Positions 1 to 64,000 of a stretch of 64,000 bases of DNA are shown piece after piece. The DNA lies in assembly GCA_902789725.1 (NCBI GenBank), contig CADAPC010000023.1, positions 62,001-126,000 on the forward strand, written 5' to 3'. Made by a program: the position numbers and the translations under genes. Origin of the DNA: an uncultured Bacteroidales bacterium (GTDB lineage: Bacteria; Bacteroidota; Bacteroidia; Bacteroidales; Bacteroidaceae). The notes under the pieces are model-generated. The model saw nothing but the letters and a program-made list of their open reading frames with translations, was not told where the DNA came from and ran no database searches. The stretch's first letter is position 1. Each line of letters opens with the position of its first letter.

Positions 1-1406
1 GCAATGTCGCTGGTATAAACCGTGCGGTAGCCTTTCGACCGTTGGTGGCTGAACATCACCATGAAGTCAGTGTCCCAAGGTTTTACGTCCATGCTGTAGG
101 AACAACCTAAGGCGGTGGTTTTCACGTCGCTCTCGCCTGTGGCAAATTTGTTCAGGTCTTTATTTTCTGTGTAGTTGGCCGACAAGCTGATGTTGTGTCC
201 CAGCATGGGAGTTTCGAACATGTAAGAAGGGGTAAAACTTACACTTGACATGCGGCGATGCACCTTGGTGGTGTCGTTCACGTGGCATGTACCCTTCCGC
301 TGAGTCTGCAAGTAGCCGTTGTAAGAAAGTGCGAGGTTGAAGTGGTTGCCTAAGCGCGTGGAAGCGTTGGCTGCATACACATAGCCGCAGGTGGTGTACA
401 TCTGTTTGTTGGAAAGATTGTCTTCCTGCCCAGAGAATGTGGCAGAGAGAGCCACTTTCCTGAACAGTTGGGTGCTGGCTGTGATGCCAAGGCTGTGGTA
501 GTTGTTGGTCATGTAGTAAGTGCCCAGCGATGTGTAATCGGGCTGAATCATGCGGTAGCTGATGGTGGTGCTGATTCCTGGCAGCGAGAGGTTGGCGTTG
601 ACATCGCCTGCAAACCGCATGAGTGAACTGTATCGTGTGTCAAATATTTTGTCGAAGGAAGTGGTGGTGTGCACCTTTTCGGCGTTTTTGTCTGTGTTGA
701 ACACCGAGGTGGCCACGTTGGCTGTGAGTGAGAGCCAGTTGGTGGGAGTGACGCATCCCTGCAACCCCACAACGAGGTTTTCCTGTGGGGCAATGATGCC
801 GCGCCACTGTTCGTGGAGCGAGCCGAGAATGTCGTAGGCACGAAGCATGTAGAGATCCACGTGGTTCCTGTTGGAACCGTAACCTACTTTGAATCCCCAA
901 CCCATGCGCTTGTATTGGGGAGTGCGTGCGTAAGGATTGGTGGGGTCGTCATTGATGGCTGAGCGCAAGCGTCCGTAGAAGATGCCTCCGCGCCATTGTT
1001 TGTCGTTGTATTCCAATCCGATGCCGTTGAAGGACATGTTCATCACATAGTTGCTGAAACCCATGGATGATTGTCCAAGGTGACCAGTCCAGTTTTTGTA
1101 GGTGGGACTGATGTTGAAGGTGAGGTGCGGATAGTTGAAGTCGAGGTTGTCGTTGCTGTAGAAAAGCGAGAAAGGCATGCTGATGCCATAGATGCTGACG
1201 TTGAGGTTGGCATAAATGACGTTGCTCATGGGGGAACGGTAGCCATCGCCCATCGACGAATAGCGGTAGGTGTTCTGGGTGCCCACTGCTCCTGTAATGA
1301 CTAAGGGGTCGCTTTGGGCTATTTCTGAGATGTTCTGGGCATGCACAACGCAGGAAATGGTCAGAGTGAATGTCAGCAGAGCAGCTTTTATGGATTGTTT
1401 CTGCAT
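1..1406 (-). CDS. Outer-membrane beta-barrel-like protein, C-terminus cut by window edge
   Basis: An open frame of 468 codons runs from an ATG at 1404-1406 to the left edge without a stop, so the protein is partial. The N-terminus is a typical signal peptide (MQKQSIKAALLTFTLTISCV, then VHAQ). The rest is rich in Tyr, Asn, Ser and alternating hydrophobic residues, as in Bacteroidota outer-membrane barrels, with repeated strand-like segments such as SLSANYTE and NLALSYNGYL. I do not recognise a specific family. It lies 136 bp downstream of the 943-residue secreted protein on the same strand, separated by a strong hairpin, so the two may be functionally linked but are probably not fully co-transcribed. 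Exported surface location is inferred from the leader and composition; the function is unknown. Confidence 0.7.
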   Translation of the reverse strand, partial: MQKQSIKAALLTFTLTISCVVHAQNISEIAQSDPLVITGAVGTQNTYRYSSMGDGYRSPMSNVIYANLNVSIYGISMPFSLFYSNDNLDFNYPHLTFNISPTYKNWTGHLGQSSMGFSNYVMNMSFNGIGLEYNDKQWRGGIFYGRLRSAINDDPTNPYARTPQYKRMGWGFKVGYGSNRNHVDLYMLRAYDILGSLHEQWRGIIAPQENLVVGLQGCVTPTNWLSLTANVATSVFNTDKNAEKVHTTTSFDKIFDTRYSSLMRFAGDVNANLSLPGISTTISYRMIQPDYTSLGTYYMTNNYHSLGITASTQLFRKVALSATFSGQEDNLSNKQMYTTCGYVYAANASTRLGNHFNLALSYNGYLQTQRKGTCHVNDTTKVHRRMSSVSFTPSYMFETPMLGHNISLSANYTENKDLNKFATGESDVKTTALGCSYSMDVKPWDTDFMVMFSHQRSKGYRTVYTSDI

Positions 1407-1474
1407 AGTCTTTTCCGTTTTTGACTTAGGGGACCTAAAGAGTGGTTGGGTGTTGAGGTCTTAGGACGGGAAGG

Positions 1475-1526
1475 AAGAAAAAAGGGAAGGAGGACGTGCC
1501 GTGTTGATCAATAGCACGGCACGTCC
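1475..1526 (-). terminator. Intrinsic terminator-like hairpin after the secreted Ig-like protein
   Basis: Perfect 12-bp stem (1492-1503 GGACGTGCCGTG with 1515-1526) and an 11-nt loop. On the minus strand it is followed by a T-rich stretch (complement of 1475-1484). It lies 16 bp past the stop codon at 1543. Confidence 0.75.
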
Positions 1527-1542
1527 ACAGGGTGGATAGTGA

Positions 1543-4374
1543 TTATTTCAAAACTTTCTTTGTGACGAGTTTGCCATTCTCGAGGGTCTTCACGATGTAG
1601 ATGCCGTGAGTCATCTCGCTGACGCGACGTCCGTTCAGGTCGTAGATGCCTTCAGCCTGGATGCCTTGGTTGCCTGCACCTGTTACGGAAGAGATGCCTG
1701 TGGCAATGTCGTGGGTCATTGTGGCAGAGGAGAGGCGAACTGGAGCTTTCACCGAGCCAGCCTTGCTCTGGAATGGGAGGGTCTCGTCCATTTCGTATTC
1801 AGCACCTGTCTCGTTGTCGTAGATGCGGAAGGAAACGGTCTCCTTCGTGTCGGCATGGACGGTGATGAAATACTTGTTGCCAGACAGTTGGCTTTCGCCG
1901 CGGCACTCGCCGTCAACGAATGCGCCAATGGAATAGCGGCTTGCATCCTCAAGGGTTTCTACCTGAGCCACCATGACCATGTTGTTCATGAAGCGCGATG
2001 GGTCATACTGCCAGTGAGAGAGGTTGGTGCGCTGAGGTGCTCCGGCTGGTGCTACAGGACTTAAAACATAGATGTTCTGTGGAAGCTGCGTTTCATCGTT
2101 CCAAGAAATATTGAGACCATTTTCAGCTTCGGTGTAGTACAGGTAGCCCTGTCCATATTCGAAGGTGAAGTTCTCGCTGTTTACCCAAGTGCCGTTGCTG
2201 TATTCGATGAAGCCATTCTTAGAGATGATTTGGTCACCTTCATTGGCGTTGGCAAAAATTTTGCTCAGTTCAGCAAATGAATGGTTGTACGCGTAGGGAT
2301 AAACGAGCCAGTTATAACCCTTTACGAGGCTTACTCTTGCATTGGGCTTGTTGCCGCCCTTGAGTGAGAAGGAAACGTCGCCAGTCACTTTTGCTTTGTA
2401 CATCTCGTTCTCGTCGAGAGCTTCGATATCTCCAAAGATGCCCCATTGTGGGTCGTTGTAGAACAACTGAGTGCAAGAACGCATGTCCAGAAGCTTGCCG
2501 TTGAAATAGTTGTCGTTGTTGAATTCTTCGGCACTTGGAGCCGATTCGTCATTCTGGTAGATGGACAGCCAGTTCCAACCTTCCTTCAGCGAGTAGTCGG
2601 CTGCTACATCGATTTGCTGTGGGTCGCTCATGATGAGTTCACCTTTCTGGACCTGAATGTCCAGGGTGCCATACGTGTAAGGAGTGACTTGCCACTGCAG
2701 ACGGTCCTCAGAGAGTGCAATCACTTGGGCGGCTATCCAAGTCTCGTTGTTCAGGTTCATGTTGACGGCTGTCAGGTTGATGTCGCTGGCTTCGAAGGTG
2801 GCATCGGCAGGGTCGGGGGTGAGCGTTACGGTGAACGGAGCGAATCGCACCGCCTCGGTGGGCATGTCGAGGGCGAAGCCAGTCAGTGGCACTTCCACAA
2901 TCACGGTGATGTTGGCGGGTGCCACATCGGGGTAGGTGGCAGAGGAAATGCTCACGGTGGTGCTGCCTGCTTTCAGCGCTGCACCATTGGCACTGACGAT
3001 GGTGGCGTCGGTGGGTGTGTAAGTGAGGTCAGCATCGCTTACATTGGCTGGAGTGAGAATGACCAGATTTTCTATTTGTCCCCAAACCTTGGCATCGCCT
3101 TTGGTTACGGTGAGGGAAGTTTGGCTGACAGCGATGCTCTTGAGGGGGTTGGTGACGGTGACGCGGATGGTCTTCTCGTTGCTGCCATTCTCGTCGGTGG
3201 CTACGGTAATATCGACGGTTCCTGCTCCTACAGCCACACCTTGAGCATTCACCACACTGTAATCGGGTGCTGCGGGTGTCGGGGCGAATCCCACTACGAG
3301 GTTGGCTTTGTCGTAAGTGGCATCGGCGGGATTGAGCATGACGGCTTCGCGTACAAGGGCGAACACATCATCGCCCACTGTGGCACTCAGCATGTCGGGA
3401 GCCACAATGCCTTCCAACGGAATGATGACGTTGACGGTGAAGGTGATGCTCGACTCGGGGTTGGCATTCAGTGTCACAGTGACAGTGGTGGTACCTACTT
3501 TCTGAGCAATGGCGTTAGCATCGACAATGCTGGTGTTGCCGCTGGTGTAGGTGACGGAATGGTCTTCGGTGTTGCTGATGGTGAAATACTGTGGAAGAAT
3601 GCGCTTCAAGTCATTGCCCTGGTTGACAGTGATTTCTTGCGTCTGCCCAGCAAAATTGATGATTGGAAGTCCATTCACCATTACTTGGAAACGGAAGAAG
3701 TTATTGCCGCCAGCATTGGCTGTCAAGCCGATGGCAGGACCTGCTTCGGCACCAGCTTCTGGCGTGATGGCTGTAGCTGTAATCTGGCCATTGGCGATGG
3801 TGAAGTAGTTGGCCGATTCATTGGTTTGATAACCCCATTCCACTGTTGGAGGTGTGGCATTCTCAGGGGTAATTCCCAAGAAGGGGTACAAATCCTTGGT
3901 CTCACCAATGGTAAGGGTGATGGGGTTGACTAAATTAAAAGATGTGATGGGCACCAGGTTGATGGTGAAGGGGTAAGAGTAAGTTTCGCCGTTGAACACC
4001 GCATTCTTGGCTGGTGTTGGCTCATACACATAACCCATGCTGGTGTCGTACACTTTGAAAGAAATGGGTGCGTTAGCCGTTTTTTCATCAGTCGAACCAC
4101 GCACGATGAGTTGGTAGTAGGCTAAACCCTCTTTGGAGTAGGAGATGCGGGTGGCGGTGGCGCGGCACTGTTCCACACCGTTGACGGTGATGAAGGCAGC
4201 TACTTCGTATTTTCCTCCGTCAGAAGCGGGGGCATAATTCACCCCGTTTTCTTGAAGGCATACAAGAACAGGCGTTCTTTCTGAGTAGGCATTGCTACTT
4301 GCAGCCGTCCACTTTTGTGCATAGATTGCCACTGAAGACAATAATGCCACAAATGCGAATAGAATTTTTTTCAT
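1543..4374 (-). CDS. Large secreted protein with bacterial Ig-like repeats and a type IX-like C-terminal tail
   Basis: 943 residues with an N-terminal signal peptide (MKKILFAFVALLSSVAIYAQ). From about residue 150 to 570 there are several repeats of roughly 80 residues with Ig-like (BIG2-type) signatures, such as 'ITLTIGETKDLYP', 'TVTKGDAKVWGQ' and 'AGTVDITVATDENG'. The C-terminal 45 residues (EGIYDLNGRRVSEMTHGIYI, then KTLENGKLVTKKVLK) match the pattern of Por/type IX secretion sorting tails in Prevotella, so the protein is probably exported through T9SS and held at the surface or released. A -7 promoter box lies about 55 bp upstream. No enzyme domain is visible; an adhesion or structural role is a guess. 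The start is supported by the leader. Confidence 0.75.
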   Translation of the reverse strand: MKKILFAFVALLSSVAIYAQKWTAASSNAYSERTPVLVCLQENGVNYAPASDGGKYEVAAFITVNGVEQCRATATRISYSKEGLAYYQLIVRGSTDEKTANAPISFKVYDTSMGYVYEPTPAKNAVFNGETYSYPFTINLVPITSFNLVNPITLTIGETKDLYPFLGITPENATPPTVEWGYQTNESANYFTIANGQITATAITPEAGAEAGPAIGLTANAGGNNFFRFQVMVNGLPIINFAGQTQEITVNQGNDLKRILPQYFTISNTEDHSVTYTSGNTSIVDANAIAQKVGTTTVTVTLNANPESSITFTVNVIIPLEGIVAPDMLSATVGDDVFALVREAVMLNPADATYDKANLVVGFAPTPAAPDYSVVNAQGVAVGAGTVDITVATDENGSNEKTIRVTVTNPLKSIAVSQTSLTVTKGDAKVWGQIENLVILTPANVSDADLTYTPTDATIVSANGAALKAGSTTVSISSATYPDVAPANITVIVEVPLTGFALDMPTEAVRFAPFTVTLTPDPADATFEASDINLTAVNMNLNNETWIAAQVIALSEDRLQWQVTPYTYGTLDIQVQKGELIMSDPQQIDVAADYSLKEGWNWLSIYQNDESAPSAEEFNNDNYFNGKLLDMRSCTQLFYNDPQWGIFGDIEALDENEMYKAKVTGDVSFSLKGGNKPNARVSLVKGYNWLVYPYAYNHSFAELSKIFANANEGDQIISKNGFIEYSNGTWVNSENFTFEYGQGYLYYTEAENGLNISWNDETQLPQNIYVLSPVAPAGAPQRTNLSHWQYDPSRFMNNMVMVAQVETLEDASRYSIGAFVDGECRGESQLSGNKYFITVHADTKETVSFRIYDNETGAEYEMDETLPFQSKAGSVKAPVRLSSATMTHDIATGISSVTGAGNQGIQAEGIYDLNGRRVSEMTHGIYIVKTLENGKLVTKKVLK

Positions 4375-4427
4375 AGGTAAAACAATTAAGTGAATAATGA
4401 TATTTAATTTAAGTAGTAATTCGGTTG

Positions 4428-4435
4428 CAAAGGTA
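4428..4435 (-). promoter_or_regulatory. -7 promoter box (TACCTTTG) of the secreted Ig-like protein
   Basis: On the minus strand the box reads TACCTTTG, matching the Bacteroidota -7 consensus TAnnTTTG. No clear -33 TTTG is present. It predicts a leader of roughly 50 nt. Confidence 0.6.
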
Positions 4436-4523
4436 CGTTTTATTTACTGAAGGGAAATTAGCATTTCGTCAAAAAAACTTAACATTTCGTGTAAAATACT
4501 TCAAAAAATTAAACATTGTTAAC

Positions 4524-6350
4524 CTATCCGCTTTTTTCCTTGTTCAATTTGTACTGTGAGGGAGTAATGCCAAAAGTGTTCTTGAAGCTGCGTGTGAACG
4601 ATGGGGCATCGTTGTAAGCACAGAGTATTGCCACCTCGGCAATGGTGAGTTCTTGGCGTTCGAGTAGTTGACAGGCTCGTTTCATGCGGATGTTTTGGAT
4701 GAAAGCCTGTGGTGTCTCTCCTGTGGTGCTGGTGAGGCGCCCGCGGAACTGGTAGAGGCTCATGCTCATTTCTTTAGCCACAGAAGCAGCATCTACCTGT
4801 CCTTCGTTGATGAGTCGGTTGGCAATTTCGGAGGCTTTTGACAGGAAGGTTTGGTCGGCCTCGCTGAGCATCGGCTCACTGGGCTTATTGGCTTCATCGG
4901 TCTCATGGGTCTCATCGGACTTATAAGCCTCATAGTCCTTATGTGGCTCATGGGATTGTGCCAGCATGGCGTGGTCGTACTCGATGTTGAGTTGGCGATA
5001 GCTTTGGCGCAGTTGAGTGATGTCGGAGGTGAGGTGAGCATTGAGGTCTTTTTGTTCATGGTGGCGACGGTTCATCACCCACCACACCACTATCAGCAAG
5101 GCAAGCAGGAGGGTGGTGGCAAGGATGCCAATGAGGATGGCCCAATGTTTGGCTTCGCGCTCCTCGGCATTTTCCATTTGTAACCAGTCGTTGCCAAACT
5201 CGGCATTGTATTTTGCCAGGCATTCGGCCGACACATTATTATATATAGAGTCCCTCAATGCGTTGAAAGCATCGAGTTCGCGTTTGGCTTCGTCGGGGTT
5301 CATCTTCCAGAGGGTTTCGTACAAGCCTCGATGGGCTTGCAGTTCGTTGGCCATATCGCCCAAGGAGGAGAAGATTTGTGCAGCTTCGCGGTAGTAAGGC
5401 ACAGCTTCTGCGGAGCGTTGTTGCATGCGCAGCACCTGACCCATTTTGTTGCAGCTGATGCCTAAGGACTGCTGTTCGTCTTCTTTGCGGAAGATGGGAA
5501 TGATTTCAGTCAACACGCGTTCGGCTTCTGCGTAGCGTTGAAGTCCGATGAGGACAGAGGCTTTTTGAGCCAAGCGGATGGTGGCTTTCGACAGGCGGCC
5601 TGCTTGCTTGTCGAGCTGATAGGCTGCATCGGCGTAGGTTAAAGCTTCTTCATCTTTCCCTTGGGCATGATAGATTTCAGAGGCCATGCCTTGCAGTATG
5701 GCCAGCAGGGCGGTGTTGTCCGTGGGGCTTACCAGTTCGATGCCTCGCAACACGTAAGGCTCTGCTTCCTTTGGTTGCTGAGCAGAGAGGTAAATGCCTG
5801 CTAACGTGTTGAGGCTACTGCCTTGCCGCTCTGCGTCGCCTGAGCGTTTGTCAAGTTCATAAACTTGTTTGGCATAGCTGATGGCTTGGATGTAGTCGCT
5901 GGTCCGCACGTGGATGATGGCGAGCAGGTTGAGGCAGTCGGCTTGCACGCTTTCCGTGTGGATGAGCGGTAAGGCTTCGCGGGCATAATGGTCGGCTTTG
6001 TCGTACTCGCCCACATCGTAGAACCATTCGGCTGCCCAGTACCACACCTGCTGGCGCAGGGTGTCAAGCCCGTCTTGTGGGGAGAATTGAATCGGCTCGT
6101 CCAAAAAGGTCAGCTGGTGCAGCTCGTCCAAAAAGGTGTTGGCTGAAGAAGCTGATGGCTCTTTTTCGAATGCCGTCAGCAGTCGCTCCACCTGCTCCTC
6201 TTCAGCCCAAAGGGATGTGCTGAACGTGAGCATAAGGAATAACGCAAAACCTCTCAAAGCGTCAGAAAGATGCTTCAATCTGCGTGGGAGGGGAAAAAGT
6301 GATAGGTTAGTACCCCCCATGTGAAAGTTGCCATTTAAGTAGGAATCCAT
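4524..6350 (-). CDS. Membrane TPR protein with C-terminal AraC-type DNA-binding domain
   Basis: About 608 residues from the ATG at 6348-6350; the frame could also open at a GTG two codons earlier or at a later Met. Order: a signal or anchor segment (LSDALRGFALFLMLTFSTSL), a tetratricopeptide-like helical region of about 350 residues, one transmembrane helix (HWAILIGILATTLLLALLIV), a coiled linker, and a C-terminal AraC/XylS helix-turn-helix (RACQLLERQELTIAEVAILC, ending GITPSQYKL). This layout is known in Bacteroidales as a periplasmic-sensor, cytoplasmic-HTH transcription factor. Signal and targets are unknown; the nearby GH43/esterase and surface-protein genes are candidates by position. 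The linker holds an odd low-complexity stretch of Glu/Asp/His/Lys (roughly HEPHKDYEAYKSDETHETDE). Confidence 0.75.
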   Translation of the reverse strand: MDSYLNGNFHMGGTNLSLFPLPRRLKHLSDALRGFALFLMLTFSTSLWAEEEQVERLLTAFEKEPSASSANTFLDELHQLTFLDEPIQFSPQDGLDTLRQQVWYWAAEWFYDVGEYDKADHYAREALPLIHTESVQADCLNLLAIIHVRTSDYIQAISYAKQVYELDKRSGDAERQGSSLNTLAGIYLSAQQPKEAEPYVLRGIELVSPTDNTALLAILQGMASEIYHAQGKDEEALTYADAAYQLDKQAGRLSKATIRLAQKASVLIGLQRYAEAERVLTEIIPIFRKEDEQQSLGISCNKMGQVLRMQQRSAEAVPYYREAAQIFSSLGDMANELQAHRGLYETLWKMNPDEAKRELDAFNALRDSIYNNVSAECLAKYNAEFGNDWLQMENAEEREAKHWAILIGILATTLLLALLIVVWWVMNRRHHEQKDLNAHLTSDITQLRQSYRQLNIEYDHAMLAQSHEPHKDYEAYKSDETHETDEANKPSEPMLSEADQTFLSKASEIANRLINEGQVDAASVAKEMSMSLYQFRGRLTSTTGETPQAFIQNIRMKRACQLLERQELTIAEVAILCAYNDAPSFTRSFKNTFGITPSQYKLNKEKSG

Positions 6351-6378
6351 TAACACTCTGTTGATGCTTTTTCATGGC

Positions 6379-6410
6379 CAAAGGTACTGATTTTTCTCTT
6401 TTTTAACAAA
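6379..6410 (-). promoter_or_regulatory. Promoter of the TPR/AraC regulator
   Basis: Minus-strand TTTG (6407-6410), 20-bp spacer, TACCTTTG (6379-6386): a full match to the Bacteroidota -33/-7 consensus. Transcription would begin about 25 nt before the ATG at 6350, which supports that start. Confidence 0.8.
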
Positions 6411-6679
6411 ATTTTCAGTTTCTTTTTCTGCTTTTCCACCCACTTTTCTTTCCTTTAGGGATTTTCTGGACACAAAAGTTTTGATTTCCGCTGGAAGAAA
6501 AAAGTCATTATTCTTCGCTATAAAAGTTTTTTCTCTTTGATGCAAATGTTCTTTATGTAGGGAAAGGAAGTTTTTCTGTGGCATGGAAATAATTTTCATG
6601 GACGCTAAAATGTATTTCAAAGCCATTGAAATAGATTTCAGCGACTTTGAAATGGTGTTGTCTCCCTATCGATAAAAGT
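6411..6679 (-). other. A-rich non-coding stretch between regulator and GH43 gene
   Basis: With its neighbours this is part of a gap of about 440 bp. No ORF with recognisable content exists on either strand. It is rich in A/T runs and short imperfect repeats of GAAA/TTTC type (for example 'gaaatagatttcagcgactt'). Apart from the regulator promoter and the GH43 terminator I see nothing specific. Confidence 0.4.
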
Positions 6680-6717
6680 TTCTTCCGCGACTGGAATGAA
6701 TTTCTGTCGCGGAAGAA
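6674..6717 (-). terminator. Terminator-like hairpin after the GH43 gene
   Basis: Perfect 12-bp stem TTCTTCCGCGAC (6680-6691) with GTCGCGGAAGAA (6706-6717), 14-nt loop, followed on the minus strand by AACTTTTATC. It lies 81 bp past the GH43 stop. Confidence 0.65.
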
Positions 6718-6797
6718 GCTGTTTGTGAGTAGAGGGGTAGAAGTATTCTTGTGGCGGATGCTGTTGTGGGTGTGCTTCTCTGAAAAGAAAAGTTTCC

Positions 6798-9683
6798 CTA
6801 TCGGATGAAGATTTTGCGCCCATTGTGCAGGTAGATGCCTGGACGTGTGGGCTTTGCAATTTCGCGTCCTGTGAGGTCGAACCACTTGCCCGGGCTGAGT
6901 GGAGGAGTGCCAGAGGCGGCTTGAGTGGGGAGAGCGAAGATGGACGACGTGGAGGATGGCGTGAAATTGTTCACTTGCCTCTCCATGGCGTAGAGGGCTT
7001 TGATATCGTCGGCAGTGAGGGCTCGATCGTAAATGAGCAAGTCGTCGTAGTGGGCTTCGGCTGAGGCTATGCCGTTGCCGATGCCGAGCGAGAAGTACTT
7101 GGCTTTGGCAATGGTGGCGAGCACTTTCTGCATGTCGAAGGTGTCGATGCTTTTGCCTGCGGTGGAGGCGAAGGTGCGAGTGCGGCGGATGCCGTTGACG
7201 TACGTGTCGATGCCGGTGGGGTGGACGACTACGGTGACGAGCCGCCACTCTCCTGCGGTGATGACGGCACTGGGCGAACGGGGGTAGTTGATGGCGAAGG
7301 TGTCGGTTTGGTTGGTGTAGCCAATGTATGTGTTGAGGGTGAGGAAGAGCCGTTCCTGGTTGGTGGAGAGGGTGGGAAGGTTGGAAGTGAATGCCCAGGC
7401 GGTGCCGAAGAGGTCGTTGGCGTCGCCGCGCTTCATCCAGGCACTGATGGTGATGCCTTCAAGGTCGGTGCGTCCTTCGAGCGGATTGGGCATGCGCACG
7501 TAGCTGCCGTTGCTCAGGGCGTGTGTGCCTCCGTTGATGTGGACAACCTGCCCAATGCGAAGGCCGTCCTCCGTGAGGTGGGGGGCGGTGCCGTTTGTCT
7601 GCTTGGAGAGGCTGCCTCGCTCAGCTTCGTTGTAGGCATTGGTGATGGGCTTCTCATCGAAGGCGTAATAGGCAACGATGCCTGAAAGACAGTCGCCTGT
7701 CAGCGGGTCGGCTTTCGTAGTGCGCACAGAGTAATTCTTTTCATATACGTAGTTCTCGGCTGCAATGCGGTTGGTGAGTGTAAGGTTGGCCACCGTGTCG
7801 GCAGGGTTGAACTTGCCTGTGCTGGTGATGATGCTTGGCTGGGAGGAGAACCACTCGTTGGTGGCTCCGTACAGGGGAGTGGTGGTGAAGTCGATGTGGG
7901 TGTTGATGGTGGTTCCAGGGCTGACGGGGGGAGTGTATTTCTTCACGTTGTAGGCGACGGCATACTGGGGCAGCACTTTGTAGGCCCAGAGCATCAGGCC
8001 GTTGCGGGAGGCGGCGGTGAGGCCGATGGCCTTGAGGGTGGTGTCGTCGATGGTTTGCCCAACAACTACGCCTTCGTAGGTGACTCCCGACACGGTGAGG
8101 TGGATGTAGGCTGTGCCGTCTTTCATGGCCCAGGTGCCTTTGTAGGAACCGTTTATTTTGCCGTCGGCTGTAAGAGTGACAGTGGAGGGGGTGGCAATGG
8201 CGAGGGCTTCGTTGTTGAGTCCGAAGCGATGGATGAGCAGCTGGTACTCTCCCACCATTTGCTCAGGAGTAAACTCGCTGCGAGCTTTGATGTCGGCAGT
8301 GGTGACGGTTTCGCCGTTGAACTCCATTGGGGCGGAAAGCAGGTAACCGTTTTCGCTGGTGAAAAGCTGGTGAACACGGTTCTGGAACCATTCGTTGCCT
8401 GTGTTGAAGCGGGTGTGATAGACCAGGAAGGCTCTGCCTTTGTCATCGACAATGGCGGAGTTGTGCCCCTGTGCCACTTCGCCGTTGGTTTGGAAGTTCC
8501 ATTTCCCAAAGGCTCCCACAAGCAGGTTGCCTCGTTGAGGACTGTCGTTGGGGCCGTAATTGAGCAGGTAGCGGTTGAAAATGGCATTCTCCCCCGAGTT
8601 GTCGAGGTAGGGGCCGTCGGGATTTTTGCTTCGGAAAGTGCGCATGGTGTAGCCTCTGGCAGCTTCGAGTCCGCCGTAAGTGACGAAGAGGTAGTAGTAG
8701 TCGTCAATGTGCTGGATGTAGGCGCCTTCGCCCGACACATAGTAACCACCAGCAATTTGTGTGCCGAAGTAGGGGTCGCTTAATGGATGTCCGCCGCCAT
8801 CGGTCTTGACGGGATAGGTGGTGGTGTAGTCGCGCAGGCCGTTCTCTTCGTTTAGTTTCAGGATGAAGATGCCTCCGCTCCAAGATCCATAGCACATCCA
8901 CAGCTGCCCTTCTTCGTCGTAGAAGACGCAGGGGTCAATGGCATGGGGCATGTAGTCGCCCCAACGTTCTCCAAGGTTGTAACGGGCTGGCAGGGCGGAT
9001 TGGGTGCCTATCACCAGTTCGAGGTCGGTGAGTTTCCATGAGATTTTGGGGTCGGACATGTTGCGGAAGCCTGTATAGACCACAGGGCCTTGATAAACGT
9101 AAGGTCCTTCGATGTTATTGGATGTCAGCAAAATGATGGTGGAATTCCAGCGTGTTCCGTTCAAACTGAGGTAGAGGCACCATTTCTCCATCTTCTTGTT
9201 CCATATGATGTCGGGTGCCCACATGTTGCCTGCTACAGTCCAAGCTGAACCGTTGTTGTTGTTGACGGCGCAGCTCCAGGCGGCTGCGTCGAAGTTGCCA
9301 AAAGTCGCTTCGGTCGGCACGCCGTTCTTCAGCACAGTAACCTTCTTGGTCATGTTGGTGTGGAAGGCATTGTTGAAGTTGGTGGCAGTCACGCTGCCGC
9401 CTGCACTCTGAACACCAAACTCCCTGCTGTTATCCACTCCGCTCCAGTTGCGCAGGTCGGTTGTGCGAGCTATGGCATTGTGGGAACCGAATATGTAGTA
9501 GGAGCCTTTGCGGTCCCAAACTATGCTGGGGTCGTGAACTCCGGGGTAGGACTTGAACGAACTGGTGTAGAGTTTATTGATGTCGGCTTGGGTTAGGTAA
9601 ACAGTGTCTGATTCTTGCTCCTGGGCTTGCAAGGGAAAGGACGTGAGACTCATGAACGTGGCAAAGGCGAGAATATTTTTCAT
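6798..9683 (-). CDS. GH43 family endo-arabinanase/arabinosidase with C-terminal LamG-like domain
   Basis: 961 residues. After a signal peptide (to about residue 20) comes a five-bladed GH43 domain with the three expected carboxylates in context: D51 in VHDPSIVWD (base), D250 in AIDPCVFYDEEG (pKa-setting) and E319 in VSGEGAYIQHIDDYYYLF (acid). A small beta domain follows (about 470-580, typical of extracellular endo-1,5-arabinanases), then a LamG/concanavalin-like domain (about 690-900, 'EGITISAWMKRGDAND'), then a short tail (WFDLTGREIAKPTRPGIYLH) resembling type IX sorting ends. Predicted action: cleavage of arabinan or arabinose side chains of pectin outside the cell. It sits 42 bp behind the carboxylesterase, so the two probably form an operon. 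Exact linkage specificity cannot be read from sequence. Confidence 0.88.
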   Translation of the reverse strand: MKNILAFATFMSLTSFPLQAQEQESDTVYLTQADINKLYTSSFKSYPGVHDPSIVWDRKGSYYIFGSHNAIARTTDLRNWSGVDNSREFGVQSAGGSVTATNFNNAFHTNMTKKVTVLKNGVPTEATFGNFDAAAWSCAVNNNNGSAWTVAGNMWAPDIIWNKKMEKWCLYLSLNGTRWNSTIILLTSNNIEGPYVYQGPVVYTGFRNMSDPKISWKLTDLELVIGTQSALPARYNLGERWGDYMPHAIDPCVFYDEEGQLWMCYGSWSGGIFILKLNEENGLRDYTTTYPVKTDGGGHPLSDPYFGTQIAGGYYVSGEGAYIQHIDDYYYLFVTYGGLEAARGYTMRTFRSKNPDGPYLDNSGENAIFNRYLLNYGPNDSPQRGNLLVGAFGKWNFQTNGEVAQGHNSAIVDDKGRAFLVYHTRFNTGNEWFQNRVHQLFTSENGYLLSAPMEFNGETVTTADIKARSEFTPEQMVGEYQLLIHRFGLNNEALAIATPSTVTLTADGKINGSYKGTWAMKDGTAYIHLTVSGVTYEGVVVGQTIDDTTLKAIGLTAASRNGLMLWAYKVLPQYAVAYNVKKYTPPVSPGTTINTHIDFTTTPLYGATNEWFSSQPSIITSTGKFNPADTVANLTLTNRIAAENYVYEKNYSVRTTKADPLTGDCLSGIVAYYAFDEKPITNAYNEAERGSLSKQTNGTAPHLTEDGLRIGQVVHINGGTHALSNGSYVRMPNPLEGRTDLEGITISAWMKRGDANDLFGTAWAFTSNLPTLSTNQERLFLTLNTYIGYTNQTDTFAINYPRSPSAVITAGEWRLVTVVVHPTGIDTYVNGIRRTRTFASTAGKSIDTFDMQKVLATIAKAKYFSLGIGNGIASAEAHYDDLLIYDRALTADDIKALYAMERQVNNFTPSSTSSIFALPTQAASGTPPLSPGKWFDLTGREIAKPTRPGIYLHNGRKIFIR

Positions 9684-9725
9684 GATGAGGCTGTTAAGAG
9701 GGGTTAAAAAGTTAAAAGTCCTGTC

Positions 9726-11177
9726 TTATTTTCTTAGATAGCACTTGTTGTCAAACACCATTGTAGGCTTGCTCTCTGCATTGAAGGCTTCCCACTGGGG
9801 GAGTCCTTTCGTGTTGGGGTTGCCCGTCTTGATGAAGGCTATCCAGGCAGAACTCATCTTGTCGGCCAAAGCGTAGGCTTCCTTCGTGGCTCCGTTCATC
9901 TCGGCCTGAAGCCCTACATTGTTAAACATGAAGGCGAGTTCCATTCCGTGGCATGCTCCTAAGGTGTTGCCCACGGGTTTCCAATTGAAGAGGTAGAGGT
10001 AAGCGGGTGCTCCACCCTGCTGGGCCTTAATGGTGGCTTGCTGAATGGCTCCATTGCGGAACATCTGGTCTTCCTTGCCGCTGACAAAGTCGAACTCGTT
10101 GTAGTTCCAGCCAATGATCATCGGCACGTCACGGCTCACTTCGGGGGCTTGGCGGTCGAAACCGGGGGCTACCACATACTTGCCGTCGATGACAGGTCCT
10201 TGGCCACCTCCTCCGCCGCGGATGCCTTGGCTTTGAAGCATGGAGTTGACCATGCGTGTGCTCTTGTTCACAGCCTCCACCAATTTCTCGTAGGGAACGG
10301 CATTGAGGGCGGCGGCATCATTTTCGTGGATGCCCAATTCCTGCAGGAGGGCTTGGGCATAGAGTTTGGAGTTTTCGTTGGTGCCATAGCGAGTGAAGGA
10401 ACCGCTCTGCACAATGGCGCGATGGAAGAGTCCCTTGGCCGAAGGCATCATCATGACTGTCGATACTTTGCCGCCACCGCCTGACTGACCGCCTATGGTG
10501 ACACATTCGGGGTCGCCGCCAAAGTTGGCAATGTTGTCGTGAACCCATTCCAGCGACTTCACCAGGTCCTGCATGCCCAAGTTGGCCGACTCGGCAAAGC
10601 GTCCTCCCAGTCCCGACATGTCGAAATAGCCCAGCACGTTGAGGCGGTGATTGACTGTCACCACCACAATGTCGCCTTTTTCAGCTAAAGCTCGCCCTTC
10701 GTAGCAGGGGAGGTCGATGCCCGACCCGGTGGCGAATCCGCCTCCGTGGAACCATACAAACACGGGGCGCTTCTTGCCGTCGTTCAGTCCTTGGGTCCAC
10801 ACGTTCAGCACCAGGCAGCGTGCCTCGTCCATGGGTTCGAGCTTGAATTGAAAACCAAAGTCGTAATCGCTTTGCTGATTGCCATTCAGACGGAGTGTCT
10901 CGCTCTGCGGAGCTTTGGGACCATAAATGCGGCACATCTTCACGCCCTCGTGAGCCTTGGGCTTATGTGGAGGCATGAAACGTTCGGCTTCTGCGTAGGT
11001 GATGCCCTTGAAAGTGTAGATGTTGCCATCCTTGTAGCCTTGCACTTTGCCGTACATTGTGTTGGCGATGGTGCTTTGGTCGGAGATGCAGGGTTGCATG
11101 CTTTGTGCCTGTGTTGTGGCAACCATTGCAGAAAATGCTGCTGCAATGGTGAGGAGGTGTTTGGTTAGATGTTTCAT
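9726..11177 (-). CDS. Secreted type B carboxylesterase
   Basis: 483 residues from the Met at 11175-11177; the upstream in-frame extension to 11240 precedes a clear signal peptide (MKHLTKHLLTIAAAFSAMVA) and is unlikely to be translated. Alpha/beta hydrolase features: oxyanion motif HGGGF (about 144-148), nucleophile S232 in GGQSGGGG, and a late His in ACHGMELAF as the probable catalytic base. The Ser context (GQSGGG rather than GESAG) is seen in Bacteroidales members. Type B esterases hydrolyse carboxylic esters; beside an arabinanase a feruloyl- or acetyl-esterase role on plant polysaccharide is plausible but inferred only from context. First gene of the esterase-GH43 pair. A weak -7-like box lies at 11238-11245. 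Confidence 0.82.
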   Translation of the reverse strand: MKHLTKHLLTIAAAFSAMVATTQAQSMQPCISDQSTIANTMYGKVQGYKDGNIYTFKGITYAEAERFMPPHKPKAHEGVKMCRIYGPKAPQSETLRLNGNQQSDYDFGFQFKLEPMDEARCLVLNVWTQGLNDGKKRPVFVWFHGGGFATGSGIDLPCYEGRALAEKGDIVVVTVNHRLNVLGYFDMSGLGGRFAESANLGMQDLVKSLEWVHDNIANFGGDPECVTIGGQSGGGGKVSTVMMMPSAKGLFHRAIVQSGSFTRYGTNENSKLYAQALLQELGIHENDAAALNAVPYEKLVEAVNKSTRMVNSMLQSQGIRGGGGGQGPVIDGKYVVAPGFDRQAPEVSRDVPMIIGWNYNEFDFVSGKEDQMFRNGAIQQATIKAQQGGAPAYLYLFNWKPVGNTLGACHGMELAFMFNNVGLQAEMNGATKEAYALADKMSSAWIAFIKTGNPNTKGLPQWEAFNAESKPTMVFDNKCYLRK

Positions 11178-11472
11178 GACTGTTTGTAGTAAAATAGTTG
11201 AATAATTGTTAGTAGTTAGTAAATAGGTTTTCGGCTGCAAAGTAACAACAATTTTTCGGAATAGCCATCAATTTTATCTGCTTTTTTTGAGCTAAATGTT
11301 CCATATTCAGTCCAATGTCCATTTCGTTCTACATTTAGGTGAATATCAGCAAGACGAAAGGGGCACTCCTTCATAAAAACGGTGAACGATTGATCGAAGA
11401 GTTCTTGGTGAACGCTTTTCCTATCACATTTTTTGATGGAAAAGATTGGTTGAATAGTTAAAAACTAAGCGA

Positions 11473-11505
11473 TTTCACAAGTTTGTGATTCACAAGTTTG
11501 TGAAA
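11473..11505. repeat. 33-bp dyad repeat, left copy
   Basis: TTTCACAAGTTTGTGA followed by TTCACAAGTTTGTGAAA. It differs from the copy at 18217-18249 at only 2 of 33 positions. Both copies lie in the same orientation and each is followed by a GGGCTGACTTC hairpin, 110-150 bp further on. Confidence 0.85.
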
Positions 11506-11625
11506 TTGCTAGAAAAACTTATCTTTGTTCCGAAAATCGGACTTGTTTATGGATAATTTACGTTACCGACCCTGTTTCCTCTCTCTGGTTTCGTCGCCGT
11601 TTTCTGTGAACGGTCTTCAAAAAAT

Positions 11626-11659
11626 AGAGGGCTGACTTCGATGACGAAGTCAGCCCTCT
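11626..11659. terminator. Strong orphan hairpin, left copy of the GGGCTGACTTC family
   Basis: Perfect 15-bp stem AGAGGGCTGACTTCG with a 4-nt loop ATGA; TATTTTTT follows on the minus strand. It could terminate in either direction, but no gene on either side ends here: the esterase reads away from it and mntA starts after it. Confidence 0.7.
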
Positions 11660-11768
11660 TATATATATTATGTGTATGTCTTTTACTCCTTTTCCACATG
11701 CCATCAAGTGGTCAGACTCTCACTCCTTCTCTGTCACAGCGATAGACATTTGGCATGACATTTGCAAA

Positions 11769-11866
11769 CGGGAAAACGTCATCTTCTATTCTCTCTTTTC
11801 CCTTTTTTCTACCCCTCCGCATCAAAACAGGCCTCCTCTATCCTCATAAATCCACTTTTTTTACCC
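11769..11866 (+). repeat. ~95-bp direct repeat upstream of mntA (copy 1)
   Basis: Imperfect direct repeat of 12662-12760. The last 44 bases (11821-11864 and 12714-12757) are identical, ending in CCACTTTTTTTAC. Both copies end 31-42 bp before a -7 box, so they sit immediately upstream of promoters. Confidence 0.9.
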
Positions 11867-11872
11867 AAACAC

Positions 11873-11902
11873 TTGAAACATCAAAAATAAATCGTACATT
11901 TG
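11873..11902 (+). promoter_or_regulatory. mntA promoter
   Basis: TTG (11873-11875), 19-bp spacer, TACATTTG (11895-11902). Transcription would begin near 11906, leaving about 6 nt before the first ATG (11912) or 18 nt before the second (11924). Confidence 0.7.
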
Positions 11903-11911
11903 CAAAAATAA

Positions 11912-12235
11912 ATGAAAGCGAACATGCGGACAAGACAAGAATATGTGGATATTATCAAGTCTCATGCCGATGAGTTGCGGTCGCGTTTCGGCATCACTTC
12001 CATGTTGCTGTTCGGCTCTGTGGCCAGAAACGAACATCATGAAGGGAGCGATGTTGACTTGTTTGTGACCATGCCTCCAAAGATGATGAACCACATTGCT
12101 GCGGCACAATACTTGAAAGAACTGTTGGGCAATGATGTCGATTTGATACAGGAACATCGTCACATGCGTCCTTTTTTCCGTGAACAAATAGAACGAGATG
12201 GCATCACTATCATACCGACAACTACAAATAGTTGA
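11912..12235 (+). CDS. mntA: MntA-type nucleotidyltransferase antitoxin
   Basis: 107 residues, a complete minimal nucleotidyltransferase (MNT) domain. The signature GSVARNEHHEGSDVDLFV (about 35-52) gives the G-S motif and the paired acidic residues D47 and D49. In the known family, MntA transfers AMP groups to a tyrosine of the partner HEPN toxin HepT and so silences it. The next frame downstream encodes HepT, overlapping the end of this gene by 38 nt, the usual order. The start is uncertain: ATG 11912 would leave almost no leader after the promoter, so ATG 11924 (MRTRQEY) is equally possible. Nothing suggests damage here, in contrast to its partner. Confidence 0.85.
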   Translation: MKANMRTRQEYVDIIKSHADELRSRFGITSMLLFGSVARNEHHEGSDVDLFVTMPPKMMNHIAAAQYLKELLGNDVDLIQEHRHMRPFFREQIERDGITIIPTTTNS

Positions 12236-12614
12236 AGACTATCTTGATCAGATACATCACGCCATTCTTGATTTGAAGGAATGAAACAAGGGCATTGACA
12301 ACCCAGACACATGGCTCATGTCTGTCGATGGGATGAAAACATTGGCGGCCAATTGTATGCTGCTTGAAGCAATCGGTGAAGGCTTCAAAAAAGTGGATGC
12401 CCTGACAAAGAAGCAGTTACTGCCTTCTCGCCCCGAAATACCATGGAAACAAGTGATGGGGATGCGTGACCATATTGCTCACGGCTACTTTGATATCAAT
12501 TCCGACCTCGTGTGGGACACCATACAAAATGATTTGTCCCCTTTGCAGGCGGCTGTTGAATTTCTGATTAAGAACCTATATACCATCATTCCGGTGGATG
12601 ATGAATTAGTGTAA
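12198..12614 (+). pseudogene. hepT: HepT-type HEPN toxin interrupted by an in-frame stop
   Basis: The frame opens with ATG at 12198 inside the mntA end and reads MASLSYRQLQIVEDYLDQIH, then HAILDLKE, then TGA at 12282-12284 (codon 29), and continues without shift as NKGIDNPDTWL to the stop at 12614. The continuation is a HEPN domain with the RNase motif RDHIAHGY (R-x4-H-x-Y), which contains the tyrosine that MntA modifies in this family. The sense codon lost was probably TGG or another codon one base from TGA. A protein restarting at ATG 12318 would keep the catalytic motif but lack about 40 N-terminal residues (the first helix). Dead toxin, shortened toxin, or a sequence error are the alternatives. 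Confidence 0.8.
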
Positions 12615-12661
12615 AAATAGGAAAACGATTAATCATAGATGGGTTGGAGATTCAGAAAGAT

Positions 12662-12760
12662 AGGGGAAACGTCACTTCCTCTTCACTCTTTCCCCTTTTT
12701 TCTTTCCCTCCGTATCAAAACAGGCCTCCTCTATCCTCATAAATCCACTTTTTTTACAAA
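12662..12760 (+). repeat. ~95-bp direct repeat upstream of the restriction-modification gene (copy 2)
   Basis: Second copy of 11769-11866, displaced by 893 bp; 44 bp identical (12714-12757). It begins about 50 bp after hepT and ends just before the next promoter, so the two copies bracket the mntA-hepT pair. Confidence 0.9.
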
Positions 12761-12776
12761 AACTCCTCCCAACCTT

Positions 12777-12806
12777 TTTGGCTTTTCTTTTTTTTCCCTA
12801 CCTTTG
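12777..12806 (+). promoter_or_regulatory. Promoter of the type ISP-like gene
   Basis: TTTG (12777-12780), 18-bp spacer, TACCTTTG (12799-12806). Transcription would begin near 12810, about 300 nt before the likely start codon at 13112, an unusually long leader for this window. Confidence 0.75.
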
Positions 12807-12890
12807 CCCTCGCAAGCGTTCGGCACCCTATGCCGTCCGTCCTTGCAGACATCGTGGGTATATTGAATCAACGTATTCAATTCTGAAGGT

Positions 12891-13026
12891 TCTAAGTTCA
12901 AAAATAACCCGACCAAGTTATGCAGAGAACCGAAGGAATGAGAGTACGTCTATATCGTATAGGCGTACCCCTTCCTTTTCATTTCTCTGCAATGGTTACT
13001 CTTGGTCGGGTGCTCCAGAACTTAGG
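12891..13026 (+). repeat. Long imperfect inverted repeat in the leader of the restriction-modification gene
   Basis: The arms meet near 12957. Paired blocks from outside inwards: CTAAGTTC/GAACTTAG, ACCCGACCAAG (12907-12917)/CTTGGTCGGGT (13001-13011), GCAGAGAA/TTCTCTGC, AGGAA/TTCCT, and GTACGTCTATA/TATAGGCGTAC at the tip. A third, direct copy of the ACCCGACCAA block lies at 13100-13109, two bases before the start codon. See the findings for the alternative pairing this allows. Confidence 0.85.
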
Positions 13027-13111
13027 GATGAAACTGCGGAAGGTGGTACGTTTTCATTTTGTCCCACTGTTGCTGACCAATACATTAGATTTCAAAAGCA
13101 CCCGACCAACC

Positions 13112-16100
13112 ATGCAACCGAATCTAACACAGGCGAGCCATACCCCTGCACCAACGTATGGCATCAACGACATTCTCGCCGACATCCGTCAGAAGTCTCT
13201 CACCGAACGGGAGAAAGGACAGGATTTCGAGCAGCTGATGAAACTATGGTTCCTCACCGACCCGCGCTATGCCAACCTGGAACGGGTGTGGCTGTGGGAG
13301 GAGTTCCCCGGGCGGAAAGACTTCGGGGGCACCGACCTGGGCATCGACCTCGTGGCACGTACCGACACGGGCGACTACTGGGCCATCCAGTGCAAGTGCT
13401 ACGACGAGGACACCACCATCGAGAAAGGCATGGTGGATAGTTTCTTGGCCAACTCCATCCGCACCTTCACCGAAGACGAAACCTTCCAGACACGTGGCTT
13501 CAGCAACCTCGTGTGGGTGGAAACCACACGCCGTCCGTGGGGAGTGAATGCACAGAAAGCCATCACCAACCTCACCTTGCCATTCAACAAAATCAATCTT
13601 TACGAACTGGAAAGTTCGTCGGTCGATTGGCTGAAGCTCCGTCAGGGACTCTACGGCAAGAAGGCACAACTCTCGGGAAAGCAACCACGCGCCCACCAAC
13701 TCCGTGCGATGGCGGACACTTATCGCCATTTTGTAGAAGAGGGCAACGAGCGTGGCAAACTCATCATGGCATGTGGCACAGGTAAGACCTACACCTCGCT
13801 GAAAATAGCTGAACAAATCACCGATAAGGACGGCTTCATCCTCTTCCTCGTGCCGAGCATCGCCCTGCTGGGACAGACTCTCAATGCGTGGATGAGCGAC
13901 CGCACCGATGACATGCGAGCCATCTGCATCTGTTCCGATGCCAAAGTGAGCCGCAAGATGCAGGACGACGATGCCACCGATGCCAGCATACAGGAACTGG
14001 CCGTGCCAGCCTCTACCAACGTGAAGTCGGTGCTGCGACAGTTACGCCGTTACGAGAAAGAGTCCGTTCGCATCGTTATCTTCTCCACCTACCAGAGCAT
14101 TGATGTGGTGAGCGACGCCCTTCATCAGTACGGAAGGGTGGTTGACCTCTGCGTTTGCGACGAGGCGCATCGCACCACAGGTGTGAAACTGAAAGACCGC
14201 GACGAGTCGAATTTCACCAAGGTGCACAACAACGACCTCATTCCTGCCCGTCGCCGGCTCTACATGACCGCCACACCTCGGCTCTATCGCGAGTCGGTCA
14301 AGGTGAAGGCTGCTGAGAATGATGACATCCTCTGCTCGATGGATGACGAGACCATTTACGGCAAGGAGTTCCACCGACTCACCTTCAACGATGCCGTCAG
14401 TCAGGGATTGCTGTGCGACTACAAGGTGCTGGTGCTCACAGTGAGCGAGGAAGACATCCCCAAGAGTATGGCAGACAATATCAAGGCGCAGTATCATGCT
14501 GCTTCGGAGGCAGACAAGACAAAAGAGTTACAGTTTGATGATGCCACCAAACTGATTGGGTGCATCAACGGGCTCTCCAAGCGCATCAAGGGCGACCACG
14601 GTGTGACCCGCGAGCAAGACCCTGTGCTGATGCACCGCGCCGTAGCCTTCTGCCAGACCATCAACCCCACCAAGAGCAATCCCAACTTCTCGTCCACGCA
14701 GATAGCCCGCTACTTTTCGCAAGTAAGCGACGACTATAAGAAAGACCTCTCCGAACAGGAGGCGGAGCATGTGGTGAACATCAAGGCGCAGCACATTGAC
14801 GGCTCGATGGATGCTGCTACCCGAAACGAGAAGTTGGCATGGCTGAAGGCAGAGGCTGCCGACCCCAACGAATGTCGTGTGCTGTGCAATGTGCGTTGTC
14901 TGAGCGAAGGGGTGGATGTGCCCGCTCTCGATGCCGTCATTTTCCTTTCGCCACGCAACAGCGAGGTGGAGGTGGTGCAGTCGGTGGGGCGTGTGATGCG
15001 CACTTTCGGCAAGAACACCGATAAGGAGAAGAAATACGGCTACATCATCATCCCCGTCATCGTGCCGAGTGATGTCACCCCCGAGCAGGCATTGAACGAC
15101 AACGAGCGTTTCAAGGTGGTGTGGACCATCCTCAATGCCCTCCGAAGCCATGATGAAGCCTTCAATGCCCATGTGAACCAAATCAATCTGAACAAGAAAC
15201 GTCCCGACAAAATCATTGCTGGCGGTGTGCCGAGCGGCAGTTACTCGATGGCGGAGGATGTCTATTCCTCCACGATGCGTGAGGCAGGCGATGAGGACGA
15301 TGCCATCATGCTTGATACGGCACAGGTTGCACAGCAGTTGGAACTCCGATTCGGTGCTTTGCAGGATGGCATTTACGCCAAACTGGTGGAGAAGGTGGGC
15401 GATAAACTCTATTGGGAGAACTGGGCAAAGTCAGTCGGAGACATAGCCCGCAAGTTTATCGAACGCATCACACGGATGGTGAAGGAGAATCTGACTGCCC
15501 GTGAGCACTTCCAAGAGTTTGTGGCAGGTCTGCAACGCAACATCAATCCGAGTGTGGATGAGGGACAAGCCATCGAGATGCTGGCCCAACACATGATTAT
15601 GCGGCCCGTGTTCGATGCCTTGTTCAACGACTATCAGTTTGTCAACAACAACGCGGTGAGCAAGTCGATGCAGTTCATGCTGGAGTTTCTCGAAACGGAA
15701 GGCTTTGAGATGGACACACAGGTACTGGATAAGTTCTACCAGTCGGTGCGGGTCAACGTGGGCAACATCGACAATCTGGAGGGAAAGCAGACGGTCATCA
15801 AGAACCTCTACGAGAAGTTCTTCAAGGGCGCATTCCCGCTCACCGTGGAGAAACTTGGCATTGTCTATACGCCTGTGGAGTGCGTCGATTTCATCATCCA
15901 TTCGGTCGAGGACATCTTGCGTGAGGACTTCAACACGTCGCTGACTGAGGAGAATGTGCACATTCTCGACCCCTTCGTGGGCACGGGCACGTTCATCACT
16001 CGCCTGATGCAGAGTGGGCTCATCAAGAAGGAAGACTTGCGTCGCAAGTACAAGAACGAGATTCATTGCAACGAAATCGTCCTCTTGGCTTACTATATTG

Positions 16101-16723
16101 CCGACATCAACATCGAGAGTGTCTATCACGACATCATGGGCGGCGACCAACCCGACTACCTGCCTTACGATGGCATCTGCTTGACCGACACCTTCCAACT
16201 GAACGAACACGACAACAAAACCTTCTATTCTCAGTTGTTTCCTGAAAACTCGGAGAGATTAAGAAAGCAGAAGAAGGCTGAAGTAAGGGTGATTATCGGA
16301 AATCCGCCATACTCGGTGGGGCAGAACTCGGCAAACGACAATGCGCAGAACTTGAAGTATCCACATCTTGACAAACGGGTGGCTGATACATACGCGGCTC
16401 ATACAAATGCCACTAATAAGAACTCTCTCTACGATAGTTACATCAAGGCTTTCCGTTGGGCAAGCGACCGCATAGCCCAATGTCCCGATGGTGGTGTCGT
16501 GGCGTTCATCAGTAACGGAGCATGGATAGACGGCAATGCCCAAGACGGTATGCGTGCCTGTCTCGAACAAGAGTTTGACAAAATCTATGTCTTCAATTTG
16601 CGAGGCAATCAGCGCACCAGTGGGGAACTCTCTCGTAAAGAAGGAGGTAAAATCTTTGGCTCTGGCTCTCGTACCCCCATAGCCATCACCATCTTAGTCA
16701 AAAAAGCAAAAAATAATTCATGA
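13112..16723 (+). CDS. Type ISP-like restriction-modification protein, nuclease-helicase-methyltransferase part
   Basis: 1203 residues from the ATG at 13112; the frame is open back to 12920, but that stretch is the inverted repeat and does not resemble protein. Order: Mrr-like PD-(D/E)XK nuclease (about 60-110, GGTDLGIDLV then QCK), superfamily 2 helicase (Walker A ACGTGKT about 221-227, DEAH about 350, MTATPR about 384, QSVGRVMR about 622), and N6-adenine methyltransferase (DPFVGTGTF about 953, NPPY about 1063). In single-chain type ISP enzymes such as LlaGI the target-recognition domain follows in the same chain. Here the frame stops at 16721-16723 (ILVKKAKNNS), and the expected continuation starts at 16816 as a separate ORF. 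Together they give about 1660 residues, the usual length. Confidence 0.88.
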   Translation: MQPNLTQASHTPAPTYGINDILADIRQKSLTEREKGQDFEQLMKLWFLTDPRYANLERVWLWEEFPGRKDFGGTDLGIDLVARTDTGDYWAIQCKCYDEDTTIEKGMVDSFLANSIRTFTEDETFQTRGFSNLVWVETTRRPWGVNAQKAITNLTLPFNKINLYELESSSVDWLKLRQGLYGKKAQLSGKQPRAHQLRAMADTYRHFVEEGNERGKLIMACGTGKTYTSLKIAEQITDKDGFILFLVPSIALLGQTLNAWMSDRTDDMRAICICSDAKVSRKMQDDDATDASIQELAVPASTNVKSVLRQLRRYEKESVRIVIFSTYQSIDVVSDALHQYGRVVDLCVCDEAHRTTGVKLKDRDESNFTKVHNNDLIPARRRLYMTATPRLYRESVKVKAAENDDILCSMDDETIYGKEFHRLTFNDAVSQGLLCDYKVLVLTVSEEDIPKSMADNIKAQYHAASEADKTKELQFDDATKLIGCINGLSKRIKGDHGVTREQDPVLMHRAVAFCQTINPTKSNPNFSSTQIARYFSQVSDDYKKDLSEQEAEHVVNIKAQHIDGSMDAATRNEKLAWLKAEAADPNECRVLCNVRCLSEGVDVPALDAVIFLSPRNSEVEVVQSVGRVMRTFGKNTDKEKKYGYIIIPVIVPSDVTPEQALNDNERFKVVWTILNALRSHDEAFNAHVNQINLNKKRPDKIIAGGVPSGSYSMAEDVYSSTMREAGDEDDAIMLDTAQVAQQLELRFGALQDGIYAKLVEKVGDKLYWENWAKSVGDIARKFIERITRMVKENLTAREHFQEFVAGLQRNINPSVDEGQAIEMLAQHMIMRPVFDALFNDYQFVNNNAVSKSMQFMLEFLETEGFEMDTQVLDKFYQSVRVNVGNIDNLEGKQTVIKNLYEKFFKGAFPLTVEKLGIVYTPVECVDFIIHSVEDILREDFNTSLTEENVHILDPFVGTGTFITRLMQSGLIKKEDLRRKYKNEIHCNEIVLLAYYIADINIESVYHDIMGGDQPDYLPYDGICLTDTFQLNEHDNKTFYSQLFPENSERLRKQKKAEVRVIIGNPPYSVGQNSANDNAQNLKYPHLDKRVADTYAAHTNATNKNSLYDSYIKAFRWASDRIAQCPDGGVVAFISNGAWIDGNAQDGMRACLEQEFDKIYVFNLRGNQRTSGELSRKEGGKIFGSGSRTPIAITILVKKAKNNS

Positions 16724-16809
16724 ATAATTCGTGGATAATTCATGATCATTCGTGTTTTTTCTTCAACATAAATTATCACAAATTATCCACGAATTAATCA
16801 TAAATAATT
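16715..16809 (+). repeat. AT-rich inverted-repeat insert splitting the type ISP-like gene
   Basis: Perfect 15-bp inverted repeat AATTCGTGGATAATT (16726-16740) and AATTATCCACGAATT (16781-16795), extended by imperfect arms to about 40 bp each (roughly 16715-16754 and 16768-16809). The segment lies exactly where the methyltransferase ORF ends and the recognition-domain ORF begins. It supplies the stop of the first ORF and carries a TAA (16801-16803) upstream of the second. Confidence 0.8.
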
Positions 16810-16815
16810 AGTATT

Positions 16816-18186
16816 ATGGCAACGATTTATTATCACGATATTGGCGACTATCTGAGTCGCGAACAGAAACTGAAAATGGTGCATGACTTCCGCTCTGTCA
16901 AGGGAATGGAATGGACAGAAATTGTGCCAAATGAAAAAAGGGATTGGATAAACGTGAGGGACGGGTTTTTTGATGGGTTGATAGCAATTACGGATAAGTC
17001 ATCAAGTCGGACTTTCTTCGAGAAGTGTACGACAAATGGACTAAAGACTGGTAGAGATGCTTGGGCATACAATTTCTCGCAACAATCATTGAATAACAAC
17101 ATGCATATTTCTGTTGACTATTATAATGAACAGAGAGAAAAAGTGCTCAAAAGAGAAATTGAAGGAATACAACCCAATCTTCGTAGGATTAGTTTGGATG
17201 AAGGGATTATTGCTAGCTGTAAATCCAATAAAAAGATTTCATTTAGCGAAAGTTACGTTATTAAGGCAGTTTATAGACCATTCTGTAAACAACATGTATA
17301 TTACCACAAGCCGTGGCTACAGCGAACCTATCAGTTACCGAGAAGTTTTCCTAAAGGATATAATGACAATATAACAATATGTATTCCAGGTGTGGGAGGA
17401 ACAAAGCCATTTCATCCTTTAATTGCGAATTGTATTCCTGACCTTGGCTTTAATAGTGGAAGTCAATGCCTTCCTCTCTACTACTACGAAGAGAACACCC
17501 ATAAGCAGAAGACTCTTTTTGATGACACTTCCGACGATGACTACATCCGTCATGATGGCATAACGGACTGGATATTGAAGGAGGTGAGGAACCGCTACAA
17601 TGGGGCAAAGAACATCACGAAGGAGATGATTTTCTACTATGTCTATGGCTTGCTGCACTCGAAGGACTACCGTGAGCGTTTCGCTGCCGACCTGAAGAAG
17701 TCGCTGCCAAGAATCCCTATCGTGGAGCGCATAGAGGACTTCATGGCGTTCTACAAGGCAGGCAAGCAACTGGCAGAACTCCATCTGAACTACGAGGAGG
17801 TGCCTCCGCATCCCGAAGTGGTGGTGCACATCACCGCCAAACGTGCCGACCAAGACGATTACGACTACTTCCGTGTGGATCCGAAGATGAAGTTCCGCAG
17901 CAAGGACGACAAGAGCGTCATCTTCTACAACGCCAACATCCGTCTGGAGAACATTCCCTTGAAAGCCTACGACTACATCGTGAACGGCAAGAGTGCCATC
18001 GAATGGATAGTTGAACGCTACTGCGTCTCCATCGACAAGAAGTCGCTCATCAAGAACGATGCCAACGACTGGGCACGTGAGCATGGCAAACCGCGCTACA
18101 TCCTTGACCTCCTCCTCTCCGTCATCAACGTCAGCACCCAAACAGTGGACATCGTCAACAACCTCCCACACCTCACCTTTGACTGA
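16816..18186 (+). CDS. Type ISP-like restriction-modification protein, target-recognition part
   Basis: 456 residues, starting ATIYYHDIGDYLSREQKL. That sequence is what normally follows the '...ILVK' end of the methyltransferase domain in single-chain type ISP-like proteins, so this is the C-terminal target-recognition and coupling region of the enzyme begun at 13112. The first half (to about residue 220) is more A/T-rich and divergent, as expected for a DNA-recognition segment. The second half (RHDGITDWILKEVRNRYNGA, then ITKEMIFYYVYGLLHSKDYR) is the conserved C-terminal helical domain. It is in a different frame from the upstream ORF, 92 bp later. Whether the separate chain still assembles with the nuclease-methyltransferase chain is unknown. 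Confidence 0.85.
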   Translation: MATIYYHDIGDYLSREQKLKMVHDFRSVKGMEWTEIVPNEKRDWINVRDGFFDGLIAITDKSSSRTFFEKCTTNGLKTGRDAWAYNFSQQSLNNNMHISVDYYNEQREKVLKREIEGIQPNLRRISLDEGIIASCKSNKKISFSESYVIKAVYRPFCKQHVYYHKPWLQRTYQLPRSFPKGYNDNITICIPGVGGTKPFHPLIANCIPDLGFNSGSQCLPLYYYEENTHKQKTLFDDTSDDDYIRHDGITDWILKEVRNRYNGAKNITKEMIFYYVYGLLHSKDYRERFAADLKKSLPRIPIVERIEDFMAFYKAGKQLAELHLNYEEVPPHPEVVVHITAKRADQDDYDYFRVDPKMKFRSKDDKSVIFYNANIRLENIPLKAYDYIVNGKSAIEWIVERYCVSIDKKSLIKNDANDWAREHGKPRYILDLLLSVINVSTQTVDIVNNLPHLTFD

Positions 18187-18204
18187 ACATACCTGTAACA
18201 GAGA

Positions 18205-18262
18205 AAAAACACGCTTTTTCACAACTTTGTGAATCACAAGTTTGTGAAAAAGTGTGTTTTTG
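18205..18262 (+). terminator. Large hairpin after the type ISP-like gene (right copy of the 33-bp dyad)
   Basis: Outer arms AAAACAC/GTGTTTT surround TTTTTCACAA and TTGTGAAAAA, and the hairpin ends in a run of five T. It contains 18217-18249, the second copy of the dyad at 11473-11505. It lies 18 bp past the stop, so a terminator role is likely. Confidence 0.7.
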
Positions 18263-18325
18263 CCCCAACCAAATAATTATCCTGAAAGGATTATCTTTAT
18301 TGGATATAATTCTCAAAAGAGCATA

Positions 18326-18360
18326 AAAAGGGCTGACTTCCTCGTCGGAGCCAGCCCTTT
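18326..18360 (-). terminator. Terminator of the acyl-CoA dehydrogenase operon (GGGCTGACTTC family)
   Basis: AAAAGGGCTGACTTC with GGAGCCAGCCCTTTT: a 15-position stem with one mismatch and one wobble, U-rich on both strands. It is 20 bp past the dehydrogenase stop and closely resembles the orphan hairpin at 11626-11659. Confidence 0.8.
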
Positions 18361-18380
18361 TATTATAATATGTGTGTATC

Positions 18381-20090
18381 TTATTCCTGCACGTAGCTTG
18401 CCAGCTCGTCCACATTGAGCGCGTGGATGTAGTTGCAGTGCTTGGCTACTTCGCTCTCGGCATAGTTGATGAAGACGGTGAGCGACTTGCCGAAGAGCTC
18501 GGGGGCGCGCTGTGTGTCTTGCAAGAGCAAGTGCGACATGATGACGTAGGCTGTCATTTCGTAGAGCTTGCGGGCGCAGAGGTCGAGGAAATCTTGATTA
18601 CCTGGCTCCTTGGCCTTGTCAATGCAAGCGGAGAGCTTCTCGTTCATGGCCTTGATGCGCTCTGCGTAGGCAGCATACTCTGCAGCCACTGGTTCTGCCT
18701 CGAAATCCTTGATGACATTGGCGTAGAAACCTGATGTGATGTAGCGGATGGCGGCTACGGTTTGGAGCTGCGTGGTGCCCTCGTAGATGGACATGATGCG
18801 GGCATCGCGATAAACGCGCTGGCACTTGTACTCCAGCATGAAACCTGAACCGCCATGCACCTGGATGGAGTCGTAGGCCGACTCGTTGGCGAACTCGGAA
18901 TTCATGCCCTTGGCCAGCGGCGTGAAGGCATCGGCGAGCTTTGAGTACTTCTTGAACTCGTCGCGCTCCTCGGGGGTGAGTTTGCGCTCTTTGCTGATGT
19001 CGTCGAGTGCCTTATAGATATCCACATAGCGGGCTGTCATGTAGAGGAGTGAACGACCAGCGTCAAGTTTGGCCTTGATGCGGCTAATCATGTCATAGAC
19101 AGCCGGGAAGTGGATAATTTCCTTGCCGAACTGCTTGCGGTCGCGGGCGTAGTTGATGGCCTCTTCGTAGGCAGCCTGTTCGGCACCTACCGACTGAGAA
19201 GCAATGCCCAGACGAGCACCGTTCATCAACCCCATTACGTACTTGATGAGACCAAGTTTCTCCGAACCGCACAGCTCGGCCTTGGCATTCTTATAGACGA
19301 GTTCGCAAGTGGGGCTGCCATGAATGCCCAGTTTGTTCTCAATGCGGCGCACGTTCACTCCACCGTTGCGCTTGTCGTAGATGAACATGGACAGGCCACG
19401 TCCATCGCGAGTGCCTTCTACTGAACGAGCCAGCACAAGGTGGATGTCGGCATCGCCGTTGGTGATGAAGCGCTTCACACCGTTCAGGCGCCAGCAATTC
19501 TCCTTCTCATCGAAGGTGGCCTTGAGCATCACGGACTGAAGGTCGGAACCTGCGTCAGGCTCAGTCAAGTCCATCGACATGGTCTCGCCGGCGCAAACAC
19601 GAGGAATGTAACGCTTGCGCTGGTCTTCGTCACCAAACTCATAGAGGGTCTCGATACAGTCTTGGAGCGACCAGATGTTTTCGAAGCCTGCATCCCCCTC
19701 GGCGATGATTTCGTTGGCAGCGGTGTAAACCACGTTAGGCAGGTTGAGGCCGCCGTAACGACGTGGCATGGTCATGCCGCAGAGTCCTGCCTTGATGGTG
19801 GCATCGAGGTTTTCGTAGGTCTTGCTGGCATAGCGCACACGGCCGTTCTCGCAGTGGGGGCCTTCGGCATCAACTTCCTCAGAGTTGGGACCGATGATGT
19901 TGGCGTTGATGTCGCCTGTGATTTCGAGCAGGCTGTCATAGTTCTCCTGTGCATCCTCATAGTCCTTGGGTGCATAGTCGTACTGACCGTAGTCAGCATA
20001 ATTGCGTTCCTTGAGTTCAACAATACGCTGCATCAGTGGATGCTGCATGTGAAACTTTATCTCAGGAACATCGGTATAGGAATTTGCCAT
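18381..20090 (-). CDS. Acyl-CoA dehydrogenase
   Basis: 569 residues, longer than the ~380 of butyryl-CoA dehydrogenase and matching the subfamily with an added C-terminal helical domain. Seen: an N-terminal helical domain, a flavin-binding middle domain (TMSMDLTEPDAGSDLQSVML, then NGVKRFITNGDADIHLVLAR), a C-terminal helical domain (ARLGIASQSVGAEQAAYEEA, then YARDRKQFGKEI) and the usual YEGTTQLQ motif. It oxidises acyl-CoA to enoyl-CoA, or works in the reverse direction, with the electron-transfer flavoprotein as partner. The etfA stop is 2 bp upstream of its start, so etfB-etfA-dehydrogenase form one operon. Substrate chain length cannot be told from sequence. Confidence 0.92.
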   Translation of the reverse strand: MANSYTDVPEIKFHMQHPLMQRIVELKERNYADYGQYDYAPKDYEDAQENYDSLLEITGDINANIIGPNSEEVDAEGPHCENGRVRYASKTYENLDATIKAGLCGMTMPRRYGGLNLPNVVYTAANEIIAEGDAGFENIWSLQDCIETLYEFGDEDQRKRYIPRVCAGETMSMDLTEPDAGSDLQSVMLKATFDEKENCWRLNGVKRFITNGDADIHLVLARSVEGTRDGRGLSMFIYDKRNGGVNVRRIENKLGIHGSPTCELVYKNAKAELCGSEKLGLIKYVMGLMNGARLGIASQSVGAEQAAYEEAINYARDRKQFGKEIIHFPAVYDMISRIKAKLDAGRSLLYMTARYVDIYKALDDISKERKLTPEERDEFKKYSKLADAFTPLAKGMNSEFANESAYDSIQVHGGSGFMLEYKCQRVYRDARIMSIYEGTTQLQTVAAIRYITSGFYANVIKDFEAEPVAAEYAAYAERIKAMNEKLSACIDKAKEPGNQDFLDLCARKLYEMTAYVIMSHLLLQDTQRAPELFGKSLTVFINYAESEVAKHCNYIHALNVDELASYVQE

Positions 20091-20092
20091 GG

Positions 20093-21133
20093 TTATTTCG
20101 AGTTCTTTTTGTAGTACTTAATGAGTTTTGGCACAACCTCTTCGATGGTGCCGTTGATGATGTAGTCGGCAATTTGGTTGATAGGAGCCTGGGGGTCGGA
20201 GTTGATGGAGATGATGATACCTGAGTCCTTCATGCCTGCCACGTGTTGGATGGCACCCGAGATGCCGCAAGCAATATAGACTTTAGGACGAACAGTGGTG
20301 CCTGTCTGGCCAATCTGTCGGTCATGGTCAATCCAACCAGCATCGACTGCTGCACGACTGGCACCCACTTCGGCATGAAGTTCTTTGGCGAGTTCGAAGA
20401 GGAGGTTGAAACCTTCCGGACCACCTACGCCATAACCACCAGCGATGACAATGGGAGCACCTTTGAGATTGTGCTTAGCTTTCTCCACGTGACGGTCGAG
20501 CACCTTCACCACATAGTCGGTGAGAGGGATGTACTTGGCCACGTCGTGCTTCACCACTTCACCCTTGTAGTTCTCGTCGAGGATTTCCTTCTTCATCACA
20601 CCGTCGCGAACGGTTGCCATTTGTGGACGATGTTCGGGGTTGACAATCGTAGCGATGATGGAGCCACCGAAGGCTGGACGAATCTGATAGAGTTGGTCTT
20701 CGTAGTGCTTATCAACCAAATTGCCCTCAGCATCCTTCACCTTCATGTCGAACGAGCCAATCTCCAACTGTGTGCAGTCGGCTGTCAGACCAGAGTGGAG
20801 TGCGGAAGACACACGAGGACCAAGGTCGCGGCCGATGACGGTGGCGCCCAAGAGGCAAATCTGAGGTTGCTCTTCCTTGAAGAGGTTTACCACTGCGGAA
20901 GTATGTGGCAGGGAGGTGTAAGGGAAAAGTTTCTCGTCGTCGAAGATGTGTACCCGGTCTACTCCATAAGGAACGACCTGTTTCTCAACACCATCGAGAC
21001 CCGAGCCAATGAGTACGGCTTCCAACTGTACACCAAGTTGGTTGGCAAGTTTGCGCCCCTTGGTGCAAAGTTCCAAACTTACATCGGCAACCTTGTTGCC
21101 TTCGAGTTCACAATATACAAATACGTTGTTCAT
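20093..21133 (-). CDS. etfA: Electron transfer flavoprotein alpha subunit
   Basis: 346 residues. The N-terminal domain (about 1-190) is followed by the FAD-binding C-terminal domain with the family signature [20 protein letters not shown], then [15 protein letters not shown] and [20 protein letters not shown]. With EtfB it carries electrons between the acyl-CoA dehydrogenase and the respiratory or ferredoxin/NAD pool. The start codon overlaps the etfB stop by one base (TAATG), so translation is probably coupled. Whether this is an electron-bifurcating ETF was not resolved. Confidence 0.95.
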
Positions 21134-21942
21134 TATCCGATAGTGTTTGATTCCATGAGTTCAACAATCAGACTTTCAACATCTGCGTCTGAAGCAGTGA
21201 GAGTCTTGTTTTCCTTGGCCTTGAAGACGATGCTCTTCACGGCCTTCACGTTGGTGGGAGAACCAGCCTTGCCTATCTGGGCTGGGTCGGCTTCAATGTC
21301 GGCGGCACCCCAAGTGGTGAACTCGCGGTTCTTGTTGGCCCACACGCGCTTCACGTTGCGCACACGGCAGGGAGCGGCACTACCGTTCACTGTCACCACA
21401 ATGGGCAGCGGACCTTCCACCGTTTCTACGCCGCCGTCGATGTGGCGCTTGGCAACAATCTTCTTGGCTTCCTTGTCGAGCGAGAGGATTTCTTCGGTGT
21501 AGGTGATTTGAGTAAGCCCCAGCTTTTCAGCCACCTGCGGACCCACCTGAGCGGTGTCGCCGTCAATGGCCTGACGTCCGCAGAGGATGATGTCGTAGTC
21601 GCCCACTTTCTTGATGGCTTGAGCCAGTGTGTAGCTGGTGGCCAGTGTGTCGGCACCGCCAAGAGGACGGTCTGAAATCAGAATACCTTCGTCAGCACCA
21701 CGGTAGATGCCTTCTTTCAGCACCTCGGCTGCCTTAGGCAGACCCATGGTGAGCATGGTGATAGTGGAACCTGGGTTAGCGTCCTTCAAGCGCAGTGCCT
21801 GCTCAAGGGCGTTCAAGTCCTCAGGGTTGAACACCGCGGGCAGTGCGGCACGGTTCACTGTTCCCTCAGGAGTCATCGCGTCAGGACCGACGTTACGTGT
21901 GTCGGGCACCTGTTTTGCGAGCACAATAATTTTCAAACTCAT
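21133..21942 (-). CDS. etfB: Electron transfer flavoprotein beta subunit
   Basis: 269 residues from the ATG at 21940-21942 (MSLKIIVLAKQVPDTRN), the usual EtfB start; the frame extends 13 codons upstream, but those residues are not conserved-looking. Features: the nucleotide-binding segment (GGADTLATSYTLAQAIKKVG, then DIILCGRQAIDGDTAQVGPQ) and the EtfB signature AKKIVAKRHIDGGVETVEGP. First gene of the operon, with a promoter at 22025-22054. Confidence 0.95.
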   Translation of the reverse strand: MSLKIIVLAKQVPDTRNVGPDAMTPEGTVNRAALPAVFNPEDLNALEQALRLKDANPGSTITMLTMGLPKAAEVLKEGIYRGADEGILISDRPLGGADTLATSYTLAQAIKKVGDYDIILCGRQAIDGDTAQVGPQVAEKLGLTQITYTEEILSLDKEAKKIVAKRHIDGGVETVEGPLPIVVTVNGSAAPCRVRNVKRVWANKNREFTTWGAADIEADPAQIGKAGSPTNVKAVKSIVFKAKENKTLTASDADVESLIVELMESNTIG

Positions 21943-22024
21943 AGTTAATGTATTGGTTGTTTTTGGGTATGTATTGTTCAATACGGTTAGCCTTGTCCTT
22001 TGCAGGGCAAGCAGTAAGCGGTTG

Positions 22025-22054
22025 CAAATTTACGACATTTTTTCTGTACCACAA
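22025..22054 (-). promoter_or_regulatory. Promoter of etfB-etfA-acyl-CoA dehydrogenase
   Basis: Minus-strand TTG (22052-22054), 19-bp spacer, TAAATTTG (22025-22032). Leader of about 78 nt to etfB. Confidence 0.75.
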
Positions 22055-22158
22055 TGAAATGGAGGCTTTTTATTGCTCACTGACGGGAAAAGAGTGCAAA
22101 AACGAAAGGTTTTTGAGGGTCTGACGTGCTCCCTCCATGATAAAAATGGGGTTGGGGT

Positions 22159-24180
22159 TCAGAGTGGATCGACATCGTAATAGATGTTGAGGCTCTTGGC
22201 GGCAGGGATGGCGAGAATTTGTTGCTGAAGGGTCAGCAGGGCTTGGCGCACCTGATCGGTGGGGGCATTGAGTTCCATTTTAAGCATGAGCTTACGTATG
22301 TAGAGCGACTGAATGCGTGCCACAGGTGGGCGGTCGGGACCCAAAACGCGGTCACCAAAGATGGCTCGCAGACGCTGGCTCATCTCGTGTGCCAAATGGT
22401 CGAGCAGGTGGTCGTCGCGGTGGCGAAGGTAGATGTAAATGAGCCGCTGGAAGGGTGGGTAATGGAAAAGTTGGCGCTCCTGCATTTGGGTGTAGAACAT
22501 CTGCCGATAGTCGCCTTGTGTGATTTGGCGAATGATGTCGCTGTCGGCCGATCGAGTTTGGAGGATGACAAGACCTGGGGTGTTGTTGCGTCCTGCTCGT
22601 CCAGCCACTTGACTGAGGGTCTGGAAGGTGCGTTCGTAGCTGCGGAAATCAGGCAGATTGAGCATGGTGTCGGCATCCAGTATGCCCACCACCGACACGT
22701 TGTCGAAGTCCAAGCCCTTGGTCACCATTTGGGTGCCAATCAGAATGTCGGCGCGATGGGCGGCGAAGTCAGCGATGATGTTCTCATGCTGATGGCGGGT
22801 TTTGGCTGTGTCAAGGTCCATGCGCAGCGTGGTGGCTCCTTCGAAAAGTTTCTGAATTTGCTCTTCCACCTTTTCTGTGCCCACGCCCACGTCGGTGAAT
22901 TTGCTTTCTTCGCAGGCTGGACAGCGTTCGGGTATGTGTGTGGTGTAGCCGCAATAGTGGCAGGTGAGGGTAGAGGTCTTCTTGTGGAGCGTGAGGGTCA
23001 CGTCGCAATGGGGGCATCGGGGCACCCATCCGCATTGGCGGCACTCGATGAAGGAGGAGAAGCCTCGGCGGTTTTGGAAAAGGATGATTTGTTCCTTGCG
23101 GTCGAGGGCTGTCTGCATCACTTCGATAAGGCGTGGGGAAAAGGCTCCTCGCATGAGGCGTTTCCGCTTGGCTTCTTTGGTATCTACCACTTCGATGGTG
23201 GGCAGTTGCATGTTGCGATAGCGCTGGGTGAGCTGCACGTAGCCATAGCGTCCTTTTCGTGCCCAGTGGTAAATTTCGAACGAGGGGGTGGCGGTGCCGA
23301 GCAGGGTCTTGGCCCCAAACATGTGTGCAAGCATGAGTGCCGCATTGCGAGCATGATAGCGAGGGGCTGGCTCTTGCTGCTTGTAACTTTGTTCGTGCTC
23401 TTCATCAACGATGACAAGTCCAAGATTCTGAAAAGGGAGGAAAATGCTGGAGCGCACACCGAGGACGAGCTGGTAGGGCATAGAGGATGTCTGCCGCTTA
23501 TAGACCTCGAGGCGCTGCACGTCGGTGAACTTGGAGTGATAGACACCCATGTTGTCGCCAAACACCAGGCGCAAGCGTTCTGTGATTTGGGTGGTAAGAG
23601 CTATTTCTGGTAGGAGGTAGAGTACTTGCTTGCCGACTGTTAAGTATTTGTCGATGAGATGAATGTAAATTTCCGTCTTGCCCGAAGAGGTGACTCCATG
23701 GAGGAGAGTGACGTTTTTGTCGCGGAAGGATTGCTCAATCTCGCCCATTGCTTGTTGTTGGGCGGGGTTGAGGAAGTGGGAAATGGTCGGTTCGCCAAGG
23801 AGCATGCTGTCTGAGCGTGCCTTGCGTTTGCGAGTCGATTCGCGCAGTGCCTCCAGGTCTTTAGGCTTCATGGCTCCGGGTAAGGCGGCTTTCATCACGT
23901 CACCGAGGGGGCACATGTAGTAATGGGCAATCCACTGCCAGAAGGCAAACTGATGTTCGTTAACTACGGGTGAATCGTCGAGAATCTCGATGATTTCCTT
24001 CATTTCCACACCCTGTGGGGCATTAGTGTGGGTGCGCAGCACGATGCCTGTGTAAATTTTGTTTTTGCCAAATGGCACAACAACTCGACAGCCTCTCAAA
24101 TCTCGTGCGGTTTGGTGGGTGGGCGGAACGAGATAAGTGAAGCTGTCGAAAGGTATAGGAAGGATAATGTCGGCGAACAT
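22159..24180 (-). CDS. priA: Primosomal protein N' (replication restart helicase), compact form
   Basis: 673 residues. Order: the 3'-DNA-binding domain (MFADIILPIPFDSFTYLVPP, to about 105), helicase with Walker A GVTSSGKTEIY and the DEEH box (VIVDEEHEQSYKQ), a zinc-binding insert with paired cysteines (CRQCGWVPRCPHCDVTL, CHYCGY, CPAC), helicase motifs VTKGLDFDNV and QVAGRAGR, and the C-terminal domain. It reloads the replisome at stalled forks. The segment between the 3'-DNA-binding domain and Walker A is only about 50 residues, so the winged-helix domain usually found there appears to be absent; most PriA proteins are 730-820 residues. No frameshift is visible and the reading frame is clean. 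Confidence 0.93.
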   Translation of the reverse strand: MFADIILPIPFDSFTYLVPPTHQTARDLRGCRVVVPFGKNKIYTGIVLRTHTNAPQGVEMKEIIEILDDSPVVNEHQFAFWQWIAHYYMCPLGDVMKAALPGAMKPKDLEALRESTRKRKARSDSMLLGEPTISHFLNPAQQQAMGEIEQSFRDKNVTLLHGVTSSGKTEIYIHLIDKYLTVGKQVLYLLPEIALTTQITERLRLVFGDNMGVYHSKFTDVQRLEVYKRQTSSMPYQLVLGVRSSIFLPFQNLGLVIVDEEHEQSYKQQEPAPRYHARNAALMLAHMFGAKTLLGTATPSFEIYHWARKGRYGYVQLTQRYRNMQLPTIEVVDTKEAKRKRLMRGAFSPRLIEVMQTALDRKEQIILFQNRRGFSSFIECRQCGWVPRCPHCDVTLTLHKKTSTLTCHYCGYTTHIPERCPACEESKFTDVGVGTEKVEEQIQKLFEGATTLRMDLDTAKTRHQHENIIADFAAHRADILIGTQMVTKGLDFDNVSVVGILDADTMLNLPDFRSYERTFQTLSQVAGRAGRNNTPGLVILQTRSADSDIIRQITQGDYRQMFYTQMQERQLFHYPPFQRLIYIYLRHRDDHLLDHLAHEMSQRLRAIFGDRVLGPDRPPVARIQSLYIRKLMLKMELNAPTDQVRQALLTLQQQILAIPAAKSLNIYYDVDPL

Positions 24181-24235
24181 AGAGTGGGGTGCGATGGCAT
24201 CGTGTCAGGGTGACCGATGTCGGTTGACCCTTGAG

Positions 24236-24859
24236 TTAGAAAATGTAAGTCAGAGAAATCTGGTGAGTGTTGTTTCTCAACTTGCCTTTGACGGCATTGG
24301 TGGCTGTGCCGATGACGGTGGTTTCGGCAGTTTTGCCTAAGCCGATGTTGAAATTGTAGCCAATGCGGACGTGCTTGAGGACGGTAGCACCAGCACCTAC
24401 ATTCAAAGAAAACTCTGATTTCTTCAGTTCCCAATCTTGGTTAATGTTTGCAGGTTTCCAGTTGCGGTCGCCTACATTCCAAGAGAATTGAGGACCTGCG
24501 GCAAAATAAACGCTGGCGAGGCTGCTGAGGCCGATGGTGTATTTCACGTTGACGGGGATGTCGATGTAGTGGAGGGTCTTGTTGGCTTCTGCGCCATTCT
24601 CTTCGAGACCAATGACCTTGTTGTCGTAGAGGACTGCGATGTCGGCTCCAAGGCCAGCGAGAGGAATGGTGAAATCGGCTGTTACACCAGCAAAGAAACC
24701 TGTGCGGTTCTTGCTGTCGAGATTAGCATTGACATTTTTCAAGTTAACATTGTCAACATTAAGACCTGCTTTGATACCGAACTTCATCTGTGCCTGTGAG
24801 GGCAGTGCGAATGTGAAAGCTGCTACGATGACAGCGAGACTCAGAATGTTCTTTTTCAT
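24236..24859 (-). CDS. Small outer-membrane beta-barrel protein (PorT/OmpA-barrel-like)
   Basis: 207 residues from the ATG at 24857-24859, which begins a clear signal peptide (MKKNILSLAVIVAAFTFALP, then SQAQ). The long in-frame extension to 25279 is not plausible coding sequence. The mature part has alternating strands and ends in an aromatic residue (HQISLTYIF), the usual C-terminal strand of outer-membrane barrels. It fits the 'outer membrane beta-barrel' family around PorT. Ligand and role are unknown. It diverges from mraZ and lies upstream of priA on the same strand, 55 bp away. Confidence 0.78.
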   Translation of the reverse strand: MKKNILSLAVIVAAFTFALPSQAQMKFGIKAGLNVDNVNLKNVNANLDSKNRTGFFAGVTADFTIPLAGLGADIAVLYDNKVIGLEENGAEANKTLHYIDIPVNVKYTIGLSSLASVYFAAGPQFSWNVGDRNWKPANINQDWELKKSEFSLNVGAGATVLKHVRIGYNFNIGLGKTAETTVIGTATNAVKGKLRNNTHQISLTYIF

Positions 24860-25337
24860 ACTTTTAGGGGTTATTTGTAGTGAATAGATAATGAATTTGT
24901 TGCAAAGTAAATACTTTTTTCTTGAATAAAGAAATATTTTTGCTAAAAAAGTGAAGGGGCACGATAGAAATGATGTGGGGACAAGTTCTTTATTAGCGAT
25001 ATGGCTCATGTTGATGGAGTGAATCTGCTCCTTTGTGTGGAGGGGGAAGAGAAGAATGGAAAGAAGGAAACTCGTAATGGTTGGACGGTGGAACGTGAAA
25101 AATGGCGTAATTGTACATTCCGACTTTACAAAACATATATTCCCCCACCGTATAGATAAAATTATATTTTGTTGGTAATCATTGGTGTATGTACTTATTA
25201 ACACCTTTGTTAATAATTTTTTTTGAAAAAAATCGATAAATAGTGGGGGATTGTGGGGAATTTCTGTATATTTGCACATTATTTAATAAAAGCGACTCGG
25301 AAAAGGGTTGAAAATCAGTTAAACTATTAGTTCAAAT
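24860..25337. other. Divergent intergenic region between outer-membrane barrel and mraZ
   Basis: 478 bp with no gene. It holds a weak -7-like box for the barrel gene near 24901-24909 and the dcw promoter near 25267. The stretch 25130-25280 is very A/T-rich. No conserved RNA element was recognised. Confidence 0.5.
25267..25274 (+). promoter_or_regulatory. -7 box of the dcw cluster promoter
   Basis: TATATTTG matches TAnnTTTG; no good -33 is visible. It lies 64 bp before the mraZ start and is the only strong candidate for the head of the cluster. Confidence 0.6.
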
Positions 25338-25805
25338 ATGCACTATCGATTCATAGGTGATTATCCAGCAAAGACGGATGCGAAAGGGCGGGTGTTTCTG
25401 CCTGCAGCATTTCGGAAAGTGCTTGAAGCGGAAGAGGAAAAGAGCCTCGTCTTGCGCAAGGACGTTTTCCAGAAGTGTCTGGTGCTGTATCCTGAATCGG
25501 TGTGGAACGAACAGTTGGACGGTCTGCGCAGCCAAGTGGATCAGTGGAACAGCCGCGAGCAGATGGCGTTGAGGCGTTTTGAGGCCGATGCCGAGCCAAT
25601 TGAACTGGACAAGAATGGCCGTTTGCTGATTTCGAAGAGGAAGTTGCAGTATGCTGGCATCGAGAGTGATGTGCGTTTTCTGGCGATGGTTGATAGAATT
25701 GAGATTTGGAATAAGGAAGCGTTGGAAGAGGCGCTGGATAGCAGTGTTGATTTGGGCGACGAGATGGAAGCCTTGTTTAGTAAGCCTCGCGAGGGCCAAA
25801 AATGA
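25338..25805 (+). CDS. mraZ: MraZ, transcriptional regulator of the dcw cluster
   Basis: 155 residues, the usual length. Two AbrB-like swapped-hairpin halves are visible: YPAKTDAKGRVFLPAAFRK (about 9-27) and the second copy with the DKNGRLLIS motif (about 93-101). In other bacteria MraZ binds repeats in front of its own gene and controls the cluster. First gene; its stop overlaps the rsmH start (ATGA). Confidence 0.95.
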   Translation: MHYRFIGDYPAKTDAKGRVFLPAAFRKVLEAEEEKSLVLRKDVFQKCLVLYPESVWNEQLDGLRSQVDQWNSREQMALRRFEADAEPIELDKNGRLLISKRKLQYAGIESDVRFLAMVDRIEIWNKEALEEALDSSVDLGDEMEALFSKPREGQK

Positions 25806-26779
25806 TGGGGAGGGTTGATGTTATGCTGAATCAAGAGATTGGAATGGCGCAAGGTGGTGTATATCATGTGCCGGTACTGTTGCAGGAGAGTGTGGACGGG
25901 CTGAATATAGGAGTGGGCGGCTGTTTTGTGGATGTAACTTTTGGTGGCGGCGGGCATAGTAGGGAGATTCTTTCTCGGTTGGACAAGGACGGACACTTGT
26001 TTGGTTTTGATCAGGATGCCGATGCGGAGCAAAATGCAGCGGGACTGGATGCAGGAGAGGAAGAAGGCACGAAGCGGTTCACGTTTGTGAGGAGCAATTT
26101 TCGGTTTCTGAAAAATTTCCTGAAATATTATGGGGTGGAACAGATTGATGGGTTGCTGGCTGATTTGGGCGTGAGTTCTCATCATTTTGATGACAGTGAG
26201 CGTGGTTTTTCATTCCGTTTTGATGGGAAGTTGGACATGCGAATGAATCAGCGCGCCGGACGAACGGCTGCGGATGTGGTGAACACCTTTGGCGAAAAAG
26301 AGTTGGCAGACGTTTTTTATCTGTACGGAGAGTTGAAGCAGAGCCGGAAACTGGCATCGGCTATCGTGAAAGCAAGGCAGATGAAAAGCATTGAAACGAT
26401 AGGCGATTTTGTGGAGGTAGTGAAGCCTTTCTTCCGGAGTGAGCGAGAGAAGAAAGATATGGCGAAGGTGTTTCAGGCATTGCGAATTGAGGTGAATCAT
26501 GAGATGGATGCTCTGCGTGACATGCTGAAGGGGGCGACTGAAATGCTGCGACCAGGCGGGCGGTTGGTAGTAATAACTTACCATTCTTTGGAAGATCGAA
26601 TGGTGAAGAACTTGATGAAGACGGGCAATGTGGAGGGTCATGAGGAGAAGGATTTCTTCGGCAGGGTGGAGGCTCCGTTCAAGTTGGTGAATAGGCAAGT
26701 GATTGTCCCAAGCGATGAGGAAATGGAGCGAAACCCAAGAAGCCGTAGCGCAAAATTAAGAATTGCTGAAAAAATTTGA
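25802..26779 (+). CDS. rsmH: 16S rRNA (cytosine-1402-N4)-methyltransferase
   Basis: 325 residues. The SAM-binding motif DVTFGGGGHSREIL lies near the N-terminus, followed by the family motifs GLLADLGVSSHHFDDSERGF and VITYHSLEDRMVKN and the C-terminal NPRSRSAKLRIAEK. It methylates C1402 of 16S rRNA. It overlaps mraZ by 4 nt; later Met codons (25823 or 25844) are possible starts, since the first eight residues are not typical. Confidence 0.95.
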   Translation: MMGRVDVMLNQEIGMAQGGVYHVPVLLQESVDGLNIGVGGCFVDVTFGGGGHSREILSRLDKDGHLFGFDQDADAEQNAAGLDAGEEEGTKRFTFVRSNFRFLKNFLKYYGVEQIDGLLADLGVSSHHFDDSERGFSFRFDGKLDMRMNQRAGRTAADVVNTFGEKELADVFYLYGELKQSRKLASAIVKARQMKSIETIGDFVEVVKPFFRSEREKKDMAKVFQALRIEVNHEMDALRDMLKGATEMLRPGGRLVVITYHSLEDRMVKNLMKTGNVEGHEEKDFFGRVEAPFKLVNRQVIVPSDEEMERNPRSRSAKLRIAEKI

Positions 26780-26939
26780 GAATTGGCGCAAAGAGTTGAT
26801 TGTTTGTGAGAAAATTTGAGAAAAAGACTAATTGATATCCACGCCTTGAAGATGGCGATAAAGTGAGTTCTATTCGATTTACACATTATTTAAATTAAAG
26901 AAAAGGCTTGAAGATTAGGGCCGAAAGGGAGGGAACCTT

Positions 26940-27683
26940 ATGTCAAAGAAAGAAGAGAAGGGAAATGTGATGCAGGAGGAGTCGGGGATGACTCTTCCTG
27001 ATGATGCTGGACAGGATCATGAACTGAATTTGGAGGGGGAACAAAATGAGGAAAAGAAAAAAGAAGAAGAGGAGGCAATAGAAGCCATCCGTAAGTTTAC
27101 TAACGAGGATGATGATGAACTGAGCGAACTTTCAATCAAATCGATTTTGGGTGGTGACTTTCTCATGAGCAAGTTCATGATTAAGCAAATCATGTTTGTG
27201 GTTTTTTGTGTTGCTCTGATGCTGATTTATACGGGTAACCGTTATGATAGTCAGCAGGATGCTGTTTTGATTGATAGCTTGAGGGGACGCTTGCAGGATG
27301 TGAAGTATAATGTGCTGACTCAATCGAGCGAGCTGATGAACCTGACGAGGCAGTCGAATGTAGAGAAACGATTGCGCGAAACACCTGACAGTTTGCTGCA
27401 TAATTCAATCACTCCGCCTTATCTGATTAAGGGAGGAAACGGAAAATCGGCATCAAAAGAAAGCAAGATAGAGGAAGTGGTGGTGGATTCAGCTATACTG
27501 ATTGAACAGATGAACGAAACTGATGAAGAGGAAGAAGGAACGGAGACGAAGGAGAAGGCGAGTGGTCCGGCCTCGTCTGACACACAAACTTCAGCGGACA
27601 GGCAGAGGGCGACGGGAGCTAATGGCGAGCCTCCTGTGGAAGATGTAAAAAAGGTGGAAACTGGTAAAACTAAAGGACAATGA
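26940..27683 (+). CDS. ftsL: FtsL-like division protein with long acidic N- and C-terminal tails
   Basis: 247 residues. The core is a single transmembrane helix (FMIKQIMFVVFCVALMLIYT, about 81-100) followed by a coiled-coil stretch (QDAVLIDSLRGRLQDVKYNV, then LTQSSELMNLTRQSNVEKRL), the pattern of Bacteroidota FtsL. The position between rsmH and ftsI is the conserved ftsL slot. The unusual parts are a Glu-rich cytoplasmic tail of about 75 residues and a periplasmic tail of about 95 residues rich in Glu, Ser, Thr and Lys. Typical FtsL is near 100-130 residues. It overlaps ftsI by 4 nt. FtsL with FtsB/FtsQ activates the septal synthase. Confidence 0.85.
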   Translation: MSKKEEKGNVMQEESGMTLPDDAGQDHELNLEGEQNEEKKKEEEEAIEAIRKFTNEDDDELSELSIKSILGGDFLMSKFMIKQIMFVVFCVALMLIYTGNRYDSQQDAVLIDSLRGRLQDVKYNVLTQSSELMNLTRQSNVEKRLRETPDSLLHNSITPPYLIKGGNGKSASKESKIEEVVVDSAILIEQMNETDEEEEGTETKEKASGPASSDTQTSADRQRATGANGEPPVEDVKKVETGKTKGQ

Positions 27684-29887
27684 AATTCGACAAGAAATTT
27701 ATCAATACGCGCATTACGGTGCTGGTGGTGGTGGCTGCGCTTGTGATGTTAGCAATCATGGGGCGTGCCATTTATACGGCTACAGTACAGAATGAGTTTT
27801 GGAAGAGCGTCGGTGCGGTGAGCGTGAGCGACACGATGCCTTTGCCGGCTAATCGAGGAAATATTCTGAGTGCCGATGGTCAGTTGATGGCCAGCAGCCT
27901 GCCTGACTATAAGGTTTACATCGATTTCCTTTCGGGCGTGGAGCGCTTGCCCGATTCGGTGGCGTCGAATGGTTCGAGAATCAAGAGGTATAAGCCTGAT
28001 CAAGTGGCGGAGAAGGACTCGATGTGGCTGACGAACATGGACTCCATTTGCCGAGGGCTGGCACGTATTTGCCCTAATTATACGTATGATGAACATTTAG
28101 AGCACATGATGAAAGGACTGCGTGAGCATAAGCGATACTGGGATGTGTCGCCGCGGATTGTGCTGAATTTCATCCAGTATAATGAGTTGATGCAGTTGCC
28201 TGTGTTCAATTTGCGCAACCGGTATGAGAGTGGATTGTCCGTCAATCCTCGCAACAACCGGAACAAGCCTTTTGGCTCGTTGGCTCGACGCACACTGGGC
28301 GAGATGTATGGTGCGAAAGATTCGGCGCGCTCAGGGTTGGAGTTGGCTTTCGACTCGCTGCTCAGGGGTGAACCTGGCATGACCCACACGAAGAAAGTGT
28401 GGAAAAAGTTTCTGCCCATCATAGACAAGGAGCCAGTGGATGGTTATGACCTGGTGAGCACGATAGATGTGAGCATGCAGGACATTTGCGAGAGTGCGCT
28501 GCGTGAGAAGTTGCATGAGCTGGAAGCGTCGATGGGAGTGGTGGTGCTGATGGAGGTGAAGACGGGCGATGTGAAGGCGATTGTGAACCTGATGCGATAT
28601 GATGATGGCGAGTATTACGAAGCCCGAAACTATGCGCTGGCGGCCTTGATGGAGCCTGGCTCTACGTTCAAGACAGCTTCGATTCTGGTGGGTCTTGATG
28701 ATGGTTATATCAAGACGACGGACTATGTGGATACGGGCAACGGACTATGCAACATGTATGGGGCAACAATGAAGGATCACAACTGGCATCGGGGTGGCTA
28801 CGGGACGATTGATGTGCCGCATGTGCTGATGGTTTCGAGCAATGTGGGTGTGAGCAAACTGATTGATAAATATTATCATAATCAACCAGACAAGTTTGTG
28901 GAGGGACTACGTCGTGTGGGCATAGGCACTCCTCTTGGACTTCCGTTTGATGGTGCTGCCGATCCGCGCATCCGCATGCCTCATAAGGATTCGAGAGGCG
29001 GCTACCGAATGTCGGACAACTGGTCGGCAACGGCCTTGGCTTGGATGTCGATTGGTTACGAGACTCAGATACCTCCTATCAGCACAGTGAGCTTCTACAA
29101 TGCCATTGCCAATGGCGGAAAGATGGTGCGCCCCCGTTTTGTGAAAGGCATTTCGAGGGGTGGCGAGATGGTGGAAGAGTTTCCCGTTGAAGTGATTCGT
29201 CCGCAGATATGCAAGAAATCTGCCTTGGAAGACATTCAGGGCATTCTTTACCGTGTGGTGAACGACAAGGACGGTCTGGGGAAGCGTGCGGGGAATCCGT
29301 ATTTCCATGTGAGCGGAAAGACGGGCACGGCACAGGTGGCTACAGGTGGCGGCTACAAGGCAGGACACAATGAGCACTTGGTGAGTTTCTGTGGCTACTA
29401 TCCGTCAGAAGATCCGAAATACACTTGCATCGTGGCCATCCGCCATGCCTATTATGTGGCCAGCGGTGGCGGTCAGGCCGGTCCGGTGTTTTCGAAAATA
29501 GCCCAGCGCATCTATTCAAAGAATGTGACCACCGACATTAATCTGGCCAAAGACTCCACAGCCGTTCTTGTACCTCAAGTGAAGAAAGGCAACGTGTTGG
29601 CAGCGCGCTACGTGTTGGAGCAATTAGGCATGAAGTCGCGCGGAGGCGATGGCTATGAGTGGGGAACAGCATCGGCTGGTGCGGATTGTGTGGAATTTCA
29701 AGCGCTGAAGATGGATGACAATCTGGTGCCGGACGTGTTGGGCATGGGGGCTAAGGATGCCGTTTATGCCCTCAGCTCACGCGGAATGAATGTGCGGATG
29801 AGAGGGAAGGGGCGTGTGGCATTGCAAAGTGTGGCAAGTGGAACGAAAGTGGTGAAAGGCAAAACGGTGAGTCTGGTGCTGAAATGA
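27680..29887 (+). CDS. ftsI: Septal peptidoglycan transpeptidase (FtsI/PBP3) with C-terminal PASTA domain
   Basis: 735 residues: an N-terminal transmembrane anchor (about 11-30), a dimerisation domain, and a transpeptidase domain with active-site S328 in GSTFK, SSN about residue 386 and KTG about 547 (SGKTGTAQV). It ends in one PASTA repeat (VPDVLGMGAKDAVYALSSRG). It cross-links septal peptidoglycan with FtsW. It overlaps ftsL (ATGA), implying coupled translation. Confidence 0.95.
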   Translation: MKFDKKFINTRITVLVVVAALVMLAIMGRAIYTATVQNEFWKSVGAVSVSDTMPLPANRGNILSADGQLMASSLPDYKVYIDFLSGVERLPDSVASNGSRIKRYKPDQVAEKDSMWLTNMDSICRGLARICPNYTYDEHLEHMMKGLREHKRYWDVSPRIVLNFIQYNELMQLPVFNLRNRYESGLSVNPRNNRNKPFGSLARRTLGEMYGAKDSARSGLELAFDSLLRGEPGMTHTKKVWKKFLPIIDKEPVDGYDLVSTIDVSMQDICESALREKLHELEASMGVVVLMEVKTGDVKAIVNLMRYDDGEYYEARNYALAALMEPGSTFKTASILVGLDDGYIKTTDYVDTGNGLCNMYGATMKDHNWHRGGYGTIDVPHVLMVSSNVGVSKLIDKYYHNQPDKFVEGLRRVGIGTPLGLPFDGAADPRIRMPHKDSRGGYRMSDNWSATALAWMSIGYETQIPPISTVSFYNAIANGGKMVRPRFVKGISRGGEMVEEFPVEVIRPQICKKSALEDIQGILYRVVNDKDGLGKRAGNPYFHVSGKTGTAQVATGGGYKAGHNEHLVSFCGYYPSEDPKYTCIVAIRHAYYVASGGGQAGPVFSKIAQRIYSKNVTTDINLAKDSTAVLVPQVKKGNVLAARYVLEQLGMKSRGGDGYEWGTASAGADCVEFQALKMDDNLVPDVLGMGAKDAVYALSSRGMNVRMRGKGRVALQSVASGTKVVKGKTVSLVLK

Positions 29888-29996
29888 TGCCGTGCTCTCT
29901 GTGGCCTGCTGAGCATCATTAACCGTAACTGATGGAGAAAATGATGCATCCCAATTAAATAAACTTACGCTGAACAACATTTCAAACGATTAAAAT

Positions 29997-31448
29997 ATGA
30001 AACTAAAAGAACTGGTGGAGAAGCTCAATGTCCTTGAGGTGAAGGGCGACTGCGAGCGAGACATTACAGGTGTGCAGATAGATTCTCGCCTTGTTGGGGC
30101 GGGCAACCTCTTTGTGGCTGTGCGCGGAACTGCTGCTGACGGGCACAACTTTATCGGCAAAGCTTTGGCCGCAGGTGCTGTAGCCGTGCTCTGCGAGGAG
30201 ATTCCATCCGCAGCGGAACCAGGAGTCACTTACGTGAGAGTGGAGAACACGGAGCAGGCGGTGGGGCAGGTGGCTACCACGTTCTACGGCGACCCTTCGA
30301 AGAAACTGCGCTTGGTGGGCGTGACTGGCACGAACGGAAAGACCACCATCGCCACTGTGCTCTACGAGATGTTTCGCCACTTGGGGCACAAGGCAGGACT
30401 GCTGTCCACCGTGTGCAATTACATTGACGGTGAGGCTGTGCCCACTGAGCACACCACGCCCGACCCCATCACGCTCAACGCTTTGCTGGCTCGCATGGTA
30501 GAGGCTGGTTGCGAATACGCATTCATGGAGGTGAGCAGCCACAGCATTGTGCAGAACCGCATTGGAGGGCTGCACTTTGTGGGCGGAATCTTCACCAACA
30601 TCACGCGCGACCACCTTGATTATCATAAAACTTTCGAGAACTACATTCGGGCCAAGAAACTCTTTTTCGACCGTCTTCCTGCCGATGCGTTTGCCATCAC
30701 CAATGTGGATGACAAGAACGGCCTGGTGATGGTGCAGAACACTCGCGCCACGGTAAAGACTTATTCCGTGCAACAGCCAGCCGATTTCAAGGCGAAGCTC
30801 ATTGAGTGTCATTTTGAAGGCATGTATCTCAACATCAACGGGCGGGAAGTGGGCGTGCAGTTCATTGGCAAGTTCAACGTGAGCAACCTGCTTGCCGTCT
30901 ATGGCGCCACCGTCATGCTTGGTGAAGACGAGCAGGAAGCCCTTGTGGCTCTCAGCGCGATGAAACCCGTCAGCGGACGTTTCGAAGCACTCCGCTCGCC
31001 ATCGGGATTCACGGCCATTGTGGATTATGCCCACACGCCCGACGCCCTTGAGAATGTGCTCAATGCCATCCACGGCGTGCTGGAGGGGCGAGGCGAAGTC
31101 ATCACGGTGTGCGGGGCAGGCGGCAATCGCGACAAGGGCAAGCGTCCGCTCATGGCTCAGGAGGCCGTGAAGCAGAGCGACCGTGTCATCATCACAAGCG
31201 ATAATCCTCGTTTTGAGGAGCCGCAAGACATCATCGACGACATGCTGGCAGGCCTTGATGAGGAGCAGATGAAGAAAGTGGTCGCCATAGCCGACCGCAG
31301 GCAGGCCATCAAGACTGCCTGCCTGATGGCCAAGCCGGGCGATGTGATTCTTGTGGCTGGCAAAGGGCATGAGGACTATCAGGAGGTGAAGGGCGTGAAG
31401 CACCATTTCGATGACAAAGAGGAAGTGCGTGCATGTTTCGGAGCATGA
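29997..31448 (+). CDS. murE: UDP-MurNAc-L-Ala-D-Glu:diaminopimelate ligase
   Basis: 483 residues. The ATP-binding loop [11 protein letters not shown] lies at about 105-115 and the substrate-selecting DNPR motif at about 402 ([11 protein letters not shown]), which in this family marks the meso-diaminopimelate-adding form; the peptidoglycan should therefore be of DAP type. It adds the third residue of the stem peptide in the cytoplasm. It is 109 bp behind ftsI and 91 bp before mraY. Confidence 0.96.
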
Positions 31449-31539
31449 ACCATCATGTGCTATATATATAATAATGTGTAAAAAGGGATTAACTATAGAA
31501 GAATTGTTCAGACATTCTTGCTGAAAATCATCATCGCTC

Positions 31540-32799
31540 ATGTTGTACAGCTTTTTTAAATATCTTCACGACCTCGACATCCCTGGCGCAGGCATGGTCA
31601 GTTACGTGTCGTTCCGTGCTCTCTCCTCACTCATTCTCTCGCTCATCATCTCGATGGTGCTCGGAGAGTACTTCATTAAGTTCATGCGGCGGAGGAAACA
31701 TATCGAGGAAGCCCGCGATGCCTCCATCGACCCTTACGGCGTGCAGAAGAAAGGAGTGCCCTCGATGGGTGGTGTGGTCATTCTGGCCGCAGTCATCATC
31801 CCTGCGCTCTTGTTCGGCAACTTGGGAAACGTCTATGTCGTTTTGCTCATTGCCACCATCTTGTTCTTCGGCGTTGTCGGCTTTATTGATGACAAAATCA
31901 AGCTTGGCGGCAACAAGGATGGTCTTCCTCCGCGGCTGAAACTGCTGGCTCAGCTGGTGTTTGGCATCATTGTGGGGCTTACCCTCTGGCTTAGTCCCGA
32001 TGCGGTGGTGAGGGAGAACGTGGAGCTTGAGATTGGCGACAAAGTGGAGGTGTATCATAAGAGTGAAGCCCGAAAGAGCACGGTGACGACTGTCCCCTTT
32101 GTGAAGAGCAACAACATCGACTACTACGAGGTGTTTAGCTTCATTCACGACGGTAAAACAAAGCGGGCTTGCGGATGGATTCTCTTCGTCATCGTCACCA
32201 CCTTCGTCATTGCAGCTGTCAGCAACGGGGCTAATCTTAACGACGGCATGGACGGCATGTGTGCGGGCAACTCGGCCATTATCGGTGTTACGCTTGGCAT
32301 CCTTGCCTACGTGAGTGGCCACATCCGCTTTGCCGATTATCTGAACGTGATGTACATCCCGGGGTCGGAGGAAATCCTTGTCTTCCTCAGTGCCTTCGTT
32401 GGGGCCCTGATTGGCTTCCTGTGGTACAATGCCTACCCGGCCAAAGTGTTCATGGGCGACACGGGCAGCCTGGCCATTGGTGGAGTGATTGCGGTGACGG
32501 CCGTCATCATCCACAAGGAGCTGCTTTTGCCCATCCTCTGTGGCATCTTCCTCATGGAGAGTGTGTCGGTGATGCTGCAAGTGGCCTATGCCAAGCGTGG
32601 CAACAAGCGGGGGGAGAAGTGGAGAGTGTTCAAGCGCGCTCCTTTCCACGACCACTATCGCCACAAGATGGAGGACGGCGTGAAGTATCTCATCACGCGG
32701 CCCAAGGGGCTGCTCTTCGAGTCGATGATTACCACTCGGTTCTGGATTGTGACCATCCTGCTCGCTGCCATCACCATCATCACGCTGAAGATTCGATAA
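31540..32799 (+). CDS. mraY: Phospho-MurNAc-pentapeptide translocase
   Basis: 419 residues with about ten membrane helices. Catalytic motifs: DDKIKLGGNKDG, NLNDGMDGMCAG, FMGDTGSL and the HDHYRHK histidine loop. An insert of about 60 residues (around VELEIGDKVEVYHKSEARKS) makes it longer than E. coli MraY (360); such an insert is common in Bacteroidota. It makes lipid I from UDP-MurNAc-pentapeptide and undecaprenyl phosphate. Confidence 0.96.
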   Translation: MLYSFFKYLHDLDIPGAGMVSYVSFRALSSLILSLIISMVLGEYFIKFMRRRKHIEEARDASIDPYGVQKKGVPSMGGVVILAAVIIPALLFGNLGNVYVVLLIATILFFGVVGFIDDKIKLGGNKDGLPPRLKLLAQLVFGIIVGLTLWLSPDAVVRENVELEIGDKVEVYHKSEARKSTVTTVPFVKSNNIDYYEVFSFIHDGKTKRACGWILFVIVTTFVIAAVSNGANLNDGMDGMCAGNSAIIGVTLGILAYVSGHIRFADYLNVMYIPGSEEILVFLSAFVGALIGFLWYNAYPAKVFMGDTGSLAIGGVIAVTAVIIHKELLLPILCGIFLMESVSVMLQVAYAKRGNKRGEKWRVFKRAPFHDHYRHKMEDGVKYLITRPKGLLFESMITTRFWIVTILLAAITIITLKIR

Positions 32800-32828
32800 A
32801 GTGAAAACATGTTCATAATATCATCATA

Positions 32829-34160
32829 ATGAAAAGGATTGTTGTGTTAGGCGCAGCCGAAAGCGGTGTGGGAGCCGCAGTGCTGGCCAAAAAGAAAGGG
32901 TGTGACGTGTTCGTGAGCGACATGTCGGTCATCAAGGACAAGTACAAGGAGCTTCTCAACAGCCATGAGATTGTTTGGGAAGAGGGGCATCACACGGAGG
33001 AACTCATCCTCAATGCCGACGAAATCATCAAGAGCCCTGGCATTCCAGAGACGGCGCCCATGATTGTGAAAGTGAAGGAAAAGAATATTCCCATCATTTC
33101 AGAGATAGAGTTTGCGGGCAGATACACCCATGCCAAGATGATTTGCATCACCGGCAGTAATGGCAAAACCACTACGACCTCGCTGATTTACCACATCCTG
33201 AAGAATGCGGGCTACAACGTGGGGCTTGCCGGCAACATCGGGCGCAGCCTTGCCCTGCAGGTGGCTGAGGAGAATTTCGACTACTACGTGATAGAGCTGA
33301 GCAGCTTTCAGCTCGACAACATGTACAAGTTCAAGGCCGACATTGCTGTGTTGATGAACATCACGCCCGACCACCTGGACCGCTATGACTTCAAGATGCA
33401 GAACTATGTCGATGCGAAGATGCGCATCATTCAGAATCAAACGCCCGATGATGCCTTCGTGTTCTGGAACGACGACCCGATTGTGGCGGCCGAACTGAAA
33501 AAGTATCATATCAAGGCGAGGCTCTGTCCGTTCAGCGAGTTCAAAAGCGACAGCGTGATTGGCTATGTCGATGCGGACGAATATGTGATTGAAGGCCCCA
33601 CCCCCTTCAACATGGAGCAGGAAGAATTGGCTCTCAGGGGCAAGCACAACCTTTACAACTCCTTGGCGGCTGGCATAACGGCCGATTTGGCCGGTGTGAG
33701 CAACGAGAAAATTCGTGAAGGGCTGAAAACGTTCGAGGGTGTGGAACACCGTCTGGAGAAGGCCGGCCGAGTGCGGGGCGTGGAATTTGTCAACGACTCC
33801 AAGGCCACCAATGTCAACGCTTGTTGGTATGCCTTAGACAGCATGCGCACACCGGTTGTCCTCATTCTTGGTGGGAAGGACAAGGGCAATGACTATTCTG
33901 AAATCTTCGACCTTGTCCGCCAGAAGTGCATCGGCCTCGTCTTCCTGGGAGTGGATAATTCGAAGCTTCATGCTGCCTTCGATGGTTTCGGCCTCCCCAT
34001 CGCCGACGTGAAGAGCATGAAGGACTGTGTCGATGAGTGTTTCAAGATGGCTAAGCCCGGCAGCACGGTGCTGTTGAGTCCTTGCTGCGCCAGCTTCGAC
34101 CTGTTCAAAAACATGGAAGACAGGGGTGAACAATTCAAGGAATGCGTGAAGAATTTGTGA
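32829..34160 (+). CDS. murD: UDP-MurNAc-L-alanine:D-glutamate ligase
   Basis: 443 residues with an N-terminal Rossmann-like domain (VVLGAAESGVGAAVLAKKKG), ATP loop ITGSNGKTTTT (about 105-115), the middle-domain motif NITPDHLDRYD, and the C-terminal domain (NDSKATNVNACWYALDSM, LILGGKDKGNDY). It adds the second stem residue, D-Glu. A six-unit 22-bp repeat array begins 2 bp after its stop. Confidence 0.96.
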   Translation: MKRIVVLGAAESGVGAAVLAKKKGCDVFVSDMSVIKDKYKELLNSHEIVWEEGHHTEELILNADEIIKSPGIPETAPMIVKVKEKNIPIISEIEFAGRYTHAKMICITGSNGKTTTTSLIYHILKNAGYNVGLAGNIGRSLALQVAEENFDYYVIELSSFQLDNMYKFKADIAVLMNITPDHLDRYDFKMQNYVDAKMRIIQNQTPDDAFVFWNDDPIVAAELKKYHIKARLCPFSEFKSDSVIGYVDADEYVIEGPTPFNMEQEELALRGKHNLYNSLAAGITADLAGVSNEKIREGLKTFEGVEHRLEKAGRVRGVEFVNDSKATNVNACWYALDSMRTPVVLILGGKDKGNDYSEIFDLVRQKCIGLVFLGVDNSKLHAAFDGFGLPIADVKSMKDCVDECFKMAKPGSTVLLSPCCASFDLFKNMEDRGEQFKECVKNL

Positions 34161-34162
34161 CT

Positions 34163-34295
34163 CATGCTGATGATGAATTTGACTCATGCGTATGCTCATT
34201 TTAAATCATACGTATGAATTATTCGAATCATACGGATGACCCTTTCAAGCCATACGGATGACCCCTTTCAAGCCATACGGATGTATCATCAGGCT
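34163..34295 (+). repeat. 22-bp tandem array between murD and ftsW
   Basis: Six units start at 34163, 34185, 34207, 34229, 34251 and 34274 (five of 22 bp, one of 23). Each begins with a CATnCGnATG-like core: CATGCTGATG, CATGCGTATG, CATACGTATG, then CATACGGATG three times. Units 4 and 5 are nearly identical over their length. The core is close to a palindrome; CATACGTATG is exact. Confidence 0.9.
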
Positions 34296-34352
34296 CTTGC
34301 CGGTGAATAAATAAAATAATGTATATGGATAATCATAATTAAGAAAAAGAAT

Positions 34353-35687
34353 ATGGGAACATTTGTCAAGGACTTCTTCGGCGGAAAGCTTTTTAAGGGC
34401 GACCGGGGAGTGTGGATGATTTACTTCTTCCTCTGCATGATTTCATTGGTCGAAGTGTACAGCGCATCGAGCCGCCTCACTTTCGAGGGGGGGCATCACT
34501 GGGGACCGATGGTGAACCAGGCGGGATTTTTGCTGGTGGGATTGATTGTCATCCTGCTGGTGCACCGCATTCCCTGCAAGTGGTTCATGCTGTTCCCTTT
34601 CATCCTGCTTCCCGTTGCGCTGATACTCCTGCTCTATACGGCTGTGCTGGGGGGAGGTAGCAACATCAACGAGACACACAGATGGGTCACCTTCGGCTCC
34701 ATCAGTTTCCAGCCCTCCGAGTTGGCAAAAGCCGCCCTACTGATGACTACGGCTGTGGTGCTGGCCAAGACGCAGACGGAGAAGGAAGAGTTTGTGAGGG
34801 GCAAGAAGCGAAAAATCGTTGGGGCCATCAAAGGGAAGCGCTATCTGGCTTTTGCCATTGTTGGCGGAGCGGCGTTGATTATTTGCGGATTGATTTTTCT
34901 GGACAACGTGTCAACGGCCTTGATGCTCTTCTTCGTGGTGATTATTATGATGTTCATCGGGCAGGTTCCCAAGGACTTGATGTTCAAAGGGCTGGCGGTC
35001 ATGGCTGGTGTAGGTGCTTTCTTCGTCATGACGACGATGGTTGTGCCTGAGGATGTGTGGAAAGAGATTCCGGGATGCAAGCGTGTGGTGACAGTGAAGC
35101 GTCGTGTGGAGCGCAAATTTCACCTTGGAGAAGACTCGTCTCAACAGAATGCAAATAAGTCGGACATACAAATTCTGCTGAATGACGAAAACTCTCAAAC
35201 CACCTATGCGTCCATTGCCATCGCCAATTCCGATGTTGTCGGCCTGGGCCCCGGCAACTCCATTCAGCGCGACTTCTTGCAGCATGCCGAGTCGGACTTC
35301 ATCTATGCAATCATCGTGGAGGAGCTGGGCATTCCAGGGGCTTTTTTTGTGGCATTTCTCTATCTCGTTTTGCTGATTCGAGTGGGGCGGATTGCTCAAA
35401 AATGCACCAGTTTTTTCCCTGCCTTTCTTGTGCTGGGCTTTGGCATCATGATGGTGCTGCAGGCTTTCCTCAACATGAGTGTGGCTGTCGGCCTGGTTCC
35501 AGTGACGGGGCAGACCTTGCCGCTCATCAGCAAGGGCGGCACCTCCATCCTCATCACCAGCTTCTACATAGGTGTTATTCTGAGCGTGAGCCGTTATGCA
35601 GAAAAGAAAGAACAGCAAGCACCCATTGTCGAGGCTGTCCCCAACGGCGAAACCAGCGAGTATTATACCGATGGGGGAATGTCTTGA
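34353..35687 (+). CDS. ftsW: Septal peptidoglycan glycosyltransferase FtsW (SEDS family)
   Basis: 444 residues with about ten membrane helices. Family motifs: FQPSELAKAALL (the conserved S-E-x-x-K/A helix), GLGPGNS with the QHAESDFIYAIIVEELG loop, and PLISKGGTSILI near the end. It polymerises lipid II at the septum together with FtsI. It is 192 bp from murD, the largest gap inside the cluster, and that gap is filled by the 22-bp array. Confidence 0.95.
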   Translation: MGTFVKDFFGGKLFKGDRGVWMIYFFLCMISLVEVYSASSRLTFEGGHHWGPMVNQAGFLLVGLIVILLVHRIPCKWFMLFPFILLPVALILLLYTAVLGGGSNINETHRWVTFGSISFQPSELAKAALLMTTAVVLAKTQTEKEEFVRGKKRKIVGAIKGKRYLAFAIVGGAALIICGLIFLDNVSTALMLFFVVIIMMFIGQVPKDLMFKGLAVMAGVGAFFVMTTMVVPEDVWKEIPGCKRVVTVKRRVERKFHLGEDSSQQNANKSDIQILLNDENSQTTYASIAIANSDVVGLGPGNSIQRDFLQHAESDFIYAIIVEELGIPGAFFVAFLYLVLLIRVGRIAQKCTSFFPAFLVLGFGIMMVLQAFLNMSVAVGLVPVTGQTLPLISKGGTSILITSFYIGVILSVSRYAEKKEQQAPIVEAVPNGETSEYYTDGGMS

Positions 35688-35772
35688 AGACAATTGTTTG
35701 CGAGAAGAAAAGAAATCTGTCGGAAAAGTACAATTTGTGAACGTTTTAGTACGATAATTCGTTGATTATTCG

Positions 35773-35780
35773 TACCTTTG
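35773..35780 (+). promoter_or_regulatory. Internal -7 box before murG
   Basis: TACCTTTG, 39 bp before the likely murG ATG at 35820, with no good -33. It could give murG-murC-ftsQAZ a second start of transcription. Confidence 0.45.
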
Positions 35781-35819
35781 CCGATGAAAAAAGTGAGGAA
35801 AAGATAATTAGTGCAGTAT

Positions 35820-36956
35820 ATGGAAGAGAATAAACCGTTAAAAGTGATTGTGAGTGGGGGCGGAACAGGTGGACACATCTTCCCCGCCGTGTCGATAGCC
35901 AATGCCATCAAAAAGGCACATCCTGAAGCTGAAATATTGTTTGTGGGCGCAAGTGGACGCATGGAAATGCAGCGCGTGCCTGCTGCGGGCTACAAAATAG
36001 AAGGCCTGCCTGTGCGTGGACTGGTGCGGCCCTTGTGGAGCCTGAAGAACATAGGGGTGATGATGGACTTCTTGAAGAGCAAGAACATGGTGAAGAAGAT
36101 TATCCGCAACTTTAAGCCTCAGGTGGTAGTTGGTGTTGGAGGTTATGCATCGGCTCCGACGTTGAATGCCGCACACTCAATGGGTATTCCTTGCTTGATT
36201 CAGGAACAGAATTCATACGCAGGGGTCACCAACAAGTCTTTGGCCAAGAAAGCGCAGAAGATTTGTGTGGCCTATGAAGGAATGGAGCGATTCTTCCCCG
36301 CCGATAAAATTGTGTTGACGGGCAATCCCGTGCGCCAGAATCTGCTCGAAAACAAAATCTCCTCAGCCGAAGCACGCAAAAGTTTCGGACTTGAACCTGA
36401 CAAGAAGACCGTGCTGATTGTGGGGGGAAGCTTGGGCGCTCGTACAGTGAACGAGAGCGTGTTGGCTCATCTCGACGAAATTCGGCAGAGCAATGTCCAG
36501 TTCATTTGGCAAACAGGTAAGTATTATAGCAAAGAGATAGCTGAGGCATTGGCGAAGGAGGCCGAAGTACCCAACCTCAAGGTCATGGATTTCATCAGCA
36601 GCATGGACAATGCATACGCAGCGGCCAACATGGTGGTGAGCCGAGCTGGAGCCAGTTCTATTTCTGAATTGTGCCTCTTAGGAAAGCCATGCATCTTGGT
36701 GCCTTCCCCTAACGTGGCCGAAGACCATCAGACAAAGAATGCGCAAGCACTGTCCTCGAAAAATGCCGCCATCTTCGTGGCTGATAAAGAGGCCAAGGAC
36801 ACATTGGTGAAGACTGCGCTTGCGACGGTGGAAGACGATGATAAACTGGCCTCTTTGAGTAAGAACGTGAAATTGTTAGCCAAGCACAACTCGGCCGAAA
36901 TCATTGCCGAAGAAGTGTATAAGTTGGCGCAGAACTATAAAAATAAGAAGAAATGA
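35820..36956 (+). CDS. murG: UDP-GlcNAc:lipid I N-acetylglucosaminyltransferase
   Basis: 378 residues from ATG 35820; the frame also opens at a GTG at 35811. N-terminal donor loop SGGGTGGHIFPAVSIANAI, second glycine-rich loop VVVGVGGYASAPTL, and the C-terminal UDP-GlcNAc site (SRAGASSISELCLLGKPCIL, PSPNVAEDHQTKNA). It converts lipid I to lipid II on the inner face of the membrane. Its stop overlaps the murC start (ATGATG). Confidence 0.95.
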   Translation: MEENKPLKVIVSGGGTGGHIFPAVSIANAIKKAHPEAEILFVGASGRMEMQRVPAAGYKIEGLPVRGLVRPLWSLKNIGVMMDFLKSKNMVKKIIRNFKPQVVVGVGGYASAPTLNAAHSMGIPCLIQEQNSYAGVTNKSLAKKAQKICVAYEGMERFFPADKIVLTGNPVRQNLLENKISSAEARKSFGLEPDKKTVLIVGGSLGARTVNESVLAHLDEIRQSNVQFIWQTGKYYSKEIAEALAKEAEVPNLKVMDFISSMDNAYAAANMVVSRAGASSISELCLLGKPCILVPSPNVAEDHQTKNAQALSSKNAAIFVADKEAKDTLVKTALATVEDDDKLASLSKNVKLLAKHNSAEIIAEEVYKLAQNYKNKKK

Positions 36957-38332
36957 TGCAGACGAAAGACATAAAATCAGTATATTTCGTGGGTGCTGGT
37001 GGCATTGGCATGAGTGCCTTGGTCCGTTATTTCTTGATCAAGGGATATCATGTGGGCGGTTATGATAAAACTCCAAGTGAACTGACAGAGCGATTGATTG
37101 AAGAAGGGGCCAAGATTCATTATGAAGAGAATGTGGCATCCATCGATGATTGTTTCAAGCAGAAAGCATCCACGCTGGTGGTCTATACACCCGCTATCCC
37201 TGCCGAACATGAGGAATTGAAGTTCTTCCGCGATAATGGATTTGAAATTCAGAAGCGCGCTCAAGTGTTAGGCTTTCTGACGCAATCCCACAAAGGCCTG
37301 TGCGTGGCTGGCACGCATGGAAAGACCACCACTTCTACAATGGCAGCGCACTTGCTGCATCAGAGCAAAGTGGATTGCAACGCTTTCCTTGGTGGAATTT
37401 CTAAGAATTATGGCACAAACTATATCCTTTCGGAGAGCGACTACGTGGTGATTGAAGCGGATGAGTTTGACCGTTCATTCCATTGGCTGCGTCCCTTCAT
37501 GTCGGTCATCACGGCTACCGACCCCGACCACTTGGACATCTACGGCACAAAGGAGGCTTATTTGGAGAGCTTTCGGAAATACACCACACTCATCCAGCCG
37601 GGCGGTGCGCTCATTATCCACAAGGGATTGGAAATGAAGGCCGATGTGCAGGAAGGCGTAAAGGTGTATGAATACTCTCGCGAGGAAGGCGATTTCCATG
37701 CCGAAAACATTCGCATTGGCGGCGGTGAGATATGCTTCGATTTTGTGCACCCCAACGGTGTGGTGAAAGACATTCAGCTGGGCGTGCCCGTCAGCATAAA
37801 CATAGAGAATGGCATTGCGGCAATGGCCTTAGCTATATTGAATGGAGTAAGCGACGAGGAACTCCGTGCTGGAATGAAGAGCTTCAAAGGGGTCGATCGC
37901 CGTTTCGACTTCAAGGTGAAAACCGACAAGGTGGTGTTCTTGAGCGACTATGCTCATCATCCCAACGAGATTGAACAAAGTGTGAAGTCTGTGCGGGAAC
38001 TCTATCAGGACAAAAAGATTGCAGCCATCTTTCAACCGCATCTTTACACTCGCACACGCGACTTCTACAAGGAGTTTGCATCGGCTCTCTCTTTGCTCGA
38101 CACGGTTTATCTTTGCGACATCTATCCGGCTCGCGAACTCCCCATTGAAGGGGTGAGCAGCCAACTCATCTACGACAACTTGCGGCCCGGCATGGAGAAG
38201 CATCTCATCCACAAAGAGGACATCCTCCGTGTGGTGCGGCAACGGAACTTCGATGTGCTCATGTCGCTGGGAGCGGGAGATATAGAGAATTTCGTCCCTC
38301 AAATTACGGAAGAACTTTCGAGGAATGTCTGA
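36953..38332 (+). CDS. murC: UDP-MurNAc:L-alanine ligase
   Basis: 459 residues: Rossmann domain (VYFVGAGGIGMSALVRYFLI), ATP loop VAGTHGKTTTSTMAA (about 117-131), the family motif IEADEFDRSFHWL, and a C-terminal domain with FQPHLYTRTRDF. It adds L-Ala, the first stem residue. It overlaps murG by 4 nt. Confidence 0.96.
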   Translation: MMQTKDIKSVYFVGAGGIGMSALVRYFLIKGYHVGGYDKTPSELTERLIEEGAKIHYEENVASIDDCFKQKASTLVVYTPAIPAEHEELKFFRDNGFEIQKRAQVLGFLTQSHKGLCVAGTHGKTTTSTMAAHLLHQSKVDCNAFLGGISKNYGTNYILSESDYVVIEADEFDRSFHWLRPFMSVITATDPDHLDIYGTKEAYLESFRKYTTLIQPGGALIIHKGLEMKADVQEGVKVYEYSREEGDFHAENIRIGGGEICFDFVHPNGVVKDIQLGVPVSINIENGIAAMALAILNGVSDEELRAGMKSFKGVDRRFDFKVKTDKVVFLSDYAHHPNEIEQSVKSVRELYQDKKIAAIFQPHLYTRTRDFYKEFASALSLLDTVYLCDIYPARELPIEGVSSQLIYDNLRPGMEKHLIHKEDILRVVRQRNFDVLMSLGAGDIENFVPQITEELSRNV

Positions 38333-38397
38333 ACTTCTCCCCATCAAAAAAAGGAATAACGAAATGATGATGGCCGATATAAAATAAGGAGCATAAA

Positions 38398-39156
38398 ATG
38401 AAAACAAAGAAAATCATAAAGTTGATGTTGCTGTCCCTGCTCGCGCTGGGGATGGTGGTCTATGTGGCTTATGCCATGATATTCTTGTCAGGACCTGACG
38501 GTGAAGAGAAGTGTGTGGCTGTAGAATACATCATGGAGGGTGATGAGGAATCTAAATTCATCGATGAAAGTGACATGGAAAATATGCTGAAGGATGCTCA
38601 TGTCTATCCCAAGGGAATGTTGATGAAAGACGTGAACACCCGCAAAATTGAAGATGTTATCCGTAACAATGAATTTATCTCTAAAGTAGAGTGCTACAAA
38701 TCGGCTAATGGTAAGATGTGCATAAAGGTTGAACAAAGGGTGCCTGTTATGTTGGTGTTGCCAGATGGACGCAACGGATACTTTGTCGATGCTCACGGGA
38801 AAATCATTCCTTACAGAAACAATGTGTCCAACCTCGTGGTGGCCTCAGGCAGTGTCAGCGACCAATTTGCCAGCACGGAACTGTCAGAGTTTGGAAAGTT
38901 CTTACAAACCGATGAGTTTTGGAACAATCAGATTGAGCAAATCTATGTGACCAAAAACGCCAAGGGAAAAGAGGTGGTGGAACTCATTCCTCGTGTAGGC
39001 GACCAAGTCATTCATTTAGGGTCGTTGGAGAACTATGAAAGGAAGCTTCGGAAGATGAGAACTTTCTATGACAAAGCAATAGACAAAGTGGGGTGGAAGA
39101 AGTATGCCAAAGTAGATCTCGAATACGACGAGCAGATTATCTGCGCAAAACGTTAA
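38398..39156 (+). CDS. ftsQ: Division protein FtsQ
   Basis: 252 residues with an N-terminal membrane helix (KLMLLSLLALGMVVYVAYAM) and a periplasmic body. Sequence conservation is low, as usual in Bacteroidota, but the slot between murC and ftsA and the FtsQ-type motif VECYKSANGKMCIKVEQRVP (POTRA-to-beta region) support the call. It links FtsB/FtsL to the septal synthase. Confidence 0.88.
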   Translation: MKTKKIIKLMLLSLLALGMVVYVAYAMIFLSGPDGEEKCVAVEYIMEGDEESKFIDESDMENMLKDAHVYPKGMLMKDVNTRKIEDVIRNNEFISKVECYKSANGKMCIKVEQRVPVMLVLPDGRNGYFVDAHGKIIPYRNNVSNLVVASGSVSDQFASTELSEFGKFLQTDEFWNNQIEQIYVTKNAKGKEVVELIPRVGDQVIHLGSLENYERKLRKMRTFYDKAIDKVGWKKYAKVDLEYDEQIICAKR

Positions 39157-39228
39157 TTCCCCTCTGTCCTCTGTTACAGAATTTCGTGGTAATTTTAATG
39201 ACATTTATGGAAAAATAAAAAATACGAT

Positions 39229-40857
39229 ATGGCTAATTCCGATAAAGATTTCATTGTTGCGATAGAGCTTGGCTCCTCCAAGATTTGTGGTATCGCAGGA
39301 AAAAAGAAAGATGGCACGATGCACATTCTGGCTTATGCCGAAGAACAAACTGCTGGATGTGTGAAACGTGGAGTTGTTTACAACATTGAGAAAACCTATC
39401 AAAGTGTCAACAACATCATCCGAAAACTGGAGACGGTGCTGAAGACCAAGATTTCCCGTGCCTATGTGGGCCTGGCTGGCCAGTCCGTACGCTCCTACAA
39501 GTGCGTCATCAAACGTAATCTGCTCACCCAGAGCTATATTACGAACGAGGCAATTGATGCTATGAGCCAAGAGAGTTTGGAGATTCCATTTAATGACTAT
39601 GAGGTGCTGGAAAACTTCCCGCAGGAATTTATAGTCGATTCCAGTGTCATAGCCGACCCTGTGGGCGTGATGGGCACGAACATAGAGGGCGAATTCTTGA
39701 ATGTGATAGCAAAGAACACGCTCCATGCCAACATTGAGACCGTCTTTGCCAATGTGGGCATTAGTGTCGCTGAAGAGCTGATTTCACCTCTCCAACTCGC
39801 CACCCATGTGCTCACCGATGCTGAGAAGCGTTCTGGCTGTGCTTTGGTCGATTTGGGCGCCGACACCACCACCCTGGTTGTTTATAAAAATAACATCGTC
39901 CGCTACCTTGTTACCCTTCCCTTGGGAGGCAACAATATCAACAAGGATCTTTCAACCCTTCCTATTGATGAAGCTGAAACCGAGGACGTGAAGTTGAAAT
40001 TTGGAGATGCTTGCCAAGAGTTGGAGGATACGGACGATACGGAAACTCAATACTATACCACTTCCGATGGGCGGCAGATTGAGGTGAGTCTTATTAAAAA
40101 CGTGATTGAAGCCCGCATGGGAGAAATCATCGCTAATGTACGGAACCAAATCGTCAATTCAGACTATAGCGACAAACTGCTTGCCGGTTTGGTCATTACG
40201 GGAGGCTGTAGCAAAATGAAGAACATAGTGAAGGCTTTCGTGAAAAATACCAAGATTGACAAGGTCCGCGTGGCCAACAAGGTCAATCAAATGGTGGTGA
40301 AGACGTCAAATGCTGGTAGCGTCAGCATCGACAACCCTTCTACGACAACCATCCTCTCCCTCCTTCTTTCTGGCACCATCTCCTGCGGAGGCGAGTCATT
40401 CGACGGCACGCCCAACATTTTCGACCAGCAGTTGAAAGATGAAGAACGTCGCCAGCGCCAAGCTGAGGCCGAAGCCGCAGCCAAAGCCGAAGAAAAGGAT
40501 GCTACCACTTTTGATGCGGTGAAAGCGGAAATCCGCGCAGCCATTGATAAAGTGAAAGGGCAAAGAAATGAACTGCTCAACTATGGTCGCGACAAAAAGG
40601 TGCGGCAGAAGGCCAAGAATCTTTCCCTCACCATCCTCGACGAAACCATTGGCGAGCGGTATGAAAAGGCCGCTCAGGCTCTTCAGGGCAAGGACAAGTT
40701 CAAGCAGAGCCTGAAGGAAGGTTTTGACTTGGTTGAGATTCTGAAAGACGAGGTCGATAAGTTGACCAACCAAGTGAACAGGGCAAACAGTGAGAATAGT
40801 ATGTGGGAACGTTTCAAACGTACCGTTTCCGATATAGTAAATGATGACAATAATTAA
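39229..40857 (+). CDS. ftsA: Division protein FtsA, actin-like Z-ring anchor
   Basis: 542 residues, longer than the usual 420-480. Actin-fold motifs: VAIELGSSKICGIAG (phosphate 1), ALVDLGADTTTLVVYKNN (phosphate 2) and VITGGCSKMKNI (adenosine). After the core (about 400) there is a charged coiled-coil-like stretch (EERRQRQAEAEAAAKAEEKD), and the protein ends in an amphipathic helix (SMWERFKRTVSDIV), the membrane-targeting sequence. It tethers FtsZ to the membrane. It is 14 bp before ftsZ. Confidence 0.95.
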   Translation: MANSDKDFIVAIELGSSKICGIAGKKKDGTMHILAYAEEQTAGCVKRGVVYNIEKTYQSVNNIIRKLETVLKTKISRAYVGLAGQSVRSYKCVIKRNLLTQSYITNEAIDAMSQESLEIPFNDYEVLENFPQEFIVDSSVIADPVGVMGTNIEGEFLNVIAKNTLHANIETVFANVGISVAEELISPLQLATHVLTDAEKRSGCALVDLGADTTTLVVYKNNIVRYLVTLPLGGNNINKDLSTLPIDEAETEDVKLKFGDACQELEDTDDTETQYYTTSDGRQIEVSLIKNVIEARMGEIIANVRNQIVNSDYSDKLLAGLVITGGCSKMKNIVKAFVKNTKIDKVRVANKVNQMVVKTSNAGSVSIDNPSTTTILSLLLSGTISCGGESFDGTPNIFDQQLKDEERRQRQAEAEAAAKAEEKDATTFDAVKAEIRAAIDKVKGQRNELLNYGRDKKVRQKAKNLSLTILDETIGERYEKAAQALQGKDKFKQSLKEGFDLVEILKDEVDKLTNQVNRANSENSMWERFKRTVSDIVNDDNN

Positions 40858-40871
40858 ATACAAGATAGAAA

Positions 40872-42185
40872 ATGGGTGAACTTGAAGATAATATTGGCGT
40901 ATTCAACTTTGCCAAAGGAACCACAAGCATCATTAAGGTGATTGGTGTGGGTGGTGGCGGAAGCAATGCTGTCAACCACATGTACAATGAAGGTATTCAC
41001 GATGTCACGTTCGTTGTCTGCAACACCGACAACAAGGCGTTGCAAGATTCTCCCGTGCCCGAAAAAATACAATTGGGCAACGAAGGCCTTGGTGCCGGCA
41101 ACCGTCCTGACCGTGCACGGAAAGCAACCGAAGAATCTCTTGACCAGATTAAAGCGATGCTCTCCGATGGAACCAAGATGGCCTTCATTACGGCAGGAAT
41201 GGGCGGAGGAACCGGCACGGGCGCAGCACCACTCATTGCTAAAACAGCCAAAGACATGGGCATCCTCACCGTGGGCATCGTCACCATCCCCTTCCGGTGG
41301 GAAGGAAACCGTAAGATTGACCAAGCCTTAGATGGGGTTGAAGAGATGAGTAAGAATGTTGATGCCTTGCTGGTCATCAACAACGAGCGTCTGCGCGAAA
41401 TTTACCAGGATTTCACTGTCATCAAAGCCTTTGCCAAGGCCGACGATACATTGTGCAATGCAGCACGTTCCATCGCCGAAATCATCACCATGCACGGCAT
41501 CATCAATCTTGACTTTAACGATGTCAGCACTGTGCTTAAAGACGGTGGTGTCGCCATCATGAGCACAGGCTATGGCTCAGGCGAAAACCGTGTCACGAAG
41601 GGCATCAATGATGCACTGAACTCCCCGCTGTTGAACGACCGCGACATCTATCGGGCCAGCAAAATCCTCCTTCGCCTCTCTGTTCCTGATGAAACAGGCG
41701 AAAGCAACAATGCACTCATGATGGACGAGATGAACGAGGTGAACGACTTCATGGCAAAGATAAAGCGCGAAGATGTGGAAACAAAATGGGGGCTTTCCGT
41801 TGATCCCTCTCTCACCGACCAAGTGAAAATCACCATCCTTGCCACTGGCTTTGGGGTGGAAGACATCGATTCAGAGGACATGAACAACCGTCTTCAGGCT
41901 CGCGACAAAGCGCAGCAGCAGCTCGATGCTGAAAAGGCCGAGCAAGAAGCCGAACGCGCCCATCGACGCGAAACCATCTATGGTCCCGACAAGAATCACA
42001 GCACCATCCGTCGCCCGCTCTACAGCTACATCTTCAAGGAGGAAGATCTTGACAACGAGGATGTCATCAGCATGGTGGAGACCTCTCCCACTTACAAGCG
42101 CTCGAAGGAAACGTTGCGTCAGCTCACAGACATAAATTCCAGCAAATCCAATGCAGTGGAGATGGGAGCACCCATCGTTTTTTAG
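40872..42185 (+). CDS. ftsZ: Division GTPase FtsZ
   Basis: 437 residues. GTP-binding motifs: GVGGGGSNAVNHM, the tubulin signature GMGGGTGTGAAPLIA, and the T7 loop NLDFNDVSTVLKDGG. A variable linker leads to a C-terminal peptide (AVEMGAPIVF) that contacts FtsA. It forms the Z ring. Last gene of the cluster; two hairpins follow at once. Confidence 0.97.
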   Translation: MGELEDNIGVFNFAKGTTSIIKVIGVGGGGSNAVNHMYNEGIHDVTFVVCNTDNKALQDSPVPEKIQLGNEGLGAGNRPDRARKATEESLDQIKAMLSDGTKMAFITAGMGGGTGTGAAPLIAKTAKDMGILTVGIVTIPFRWEGNRKIDQALDGVEEMSKNVDALLVINNERLREIYQDFTVIKAFAKADDTLCNAARSIAEIITMHGIINLDFNDVSTVLKDGGVAIMSTGYGSGENRVTKGINDALNSPLLNDRDIYRASKILLRLSVPDETGESNNALMMDEMNEVNDFMAKIKREDVETKWGLSVDPSLTDQVKITILATGFGVEDIDSEDMNNRLQARDKAQQQLDAEKAEQEAERAHRRETIYGPDKNHSTIRRPLYSYIFKEEDLDNEDVISMVETSPTYKRSKETLRQLTDINSSKSNAVEMGAPIVF

Positions 42186-42265
42186 CACAATCTCTGTACA
42201 TTGTGCTAAACTCATACTGTAATTTCCCATGAAGGGGGCATGCCACTTTTTGTGCATGCCCCCTT
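42181..42265 (+). terminator. Two successive perfect hairpins at the ftsZ end
   Basis: First: TTTAGCACAAT/ATTGTGCTAAA (42181-42191 with 42200-42210), 11 bp, which includes the ftsZ stop codon. Second: AAGGGGGCATGC/GCATGCCCCCTT (42232-42243 with 42254-42265), 12 bp, 10-nt loop. Neither has a long T-run, so termination is probable but not certain. Confidence 0.6.
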
Positions 42266-42271
42266 GTGCAT

Positions 42272-42321
42272 GTATAAAAAAGGTGCCGACACGGTTAGAA
42301 TCACTTCTGGATGGTCGGCAC
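42272..42321 (-). terminator. gyrB terminator
   Basis: GTGCCGAC (42283-42290) pairs with GTCGGCAC (42314-42321). On the minus strand the stem is followed by CTTTTTTATACA. It faces the ftsZ hairpins, as expected between convergent genes. Confidence 0.65.
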
Positions 42322-42348
42322 GAGAATATATGTAAGAATTGAATGAAA

Positions 42349-42436
42349 TGTAAATGTGCGGTTAAGCGAGTGCAATCTCAAGCTTGCTTGAAAGATTGCC
42401 GAGCGTGAGCACATTCTGTAAATGTGCGGTTAAGCG
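42349..42436. repeat. 20-bp direct repeat that includes the gyrB stop
   Basis: TGTAAATGTGCGGTTAAGCG occurs at 42349-42368 and 42417-42436; the second copy contains the gyrB stop codon. Between them lies a hairpin-forming segment (GCAATCT...AGATTGC). Confidence 0.85.
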
Positions 42437-44406
42437 TCAATCGTTGCGTAAGTGGCATTCTTCTCGATGAACTCGCGACGTGGACCCACGTCTTCGCCCA
42501 TCAGCATGGAGAACGTGTAGTCAGCCTCAGCGGCATCGTCAATGGTCACCTGCTTCAACAAACGGGTGGCAGGGTTCATGGTGGTTTCCCACAACTGCTC
42601 TGGGTTCATTTCGCCCAGACCTTTGTAGCGCTGCACCTTGATTTTGTCCTCCTGACCCTCGCCATACGTATCGATGAATCGTTGCAGAGCGGCTTCATCG
42701 TAGCAGTATTCGCTCACTTTTCCCTTTGTGCATTTGTAGAGTGGGGGAGTGGCGATGTAGAGTCTGCCATCGCGAATCAGCTGAGGGAGGAAGCGGAAGA
42801 AGAGTGTCATCAAAAGGGTGTCGATGTGCGAACCATCGACATCGGCATCGGTCATGATGATGGTCTTATAGTAACGTAATTTCTCGTAGTTGGCTTCCTT
42901 CTGGTCTTCCGGATTCAGTCCGAACTTCACGCCAAGTGCCTGGAAGATGTTGTTTACTTCCTCGTGCTCGAAGGCCTGATGCCATTTCACACGCTCCACG
43001 TTGAATATCTTACCACGGATGGGCAGGATTGCCTGGAAGTGACGGTCGCGGCCTTGTTTAGCTGAACCACCGGCCGAATCTCCCTCCACAATGAACATTT
43101 CACAGTTCGCAGCGTCCTTGTCCGAACAGTCTGCCAGTTTGCCAGGCAGACCGCCGCCCGTCATGGGGTTTTTGCGCTGCACCTTCTCGCGTGCGGCTCT
43201 TGCTGCCACGCGTGCTTCGGCAGCAAGCACCACCTTGTCGATGACCATCTTGGCCTCTTTCGGGTGCTCCTCCAGATAGTAAGTCAATGCTTCGCCAACA
43301 GCCTGCTGCACTGCTCCAGCCACTTCGCTGTTGCCCAACTTCGTTTTTGTCTGCCCCTCAAACTGAGGCTCAGCCACTTTCACGCTGATTACAGCTGTCA
43401 GACCCTCGCGGAAGTCTTCGCCACTGATTTCAATTTTCTGCTTCTCCAGCTTTTCCGTTATCTTGTTGTCGTCAGCATACTTCTTCAGCACGCGGGTAAG
43501 AGCCGTGCGGAACCCTTGCAAGTGGGTGCCGCCCTCGATGGTGTTGATGTTGTTAACGTACGAGTGGATGTTTTCGCTGTAAGAAGTGTTGTACATGATA
43601 GCCACCTCTATGGGGGTGTTCTGCTTTTCCGTGTTCAGGTAAATCACGTCATCAAACAGGCAAGTGCGGGTAGAGTCGATGTAGCGAACAAAGTCTTTCA
43701 ATCCTCCTTCGCTGTAGAATATCTCCTGGCGCACACCCTCAATGCCCACCTCTGCATTCTTGTCCAAGCGCATGTCGGTCAGCGTAATCTTGATGCCCGC
43801 ATTCAGGTAGGCCAGTTCTCTCATGCGGTTGGCCAGAATGTCATACTTGAAAGTCGTCGTGATGAAGATGGTCTTGTCGGGCCAGAATTGCTGTCGTGTG
43901 CCCCTCAGTTCAGTCTCTCCCACCACTTTTACATCGTACAGTGGCTTGCCTTTCTCGTATTCTTGCTGATACACCTTGCCGTCGCGGAACACCTGCGAAG
44001 TCATGTGGGTGGAGAGTGCATTCACGCAGCTCACACCCACGCCGTGCAGACCGCCCGACACCTTGTAGGAACCCTTGTCGAACTTGCCGCCGGCGTGCAG
44101 CACTGTCATCACCACCTCCAGCGCGCTGCGGTGCTCCTTCTCGTGCATATCTACAGGAATGCCGCGTCCGTTGTCTTGTACTGTAATAGAATTGTCTTCG
44201 TTGATTGTTACTTCGATGTGCGTGCAGAACCCTGCCAACGCTTCATCGATTGAGTTATCGACGGTTTCATAGACAAGGTGGTGCAATCCCTTCTCGCTGA
44301 TGTCGCCGATATACATGGCGGGGCGTTTCCTTACGGCCTCCAAGCCCTCAAGGACTTGGATGTTACTGGCGGAATAATCCGCCCCGTTCATCTGAGTTTC
44401 ATCCAT
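42430..44406 (-). CDS. gyrB: DNA gyrase subunit B
   Basis: 658 residues. The ATPase domain has EAVRKRPAMYIGD, NSIDEALAGF and a glycine-rich lid (GGLHGVGVSCVNALS). The TOPRIM domain follows with EGDSAGGSAKQGRDR and DADVDGSHI, and the tail RYKGLGEMNPEQLWETTM is typical. The length suits GyrB without the E. coli-type insert; ParE is an alternative, but the gyrase-type QGRDR reading and core-gene context favour GyrB. With GyrA it introduces negative supercoils. A -7 box (TAACTTTG) lies at 44446-44453, about 40 bp upstream. Confidence 0.9.
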   Translation of the reverse strand: MDETQMNGADYSASNIQVLEGLEAVRKRPAMYIGDISEKGLHHLVYETVDNSIDEALAGFCTHIEVTINEDNSITVQDNGRGIPVDMHEKEHRSALEVVMTVLHAGGKFDKGSYKVSGGLHGVGVSCVNALSTHMTSQVFRDGKVYQQEYEKGKPLYDVKVVGETELRGTRQQFWPDKTIFITTTFKYDILANRMRELAYLNAGIKITLTDMRLDKNAEVGIEGVRQEIFYSEGGLKDFVRYIDSTRTCLFDDVIYLNTEKQNTPIEVAIMYNTSYSENIHSYVNNINTIEGGTHLQGFRTALTRVLKKYADDNKITEKLEKQKIEISGEDFREGLTAVISVKVAEPQFEGQTKTKLGNSEVAGAVQQAVGEALTYYLEEHPKEAKMVIDKVVLAAEARVAARAAREKVQRKNPMTGGGLPGKLADCSDKDAANCEMFIVEGDSAGGSAKQGRDRHFQAILPIRGKIFNVERVKWHQAFEHEEVNNIFQALGVKFGLNPEDQKEANYEKLRYYKTIIMTDADVDGSHIDTLLMTLFFRFLPQLIRDGRLYIATPPLYKCTKGKVSEYCYDEAALQRFIDTYGEGQEDKIKVQRYKGLGEMNPEQLWETTMNPATRLLKQVTIDDAAEADYTFSMLMGEDVGPRREFIEKNATYATIDA

Positions 44407-44445
44407 TGTTTTTCTTCTCTTTTATATTCTCTTTTTTAACGTTAC

Positions 44446-44453
44446 AAAGTTAC
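44446..44453 (-). promoter_or_regulatory. -7 box of gyrB
   Basis: Minus-strand TAACTTTG fits TAnnTTTG; no obvious -33. Confidence 0.55.
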
Positions 44454-44506
44454 GCGTTTTTTTTGACATGGCGAAATAAAATGGGTAAAAGTTGCTGATT
44501 TTCCCG

Positions 44507-44547
44507 AAAAAAGAAAGAGACCGCAGCGTATTGCTTGGGCCTCTTTC
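44507..44547 (-). terminator. rpsT terminator
   Basis: GAAAGAGGCC/GGTCTCTTTC-type stem (44513-44519 with 44541-44547 as the perfect outer part), followed on the minus strand by six T. It is 24 bp past the rpsT stop. Confidence 0.75.
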
Positions 44548-44570
44548 GTATTTTTGTACATACTCGTTCT

Positions 44571-44825
44571 TTAAGCGAGTTTTGCAATCATCTTGGCAGT
44601 GCCAGACTTGAGGTTTGCAGCCTTCTTCCAGTGGATGATGTTCTGCTTGGCAAGCTTGTCGAGCATCTTCTGAAGTTTTGGGAACATCTCTTCGGCTGTA
44701 GCCTTGTCCTTGGTGTTGCGGATGTCGCGCAGATAGTTGCGCATTGTCTTAGCGTAATAGCGGTTGTGAAGTCTGCGCTTCTCGTTTTGGCGGATGCGCT
44801 TCAGACATGATTTGTGGTGTGCCAT
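44571..44825 (-). CDS. rpsT: 30S ribosomal protein S20
   Basis: 84 residues from the ATG at 44823-44825 ([20 protein letters not shown]), the canonical S20 start; the frame extends upstream to 45065 but runs through the tRNA gene. Lys/Arg-rich helical protein that binds 16S rRNA. It follows tRNA-Glu on the same strand and probably shares its promoter. Confidence 0.96.
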
Positions 44826-44918
44826 TTGTTTTGTTTTTTTAAAGTTGTTTTGAAAAATGTTTTGGTGGAGTCCGATGTGGTATGGCGCTGCGACCTCGCA
44901 CCCATCTCCATGAAAAAT

Positions 44919-44992
44919 GGTAGCCCGTAGGAGAGTCGAACTCCTCTTTAGAGAATGAAAATCTCTCGTCCTCACCGATAGACGAACGGGCC
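44919..44992 (-). tRNA. tRNA-Glu (anticodon TTC)
   Basis: The minus strand folds as a full cloverleaf: acceptor GGCCCGT/ACGGGCT (first pair G-U), D-arm GTCTATCGGTGAGGAC, anticodon stem AGAGA/TCTCT around loop TTTTCAT (anticodon TTC), T-arm AGGAG-TTCGACT-CTCCT, ending in discriminator A and an encoded CC. It is 93 bp upstream of rpsT. Confidence 0.95.
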
Positions 44993-45022
44993 AACCTAAA
45001 GCAAATTTTTCATTTGCGAGTG

Positions 45023-45053
45023 CAAAGGTACGAACTTTTCTGATGCTGCCAAA
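45023..45053 (-). promoter_or_regulatory. Promoter of tRNA-Glu and rpsT
   Basis: Minus-strand TTTG (45050-45053), 19-bp spacer, TACCTTTG (45023-45030): a full consensus about 27 bp before the mature tRNA 5' end. Confidence 0.85.
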
Positions 45054-45153
45054 ACTTTTCGACACTTTTTTTCATCAAACTCCGCATTTTCACCCTTTGC
45101 GTGCAATTTTTCCCGAATTTCATGCTCTTTCCCCATGCTTTTCCGCACTTTTG

Positions 45154-45184
45154 TTGCAGAAGTCCCAAAAGATGCCTACCTTTG
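45154..45184 (+). promoter_or_regulatory. Promoter of recO
   Basis: TTG (45154-45156), 20-bp spacer, TACCTTTG (45177-45184). Leader of roughly 105 nt to the ATG at 45293. Confidence 0.7.
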
Positions 45185-45292
45185 TGTCTCCATCCTCTAC
45201 GTAAAGGGTTGGACAAGGAAATAATCCGTGAAATAATCTGTTATAAAAGATGGACTTTTCAATTCTTTAATCTTTTAATCTTCCATCCTTCC

Positions 45293-46039
45293 ATGCAAGA
45301 AACCATCCGAGGCATTGTGTTGCGAACAGTGAAATACGCCGACTCCTCCCTCATCATCGACCTCTTCACCTTGGGGCGAGGGCGACAGGCGTTCATGGCC
45401 AGTACCACTCGCACCAAGCGCGCAGTCCGCAGCCTTTCCTTCTGGCAGCCGCTCACGATGGCGGAGTTTGGTGCCGACCTCCGTCCCAATAGTGGCAGGA
45501 TGCCTCGTCCCATCGACACGCGTACCTATTACAATTATGTCGATTTGCCTTTCTCTCCCGTCAAGTCGTCGCTCGCGCTCTTCCTTGCCGAATTTCTCAG
45601 CGCAGCCCTACGCGAGGAGAAAGAGAATCCGCCCCTCTATCATTACCTCGAATCGTCTCTTCAGTGGTTCGACATGGTGGAGCAACCCATGGCTGTGGCA
45701 AACTTCCATCTCCTTTTCCTCATCCATCTGAGCCGGTTCTTGGGCATTTACCCCAATCTTGAGCGTCCCGACCGTTATTTCGACCTGCTTGCTGGTTGCT
45801 ATTGCGACCGCCAGCCTCCACACCCTCACTTTCTCCAACGGGACGAAGCGCAAGCACTCCCGTTCCTCTTCCGCATGGACTATCCCACCTTGCACCTTTT
45901 TCGTTTTTCGCGCTCAGAGCGCCAGCGGATGCTCCATGTTCTCAACGACTATTACCGCCTCCACATTCCCAACTTCCCCGAACTGAAGTCCTTGGAAGTG
46001 CTCCAAGAAATGTATGCTTTAAGTTACGATAATCAATAA
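45293..46039 (+). CDS. recO: DNA repair protein RecO
   Basis: 248 residues from ATG 45293 (MQETIRGIVLRTVKYADSSL), the usual RecO start; 64 upstream in-frame codons are leader. An N-terminal OB fold (to about 80) is followed by a helical C-terminal domain. The Cys cluster of some RecO proteins is reduced here. It loads RecA onto SSB-coated DNA with RecR. It diverges from the tRNA-Glu/rpsT unit. Confidence 0.88.
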   Translation: MQETIRGIVLRTVKYADSSLIIDLFTLGRGRQAFMASTTRTKRAVRSLSFWQPLTMAEFGADLRPNSGRMPRPIDTRTYYNYVDLPFSPVKSSLALFLAEFLSAALREEKENPPLYHYLESSLQWFDMVEQPMAVANFHLLFLIHLSRFLGIYPNLERPDRYFDLLAGCYCDRQPPHPHFLQRDEAQALPFLFRMDYPTLHLFRFSRSERQRMLHVLNDYYRLHIPNFPELKSLEVLQEMYALSYDNQ

Positions 46040-46233
46040 TTCTTTCAACTGACTTCAGTATGACTTCGGCATGACTTGACCTGTCAATTGATGGAAGCCA
46101 AGTAGCATTTGTAAGAAGCCCTTTTGCTATGTCAACTTAGGCAAATTCAGCAGGTATTTCGCAGGAAATGTACTGAAATACTACCCATTTCACGTTAAAC
46201 TCAACAAATCTCATTGTGAGTAAAAAAAAGTTG

Positions 46234-46241
46234 TACATTTG
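46234..46241 (+). promoter_or_regulatory. -7 box in front of the secreted-protein relic
   Basis: TACATTTG in the context GTTGTACATTTGCAACCG; the flanking CGGTTGCAAA/TTTGCAACCG style is seen at other promoters in this window. Confidence 0.5.
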
Positions 46242-46286
46242 CAACCGAAATATCTGACGAACTAAACATGGCGACATGAGCATCAT

Positions 46287-46431
46287 GAGACAAAACGCTC
46301 GACGGCGAGTGGAACACGCTGTGCCTGCCTTTCGACTTCGCCATTGATAGATATAGTGGCATAGAAGCCCGCACCATGACCGATGCTACCATTAGCGGCA
46401 CGACGCTCAACCTCATCTTCAGCGACTTGGT
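46287..46431 (+). pseudogene. Relic of a large Prevotella secreted protein
   Basis: A frame beginning near 46287 reads KTLDGEWNTLCLPFDFAID, then RYSGIEARTMTDATISGTTL, then NLIFSDLV. The 'DGEWNTLCLPF' block is a recurring element in long surface proteins of Prevotella, always far from the N-terminus. Here it follows a promoter box by only about 50 bp with no signal peptide or body, so the rest of the gene is missing. The frame then runs into a perfect 22-bp-stem palindrome. Confidence 0.6.
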
Positions 46432-46435
46432 GGGC

Positions 46436-46480
46436 AAACAGCGGAGCCGTCGGGGAAGTTCCCCGACGGCTCCGCTGTTT
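46436..46480. repeat. Perfect palindrome with 22-bp stem
   Basis: Arms 46436-46457 and 46459-46480 are exact reverse complements, with one base between. The arm begins AAACAGCGGAGCCGTCGGGG. Four T-rich bases flank the right end (CTGTTTGG). It may act as a terminator or a mobile REP-type element. Confidence 0.9.
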
Positions 46481-46527
46481 GGGACAGGGTGGCAGTACTC
46501 TTTGGAACAGCCTCTGTGTTCATGCAA

Positions 46528-46725
46528 AAAGACATTCACCCAACTCTACCGGGAATTTGTGTCGATTGAAAAAGGGACATTCACCCGACACAAAAGGGAC
46601 AATGTGTCGAGTGAATCGGGGTGTTGCCTAAGGGCACGTGGTGGCGTGGCTAAGGGCAAATGGTCGTGTGGCTAAGGGCACGTGGCAGTGTGGCTAAGGG
46701 CACGGGACTGCGTACAAGTTTGCGG
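46528..46725 (+). repeat. 22-bp periodic array beside the relic
   Basis: Four exact-length 22-bp units start at 46628, 46650, 46672 and 46694, all beginning CTAAGGGCA (three continue CACGTGG or CACGGG). Upstream, GGGACA-starting segments near 46551, 46573 and 46595 keep the same 22-bp spacing but have diverged. Confidence 0.85.
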
Positions 46726-46748
46726 ATAGGAATAACTAAGCCGTGAGG

Positions 46749-47378
46749 TTAGACCTCTGTGTAAATCAGTGCATGGCTGATGCGGGATGACTGTAGCTTG
46801 GGATTGTCGCCATAGCACCAACGATTCAGTTGTTTACGGGCAGAATGTTCGGTCAACCCGCTGTAGGCGGCAAAACTTGCAACAGTGGTGTAACCATGAT
46901 TTGCCTTCAAACTCTTTTGAAGTGCTTCCTCGAGATGTTGTATGTTGTTGAGTATTAAGCTGGATTGTGCCTTGCGAACATACCTGAAGCCGTTGCTGCC
47001 AATATTCCGTTTTAGCGCTTTCTCAAAATTTTTAGAAAAACGGCAGTCGATTCCTTCCAGTTCAACATCATCATGTTTTACATTATCGGGGCTTGTTTCA
47101 TTGCGCTTCAATTTAATCTTTGCGGAAAAGATGCCCATAGGTGTTTCAATTTTGTAGCCTTCCGCCATCCATCGGGGGGCAGCATCCATGAATGCTTCGA
47201 AAACGCGAGTCATCTCTCCTTTGCGTAGCGAGTATTTGTCAGCAAAGAATCCCTCCAACTCAGCGAGCGTTCTTTTCATTCCGCTCAGTGGGGCAGCGTA
47301 TAGCAATGCATCACCTTTATCATCTTTTTGGGGTCCTGGATGCACCTCGAACGGCATCCCTGTTTTCTTTCTCGGCAT
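46749..47378 (-). CDS. HU-like DNA-binding protein with C-terminal extension
   Basis: 209 residues. The first ~130 match the HU-related histone-like family of Bacteroidota (KRTLAELEGFFADKYSLRKG, then EMTRVFEAFMDAAPRWMAEG and ETPMGIFSAKIKLKRNETSP). The last ~60 (TVASFAAYSGLTEHSARKQL, NRWCYGD) look like a helix-turn-helix. Proteins of this kind are abundant in Bacteroidales, often beside mobile or surface-protein genes; the role beyond DNA binding is unknown. An imperfect -7-like box (TACCTTTA) lies near 47409. No terminator was seen. Confidence 0.75.
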   Translation of the reverse strand: MPRKKTGMPFEVHPGPQKDDKGDALLYAAPLSGMKRTLAELEGFFADKYSLRKGEMTRVFEAFMDAAPRWMAEGYKIETPMGIFSAKIKLKRNETSPDNVKHDDVELEGIDCRFSKNFEKALKRNIGSNGFRYVRKAQSSLILNNIQHLEEALQKSLKANHGYTTVASFAAYSGLTEHSARKQLNRWCYGDNPKLQSSRISHALIYTEV

Positions 47379-47545
47379 GGTGTTTTTGTTATTTTGTAGT
47401 TGTTGGTAAAGGTACGGACTAATTTGGCTGCATACAAATATTTACCTTTTTTTCTGTCGCATGATAGAACTTTATCGTACAAAATCTACCGCTTTGCGAA
47501 GTGAGCAAAGCAAAAGAGAAATTACGCCGAAGGTACTGGCGTTCG

Positions 47546-47587
47546 ACAATGCAAAATGAAAAATTTTGCTTTTTCATTTTGCATTGT
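47546..47587 (+). promoter_or_regulatory. Perfect 18-bp palindrome covering the -33 element of the thiamine operon
   Basis: ACAATGCAAAATGAAAAA (47546-47563) and its exact reverse complement (47570-47587), with a 6-nt loop. The -33 TTTG (47578-47581) lies inside the right arm, so a protein bound here, or hairpin extrusion, could block RNA polymerase. Confidence 0.75.
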
Positions 47588-47608
47588 TCTCACTTTTACG
47601 TACCTTTG
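47578..47608 (+). promoter_or_regulatory. Promoter of the thiamine uptake operon
   Basis: TTTG (47578-47581), 19-bp spacer, TACCTTTG (47601-47608). Leader of about 60 nt before ATG 47674. A small hairpin AAAACTA/TAGTTTT (47650-47670) ends 3 bp before the start codon. Confidence 0.8.
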
Positions 47609-47673
47609 TACTCCATATAGATTTGTTGGATGCTCGCTATGCGGGCAGAAAAACTACCATCAATAGTTTTGAT

Positions 47674-49995
47674 ATGATGAAAAGATTACTTCTTTTGTAC
47701 CTCTCCTTTTGTTCGATGGGCATGATGGCGCAGACGCGGCATCAGAGCGAGGCTGACTCGCTTGATGTGATTGACCTCAACGAGGTGAGCGTGATTTCCA
47801 CTCGTGCTAAGGTCACCACCCCTGTGGCTCACACCAATGTGAGTAAGGAGCAGATTGCCGACCTCAATACAGGCAAAGACCTTCCCTATTTGCTTTCCAC
47901 CACCCCCAGTGTAACCATGAGCAGCGATGCGGGCAACGGCATTGGTTACACCACTTTGAGAGTGCGTGGCAGCGACCCCAGCCGCATTAACATCACCGCC
48001 AACGGCATTCCTCTGAACGATGCTGAAAGTGGACAGGTGTTCTGGGTGAATATGCCTGACTTTGCCTCTTCGGCTGAAAACGTGCAGATTCAACGTGGTG
48101 TGGGCACCTCCACCAATGGAGCGGGTGCTTTCGGTGCCACCGTCAACATCCAGACGGCAAAGCCAGGCACGGTGCCATCCATTGGCATCGACGCTTCGGG
48201 CGGTTCCTACGGTGCCAACAAGGAAACCCTTCGTTTCGCCACAGGCATGTTGGCCGACCACTGGGCATTGCAGGGACGTCTCTCCCACATCGGCAGCGAT
48301 GGTTACATTGATAGGGCATCAACCCGTCTTAACAGCTATTTCCTGCAGGGAGCTTATTATGGCGACAACACTGTGGTGAAGTTCATCACTTTCAACGGGA
48401 AAGAACAGACCTACCATGCTTGGAACTACACCAGCAAGTATGAGCAGAGCCTCTACGGACGCACTTACAATTCCTGTGGGGAATATTACGATGCTGACGG
48501 CAACCGCCGCTATTACGATAACCAAACTGACAACTACCACCAGCAGAACTACCAACTTTTGTGGAATCAGATCTTCACACCGCAGCTCAACATGAACCTG
48601 AGCCTCCACTACACCAAAGGGCAGGGCTACTATGAACAGTATCAAGCCAGTGCGTCGTGGGCACAGTTTGGTCTGAGTACCGATGCTAATCTCTATGACG
48701 ATTTGGTCGATCAGCAAAAGATGGACAATGACTTCTGGGGCTTCGTGACGTCCCTCAACTACGACAACCGGCAGAACCTCCAAGCCACCGTGGGCGGTGG
48801 GTGGAACCGCTATGTGGGCGACAACTTTGGACGAATTGTGTGGAGTGAACCGGGGGTAGTGACTACCGCTCCCACCCCCAATGCCTTCACACCCGAGTTT
48901 GAGTACTATCGCAACCGAGCCCGCAAAAACGACTTCAACATCTATGCCAAAGCCACCTATGAGCTGTTTAGGGGATTCAGTGCCTTTGCCGACTTGCAAT
49001 ATCGCTATGTAAGACTCAAGATGCAGAATCCCACCGTGGGCTATGGCTACAATGTTGACAATGCGTGTGTGGTGGACAAGAACTACCACTTTTTCAACCC
49101 CAAAGCAGGTGTCAGCTATGCCATAACCCCTAACCACAAGGTTTATGCCTCGTATGCCATTGGGCATAAGGAACCTGTGAGAAACAATTTTATGCAGCAG
49201 GTTGCCAACCCCGACAATGCAGCTGCCCAGGCTAAAGCCGAACGGCTGGGCGACCTTGAGGTAGGCTACAAATACCAAAGCCAGCGTTTCACAGCTGGAG
49301 CCAACTTCTACTGGATGCACTACAAAGACCAGCTGGTACTCACTGGCGAGCTGAATGCCATTGGCGAGGCACTGACTAAAAACCTTGAAAAAAGCTATCG
49401 ACTCGGCATTGAGGTGGAGGCAGCATGGAAACCTACCGACTGGTTCCGCTGGGATGTCAATGCCACTTGGTCGCACAACCGGGTGAAGGGCATCAGCGTG
49501 ACGCTCGATGACGGAACCACAGAGTCCTTGGGTAGCCAGCCGCTCGCATTTTCGCCCGATGTCATCCTCAACAACCTCTTCACCTTCAGCTACAAAGGCT
49601 GGAAGTTAGGATTGCAGACTCAGTACATTAGTAAACAGTACCTGACCAATACGGGTATCAAACACCTCCGTGGGTGGGATGCCAGCGGCAATGCAACGAC
49701 TGAAACACTCATGCTGGGCGAAAACTTCAGCACCAACGTTGAGCTGGCCTACCAGTTCTGCCTTCAGTCGCTTGGCATCAAGAATGCCTCTGTCGGATGT
49801 ACGCTCTACAACATCTTAAGCACCAAATTCGACAACAACGGCTGGGCTGCACCTGCCTACACGAAAGAGAATGGACAAGTGGTGGCTTACAACCCCAACT
49901 ACGCAGCCTACGGCGCGCTCCGCGACTGCTGGGCAGTGGGCTTTGCCCCACAGGCACCCTTCCACTTCATGGCGCACCTCTCTCTCAATTTTTAG
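47674..49995 (+). CDS. TonB-dependent outer-membrane receptor, probably for thiamine
   Basis: 773 residues from ATG 47674, which opens a signal peptide (MMKRLLLLYLSFCSMGMMAQ). A TonB-box-like start (DVIDLNEVSVISTRAKVTTP), plug domain (LLSTTPSVTMSSDAGNGIGY, RVRGSDPSRINITANGIPLN), then a barrel ending in an aromatic residue (HFMAHLSLNF). The two genes downstream are a PnuT-type transporter and thiamine pyrophosphokinase, the gene trio known in Bacteroidota for outer-membrane uptake, inner-membrane uptake and activation of thiamine. No TPP riboswitch was recognised in the short leader. Confidence 0.88.
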   Translation: MMKRLLLLYLSFCSMGMMAQTRHQSEADSLDVIDLNEVSVISTRAKVTTPVAHTNVSKEQIADLNTGKDLPYLLSTTPSVTMSSDAGNGIGYTTLRVRGSDPSRINITANGIPLNDAESGQVFWVNMPDFASSAENVQIQRGVGTSTNGAGAFGATVNIQTAKPGTVPSIGIDASGGSYGANKETLRFATGMLADHWALQGRLSHIGSDGYIDRASTRLNSYFLQGAYYGDNTVVKFITFNGKEQTYHAWNYTSKYEQSLYGRTYNSCGEYYDADGNRRYYDNQTDNYHQQNYQLLWNQIFTPQLNMNLSLHYTKGQGYYEQYQASASWAQFGLSTDANLYDDLVDQQKMDNDFWGFVTSLNYDNRQNLQATVGGGWNRYVGDNFGRIVWSEPGVVTTAPTPNAFTPEFEYYRNRARKNDFNIYAKATYELFRGFSAFADLQYRYVRLKMQNPTVGYGYNVDNACVVDKNYHFFNPKAGVSYAITPNHKVYASYAIGHKEPVRNNFMQQVANPDNAAAQAKAERLGDLEVGYKYQSQRFTAGANFYWMHYKDQLVLTGELNAIGEALTKNLEKSYRLGIEVEAAWKPTDWFRWDVNATWSHNRVKGISVTLDDGTTESLGSQPLAFSPDVILNNLFTFSYKGWKLGLQTQYISKQYLTNTGIKHLRGWDASGNATTETLMLGENFSTNVELAYQFCLQSLGIKNASVGCTLYNILSTKFDNNGWAAPAYTKENGQVVAYNPNYAAYGALRDCWAVGFAPQAPFHFMAHLSLNF

Positions 49996-50071
49996 TTTTT
50001 CACCCCTCACGCTCTGAGTAACTTGGATTTTGGGCTACGCCGAGCTAAAGGTTCACTTATCACTTATCACT

Positions 50072-50692
50072 TTGAAAGACTATCTCCTTGACAACTGGCT
50101 CGAAGTGCTTGGTACAATATGCGGTATTGTGTATCTGTACCAAGAACTTCGCGCCAGCATCTATATGTGGCTCACAGGCATCATCATGCCCGCCATTTCC
50201 CTCTTTGTCTATTACGAGGCAGGGCTTTATGCCGACTTTGGCATCAACATCTACTACCTGCTCGCAGCCATCTACGGCTTCTGCGTTTGGAGGTTCGGGA
50301 ATAAGCAAAATCAGGCAGAACTGCCCATTACCCGCACGCCTCGAAGCGTGCTTTGGGCACTCTTCGCCGTCTTCATCCTTACCTTTCTCCTCATCGGCTA
50401 TGTTCTGCAAGCATACACCGACAGCACCGTGCCTTGGTGGGACAGCTTCACCACTGCCCTTTCCATCATTGGCATGTGGATGCTGGCCCGCAAGTGGCTC
50501 GAACAGTGGTACGCTTGGGTTGCCGTCGATGCCGTGTCTGCCATCCTCTACATTTATAAGGGCATCTACTTTTTCGCTGCCCTCTACGCCCTCTACACCC
50601 TCATCGCTATCTACGGTTATTTCAAATGGAAACAAATTATGATGCGGTCATCCTCGCTGCAGGAGACTACCCAACCCACCCACGTGCACTGA
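50072..50692 (+). CDS. pnuT: PnuT-type inner-membrane thiamine transporter (PnuC family)
   Basis: 206 residues if translation starts at the TTG at 50072 (MKDYLLDNWLEVLGTICGIV). There is no suitable ATG, and another TTG lies at 50030. Seven hydrophobic helices and the PnuC-family pattern (YLYQELRASIYMWLTGIIMP; YAWVAVDAVSAILYIYKGIY) are visible. PnuC relatives import vitamins by facilitated diffusion with intracellular phosphorylation as the trap. The thiamine pyrophosphokinase gene begins inside its 3' end (67-nt overlap), which points to thiamine as substrate. Confidence 0.85.
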   Translation: MKDYLLDNWLEVLGTICGIVYLYQELRASIYMWLTGIIMPAISLFVYYEAGLYADFGINIYYLLAAIYGFCVWRFGNKQNQAELPITRTPRSVLWALFAVFILTFLLIGYVLQAYTDSTVPWWDSFTTALSIIGMWMLARKWLEQWYAWVAVDAVSAILYIYKGIYFFAALYALYTLIAIYGYFKWKQIMMRSSSLQETTQPTHVH

Positions 50693-51282
50693 ACATGCTG
50701 GCTCATGCTCCTCTCCTCGTCTGTTGCGACGGGGCTGCACAGGCTCTCATCGACCACGGTGTCACCCCACATGCTATTGTGGGCGATGGCGACTCTCTGC
50801 CTCTATCCATCCGCAGCCAATACTCCCATCTCATCCACATAGTGACAGAGCAGGAAGACAACGACCTCACCAAGGCCACGCGGTTTGTCATAGCCCACGC
50901 TCAGCAGTCAGGTGCCCACGCTCCACTCAAAATTGCTTTCCTTGGCTGCACAGGTCGCCGCGAGGACCACACCCTTGGCAACATTGCTCTCATGGCGCGC
51001 TATCATCGCAATTTCCACATCTTGCCCATTCTCTACACCGACTACGGCTTCTTCACTCCAGCACTCGGCACGCACTCCTTCGCCTCCTTCCCTCGTCAGC
51101 AAGTGTCCATCTTCAATATTTCTGCCAACACGCTCACTTCCGAAGGTTTGCGCTGGTCAGCCTATCCCTACACCCAACTCTGGCAAGGAACTCTCAACGA
51201 ATCCATTGGCCATTCCTTCACCATCCATGCCGATGGAGAATATCTTATTTTCCAAACTTACGAGCCGAAGTTGGAGGGGTAG
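50626..51282 (+). CDS. Thiamine pyrophosphokinase
   Basis: 218 residues. Family motifs: CDGAAQALIDHGVTPHAIVG-type N-terminus followed by DGDS (acidic metal site), EQEDNDLTKA and GCTGRREDHTLGNI; the C-terminal beta domain ends with TIHADGEYLIFQ. It transfers pyrophosphate from ATP to thiamine, forming TPP and trapping imported thiamine. It overlaps the transporter gene by 67 nt in another frame. Confidence 0.9.
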   Translation: METNYDAVILAAGDYPTHPRALNMLAHAPLLVCCDGAAQALIDHGVTPHAIVGDGDSLPLSIRSQYSHLIHIVTEQEDNDLTKATRFVIAHAQQSGAHAPLKIAFLGCTGRREDHTLGNIALMARYHRNFHILPILYTDYGFFTPALGTHSFASFPRQQVSIFNISANTLTSEGLRWSAYPYTQLWQGTLNESIGHSFTIHADGEYLIFQTYEPKLEG

Positions 51283-51369
51283 GGGAGTATATCTCCGGCG
51301 CCTGATTGAGGTAGGGGGTAGGCAAGACACTCGTTCGTGAGATTGTGCCACAATAAGTTTAATCTTTAA

Positions 51370-51547
51370 AGGTATGTTCTAAAAATTAGCTTTCAATTGT
51401 TTTTAGTTGATTTTGGAGTAGATTTGGGTGCAAGACCGCAGGGGCATAGTGAGCTATGGCCCAAGGAATTAAGCCCAAAGATGCCCAAAAGCAACAAAAA
51501 CAATGGAAGATAATCATCTCAGATTTAGTAATTATTAGAACATACCT
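51370..51547. mobile_element. MITE-like element with 19-bp terminal inverted repeats
   Basis: The left end AGGTATGTTCTAAAAATTA (51370-51388) is the reverse complement of the right end (51529-51547) at 18 of 19 positions. The 178-bp element has no ORF, carries an internal hairpin (GGGCATAG...CTATGGCCC), and is A/T-flanked without an unambiguous target duplication. No matching transposase lies in the window. Confidence 0.75.
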
Positions 51548-51638
51548 AAAAACAACTCGCTAAATAAATCTTTGACATACTGAGACAGACGGATAAAAAA
51601 TCTGAGGCAGATTCTGTGCTAATCTCGCGGAAAAGTTG

Positions 51639-51646
51639 TAACTTTG
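51639..51646 (+). promoter_or_regulatory. -7 box of the two-gene small membrane module
   Basis: TAACTTTG in the context GTTGTAACTTTGCACCG, a block also found at the KilA-N pseudogene promoter. It is 30 bp before ATG 51676 and so supports that start. Confidence 0.65.
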
Positions 51647-51675
51647 CACCGTCAAATGTAAAAAGATGCAAGTTT

Positions 51676-51957
51676 ATGACTACACGACGCGAGAAATCCA
51701 AGCCGCAGAAGCCACAACTCAATAAGCAGTTAGAGGCGACGGAGGAACCACCAAAGCCGAAAGACAGCGGTACATGGAAGGAAAACCTCGGCAAGTACCT
51801 TATCGACATTTCCAAGTACGTGGTGACGGGTATCCTCATCACATCCATTTTCAAAGACTTAGATGACAAATTCTTCATCTACGTATGGAGCATCGTCGTG
51901 GCTATCATTGCACTGACAGTTGGATTAATATTAACAAATAAGAAGAAAGGAAACTGA
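51676..51957 (+). CDS. Small membrane protein with charged N-terminus, function unknown
   Basis: 93 residues from ATG 51676 (MTTRREKSKPQKPQLNKQLE). A Lys/Pro/Glu-rich head of about 40 residues, an amphipathic stretch, then two hydrophobic helices (KYVVTGILITSIF; FIYVWSIVVAIIALTVGLIL) and a Lys-rich end. It resembles uncharacterised small proteins of gut Bacteroidota (DUF6722-like; this name is from memory). Followed 2 bp later by a 36-residue membrane peptide. Confidence 0.7.
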   Translation: MTTRREKSKPQKPQLNKQLEATEEPPKPKDSGTWKENLGKYLIDISKYVVTGILITSIFKDLDDKFFIYVWSIVVAIIALTVGLILTNKKKGN

Positions 51958-51959
51958 CT

Positions 51960-52070
51960 ATGGGAGCTTATTTAGTTTTAGCGGTCATCGGAGTGCCATG
52001 CGCTCTGTTCCTGCTCTACTGTCTTACGCCAAAAGGCAAGCACTGGCTTAGGGTAAACGGGATGCTGTAA
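51960..52070 (+). CDS. 36-residue single-helix membrane peptide
   Basis: ATG at 51960, 2 bp after the stop of the preceding gene. It reads MGAYLVLAVIGVPCALFLLY then CLTPKGKHWLRVNGML: one hydrophobic helix with a positive tail. A terminator follows at 52092, so both small genes are probably one transcript. Function unknown. Confidence 0.65.
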   Translation: MGAYLVLAVIGVPCALFLLYCLTPKGKHWLRVNGML

Positions 52071-52091
52071 TTCCCCCCTTACACATTTTAT

Positions 52092-52130
52092 CCGCCGAGA
52101 TTCTCAACTGATTAGAGCCTCGGCGGTTTT
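52092..52130 (+). terminator. Terminator of the small membrane module
   Basis: CCGCCGAG (52092-52099) pairs with CTCGGCGG (52119-52126), with CTC/GAG inside, followed by TTTT. Confidence 0.85.
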
Positions 52131-52477
52131 GTATGTTCGTCAGTCTCATGTATCGTCATTCCCTGTATTTGCAACTTATTGTGCACCAATTAGTTTTAGT
52201 TGAAATGGTAGAAAAGTATTGACGGAGATTCTATAGATGGAGAAAAAACTAAGAATTAACGTTTTTAACTATTGAAAACCACAAAACGCGCGATTATGTG
52301 CAATATTCTCTTCACTTGTCAATACGAATAGGGCAACGAATATAATGCAACCCTTGCTTCTTGCCCTTTCCAAGTTTGTTGAATAGGTTGAATGACTTTT
52401 ATCCTAATGATACGAAGCCTCTCGTTGTTCACTATTGGTTCAAACAGGAATTTATGTTCATAGAAATTGGCGCATTT
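52131..52477. other. Non-coding stretch before the S41 peptidase end
   Basis: About 350 bp, A/T-rich, without recognisable gene, promoter consensus or long repeat on either strand. Confidence 0.5.
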
Positions 52478-53605
52478 TTAGTTCTTCAAGTCTTCCGCCA
52501 CCCACTGCACCCACTCGTCAATGTTGTCGGTGAGTTTACGCGCAATGGGCAAGGTGATGAGAACGTCGGGGGCAATGCCAAGACCTTCAGATGAGAAGTC
52601 CTTCTCGTAGAAGCCTGAGTCAACGGTCGTGGCATAGAAAACGCCAAGGCGGCTGTTTGGCAATCGTTCCGTTCGGCAATTGCCTGTCAGCTCGCAGCCG
52701 AAGGTGTTCCCAATGCCATATACTTTGGCGCGGTCGCTGTGCTTCTTGACAAATTCGGCAAGGCTTTCTGCGGCGCTCGCCGTCATGAAGTCTATCAATA
52801 TGGCTGCACGCTTGATGCGAGTCGAGGTTTGGAGAGTAGAGCCGTCGCCACTTTCGCCCTGTTTCACGAACTTGTCTTTAGAGGCCTCACTTTTTTCAAT
52901 CAGATAACGGGCATTGGCAGATGAGGGCTGCTGTTCAAGAAGATTCTTCCAGAAGAGAAGGTTCTTGGGCGTGTTAAGAAACCATTTGATTTCGGACTTG
53001 TATGGGTGGTCGTAAAGCAAATCGTAATATTGTTCCCAAACGGCATCGCTGCCACCACCATTGCCGCGTATGTCGATGATGAGATTCTCGCAGTCCGATG
53101 CCAAGAACTGCTGCAAGGCGTTTATCGCTCCTTCATGTAAATCCTGTTCGCACGACGGAACGCGGATGAGCCACGTGAGGGAATCCACTTTGCAGGAAAC
53201 GGGCATCGGAGCATATTCAAAGCTTCCCGGATTGGTGAGCATCGTGCTGTCGGACTTAAAGATTGCTTCCTGAGCCAGATTCGCTTCAGCCATGTGGAAC
53301 GTCTCGGACTCGAGCATGATGTGTCTGTCGAACTGGCTGTAAAACCATAGAACATAATCCGTGGCGGCTCGCCCAAGATCGGCCTCCCCATTGCAAAGTT
53401 GCTTGCGGAGCTTATTCTTCAAGGCTTTGTATTCGCGCTTGTAGCCTTTCTGCATGATGGCATCGAAGGGAGCGTAGTTCTCTTCCACGAAACTGACCAG
53501 ATAGTCGTAGTCCTCCAAGTCTCTTTTCAGGCTATCGGGCACGGCGGCGATGGAGAATTTGGCGGTGATGGCGAGGAGGATGGTTAGAATGATTTTCTTG
53601 TTCAT
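52478..53605 (-). CDS. Secreted S41 family peptidase-like protein
   Basis: 375 residues with a signal peptide (MNKKIILTILLAITAKFSIA). The C-terminal half has the S41 (tail-specific protease) fold: a strand and glycine loop DIRGNGGGSDAVWEQYY, the predicted nucleophile region FMTASAAESLAEFVKKH, and GLGIAPDVLI near the end. No PDZ domain is visible. A periplasmic or surface serine peptidase is likely; substrate unknown. It lies 125 bp downstream of the transglutaminase-like gene on the same strand. Confidence 0.8.
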   Translation of the reverse strand: MNKKIILTILLAITAKFSIAAVPDSLKRDLEDYDYLVSFVEENYAPFDAIMQKGYKREYKALKNKLRKQLCNGEADLGRAATDYVLWFYSQFDRHIMLESETFHMAEANLAQEAIFKSDSTMLTNPGSFEYAPMPVSCKVDSLTWLIRVPSCEQDLHEGAINALQQFLASDCENLIIDIRGNGGGSDAVWEQYYDLLYDHPYKSEIKWFLNTPKNLLFWKNLLEQQPSSANARYLIEKSEASKDKFVKQGESGDGSTLQTSTRIKRAAILIDFMTASAAESLAEFVKKHSDRAKVYGIGNTFGCELTGNCRTERLPNSRLGVFYATTVDSGFYEKDFSSEGLGIAPDVLITLPIARKLTDNIDEWVQWVAEDLKN

Positions 53606-53730
53606 TGTTCGTTTCTTATTTGTCTTTACCTATACGCCGTAATCGCGTAAATATGATGCTACGGGGCGTTCTTGCTCTAGCAAGCGACAAGAGGTCGAGT
53701 GGCAAATTCGCCTGAACTGAGAACGAAGTC

Positions 53731-54735
53731 TCATCGCGTGACTATTACATGCGTCGTTACGGGCTTGTCAATAAGGATGGTCTCTCCATTCAGCCTTTGA
53801 ATTTGCTGGTTGTTTACTTTGCAGCTGCCCGAATACCAATAATTATTGAAATAATGGAACCAGTAGGCAGGCAATCCTTTGATAATGTCGTAGCCGATGT
53901 CCTGCATTACGATGATGCAGGAACCGTTGTAGTACCCAAAGTAATCCTCATTGGGACAAGCGTTCTTCATCTGTGTGTCAAAGGGGATCCACCCGTAGCC
54001 CTCCAGATAGAAATCGCCCCATGCATGATATTCTCCAATGAGCCGGACACAGATGTTATGGCGCGAGGGGATGCCCTTGTAGCGTAGCAGGTTGATGGTA
54101 AGAGTGGTAAAGTCGCCACATTCCCCGCCTCCTTCTTCTAGAATCTTGTCCAGTGTACGCCATGTGCCATGGATATAGCGGAAGTGGCTGGCCACATACT
54201 CATAGCAGCGGCGGGCATAGTCGAGCACATTGGCCGATTGTGCCCAAATGCTGTCGCCAATATGCACCACGAAGGGATGGCGGGTCATGACATATTCGCC
54301 CCTGTCGCCCAGGTATTTCCTGCACGGCTCGCTGTTGGGGTTGTATGGAAGTGTTTCCGTGATTTTCGAGACGTCCACCTTCACTATAATGGGCTGGACA
54401 TCGAAGGTATAAGAATGTACGTACTGCTGGCCGGGGAAATCCTTGATATCGACGACCAAGACGTGGTTTCCGTACTTGTTCTCTACGATGACCTGCCCGT
54501 CGGAGCATGACAGATTGGATATAATCTGATACTCGTTGGTTCTTGGTACGGGAAACAGATTAACGAAACGTGTCAATTGCCCGTCTCCCTCCTTTGTAAA
54601 CGTCACTTGATTTGTGTAATTGAATGCCTTGTCAGCATAGCGTATCTGCTTGAACGCATCATTTGCAGGTTCCTGAGCCGTCACGGTGAATATGGCGGCG
54701 GGGGCGAGGATGATTGACAGGATGCTTTTCTTCAT
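53731..54735 (-). CDS. Secreted transglutaminase-like protein
   Basis: 334 residues with signal peptide (MKKSILSIILAPAAIFTVTA). A transglutaminase-core (papain-like) domain holds the expected triad: C206 in GGGECGDFTT, H237 in GEYHAWGDF and D253 in WIPFDTQ. A beta-rich domain precedes it (about 30-130). In bacteria such domains are mostly peptidases or amidases, less often cross-linking enzymes. The neighbour is a secreted S41 peptidase-like protein, suggesting a shared role in processing an exported protein or peptide, which is inference only. Confidence 0.82.
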   Translation of the reverse strand: MKKSILSIILAPAAIFTVTAQEPANDAFKQIRYADKAFNYTNQVTFTKEGDGQLTRFVNLFPVPRTNEYQIISNLSCSDGQVIVENKYGNHVLVVDIKDFPGQQYVHSYTFDVQPIIVKVDVSKITETLPYNPNSEPCRKYLGDRGEYVMTRHPFVVHIGDSIWAQSANVLDYARRCYEYVASHFRYIHGTWRTLDKILEEGGGECGDFTTLTINLLRYKGIPSRHNICVRLIGEYHAWGDFYLEGYGWIPFDTQMKNACPNEDYFGYYNGSCIIVMQDIGYDIIKGLPAYWFHYFNNYWYSGSCKVNNQQIQRLNGETILIDKPVTTHVIVTR

Positions 54736-54770
54736 TGTTCGTTTATTTCTGGTGAACTATTCTATGCTCG

Positions 54771-55384
54771 TCAAGGTATAGCTTCACGCCATTGCTTGGC
54801 TGTTTGTCCGAACATGGCCACATTGAGCACGTCCGCCTCTTCCGCATAGATGATACTGGCCTGTGCTGTGGTCACCTCTTCGGGAATCAAATTCTGTTTG
54901 ATGGCATCCGTATGAATGCGGTAGTTGATTTTCGAGAGTTCACGCTTTGCCGTCCATCCGAGCAGCTTCTGCTCGTCTGTCTTCATGCGCTCGAACTCCT
55001 GAATCAAGTAGAGTTTGAACTGGGGTGATACCTATGTGGCAAACTCAAAGGCTATGTCCTTATGGGCATACGTACCACCGTAGCGGCCAGCCTTGGCAAT
55101 GATTCCGCGCGAATTGGTCTTCTCCACCCATTGCTTTACAGAGAGGATGAAACGATTCAGACCCGCTGCATTTTTAATTCCCCCGAATTCGGGGGAATAA
55201 AATTCGGATTATACATAGACTCCCAGATGCCGAGGAACTCGATGGTGTTCTTGTTACGGAGCCACTTTTCTATAAGTGCCAGCCCGTTTTCTATATTACG
55301 CACCATATCTGTGAGCGAGATGTAGTCGCGCTCATCGATACTTACGACGGTTATCTGTGTGTTCTGTACAGTTATCTTTGCCAT
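54771..55384 (-). pseudogene. KilA-N domain protein, broken by frameshift and nonsense
   Basis: The start at 55384 reads MAKITVQNTQITVVSIDERD, then YISLTDMVRNIENGLALIEK: a KilA-N DNA-binding domain of phage type. At a run of five C (about 55187, inside the palindrome ATTCCCCCGAATTCGGGGG) the frame is lost. A shift restores GIKNAAGLNRFILSVKQWVE, then KAGRYGGTYAHKDIAFEFAT, then TAG at about 55035 where relatives have Trp, then VSPQFKLYLIQEFERMKTDE to the stop at 54771. The C-terminus is also shorter than in relatives. Clearly a relic. Confidence 0.8.
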
Positions 55385-55416
55385 ATCTTAACGTCTGATT
55401 TACAAACTTTGCGGTG

Positions 55417-55424
55417 CAAAGTTA
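55417..55424 (-). promoter_or_regulatory. -7 box of the KilA-N relic
   Basis: Minus-strand TAACTTTG in the context GTTGTAACTTTGCACCG, identical to the block at 51634-51650. Confidence 0.55.
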
Positions 55425-55682
55425 CAACATTTCTTTCAATCATTAGCCAGAAAACACAGACTTTAACATGATTCGCCCTGTATTTTATAGAAGATGTGAC
55501 AATTAGCGGTATCTTAGTCCATCAATCCAAGTAGATGAAGGACATTAAGCGTCAATTCAATGAAGATGATGCCACCACGACCACCAGCTGCAAGGAGTAG
55601 GTTCTTCATCAGTTCCTTTTAGACATTCATGCTCTCACACAAGTATATGGGATTAGCTTTAGAAAGACCATAAAAGGCTTGC

Positions 55683-55822
55683 CTTGAAGTGGCAGACTCC
55701 AATCACGCAAAGTGGTGATGGGGTATTAGGCTTTTATCCTATTGTGCATTTGCAAATGACAGTAATACAATAATATACAACAATTATTATTTATTATAGG
55801 TACCGAATGATGCCACTTCAAG
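55683..55822. repeat. 140-bp segment bounded by a 12-bp inverted repeat
   Basis: CTTGAAGTGGCA (55683-55694) and TGCCACTTCAAG (55811-55822) are exact reverse complements. The inside is A/T-rich without an ORF. It could be a degenerate MITE. The rest of the ~480-bp gap from 55425 shows no gene. Confidence 0.55.
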
Positions 55823-55837
55823 TGTCTTCCAGAAACA

Positions 55838-55861
55838 GTGGGGACAGGTACCTGTCCCCAC
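55838..55861. repeat. 24-bp perfect palindrome (REP-like)
   Basis: The half-site is GTGGGGACAGGT, followed at once by its reverse complement. Dyads of this exact GGGGACAGGTACCTGTCCCC form are common bacterial REP elements, often linked to RAYT transposases, none of which is present here. Confidence 0.7.
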
Positions 55862-55904
55862 GGCTACCTTTGACGGCAATTATTATCCAATGTCATTTTA
55901 CTTT

Positions 55905-56707
55905 TCATTCAAATCTGATCATTTGAGCGAGTTGCAGGAAATAGTCATTTGACCAGATGCCCATTTCCTTGGGATTGCGGATAAATGGCAGGACGTCTGC
56001 CTTTACCTGATTGATATCTGCCGTGGCAAGACGTTCGTGATATCCTCATTATTGAATTCTATCGCTCGCTCATGAAGATGTGTGAAGTCAAGTGGGATGT
56101 TATGGCGGACGTACCACTCGAAGTCATACCAGTCACGACCCTTTACACGGTTCTTCCATGCTCGATAGACCAGAGCGTGCATCTTACCTGCAAAGAGGTC
56201 CGGCAGGGTGAAACAACGCGTCATGAACGACTCTGGCAGCAGGAGCAACTTCTGCTCAGTATTGAACTTCGTAGGCGGTTGGGTGTCAACCTCTATTTTG
56301 ATCTTGATCGATTTCTCGGTCTGGAAGGTAACATCAAACACATCAGTATTGTCCTTTAAGAAAGCGGATTCCACCTTTCCAAAGTTTTTTTTGTCCTTCT
56401 TTTTGATTTCAACATCACGACCGACAATGGCAAACTGGTCAATGATGGGTTGGAAGTACTGAGTGAAGTCAAATCTCTCGTTAGGTGTCAGGAGAGAGAA
56501 ATCCATATCCTCGGAAAATCGTTGCAATCCATGGAATATGCGTAAGCAGGTGCCGCCATAAAAGGTTGCCTCGTTAAAGAATCCGCCATTATAGAGTCCT
56601 GCCAGGATTATCTGCTGGTTGACCTCGAATGTGGCATTGCGTTTCTTCTGTTCTGTCGTCAAATCATAGGCAGACAGCATCTGGTTGAATATTTCGTTTG
56701 TACTCAT
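55905..56707 (-). pseudogene. abiEii: AbiEii-type nucleotidyltransferase toxin with frameshifted C-terminus
   Basis: The main frame (56003-56707, 234 residues) is an AbiEii/AbiGii nucleotidyltransferase: FYGGTCLRIFHGLQRFSEDM then DFSL is the catalytic motif, and FAGKMHALVYRAWKNRVKGR then DWYDFEW is the conserved second half. It ends abnormally at DITNVLPRQISIR. In another frame, from about 56027 to the stop at 55905-55907, the sequence continues ERLATADINQVKADVLPFIR, then NPKEMGIWSNDYFLQLAQMI, a typical AbiEii C-terminus. A small deletion or insertion near 56028-56040 separated them. AbiEii transfers nucleotides to tRNA acceptor ends in known systems; loss of the tail probably weakens it. It overlaps abiEi by 4 nt. 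Confidence 0.85.
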
Positions 56708-57330
56708 TTCCTAAGATATTTTATAAGGGTAGTAACCGACTTGGCCTTTTTGCCAGCCTGAGCGTAGTGCTCGAAGATTGTAACATCCATGTTTCTGAAG
56801 TCTTCAATATCCATGCGGATGTCCTCTTCGAGATAGATCTCTACATCCTTCAGATAACGAAGATTCACCTTGGGCGAGTTGGCTATCATGTCGCAAAGAG
56901 CCTTCTCAGGTGTTGCAATCAGAAAAGAATAGCTTTGTTTGTTGATGTATGTGATGCCAATAGAGAAAGCCTCACGTGCTATGCTCTGATATTCGAAGCG
57001 TCCGACGGGTGTTTCGAAGTTGCGGGAATGCTTTACGGTCATTGACTGTGTAGTAAATACAGCTTCGGGAATTAGTCCGTAATAACGCAGGGCCGTCTGC
57101 TTAGATACATACGAGGGGGCATAGAGATGGTTCGCTATCAACTCGGTTGACAGAGCCACTCGCGACACCTTCGGGCTGACTACATAAAGCCCTTTTTTAA
57201 GACGGATGATTTGACCAGCCGCTTCAAGATTACGCACCTTCTGATTTTCAGCTTTCATTTCAGGAAACAAGGATGCTACAGCCGATGTGCTGACAGGAAT
57301 ATTACCAATATGTTCTAAATCCGTAATCAT
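56704..57330 (-). CDS. abiEi: AbiEi-type antitoxin
   Basis: 208 residues, intact. The N-terminal winged helix (ENQKVRNLEAAGQIIRLKKG, then LYVVSPKVSR) and the C-terminal AbiEi domain (YAPSYVSKQTALRYYGLIPE; ATPEKALCDMIANSP) are both present. In type IV systems the antitoxin represses its own operon and counters AbiEii without binding it. The -7 box at 57335-57342 would start transcription at or next to the ATG, so the mRNA may be leaderless. Confidence 0.88.
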   Translation of the reverse strand: MITDLEHIGNIPVSTSAVASLFPEMKAENQKVRNLEAAGQIIRLKKGLYVVSPKVSRVALSTELIANHLYAPSYVSKQTALRYYGLIPEAVFTTQSMTVKHSRNFETPVGRFEYQSIAREAFSIGITYINKQSYSFLIATPEKALCDMIANSPKVNLRYLKDVEIYLEEDIRMDIEDFRNMDVTIFEHYAQAGKKAKSVTTLIKYLRK

Positions 57331-57334
57331 AATA

Positions 57335-57342
57335 CAAAGATA
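57335..57342 (-). promoter_or_regulatory. -7 box of abiE
   Basis: Minus-strand TATCTTTG, ending 4 bp before the abiEi ATG. Confidence 0.55.
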
Positions 57343-57420
57343 GCTATTTTTAGAATAACAAACTAATTATTCCTTGTTTTTTTATTCCTGTTTTAGCTTT
57401 TTTTAATACGGTTGACCTGA

Positions 57421-57452
57421 TTTGTTCATCTCAAATAATTGTCGTACCTTTG
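57421..57452 (+). promoter_or_regulatory. Consensus promoter with no ORF downstream
   Basis: TTTG (57421-57424), 20-bp spacer, TACCTTTG (57445-57452), one of the best -33/-7 pairs in the window. On this strand no protein gene follows before 61965. Confidence 0.75.
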
Positions 57453-57455
57453 CAG

Positions 57456-57640
57456 AGGTGTTCTATTGCTATGCAAAATATAGCAGTTCGCGGAATCAGA
57501 AACGGGTGGTGAGAGGTGCGCTATTATGCCCATCTTGCCTATCCGATTAACGAATTTTACTGGCTCCCAAGACCGTCTCGCGGGTTCTTGCTCTGGCAAG
57601 CGGCATAGCCGAGTCCGGATAAGAAACCTAACTACTTCTT
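57456..57640 (+). ncRNA. Candidate small RNA of unknown family
   Basis: Transcript expected from the promoter at 57421-57452. It contains a 5' hairpin TGCTAT/ATAGCA (about 57467-57485), a longer stem TATCCG/CGGATA (about 57540-57621) and an inner hairpin CTTGC-TCTG-GCAAG near 57587. No start/stop pair of useful length. The 3' end is uncertain; a 16-bp perfect hairpin lies at 57756-57819. Size and constitutive promoter would fit a housekeeping RNA such as 6S, but I see no decisive signature; tmRNA, RNase P and SRP RNA signatures are absent. Confidence 0.4.
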
Positions 57641-57755
57641 TATTCCACCCAAATTTGCTTTCAGCCTAAAACTGAACTTCCTCATTTTTCCCTTGATTGC
57701 CTTTTATTTACCCTAAAATCCGCAACTAATAGTCCCGTGGACTAAAAATAGGGGT

Positions 57756-57819
57756 AAAAATCTGCAAATATCCAATACTTATTTTGAGGGTAGTTGTCAC
57801 CTGATATTTGCAGATTTTT
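57756..57819. terminator. 16-bp perfect hairpin between candidate RNA and GH97 gene
   Basis: AAAAATCTGCAAATAT (57756-57771) and its exact reverse complement (57804-57819) with a 32-nt loop. The plus side ends in a T-run. It could end the candidate RNA or the GH29-GH97 transcript from the other side. Confidence 0.55.
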
Positions 57820-57931
57820 GTAGATGTTTGCATTGCGCCATTTTCATTATTTCATTTCTTTACATATTGCAAATAGAATAGAGAAAGTATAGTTCCAGTA
57901 CGGCTGAAACATACTCTATTGCTTACTGATA

Positions 57932-59791
57932 TTACATCACCATTAAAAAACCGCCACGTGCTCGGCAAGCAATGCAGACTTTGTCACCGCTCAGAGATGG
58001 GTGAGAAACTTTGATGTCGCGCTCTGCCTCGCCGTCGCTGAACAACAGAACCTTCTTGGGCTTGAGATTCAGCCGCTTCAGTGTGAAAGCAAGATTTATT
58101 TCTTCATCTGTGCCGTTAATTCCTGCAACGTACCAAGTTTTCCCTGAACGGCGAGCAACAACGGCACTCTTGCCTGGATAGCCTGCGAGGAGTTTGGTGT
58201 CGTCCCATGCGGCGGGCAGGTGTGAATAGACTTGTCTTGCCTCAAAAGGAAGGGACTCATAGCCTTCGGGGCGATCGGCCATGTGCTGAATGCCCGACTC
58301 GAAGAGCACAGGCAGAGCCAGTTCATGTGCATTGGTGGTGATGTGGGGGAACTGACTGTCGGTGAATGTGCCTGGCGTATAGTCCATCGGACCGATGACA
58401 TTGCGTGTATAGACAACGGTGGCATTGTGGGGTGGCGCCAAGGTGGTCATCAGCTCATAGTTGTTGTACCACTCTGCACCATAGATGCCCTCCATGCTCA
58501 CCATGTTGGGCCATGTGCGCTGCCATCCATTAGGTATGGTACAACCATGGAAATCGACCAGCAGATGGTGACGGGCAGCATCTTTGAGTATATCAATGTA
58601 ATAATTGACCATTGTATCGTTGTCGGGCGAGAAGAAGTCGACCTTAATGCCACTTGCTCCAATGCTTTCCAGCCATTGCATCTCGCGTTCACGTCTCTCT
58701 GCCGTATTCAGCCGGTCTTGTGGCTGTGGGGCGTGAGGCCCTACAAGCGATGTGCCGGAATTGTACCACAGGTTAATTTTGACTCCCTTTTGTTTGGCGT
58801 ATGCCATCACGTCGTTGATGTCACCTCCGTTGGTCATCTCAGACCATTCCCAATCAACGAGACAATAGGGCCATCCCATCTGTGCAGCCAAGTCGATGTA
58901 TTGTTTCACCAGCGCATAATCCTTGGAACCATGATTATATGCCCAATAGATCCAGGAACTGACACCGGGCTGAATCCAACTTGTGTCGGCAATCTGGCTT
59001 GGTGTAGCCAAATCGGTGACGAGAGTCGATTCGACCACATCTGCTAAAGAGCCAATAATGGCGAAACGCCAAGGTGACAAACCATCGCAGAAAGCAGACG
59101 GACCTACCAGTTGAACCTTGTATTGCTCGGAATTGTCGGCATTGACAAGATACGAGCCACTGTCGTTACTTCGAAGATCTGACTCCGCAATGAGCATAAA
59201 CAGCCCCTTTTGTGGCTCCACCAAGGCTGGATAACCCCATTGCCCATTGGTAACATCACGCAGATTTCTGTCTTTTACAGTCTTTCCTTCTGTGTCGTGT
59301 GGAAAAGGTTGTTCGTTGCCAAAGTCGTAAGGAGCTATCCATCTGTCCTTGCCACTTGCCACATAGAACGAGGTGCGGTCGTCTGTTACCTTCACGCCCT
59401 GTGAGATGCGATAGCGTACGGCGACGCCATCATTATAGAGTCTGACGATGGCCTCAAGGGGCATATTGTCTGCATTGCCATAAGTAAAAGTCTTTTCGTT
59501 TGCGCGGTTCGTGCAATGACTTCTCTTGCCTGTAATCATGGTATAGTCGGCCTTGACTGTCTTTACGGCTGTCGATTGTTTCAGCACCAGGCATGAATCA
59601 AGATTTCCCTGATCGGTTATCAAGCCGAGATGGATACGTGTCACCATCTGCTTACTTTTGTCGTATAACGTCACTGACTGCCCATTCACCTCAGCGCTCA
59701 ACTGATGGTTGGGTGATTCGAATTTGTCTTTTCCAAAGCTGTGTACACACAGTGATGTGAGGAAAAACGTGAAAAGAATAAAACGTTTCAT
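57932..59791 (-). CDS. GH97 glycoside hydrolase, probable alpha-galactosidase type
   Basis: 619 residues with signal peptide (to about 20). N-terminal beta-sandwich (to about 260), then a TIM barrel (WIQPGVSSWIYWAYNHGSKD onward). D385 in GIKVDFFSPD sits where the retaining GH97 enzymes have their nucleophile, and E440 in IYGAEWYNN is spaced like the acid/base of the retaining alpha-galactosidase BtGH97b; inverting SusB-type members use Glu instead. Likely a periplasmic alpha-galactosidase. It follows the GH29 gene closely on the same strand and is probably co-transcribed. Confidence 0.87.
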   Translation of the reverse strand: MKRFILFTFFLTSLCVHSFGKDKFESPNHQLSAEVNGQSVTLYDKSKQMVTRIHLGLITDQGNLDSCLVLKQSTAVKTVKADYTMITGKRSHCTNRANEKTFTYGNADNMPLEAIVRLYNDGVAVRYRISQGVKVTDDRTSFYVASGKDRWIAPYDFGNEQPFPHDTEGKTVKDRNLRDVTNGQWGYPALVEPQKGLFMLIAESDLRSNDSGSYLVNADNSEQYKVQLVGPSAFCDGLSPWRFAIIGSLADVVESTLVTDLATPSQIADTSWIQPGVSSWIYWAYNHGSKDYALVKQYIDLAAQMGWPYCLVDWEWSEMTNGGDINDVMAYAKQKGVKINLWYNSGTSLVGPHAPQPQDRLNTAERREREMQWLESIGASGIKVDFFSPDNDTMVNYYIDILKDAARHHLLVDFHGCTIPNGWQRTWPNMVSMEGIYGAEWYNNYELMTTLAPPHNATVVYTRNVIGPMDYTPGTFTDSQFPHITTNAHELALPVLFESGIQHMADRPEGYESLPFEARQVYSHLPAAWDDTKLLAGYPGKSAVVARRSGKTWYVAGINGTDEEINLAFTLKRLNLKPKKVLLFSDGEAERDIKVSHPSLSGDKVCIACRARGGFLMVM

Positions 59792-59804
59792 GATGATGTT
59801 TTAT

Positions 59805-61779
59805 TGAATGATGATTGCATCGATGGCAACCATTCCGTTTTTGTTCTTCAGTTGTATTTCGTGTTTGCCTTTGCGCAGCTTTTTCGAGGTGAAGACGACG
59901 GACTGATGCTTTACTTCCCACTGCTTGACAAAAGACACCTCCCCCACGTGTTTGCCATCGACACCTCCATGGTGCCCTGCCCCATTCCTTGCGGTGCGAT
60001 GATGCTGAATTTTCGGGCTTCAAGAGTTACGGTCCAAGTGTCACCTGCCTGGTTGCTGAAGGATAGGTCGTTGTTGAAATCGCCTTCATGGGTGTTGCAA
60101 CGGCGGTCCCATCCGAAAGTGCGCACACCTGGGTCGTCATCGTTAAACCATGCTTTATCGTGACTGATTCTTACCACTTTATATCCCATTGCCAGCTTCA
60201 TGTCTTGGATGCCTTCCGAACGCAAAGGCTCGCCCAGCTGAAGTGTCAATCCCTCTGCCGACTGGATGAAAGGAACGGCACGACCATTCTCCACCAATTT
60301 CACTTTTGTGATTATCCCTACAGAAGCAGATTGGCTGGAGAGTGCAGGCAGGACGATGGGATCGGATGAGGGATGCAGGATGACGGCATAGATATGACCG
60401 CCCTGACGAGTATAGATGACATCGTTATTACCCCATACATCGAATGGTCGTGCGCTGTAAATAGCCTCTTGGTTGATATCAATCCATCGACCGAAGTCCA
60501 GACATATCTGCCGTGCTTCATCGTCGATATTGCCACGCCCATGCTGTGTGATATTGAGGAGCAGGCAGCCATTACGCGACACATTCTGCATCAGACGGGT
60601 GATTATTTCCTCAGCGCTGCGATAACTGCCGCCTTTCTGATAATGCCAGTCCTGCAGGCTTACTTCTGTCTGGAAAGGAAAAGCCATGATGTCGTCTTCA
60701 GTGTAAAGCTCTGTGCTTTTTACCAATGAGCGATCCACGATGCCAACCATTTCGGGGTTACGCTGAAAACTGTTGTAGCGCCCACCGACACCCTTGAATG
60801 TTGCTACCACTTCCTTGCGCCCTTCTGTGCGTTTGTCTGCGATATTGTAGAAATTGGCGATAATCTGAGGCGTCAGTTTCCCAAGTCCCATATCTATGCC
60901 CATATCCACTTGCGAGTCGCCGGCATGGTCATCAAAGTAGATCATGTCGGGCTGGTATTTGCGTATTGCATCGTCCACACGCCACATGAATTGGTTGGCA
61001 AACGGACTCTCTAACGACTTGCGTCCGTCGTGATGAACAGGACCGTATAGGTCTTGCGGGTCCATCCCCTTCCACCATTTATCTGACCCATCAGCGTTGG
61101 GCTTGTAGCCATCAGCCTTTGTCAGCATGGCATCGTAGGGTACGCCTGCCTTGTCGCCCTGCTTATCGCTGGTGTATCTGACAGGCATGAACTGTCCCCA
61201 AGTGCGGGCAGGGGTGTTATGGAAACCTATCCCGAAAGGCATGTTGTGCTTTCTTGCTACCTTCTCCCAAATACCTACAATGTCCTGATGCGGACCGATA
61301 TTCACCGCATTCCAAGGCTGGTATTTGCTGTCCCAACAATCGAAGTTATCATGATGGTTGCCTAATGCCAAGAAGTAGCGTGCTCCCATCTTCTGGTAAA
61401 GCCGCATCAGGTCCTCAGGGTCCCAAAGGTCTATTGTCCAGTCACGACATAGTTCTTTGTAGCCATACTCCGAAGGATGGCCGAAATGCTCACGATGGAA
61501 CTTCGATTGGGGATGACCTTCCAAATACATACCACGCGAATACCAGTCACCATCCTCTGCCATCGATTGTGGGTCCCAGTGCGACCATGCACCCAGTTTT
61601 GCCTCTCGCCACCATGAAGGCGTGTTATATTGCCGGCTCAGATTGTCCCAGTCGGTGGTATAACGCCCTTGCTCTATGCTGAGGGGCGGAAGGTTCCATA
61701 TATCAATAGTATCCTGAGCCTTTGTCACCCCAATCGTTATTAACGCGGCGATGAGAGCCAATATTCTTTTTCTGTTCAT
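59805..61779 (-). pseudogene. GH29 alpha-L-fucosidase-like protein with frameshifted C-terminal end
   Basis: From the ATG at 61777-61779 (MNRKRILALIAALITIGVTK, signal peptide) the frame runs to 59911 (about 622 residues). The GH29 catalytic barrel is complete: GARYFLALGNHHDNFDCWDS, and predicted nucleophile D283 in DMIYFDDHAGD. Near 59980-60005 the frame leaves the protein-like track; another frame reads GVDGKHVGEVSFVKQWEVKH, then QSVVFTSKKLRKGKHEIQLK, then NKNGMVAIDAIIIQ and stops just before the GH97 gene, a typical end of a beta domain. The enzyme core may still work; the last ~55 residues are replaced by about 25 unrelated ones. Marked as pseudogene because of the shift. Confidence 0.78.
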
Positions 61780-61812
61780 ACGTGTGAAAGTAATGTGTTG
61801 CGATTTTGTCGG

Positions 61813-61820
61813 CAAAGGTA
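61813..61820 (-). promoter_or_regulatory. -7 box of the GH29-GH97 unit
   Basis: Minus-strand TACCTTTG; transcription would start about 30 nt before ATG 61779, which supports that start over the longer frame to 61839. Confidence 0.7.
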
Positions 61821-61928
61821 CAAAATAAACAGTTACCAATAGCTCAAAATATTATCCAATAATAGGACAATATTATGATAATCGGAATTTTATCCTATTA
61901 CTTCCGTTAAAGAATCTGATATTTTTTG

Positions 61929-61936
61929 TATTTTTG
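61929..61936 (+). promoter_or_regulatory. -7 box of the AraC-type regulator
   Basis: TATTTTTG fits TAnnTTTG, 28 bp before ATG 61965. It is divergent from the GH29 promoter, about 110 bp away. Confidence 0.6.
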
Positions 61937-61964
61937 CAGCCAGATTATCAAATATCATTATGCG

Positions 61965-62828
61965 ATGATACAGATACCGATAGAGTCAATGAACCTGATG
62001 ATGCTGAATGTAGGCTATGCCACGCATCATGCTGATTGGAACTGGCAGAAAGTGAGTTCTCCCTTCATCCGCATCTTTTATATAATGGAAGGAGAGGCTA
62101 TGCTTCATCTGCCGGATAAGGACGTTAGGTTAAAGCCAGGGTACATGTACATCATACCAGCTTTTGTCATTCATTCGTATGAGTGTCATGGGGTATTCAA
62201 ATTGTATTATATTCACATGTATGAAGGATTTAAGAACGAAGTGGGTATGCAGGAGACGTTTGAACTACCTACCGAGGTATGGGCAGGGAACAGCGTCAAA
62301 CGGTTGTTTGAATATGTGTCAACACAGCATCCCGACGCTATGCTTCCAGGGCCTGATCCGAAGAGCTACGATACGTCGGCACAGACTTCTGATTACGTGA
62401 AGCGGTACATGAACATGGCACTATGGGAGAAAATGGAGTTGAGAGGTGCCATGCTGATAATTATGTCGCACTTCATTCGGGAGGCGAAGCCCCGCATTTG
62501 GACATCCGATGAGCGCATGAAACGCGTACTGAAGCATATTCATGAACATATTGCAGATGAGATAGACTTGACAGAGCTGGCCGGTGTGGCAACCGTCACC
62601 AAGACCTACTTCATCCAGCTTTTCAAGCAGGAATTTGCGCAAACACCTGTTCAGTACATCAACCGTAAAAAGGTGGAACGCGCCCAATTGCTGCTCTTCA
62701 CCTCTGATTGTTCGGTGAAAGAGGTTGCCTACAAACTTGGATTTAGCGACCATAGTTATTTCATCCGTCTCTTCCGCAAGATGGCTGGAATCACTCCCCA
62801 GGAATATCGCAGACAACTTAAGTTATAA
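61965..62828 (+). CDS. AraC family transcriptional regulator of the glycan locus
   Basis: 287 residues from ATG 61965 (MIQIPIESMNLMMLNVGYAT); the frame opens at a TTG 13 codons earlier, which overlaps the promoter and is unlikely. An N-terminal cupin-like sensing domain (HLPDKDVRLKPGYMYIIPAF) and a C-terminal double helix-turn-helix (EIDLTELAGVATVTKTYFIQ, then LFKQEF; CSVKEVAYKLGFSDHSYFIR, then LFRKMAGITPQEYR). It diverges from GH29-GH97 and precedes GH115, so it probably controls both in response to a sugar. Confidence 0.88.
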   Translation: MIQIPIESMNLMMLNVGYATHHADWNWQKVSSPFIRIFYIMEGEAMLHLPDKDVRLKPGYMYIIPAFVIHSYECHGVFKLYYIHMYEGFKNEVGMQETFELPTEVWAGNSVKRLFEYVSTQHPDAMLPGPDPKSYDTSAQTSDYVKRYMNMALWEKMELRGAMLIIMSHFIREAKPRIWTSDERMKRVLKHIHEHIADEIDLTELAGVATVTKTYFIQLFKQEFAQTPVQYINRKKVERAQLLLFTSDCSVKEVAYKLGFSDHSYFIRLFRKMAGITPQEYRRQLKL

Positions 62829-62842
62829 TTCAACAACATAAT

Positions 62843-64000
62843 ATGACTAAAAAACTAATCATCTTACTTTTAATGGCAGCATGTACAAATATAGCATATG
62901 CCACAGATTTTATAACTTTTAAACGGAGCTCACAATCCGATATTGAGCTAACAAGAACATCGGACACCATCACATACGACCCTCTCGACTGGAAGGGGGT
63001 AAGGGAGAATCTGCGCCACGACCTCAAAGCCGTCACCGGCAGTGCAAATGCACCTGTTGTAGTGGGCACCATAGGAAAAAGCAAACTGGCCAAGAAGTAC
63101 AAACAGCAGTCAAAAGAACTGCAGGGTAAATGGGAGCAGTATTTGATTTTTACGGACAGGGGCAAGCTCGTCATTATGGGTTCTGACAAGCGTGGCACCA
63201 TCTATGGCATCTATGAACTGTCAAGGCAGATAGGAGTCTCCCCCTGGTACTGGATGGCTGATGCACCCATCCAGAAACATGAGCAGCTCTTTGCCAAAAG
63301 CGGCATCTATACGGATGGTGAACCTAAAGTGAAATACCGAGGCATATTCATCAACGATGAGTGGCCTTCGTTCGGCACGTGGTGTAAGAACCAGTTTGGT
63401 GGTATCAACTCTAAAGCATACGCCCGCATCTTTGAACTCATGCTCCGTCTGAAAGCCAACTACTTCTGGCCCGCCATGTGGGACAGCCGTTTCAACGAAG
63501 ATGACCCTCTCTCGCCTCAGTTGGCTGATGATATGGGCATCGTCATGGGAACCAGCCATCATGAGCCGATGATGCGTGCCCACAAGGAGTATGTATATCG
63601 TAAAGACAGTATAGGTGCGTGGGATTATGCGACAAACAAGGCCAATCTTTTATGCGACAAACAAGGCCAATCTTGACAGATTCTTTGAAGAAGGTCTTGA
63701 GCGCAACAAGGCATACGACAATCTGATCACCATCGGTATGCGTGGTGACGGTGATGTGGCAATGGGAAATGGCAATGATGAGGACAATATGAAGACGCTG
63801 AAAGATGTGGTGGATGGTCAGCGCGAGATTATTGAACGTGTGTATAAGAAACCTGCCAGTGAGGTTCCGCAATTGTGGGCCATCTTCACCGAGGTGCAAC
63901 GCTATTACGATGCTGGTTTCACAGTTCCTGATGATGTCACCCTGCTCTTCTGCGACAACAACTGGGGATACATCCGTCGCACAGGACCAGAGAAGGAACA
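62843..64000 (+). pseudogene. GH115 alpha-glucuronidase-like gene disrupted by a 25-bp tandem duplication; 3' end beyond window
   Basis: Signal peptide (MTKKLIILLLMAACTNIAYA), then the GH115 N-terminal domain (LVIMGSDKRGTIYGIYELSR, QIGVSPWYWMADAP; GIFINDEWPSFGTWCKNQFG; RLKANYFWPAMWDSRFNEDD). At 63650 a second exact copy of the preceding 25 bases (63625-63649) shifts the frame, and translation stops at 63676 after 277 residues. Past the duplication, another frame continues NLDRFFEEGLERNKAYDNLI, then TIGMRGDGDVAMGNGNDEDN and on to the window edge. Deleting one copy restores ...YATNKANLDRFFEEG... exactly. GH115 enzymes remove glucuronic acid or its 4-O-methyl form from xylan. Confidence 0.85.
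63625..63674 (+). repeat. Exact 25-bp tandem duplication inside the GH115 gene
   Basis: Two identical 25-base copies (63625-63649 and 63650-63674), each starting TTATGCGACAAACAAGG. The length is not a multiple of three, so it breaks the reading frame. Confidence 0.97.

Follow-up and report, generated by a model that had tools for sequence, protein, structure and literature searches.

In trp-type attenuators and in the Bacteroides tetQ leader, as is generally known, one strand chooses between two partners, and one of the choices produces a terminator-like helix or hides a start. In hok-type mRNAs, direct and inverted copies alternate, and the inverted strand finds several partners during and after transcription. 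Among restriction-modification (RM) systems, RNA pairing restrains the genes of EcoRI and Eco29kI, where the antisense RNAs arise from reverse promoters (reviewed in PMC3874152). How costly and potentially self-harming bacterial defence is restrained and switched on is, more generally, a largely open question.

The window described here, that is the whole stretch of 64,000 nucleotides analysed, derives from an uncultured Bacteroidales bacterium and contains an RM gene preceded by a long leader. Sequence comparison and folding models make it probable that the leader RNA acts in cis, controlling the gene by adopting one of two folds that exclude each other. The first-pass annotation had proposed an RNA switch at this point, in which one segment pairs either within a 5' hairpin or with a copy next to the start codon. 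Every base that it gave for the repeat copies was found at its coordinates when the sequence was re-checked: 12907-12917 forms a perfect 11-bp pairing with 13001-13011, and 13002-13014 a perfect 13-bp pairing with 13097-13109, stopping 2 bases 5' of the ATG at 13112. The features of the locus are the following.

12799 to 12806, + strand: -7 promoter element TACCTTTG, consensus TAnnTTTG, recognized by sequence; predicted transcript start near 12812
about 12812 to 13127, + strand: leader, member of a structured RNA family
12812 to 12846, + strand: P1, 5' terminal hairpin, variable in sequence among members, paired in the window fold
12847 to 12858, + strand: conserved motif AGACATCGTGGG, consensus near GACAUnGYGGG, from the genus alignment and most classes
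12863 to 12880, + strand: P2 hairpin TTGAATcaacgtATTCAA (TTAGAT..ATCTAA in other classes), from comparison across members
12888 to 12893, + strand: c strand, whose partner c' (12926-12931) offers an alternative to rod formation
12892 to 13025, + strand: long rod hairpin, from individual folds, covariance model and covariation
within the rod, + strand: helices d (12892-12899/13018-13025), a (12907-12917/13001-13011) and e (12921-12934/12978-12991), and the apical part (12944-12968)
12907 to 12917, + strand: a5, first copy ACCCGACCAAG
12963 to 12975, + strand: b' strand GCGTACCCCTTCC, 3' strand of the tip, partner of the tip 5' strand or of b3
13001 to 13014, + strand: a' strand (anti-start) CTTGGTCGGGTGCT, partner of a5 or a3
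13038 to 13051, + strand: b3 strand GGAAGGTGGTACGT, second partner of b'
13051 to 13062, + strand: U-rich tract directly 3' of b3, a terminator-like tail
13085 to 13127, + strand: start hairpin TTAGATT/AATCTAA around a3 and the ATG; the constant part of the leader ends with it
13097 to 13109, + strand: a3, third copy AGCACCCGACCAA, ending two bases 5' of the ATG
13112 to 16723, + strand: type ISP RM enzyme, first ORF, 1203 aa (Mrr_cat_2, ResIII, Helicase_C, ISP_coupler, N6_Mtase)
16816 to 18186, + strand: type ISP C-terminal specificity domain, separate ORF, 456 aa

As a correction, the RM gene encodes a type ISP enzyme and is split over two ORFs. The 1203-aa ORF occurs likewise in genomes G006 and G014, so that the split is common to them; in the window the two ORFs are parted by about 90 bases (16724-16815), carrying an inverted repeat ATTCGTGGATAATT..AATTATCCACGAAT. 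The leader length of about 300 nt was upheld, counting from the -7 element, whose Bacteroidota consensus was taken from PMC7366714. This element was found 5' of the core in 32 of the 36 members listed, and by sequence the leader sits between the TAnnTTTG promoter and the ATG of the gene. A transcript starting downstream of 13026, named beforehand as incompatible with a switch, is not what the sequence predicts, the promoter lying 5' of the whole leader. Further upstream, a MntA/HepT-like toxin-antitoxin pair is flanked on both sides by directly repeated sequence, each copy about 50 bases long (11816-11865 and 12707-12760), a layout as if recombination had inserted the cassette 5' of the leader promoter; in G006, the sequence upstream of 12787 is absent.

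In order to find relatives, several searches were performed. Within the genus, 13 further genomes were found to contain members, which are 74-98% identical to the leader. When 84,980 species genomes were searched with a pattern derived from the rod tip, TACGYYY..RGGCGTACYCYTTCCT, 81 stretches matched; 80 are listed as loci, and nearly all belong to rumen Prevotellaceae/Bacteroidales. One match, in Pirellula (L139), was devoid of leader features and was regarded as due to chance. A covariance model of the core (R1; 33 sequences, 58 pairs) was positive for 35 of 399 genomes, representing 9 of the 30 genera of the family, and detected no member in a sample of about 370 other genomes of the order. 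Altogether roughly 95 members were found, all within one bacterial family, a count to be read bearing in mind that many are metagenome-assembled and that related sequences inflate it. No plausible match to an Rfam 15 covariance model was obtained for the window leader or for four relatives, and no description of such leaders was found in the open-licence papers searched; the family, which occurs in rumen Prevotella-like bacteria, is apparently undescribed.

The ability of the leader to fold was evaluated first as a whole. The predicted energy is -107.4 kcal/mol, compared to -78.5 (sd 5.2) for shuffled sequences, with a z of -5.6. The rod appeared in all 33 training cores when these were folded individually, with stabilities ranging from -53 to -75 kcal/mol. 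RNAalifold, run on the raw MAFFT alignment, recovered only the rod tip, as column-wise folding cannot cope with stems that change so rapidly; the problem was solved by folding the sequences one by one and by the covariance model. Among 42 distinct members, 48 of the 58 rod pairs show changes on both sides, and 81.6% of the cells are paired, compared to 63% in shuffles. The covariation score is 0.484, against 0.169 for shuffled and 0.06-0.11 for slid versions (452 cells against 154 and 74-131, respectively), in an alignment which was fitted to the covariance model and therefore leans towards it. The strands of the rod were tested separately as duplexes, and gave -29.7 kcal/mol when matched and -17.7 when mismatched; this independent test and the size of the covariation effect make an artefact unlikely.

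Well-kept rod pairs include 151 G-U and only 20 A-C combinations. Since a G-U pair of the opposite strand would look like A-C, this excess indicates selection on the sense-strand RNA. The rod is a real RNA structure, maintained on the sense strand through compensatory substitutions, and a plain repeat insertion, which had been mentioned as the alternative, is rejected on the grounds of covariation and G-U excess. The proposal that relatives would keep the hairpin through compensated changes was borne out, except for a clean deletion in G010 and G041. The leaders of these two genomes (L013, L014) preserve promoter, P1, P2 and the b3 region; their start copy has drifted by one base in both.

The second pairing, between a' and the start copy a3, was analyzed in 38 members. 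In the window, the helix between a' and the start region scores better than all of 300 dinucleotide shuffles (p 0.003, the floor of the test). Perfect a'-a3 helices of 8-13 bp were present in 18 of the members, mostly ending 0-4 bases 5' of the ATG, all with p <=0.023 against shuffles and most of them at the floor. Sixteen members aligned by hand display 12 different a' sequences. In the a3-bearing subgroup to which the window belongs, a5 and a' are paired in 139 out of 144 cells over 12 variants, and a' and a3 in 141 out of 144. The three strands change in concert, as expected if both pairings matter, and by sequence both mutually exclusive pairings are conserved in this subgroup. In the remaining members tested no clear a3 was found, the two or three marginal scores (L093, L207) being weak, and a3 was not found in the Dam, BrxP, SspB and DrmD classes or in the HmaA-like L123. 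The switch proposal therefore stands for the hairpin and, within the window's subgroup, for the two exclusive pairings, kept by concerted compensatory change; occlusion of the start is not the only output of the family, and is rejected as a family-wide one. The description of the left copy as a start-like unit proved overstated: ATGCA does follow both direct copies (ATG at 12920 and 13112), but the ATG at 12920, after a5, is not kept in relatives. No reading frame in the 5' part was seen, by eye, to be kept across classes, and a leader-peptide attenuator was rejected on this basis.

Two side observations concern the start copy. In L083 and L191 the copy preceding the ATG takes in the adjoining d strand, and is longer than in the window (about 20 bases). 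In L190 it precedes an ORF of about 20 codons (MKNL...), whose ATGA overlaps the possible start of a type III mod gene, an arrangement which suggests translational coupling.

The arrangement of a' and a3 could in principle also serve at the DNA level: recombination of 13002-13014 with 13097-13109 would flip an 82-base segment and cause phase variation. It is general knowledge that inverted repeats of such size flank invertible Bacteroides promoters, and that RM genes are often phase-variable. However, all members seen show a single orientation, none having the inverted arrangement, b3 and the U-rich tract keep a constant orientation, and the promoter lies outside the segment. An invertible segment is thus rejected as extremely improbable.

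Folding of the window leader agrees with the two exclusive pairings of the leader switch. With the full leader, the start copy is free (a3-a' pairing probability 0.05); once the 5' strand is removed, it is fully paired (1.00). Results for other members were mixed: in several relatives the 3' fragment shows no preference for a'-a3, and L083 and L190 prefer this pairing even with the full leader. All these folds are nested, and a'-a3 and b'-b3 formed together would cross in a pseudoknot, so that the two cannot be weighed against each other in this way.

The b'-b3 pairing is a second competing helix, not included in the original proposal. The predicted duplex reaches -30.5 kcal/mol in the window and -17 to -37 in representatives, and is immediately followed by U-rich sequence, the mean T fraction of the ten bases 3' of b3 being 0.72 over 90 loci. 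The two strands match better within than between members (51 of 20000 permutations), and so do c and c' (helix score 15.0 matched, 12.9 mismatched between members; 0 of 20000 permutations), although neither count is a strict probability, same-class representatives being related. By sequence, the combination looks like a terminator competing with the rod, but the b'-b3 loop is long, and the site was not listed by a simple terminator scan. In the rod, c and b3 are found at the base and c' and b' at the tip, so that for steric reasons both pairings would be expected to exclude it.

The following scheme is proposed. In a first state, the 5' strand (d, a5, e and the 5' strand of the tip) would pair with the 3' strand (b', e', a' and d') to form one rod; b3 and the start copy a3 would remain free, and the gene would be expressed. 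In a second state, the 5' strand would be unavailable, for example because c-c' or the P1/P2 domain sequesters it, because a factor binds it, or because cleavage removes it. In this case b' would pair with b3 beside the U-rich tract, causing an early end of transcription and, in the window's subgroup, a' would pair with a3, hiding the start codon. This wiring is derived from sequence and folding, and we infer in the same way the assignment of the expressed state, termination at b'-b3 and a sensing role for P1/P2. Given the stability of the rod, the second state would need an active cause.

Such a cause could be RNase III, with the rod serving as a processing site or as a stability element: a cut would remove the 5' strand, and the 3' fragment would fold shut. 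With its roughly 58 pairs, the rod would be well suited as a double-stranded substrate, and the 3' fragment of the window, taken alone, pairs a3 completely. Control would then be exerted through processing rather than sensing, as a special case of the switch and not in contradiction to it. This explanation leaves the conserved upstream P1/GACAU/P2 region and c-c' unaccounted for, and is regarded as possible but rather unlikely.

The region upstream of the rod has its own conservation, and by sequence the P1/GACAUnGYGGG/P2 domain may be a sensor. P1 differs in sequence in relatives, where a hairpin is still possible as judged by eye, and P2 is absent from the minimum-energy fold of the window leader. 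The P1 regions of L190, L191, L197 and L200 have in common an element TCAGCGGA(A/G), which may be another conserved motif of the putative sensor domain.

The leader precedes a variety of genes. Among the relatives in the genus, these encode an EptA-like sulfatase-fold protein or an LpxL-like acyltransferase, besides the RM enzyme found in the window. G030 is collinear with the window (11710-13127 at 89% and 18320-19736 at 88%), and EptA-like and other genes stand there in place of the ISP RM gene (13127 to about 18091; L206). Homology extends through the whole start hairpin and the first five codons of the gene, and stops at 13127. The gene has therefore been exchanged at one site having its junction at 13127, the leader being a fixed socket behind which the cargo is swapped, and this would explain the N-terminus MxxNL common to unrelated proteins, as well as the presence of surface genes among the exceptions described below. 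Leaders truncated at the 5' side (L021, L010), limited to promoter, P1, P2 and little more, or to half a hairpin, were observed in G014, where a KilA-N-like gene follows, and in G043, in front of a different gene.

The exchange of the gene behind the leader at one chromosomal site, the exact loss of the hairpin in two genomes and the truncated leaders before other genes would also fit a DNA-level element, either a mobile palindrome or a recombination site for cassette exchange, of which the RNA structure would be a by-product. The prevalence of G-U over A-C is, however, not expected of a DNA palindrome. The leader is always promoter-proximal and in one orientation to the gene, with a3 fixed directly 5' of the ATG, and exchange of cargo is itself compatible with RNA control. 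The own genome contains a single copy of the hairpin, and other genomes mostly one or two, also promoter-proximal, so that a MITE or dispersed repeat is rejected. No match was found in viral contigs, plasmids or phages (one query each), and a phage or plasmid origin is rejected on this basis. Altogether, a DNA-level element is considered improbable, and control by the leader RNA remains the preferred reading.

When the Pirellula match is left aside, the downstream gene could be assigned for 73 of 79 pattern loci, several by N-terminal similarity to a scanned member, without a scan of their own, and 68 of these genes encode defence proteins. Dam-type methyltransferases account for 47 of the 68 (the frame is broken in two of them, and a DpnII nuclease follows one). 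The others are 7 type III mod, 3 ISP, 2 IIG-like, 4 BrxP and 2 HKD-Snf2 genes, with one SspB, one DrmD and one HmaA-like gene as single cases; four EptA-like genes and one LpxL are the exceptions. Members found later precede defence genes of type IIG (L193), type II-like methyltransferase (L191, L197), PDC-M33A (L192) and HmaA (L198) kind and, judging by the N-terminus, DndC/SspD-like (L208) and SspB-like (L207) genes; L045 (Acyl_transf_3), L194, L195 and L196 are followed by non-defence genes. These are raw counts of loci; genes of these kinds generally make up a small share of any genome. As the Dam type dominates the counts, the variety of defence kinds, of which there are about a dozen, is more telling. 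By sequence, then, the leader family precedes mostly defence genes, which, like the b'-b3 helix with its U-rich tail, goes beyond the single locus originally annotated.

If true, a conserved leader before RM, phosphorothioation/BREX-like and DISARM/Hma-like genes would represent a common control layer, and the sequence of the family would help to locate defence genes. The swapping of genes behind an unchanged leader would also explain how newly arrived cargo comes under control. A doubtful extension is that one RNA sensor, horizontally exchanged, puts many unrelated anti-phage systems, together with some cell-surface genes, of rumen Bacteroidaceae under a common signal. This might be an effect that phage infection has on the cell, for example when translation, an RNase or a nucleotide pool is lost.

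Compared to the systems mentioned at the beginning, the window leader shares with trp-type and tetQ attenuators the strand choosing between two partners, one choice being a terminator-like helix or a hidden start. It differs from them in that no conserved leader peptide was seen, in its two interleaved direct-inverted-direct sets, and in that one leader serves many unrelated genes. Like riboswitches, the family has a 5' domain with conserved unpaired bases (GACAUnGYGGG and the P2 loop) before the expression platform, but the downstream genes have no common metabolic pathway and the leader has no Rfam match. The alternating direct and inverted copies recall hok-type mRNAs, from which the leader is set apart by its product, a large defence enzyme. 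As in EcoRI and Eco29kI, pairing between RNA strands would restrain an RM gene; in the window, however, the antisense strand is within the leader itself.
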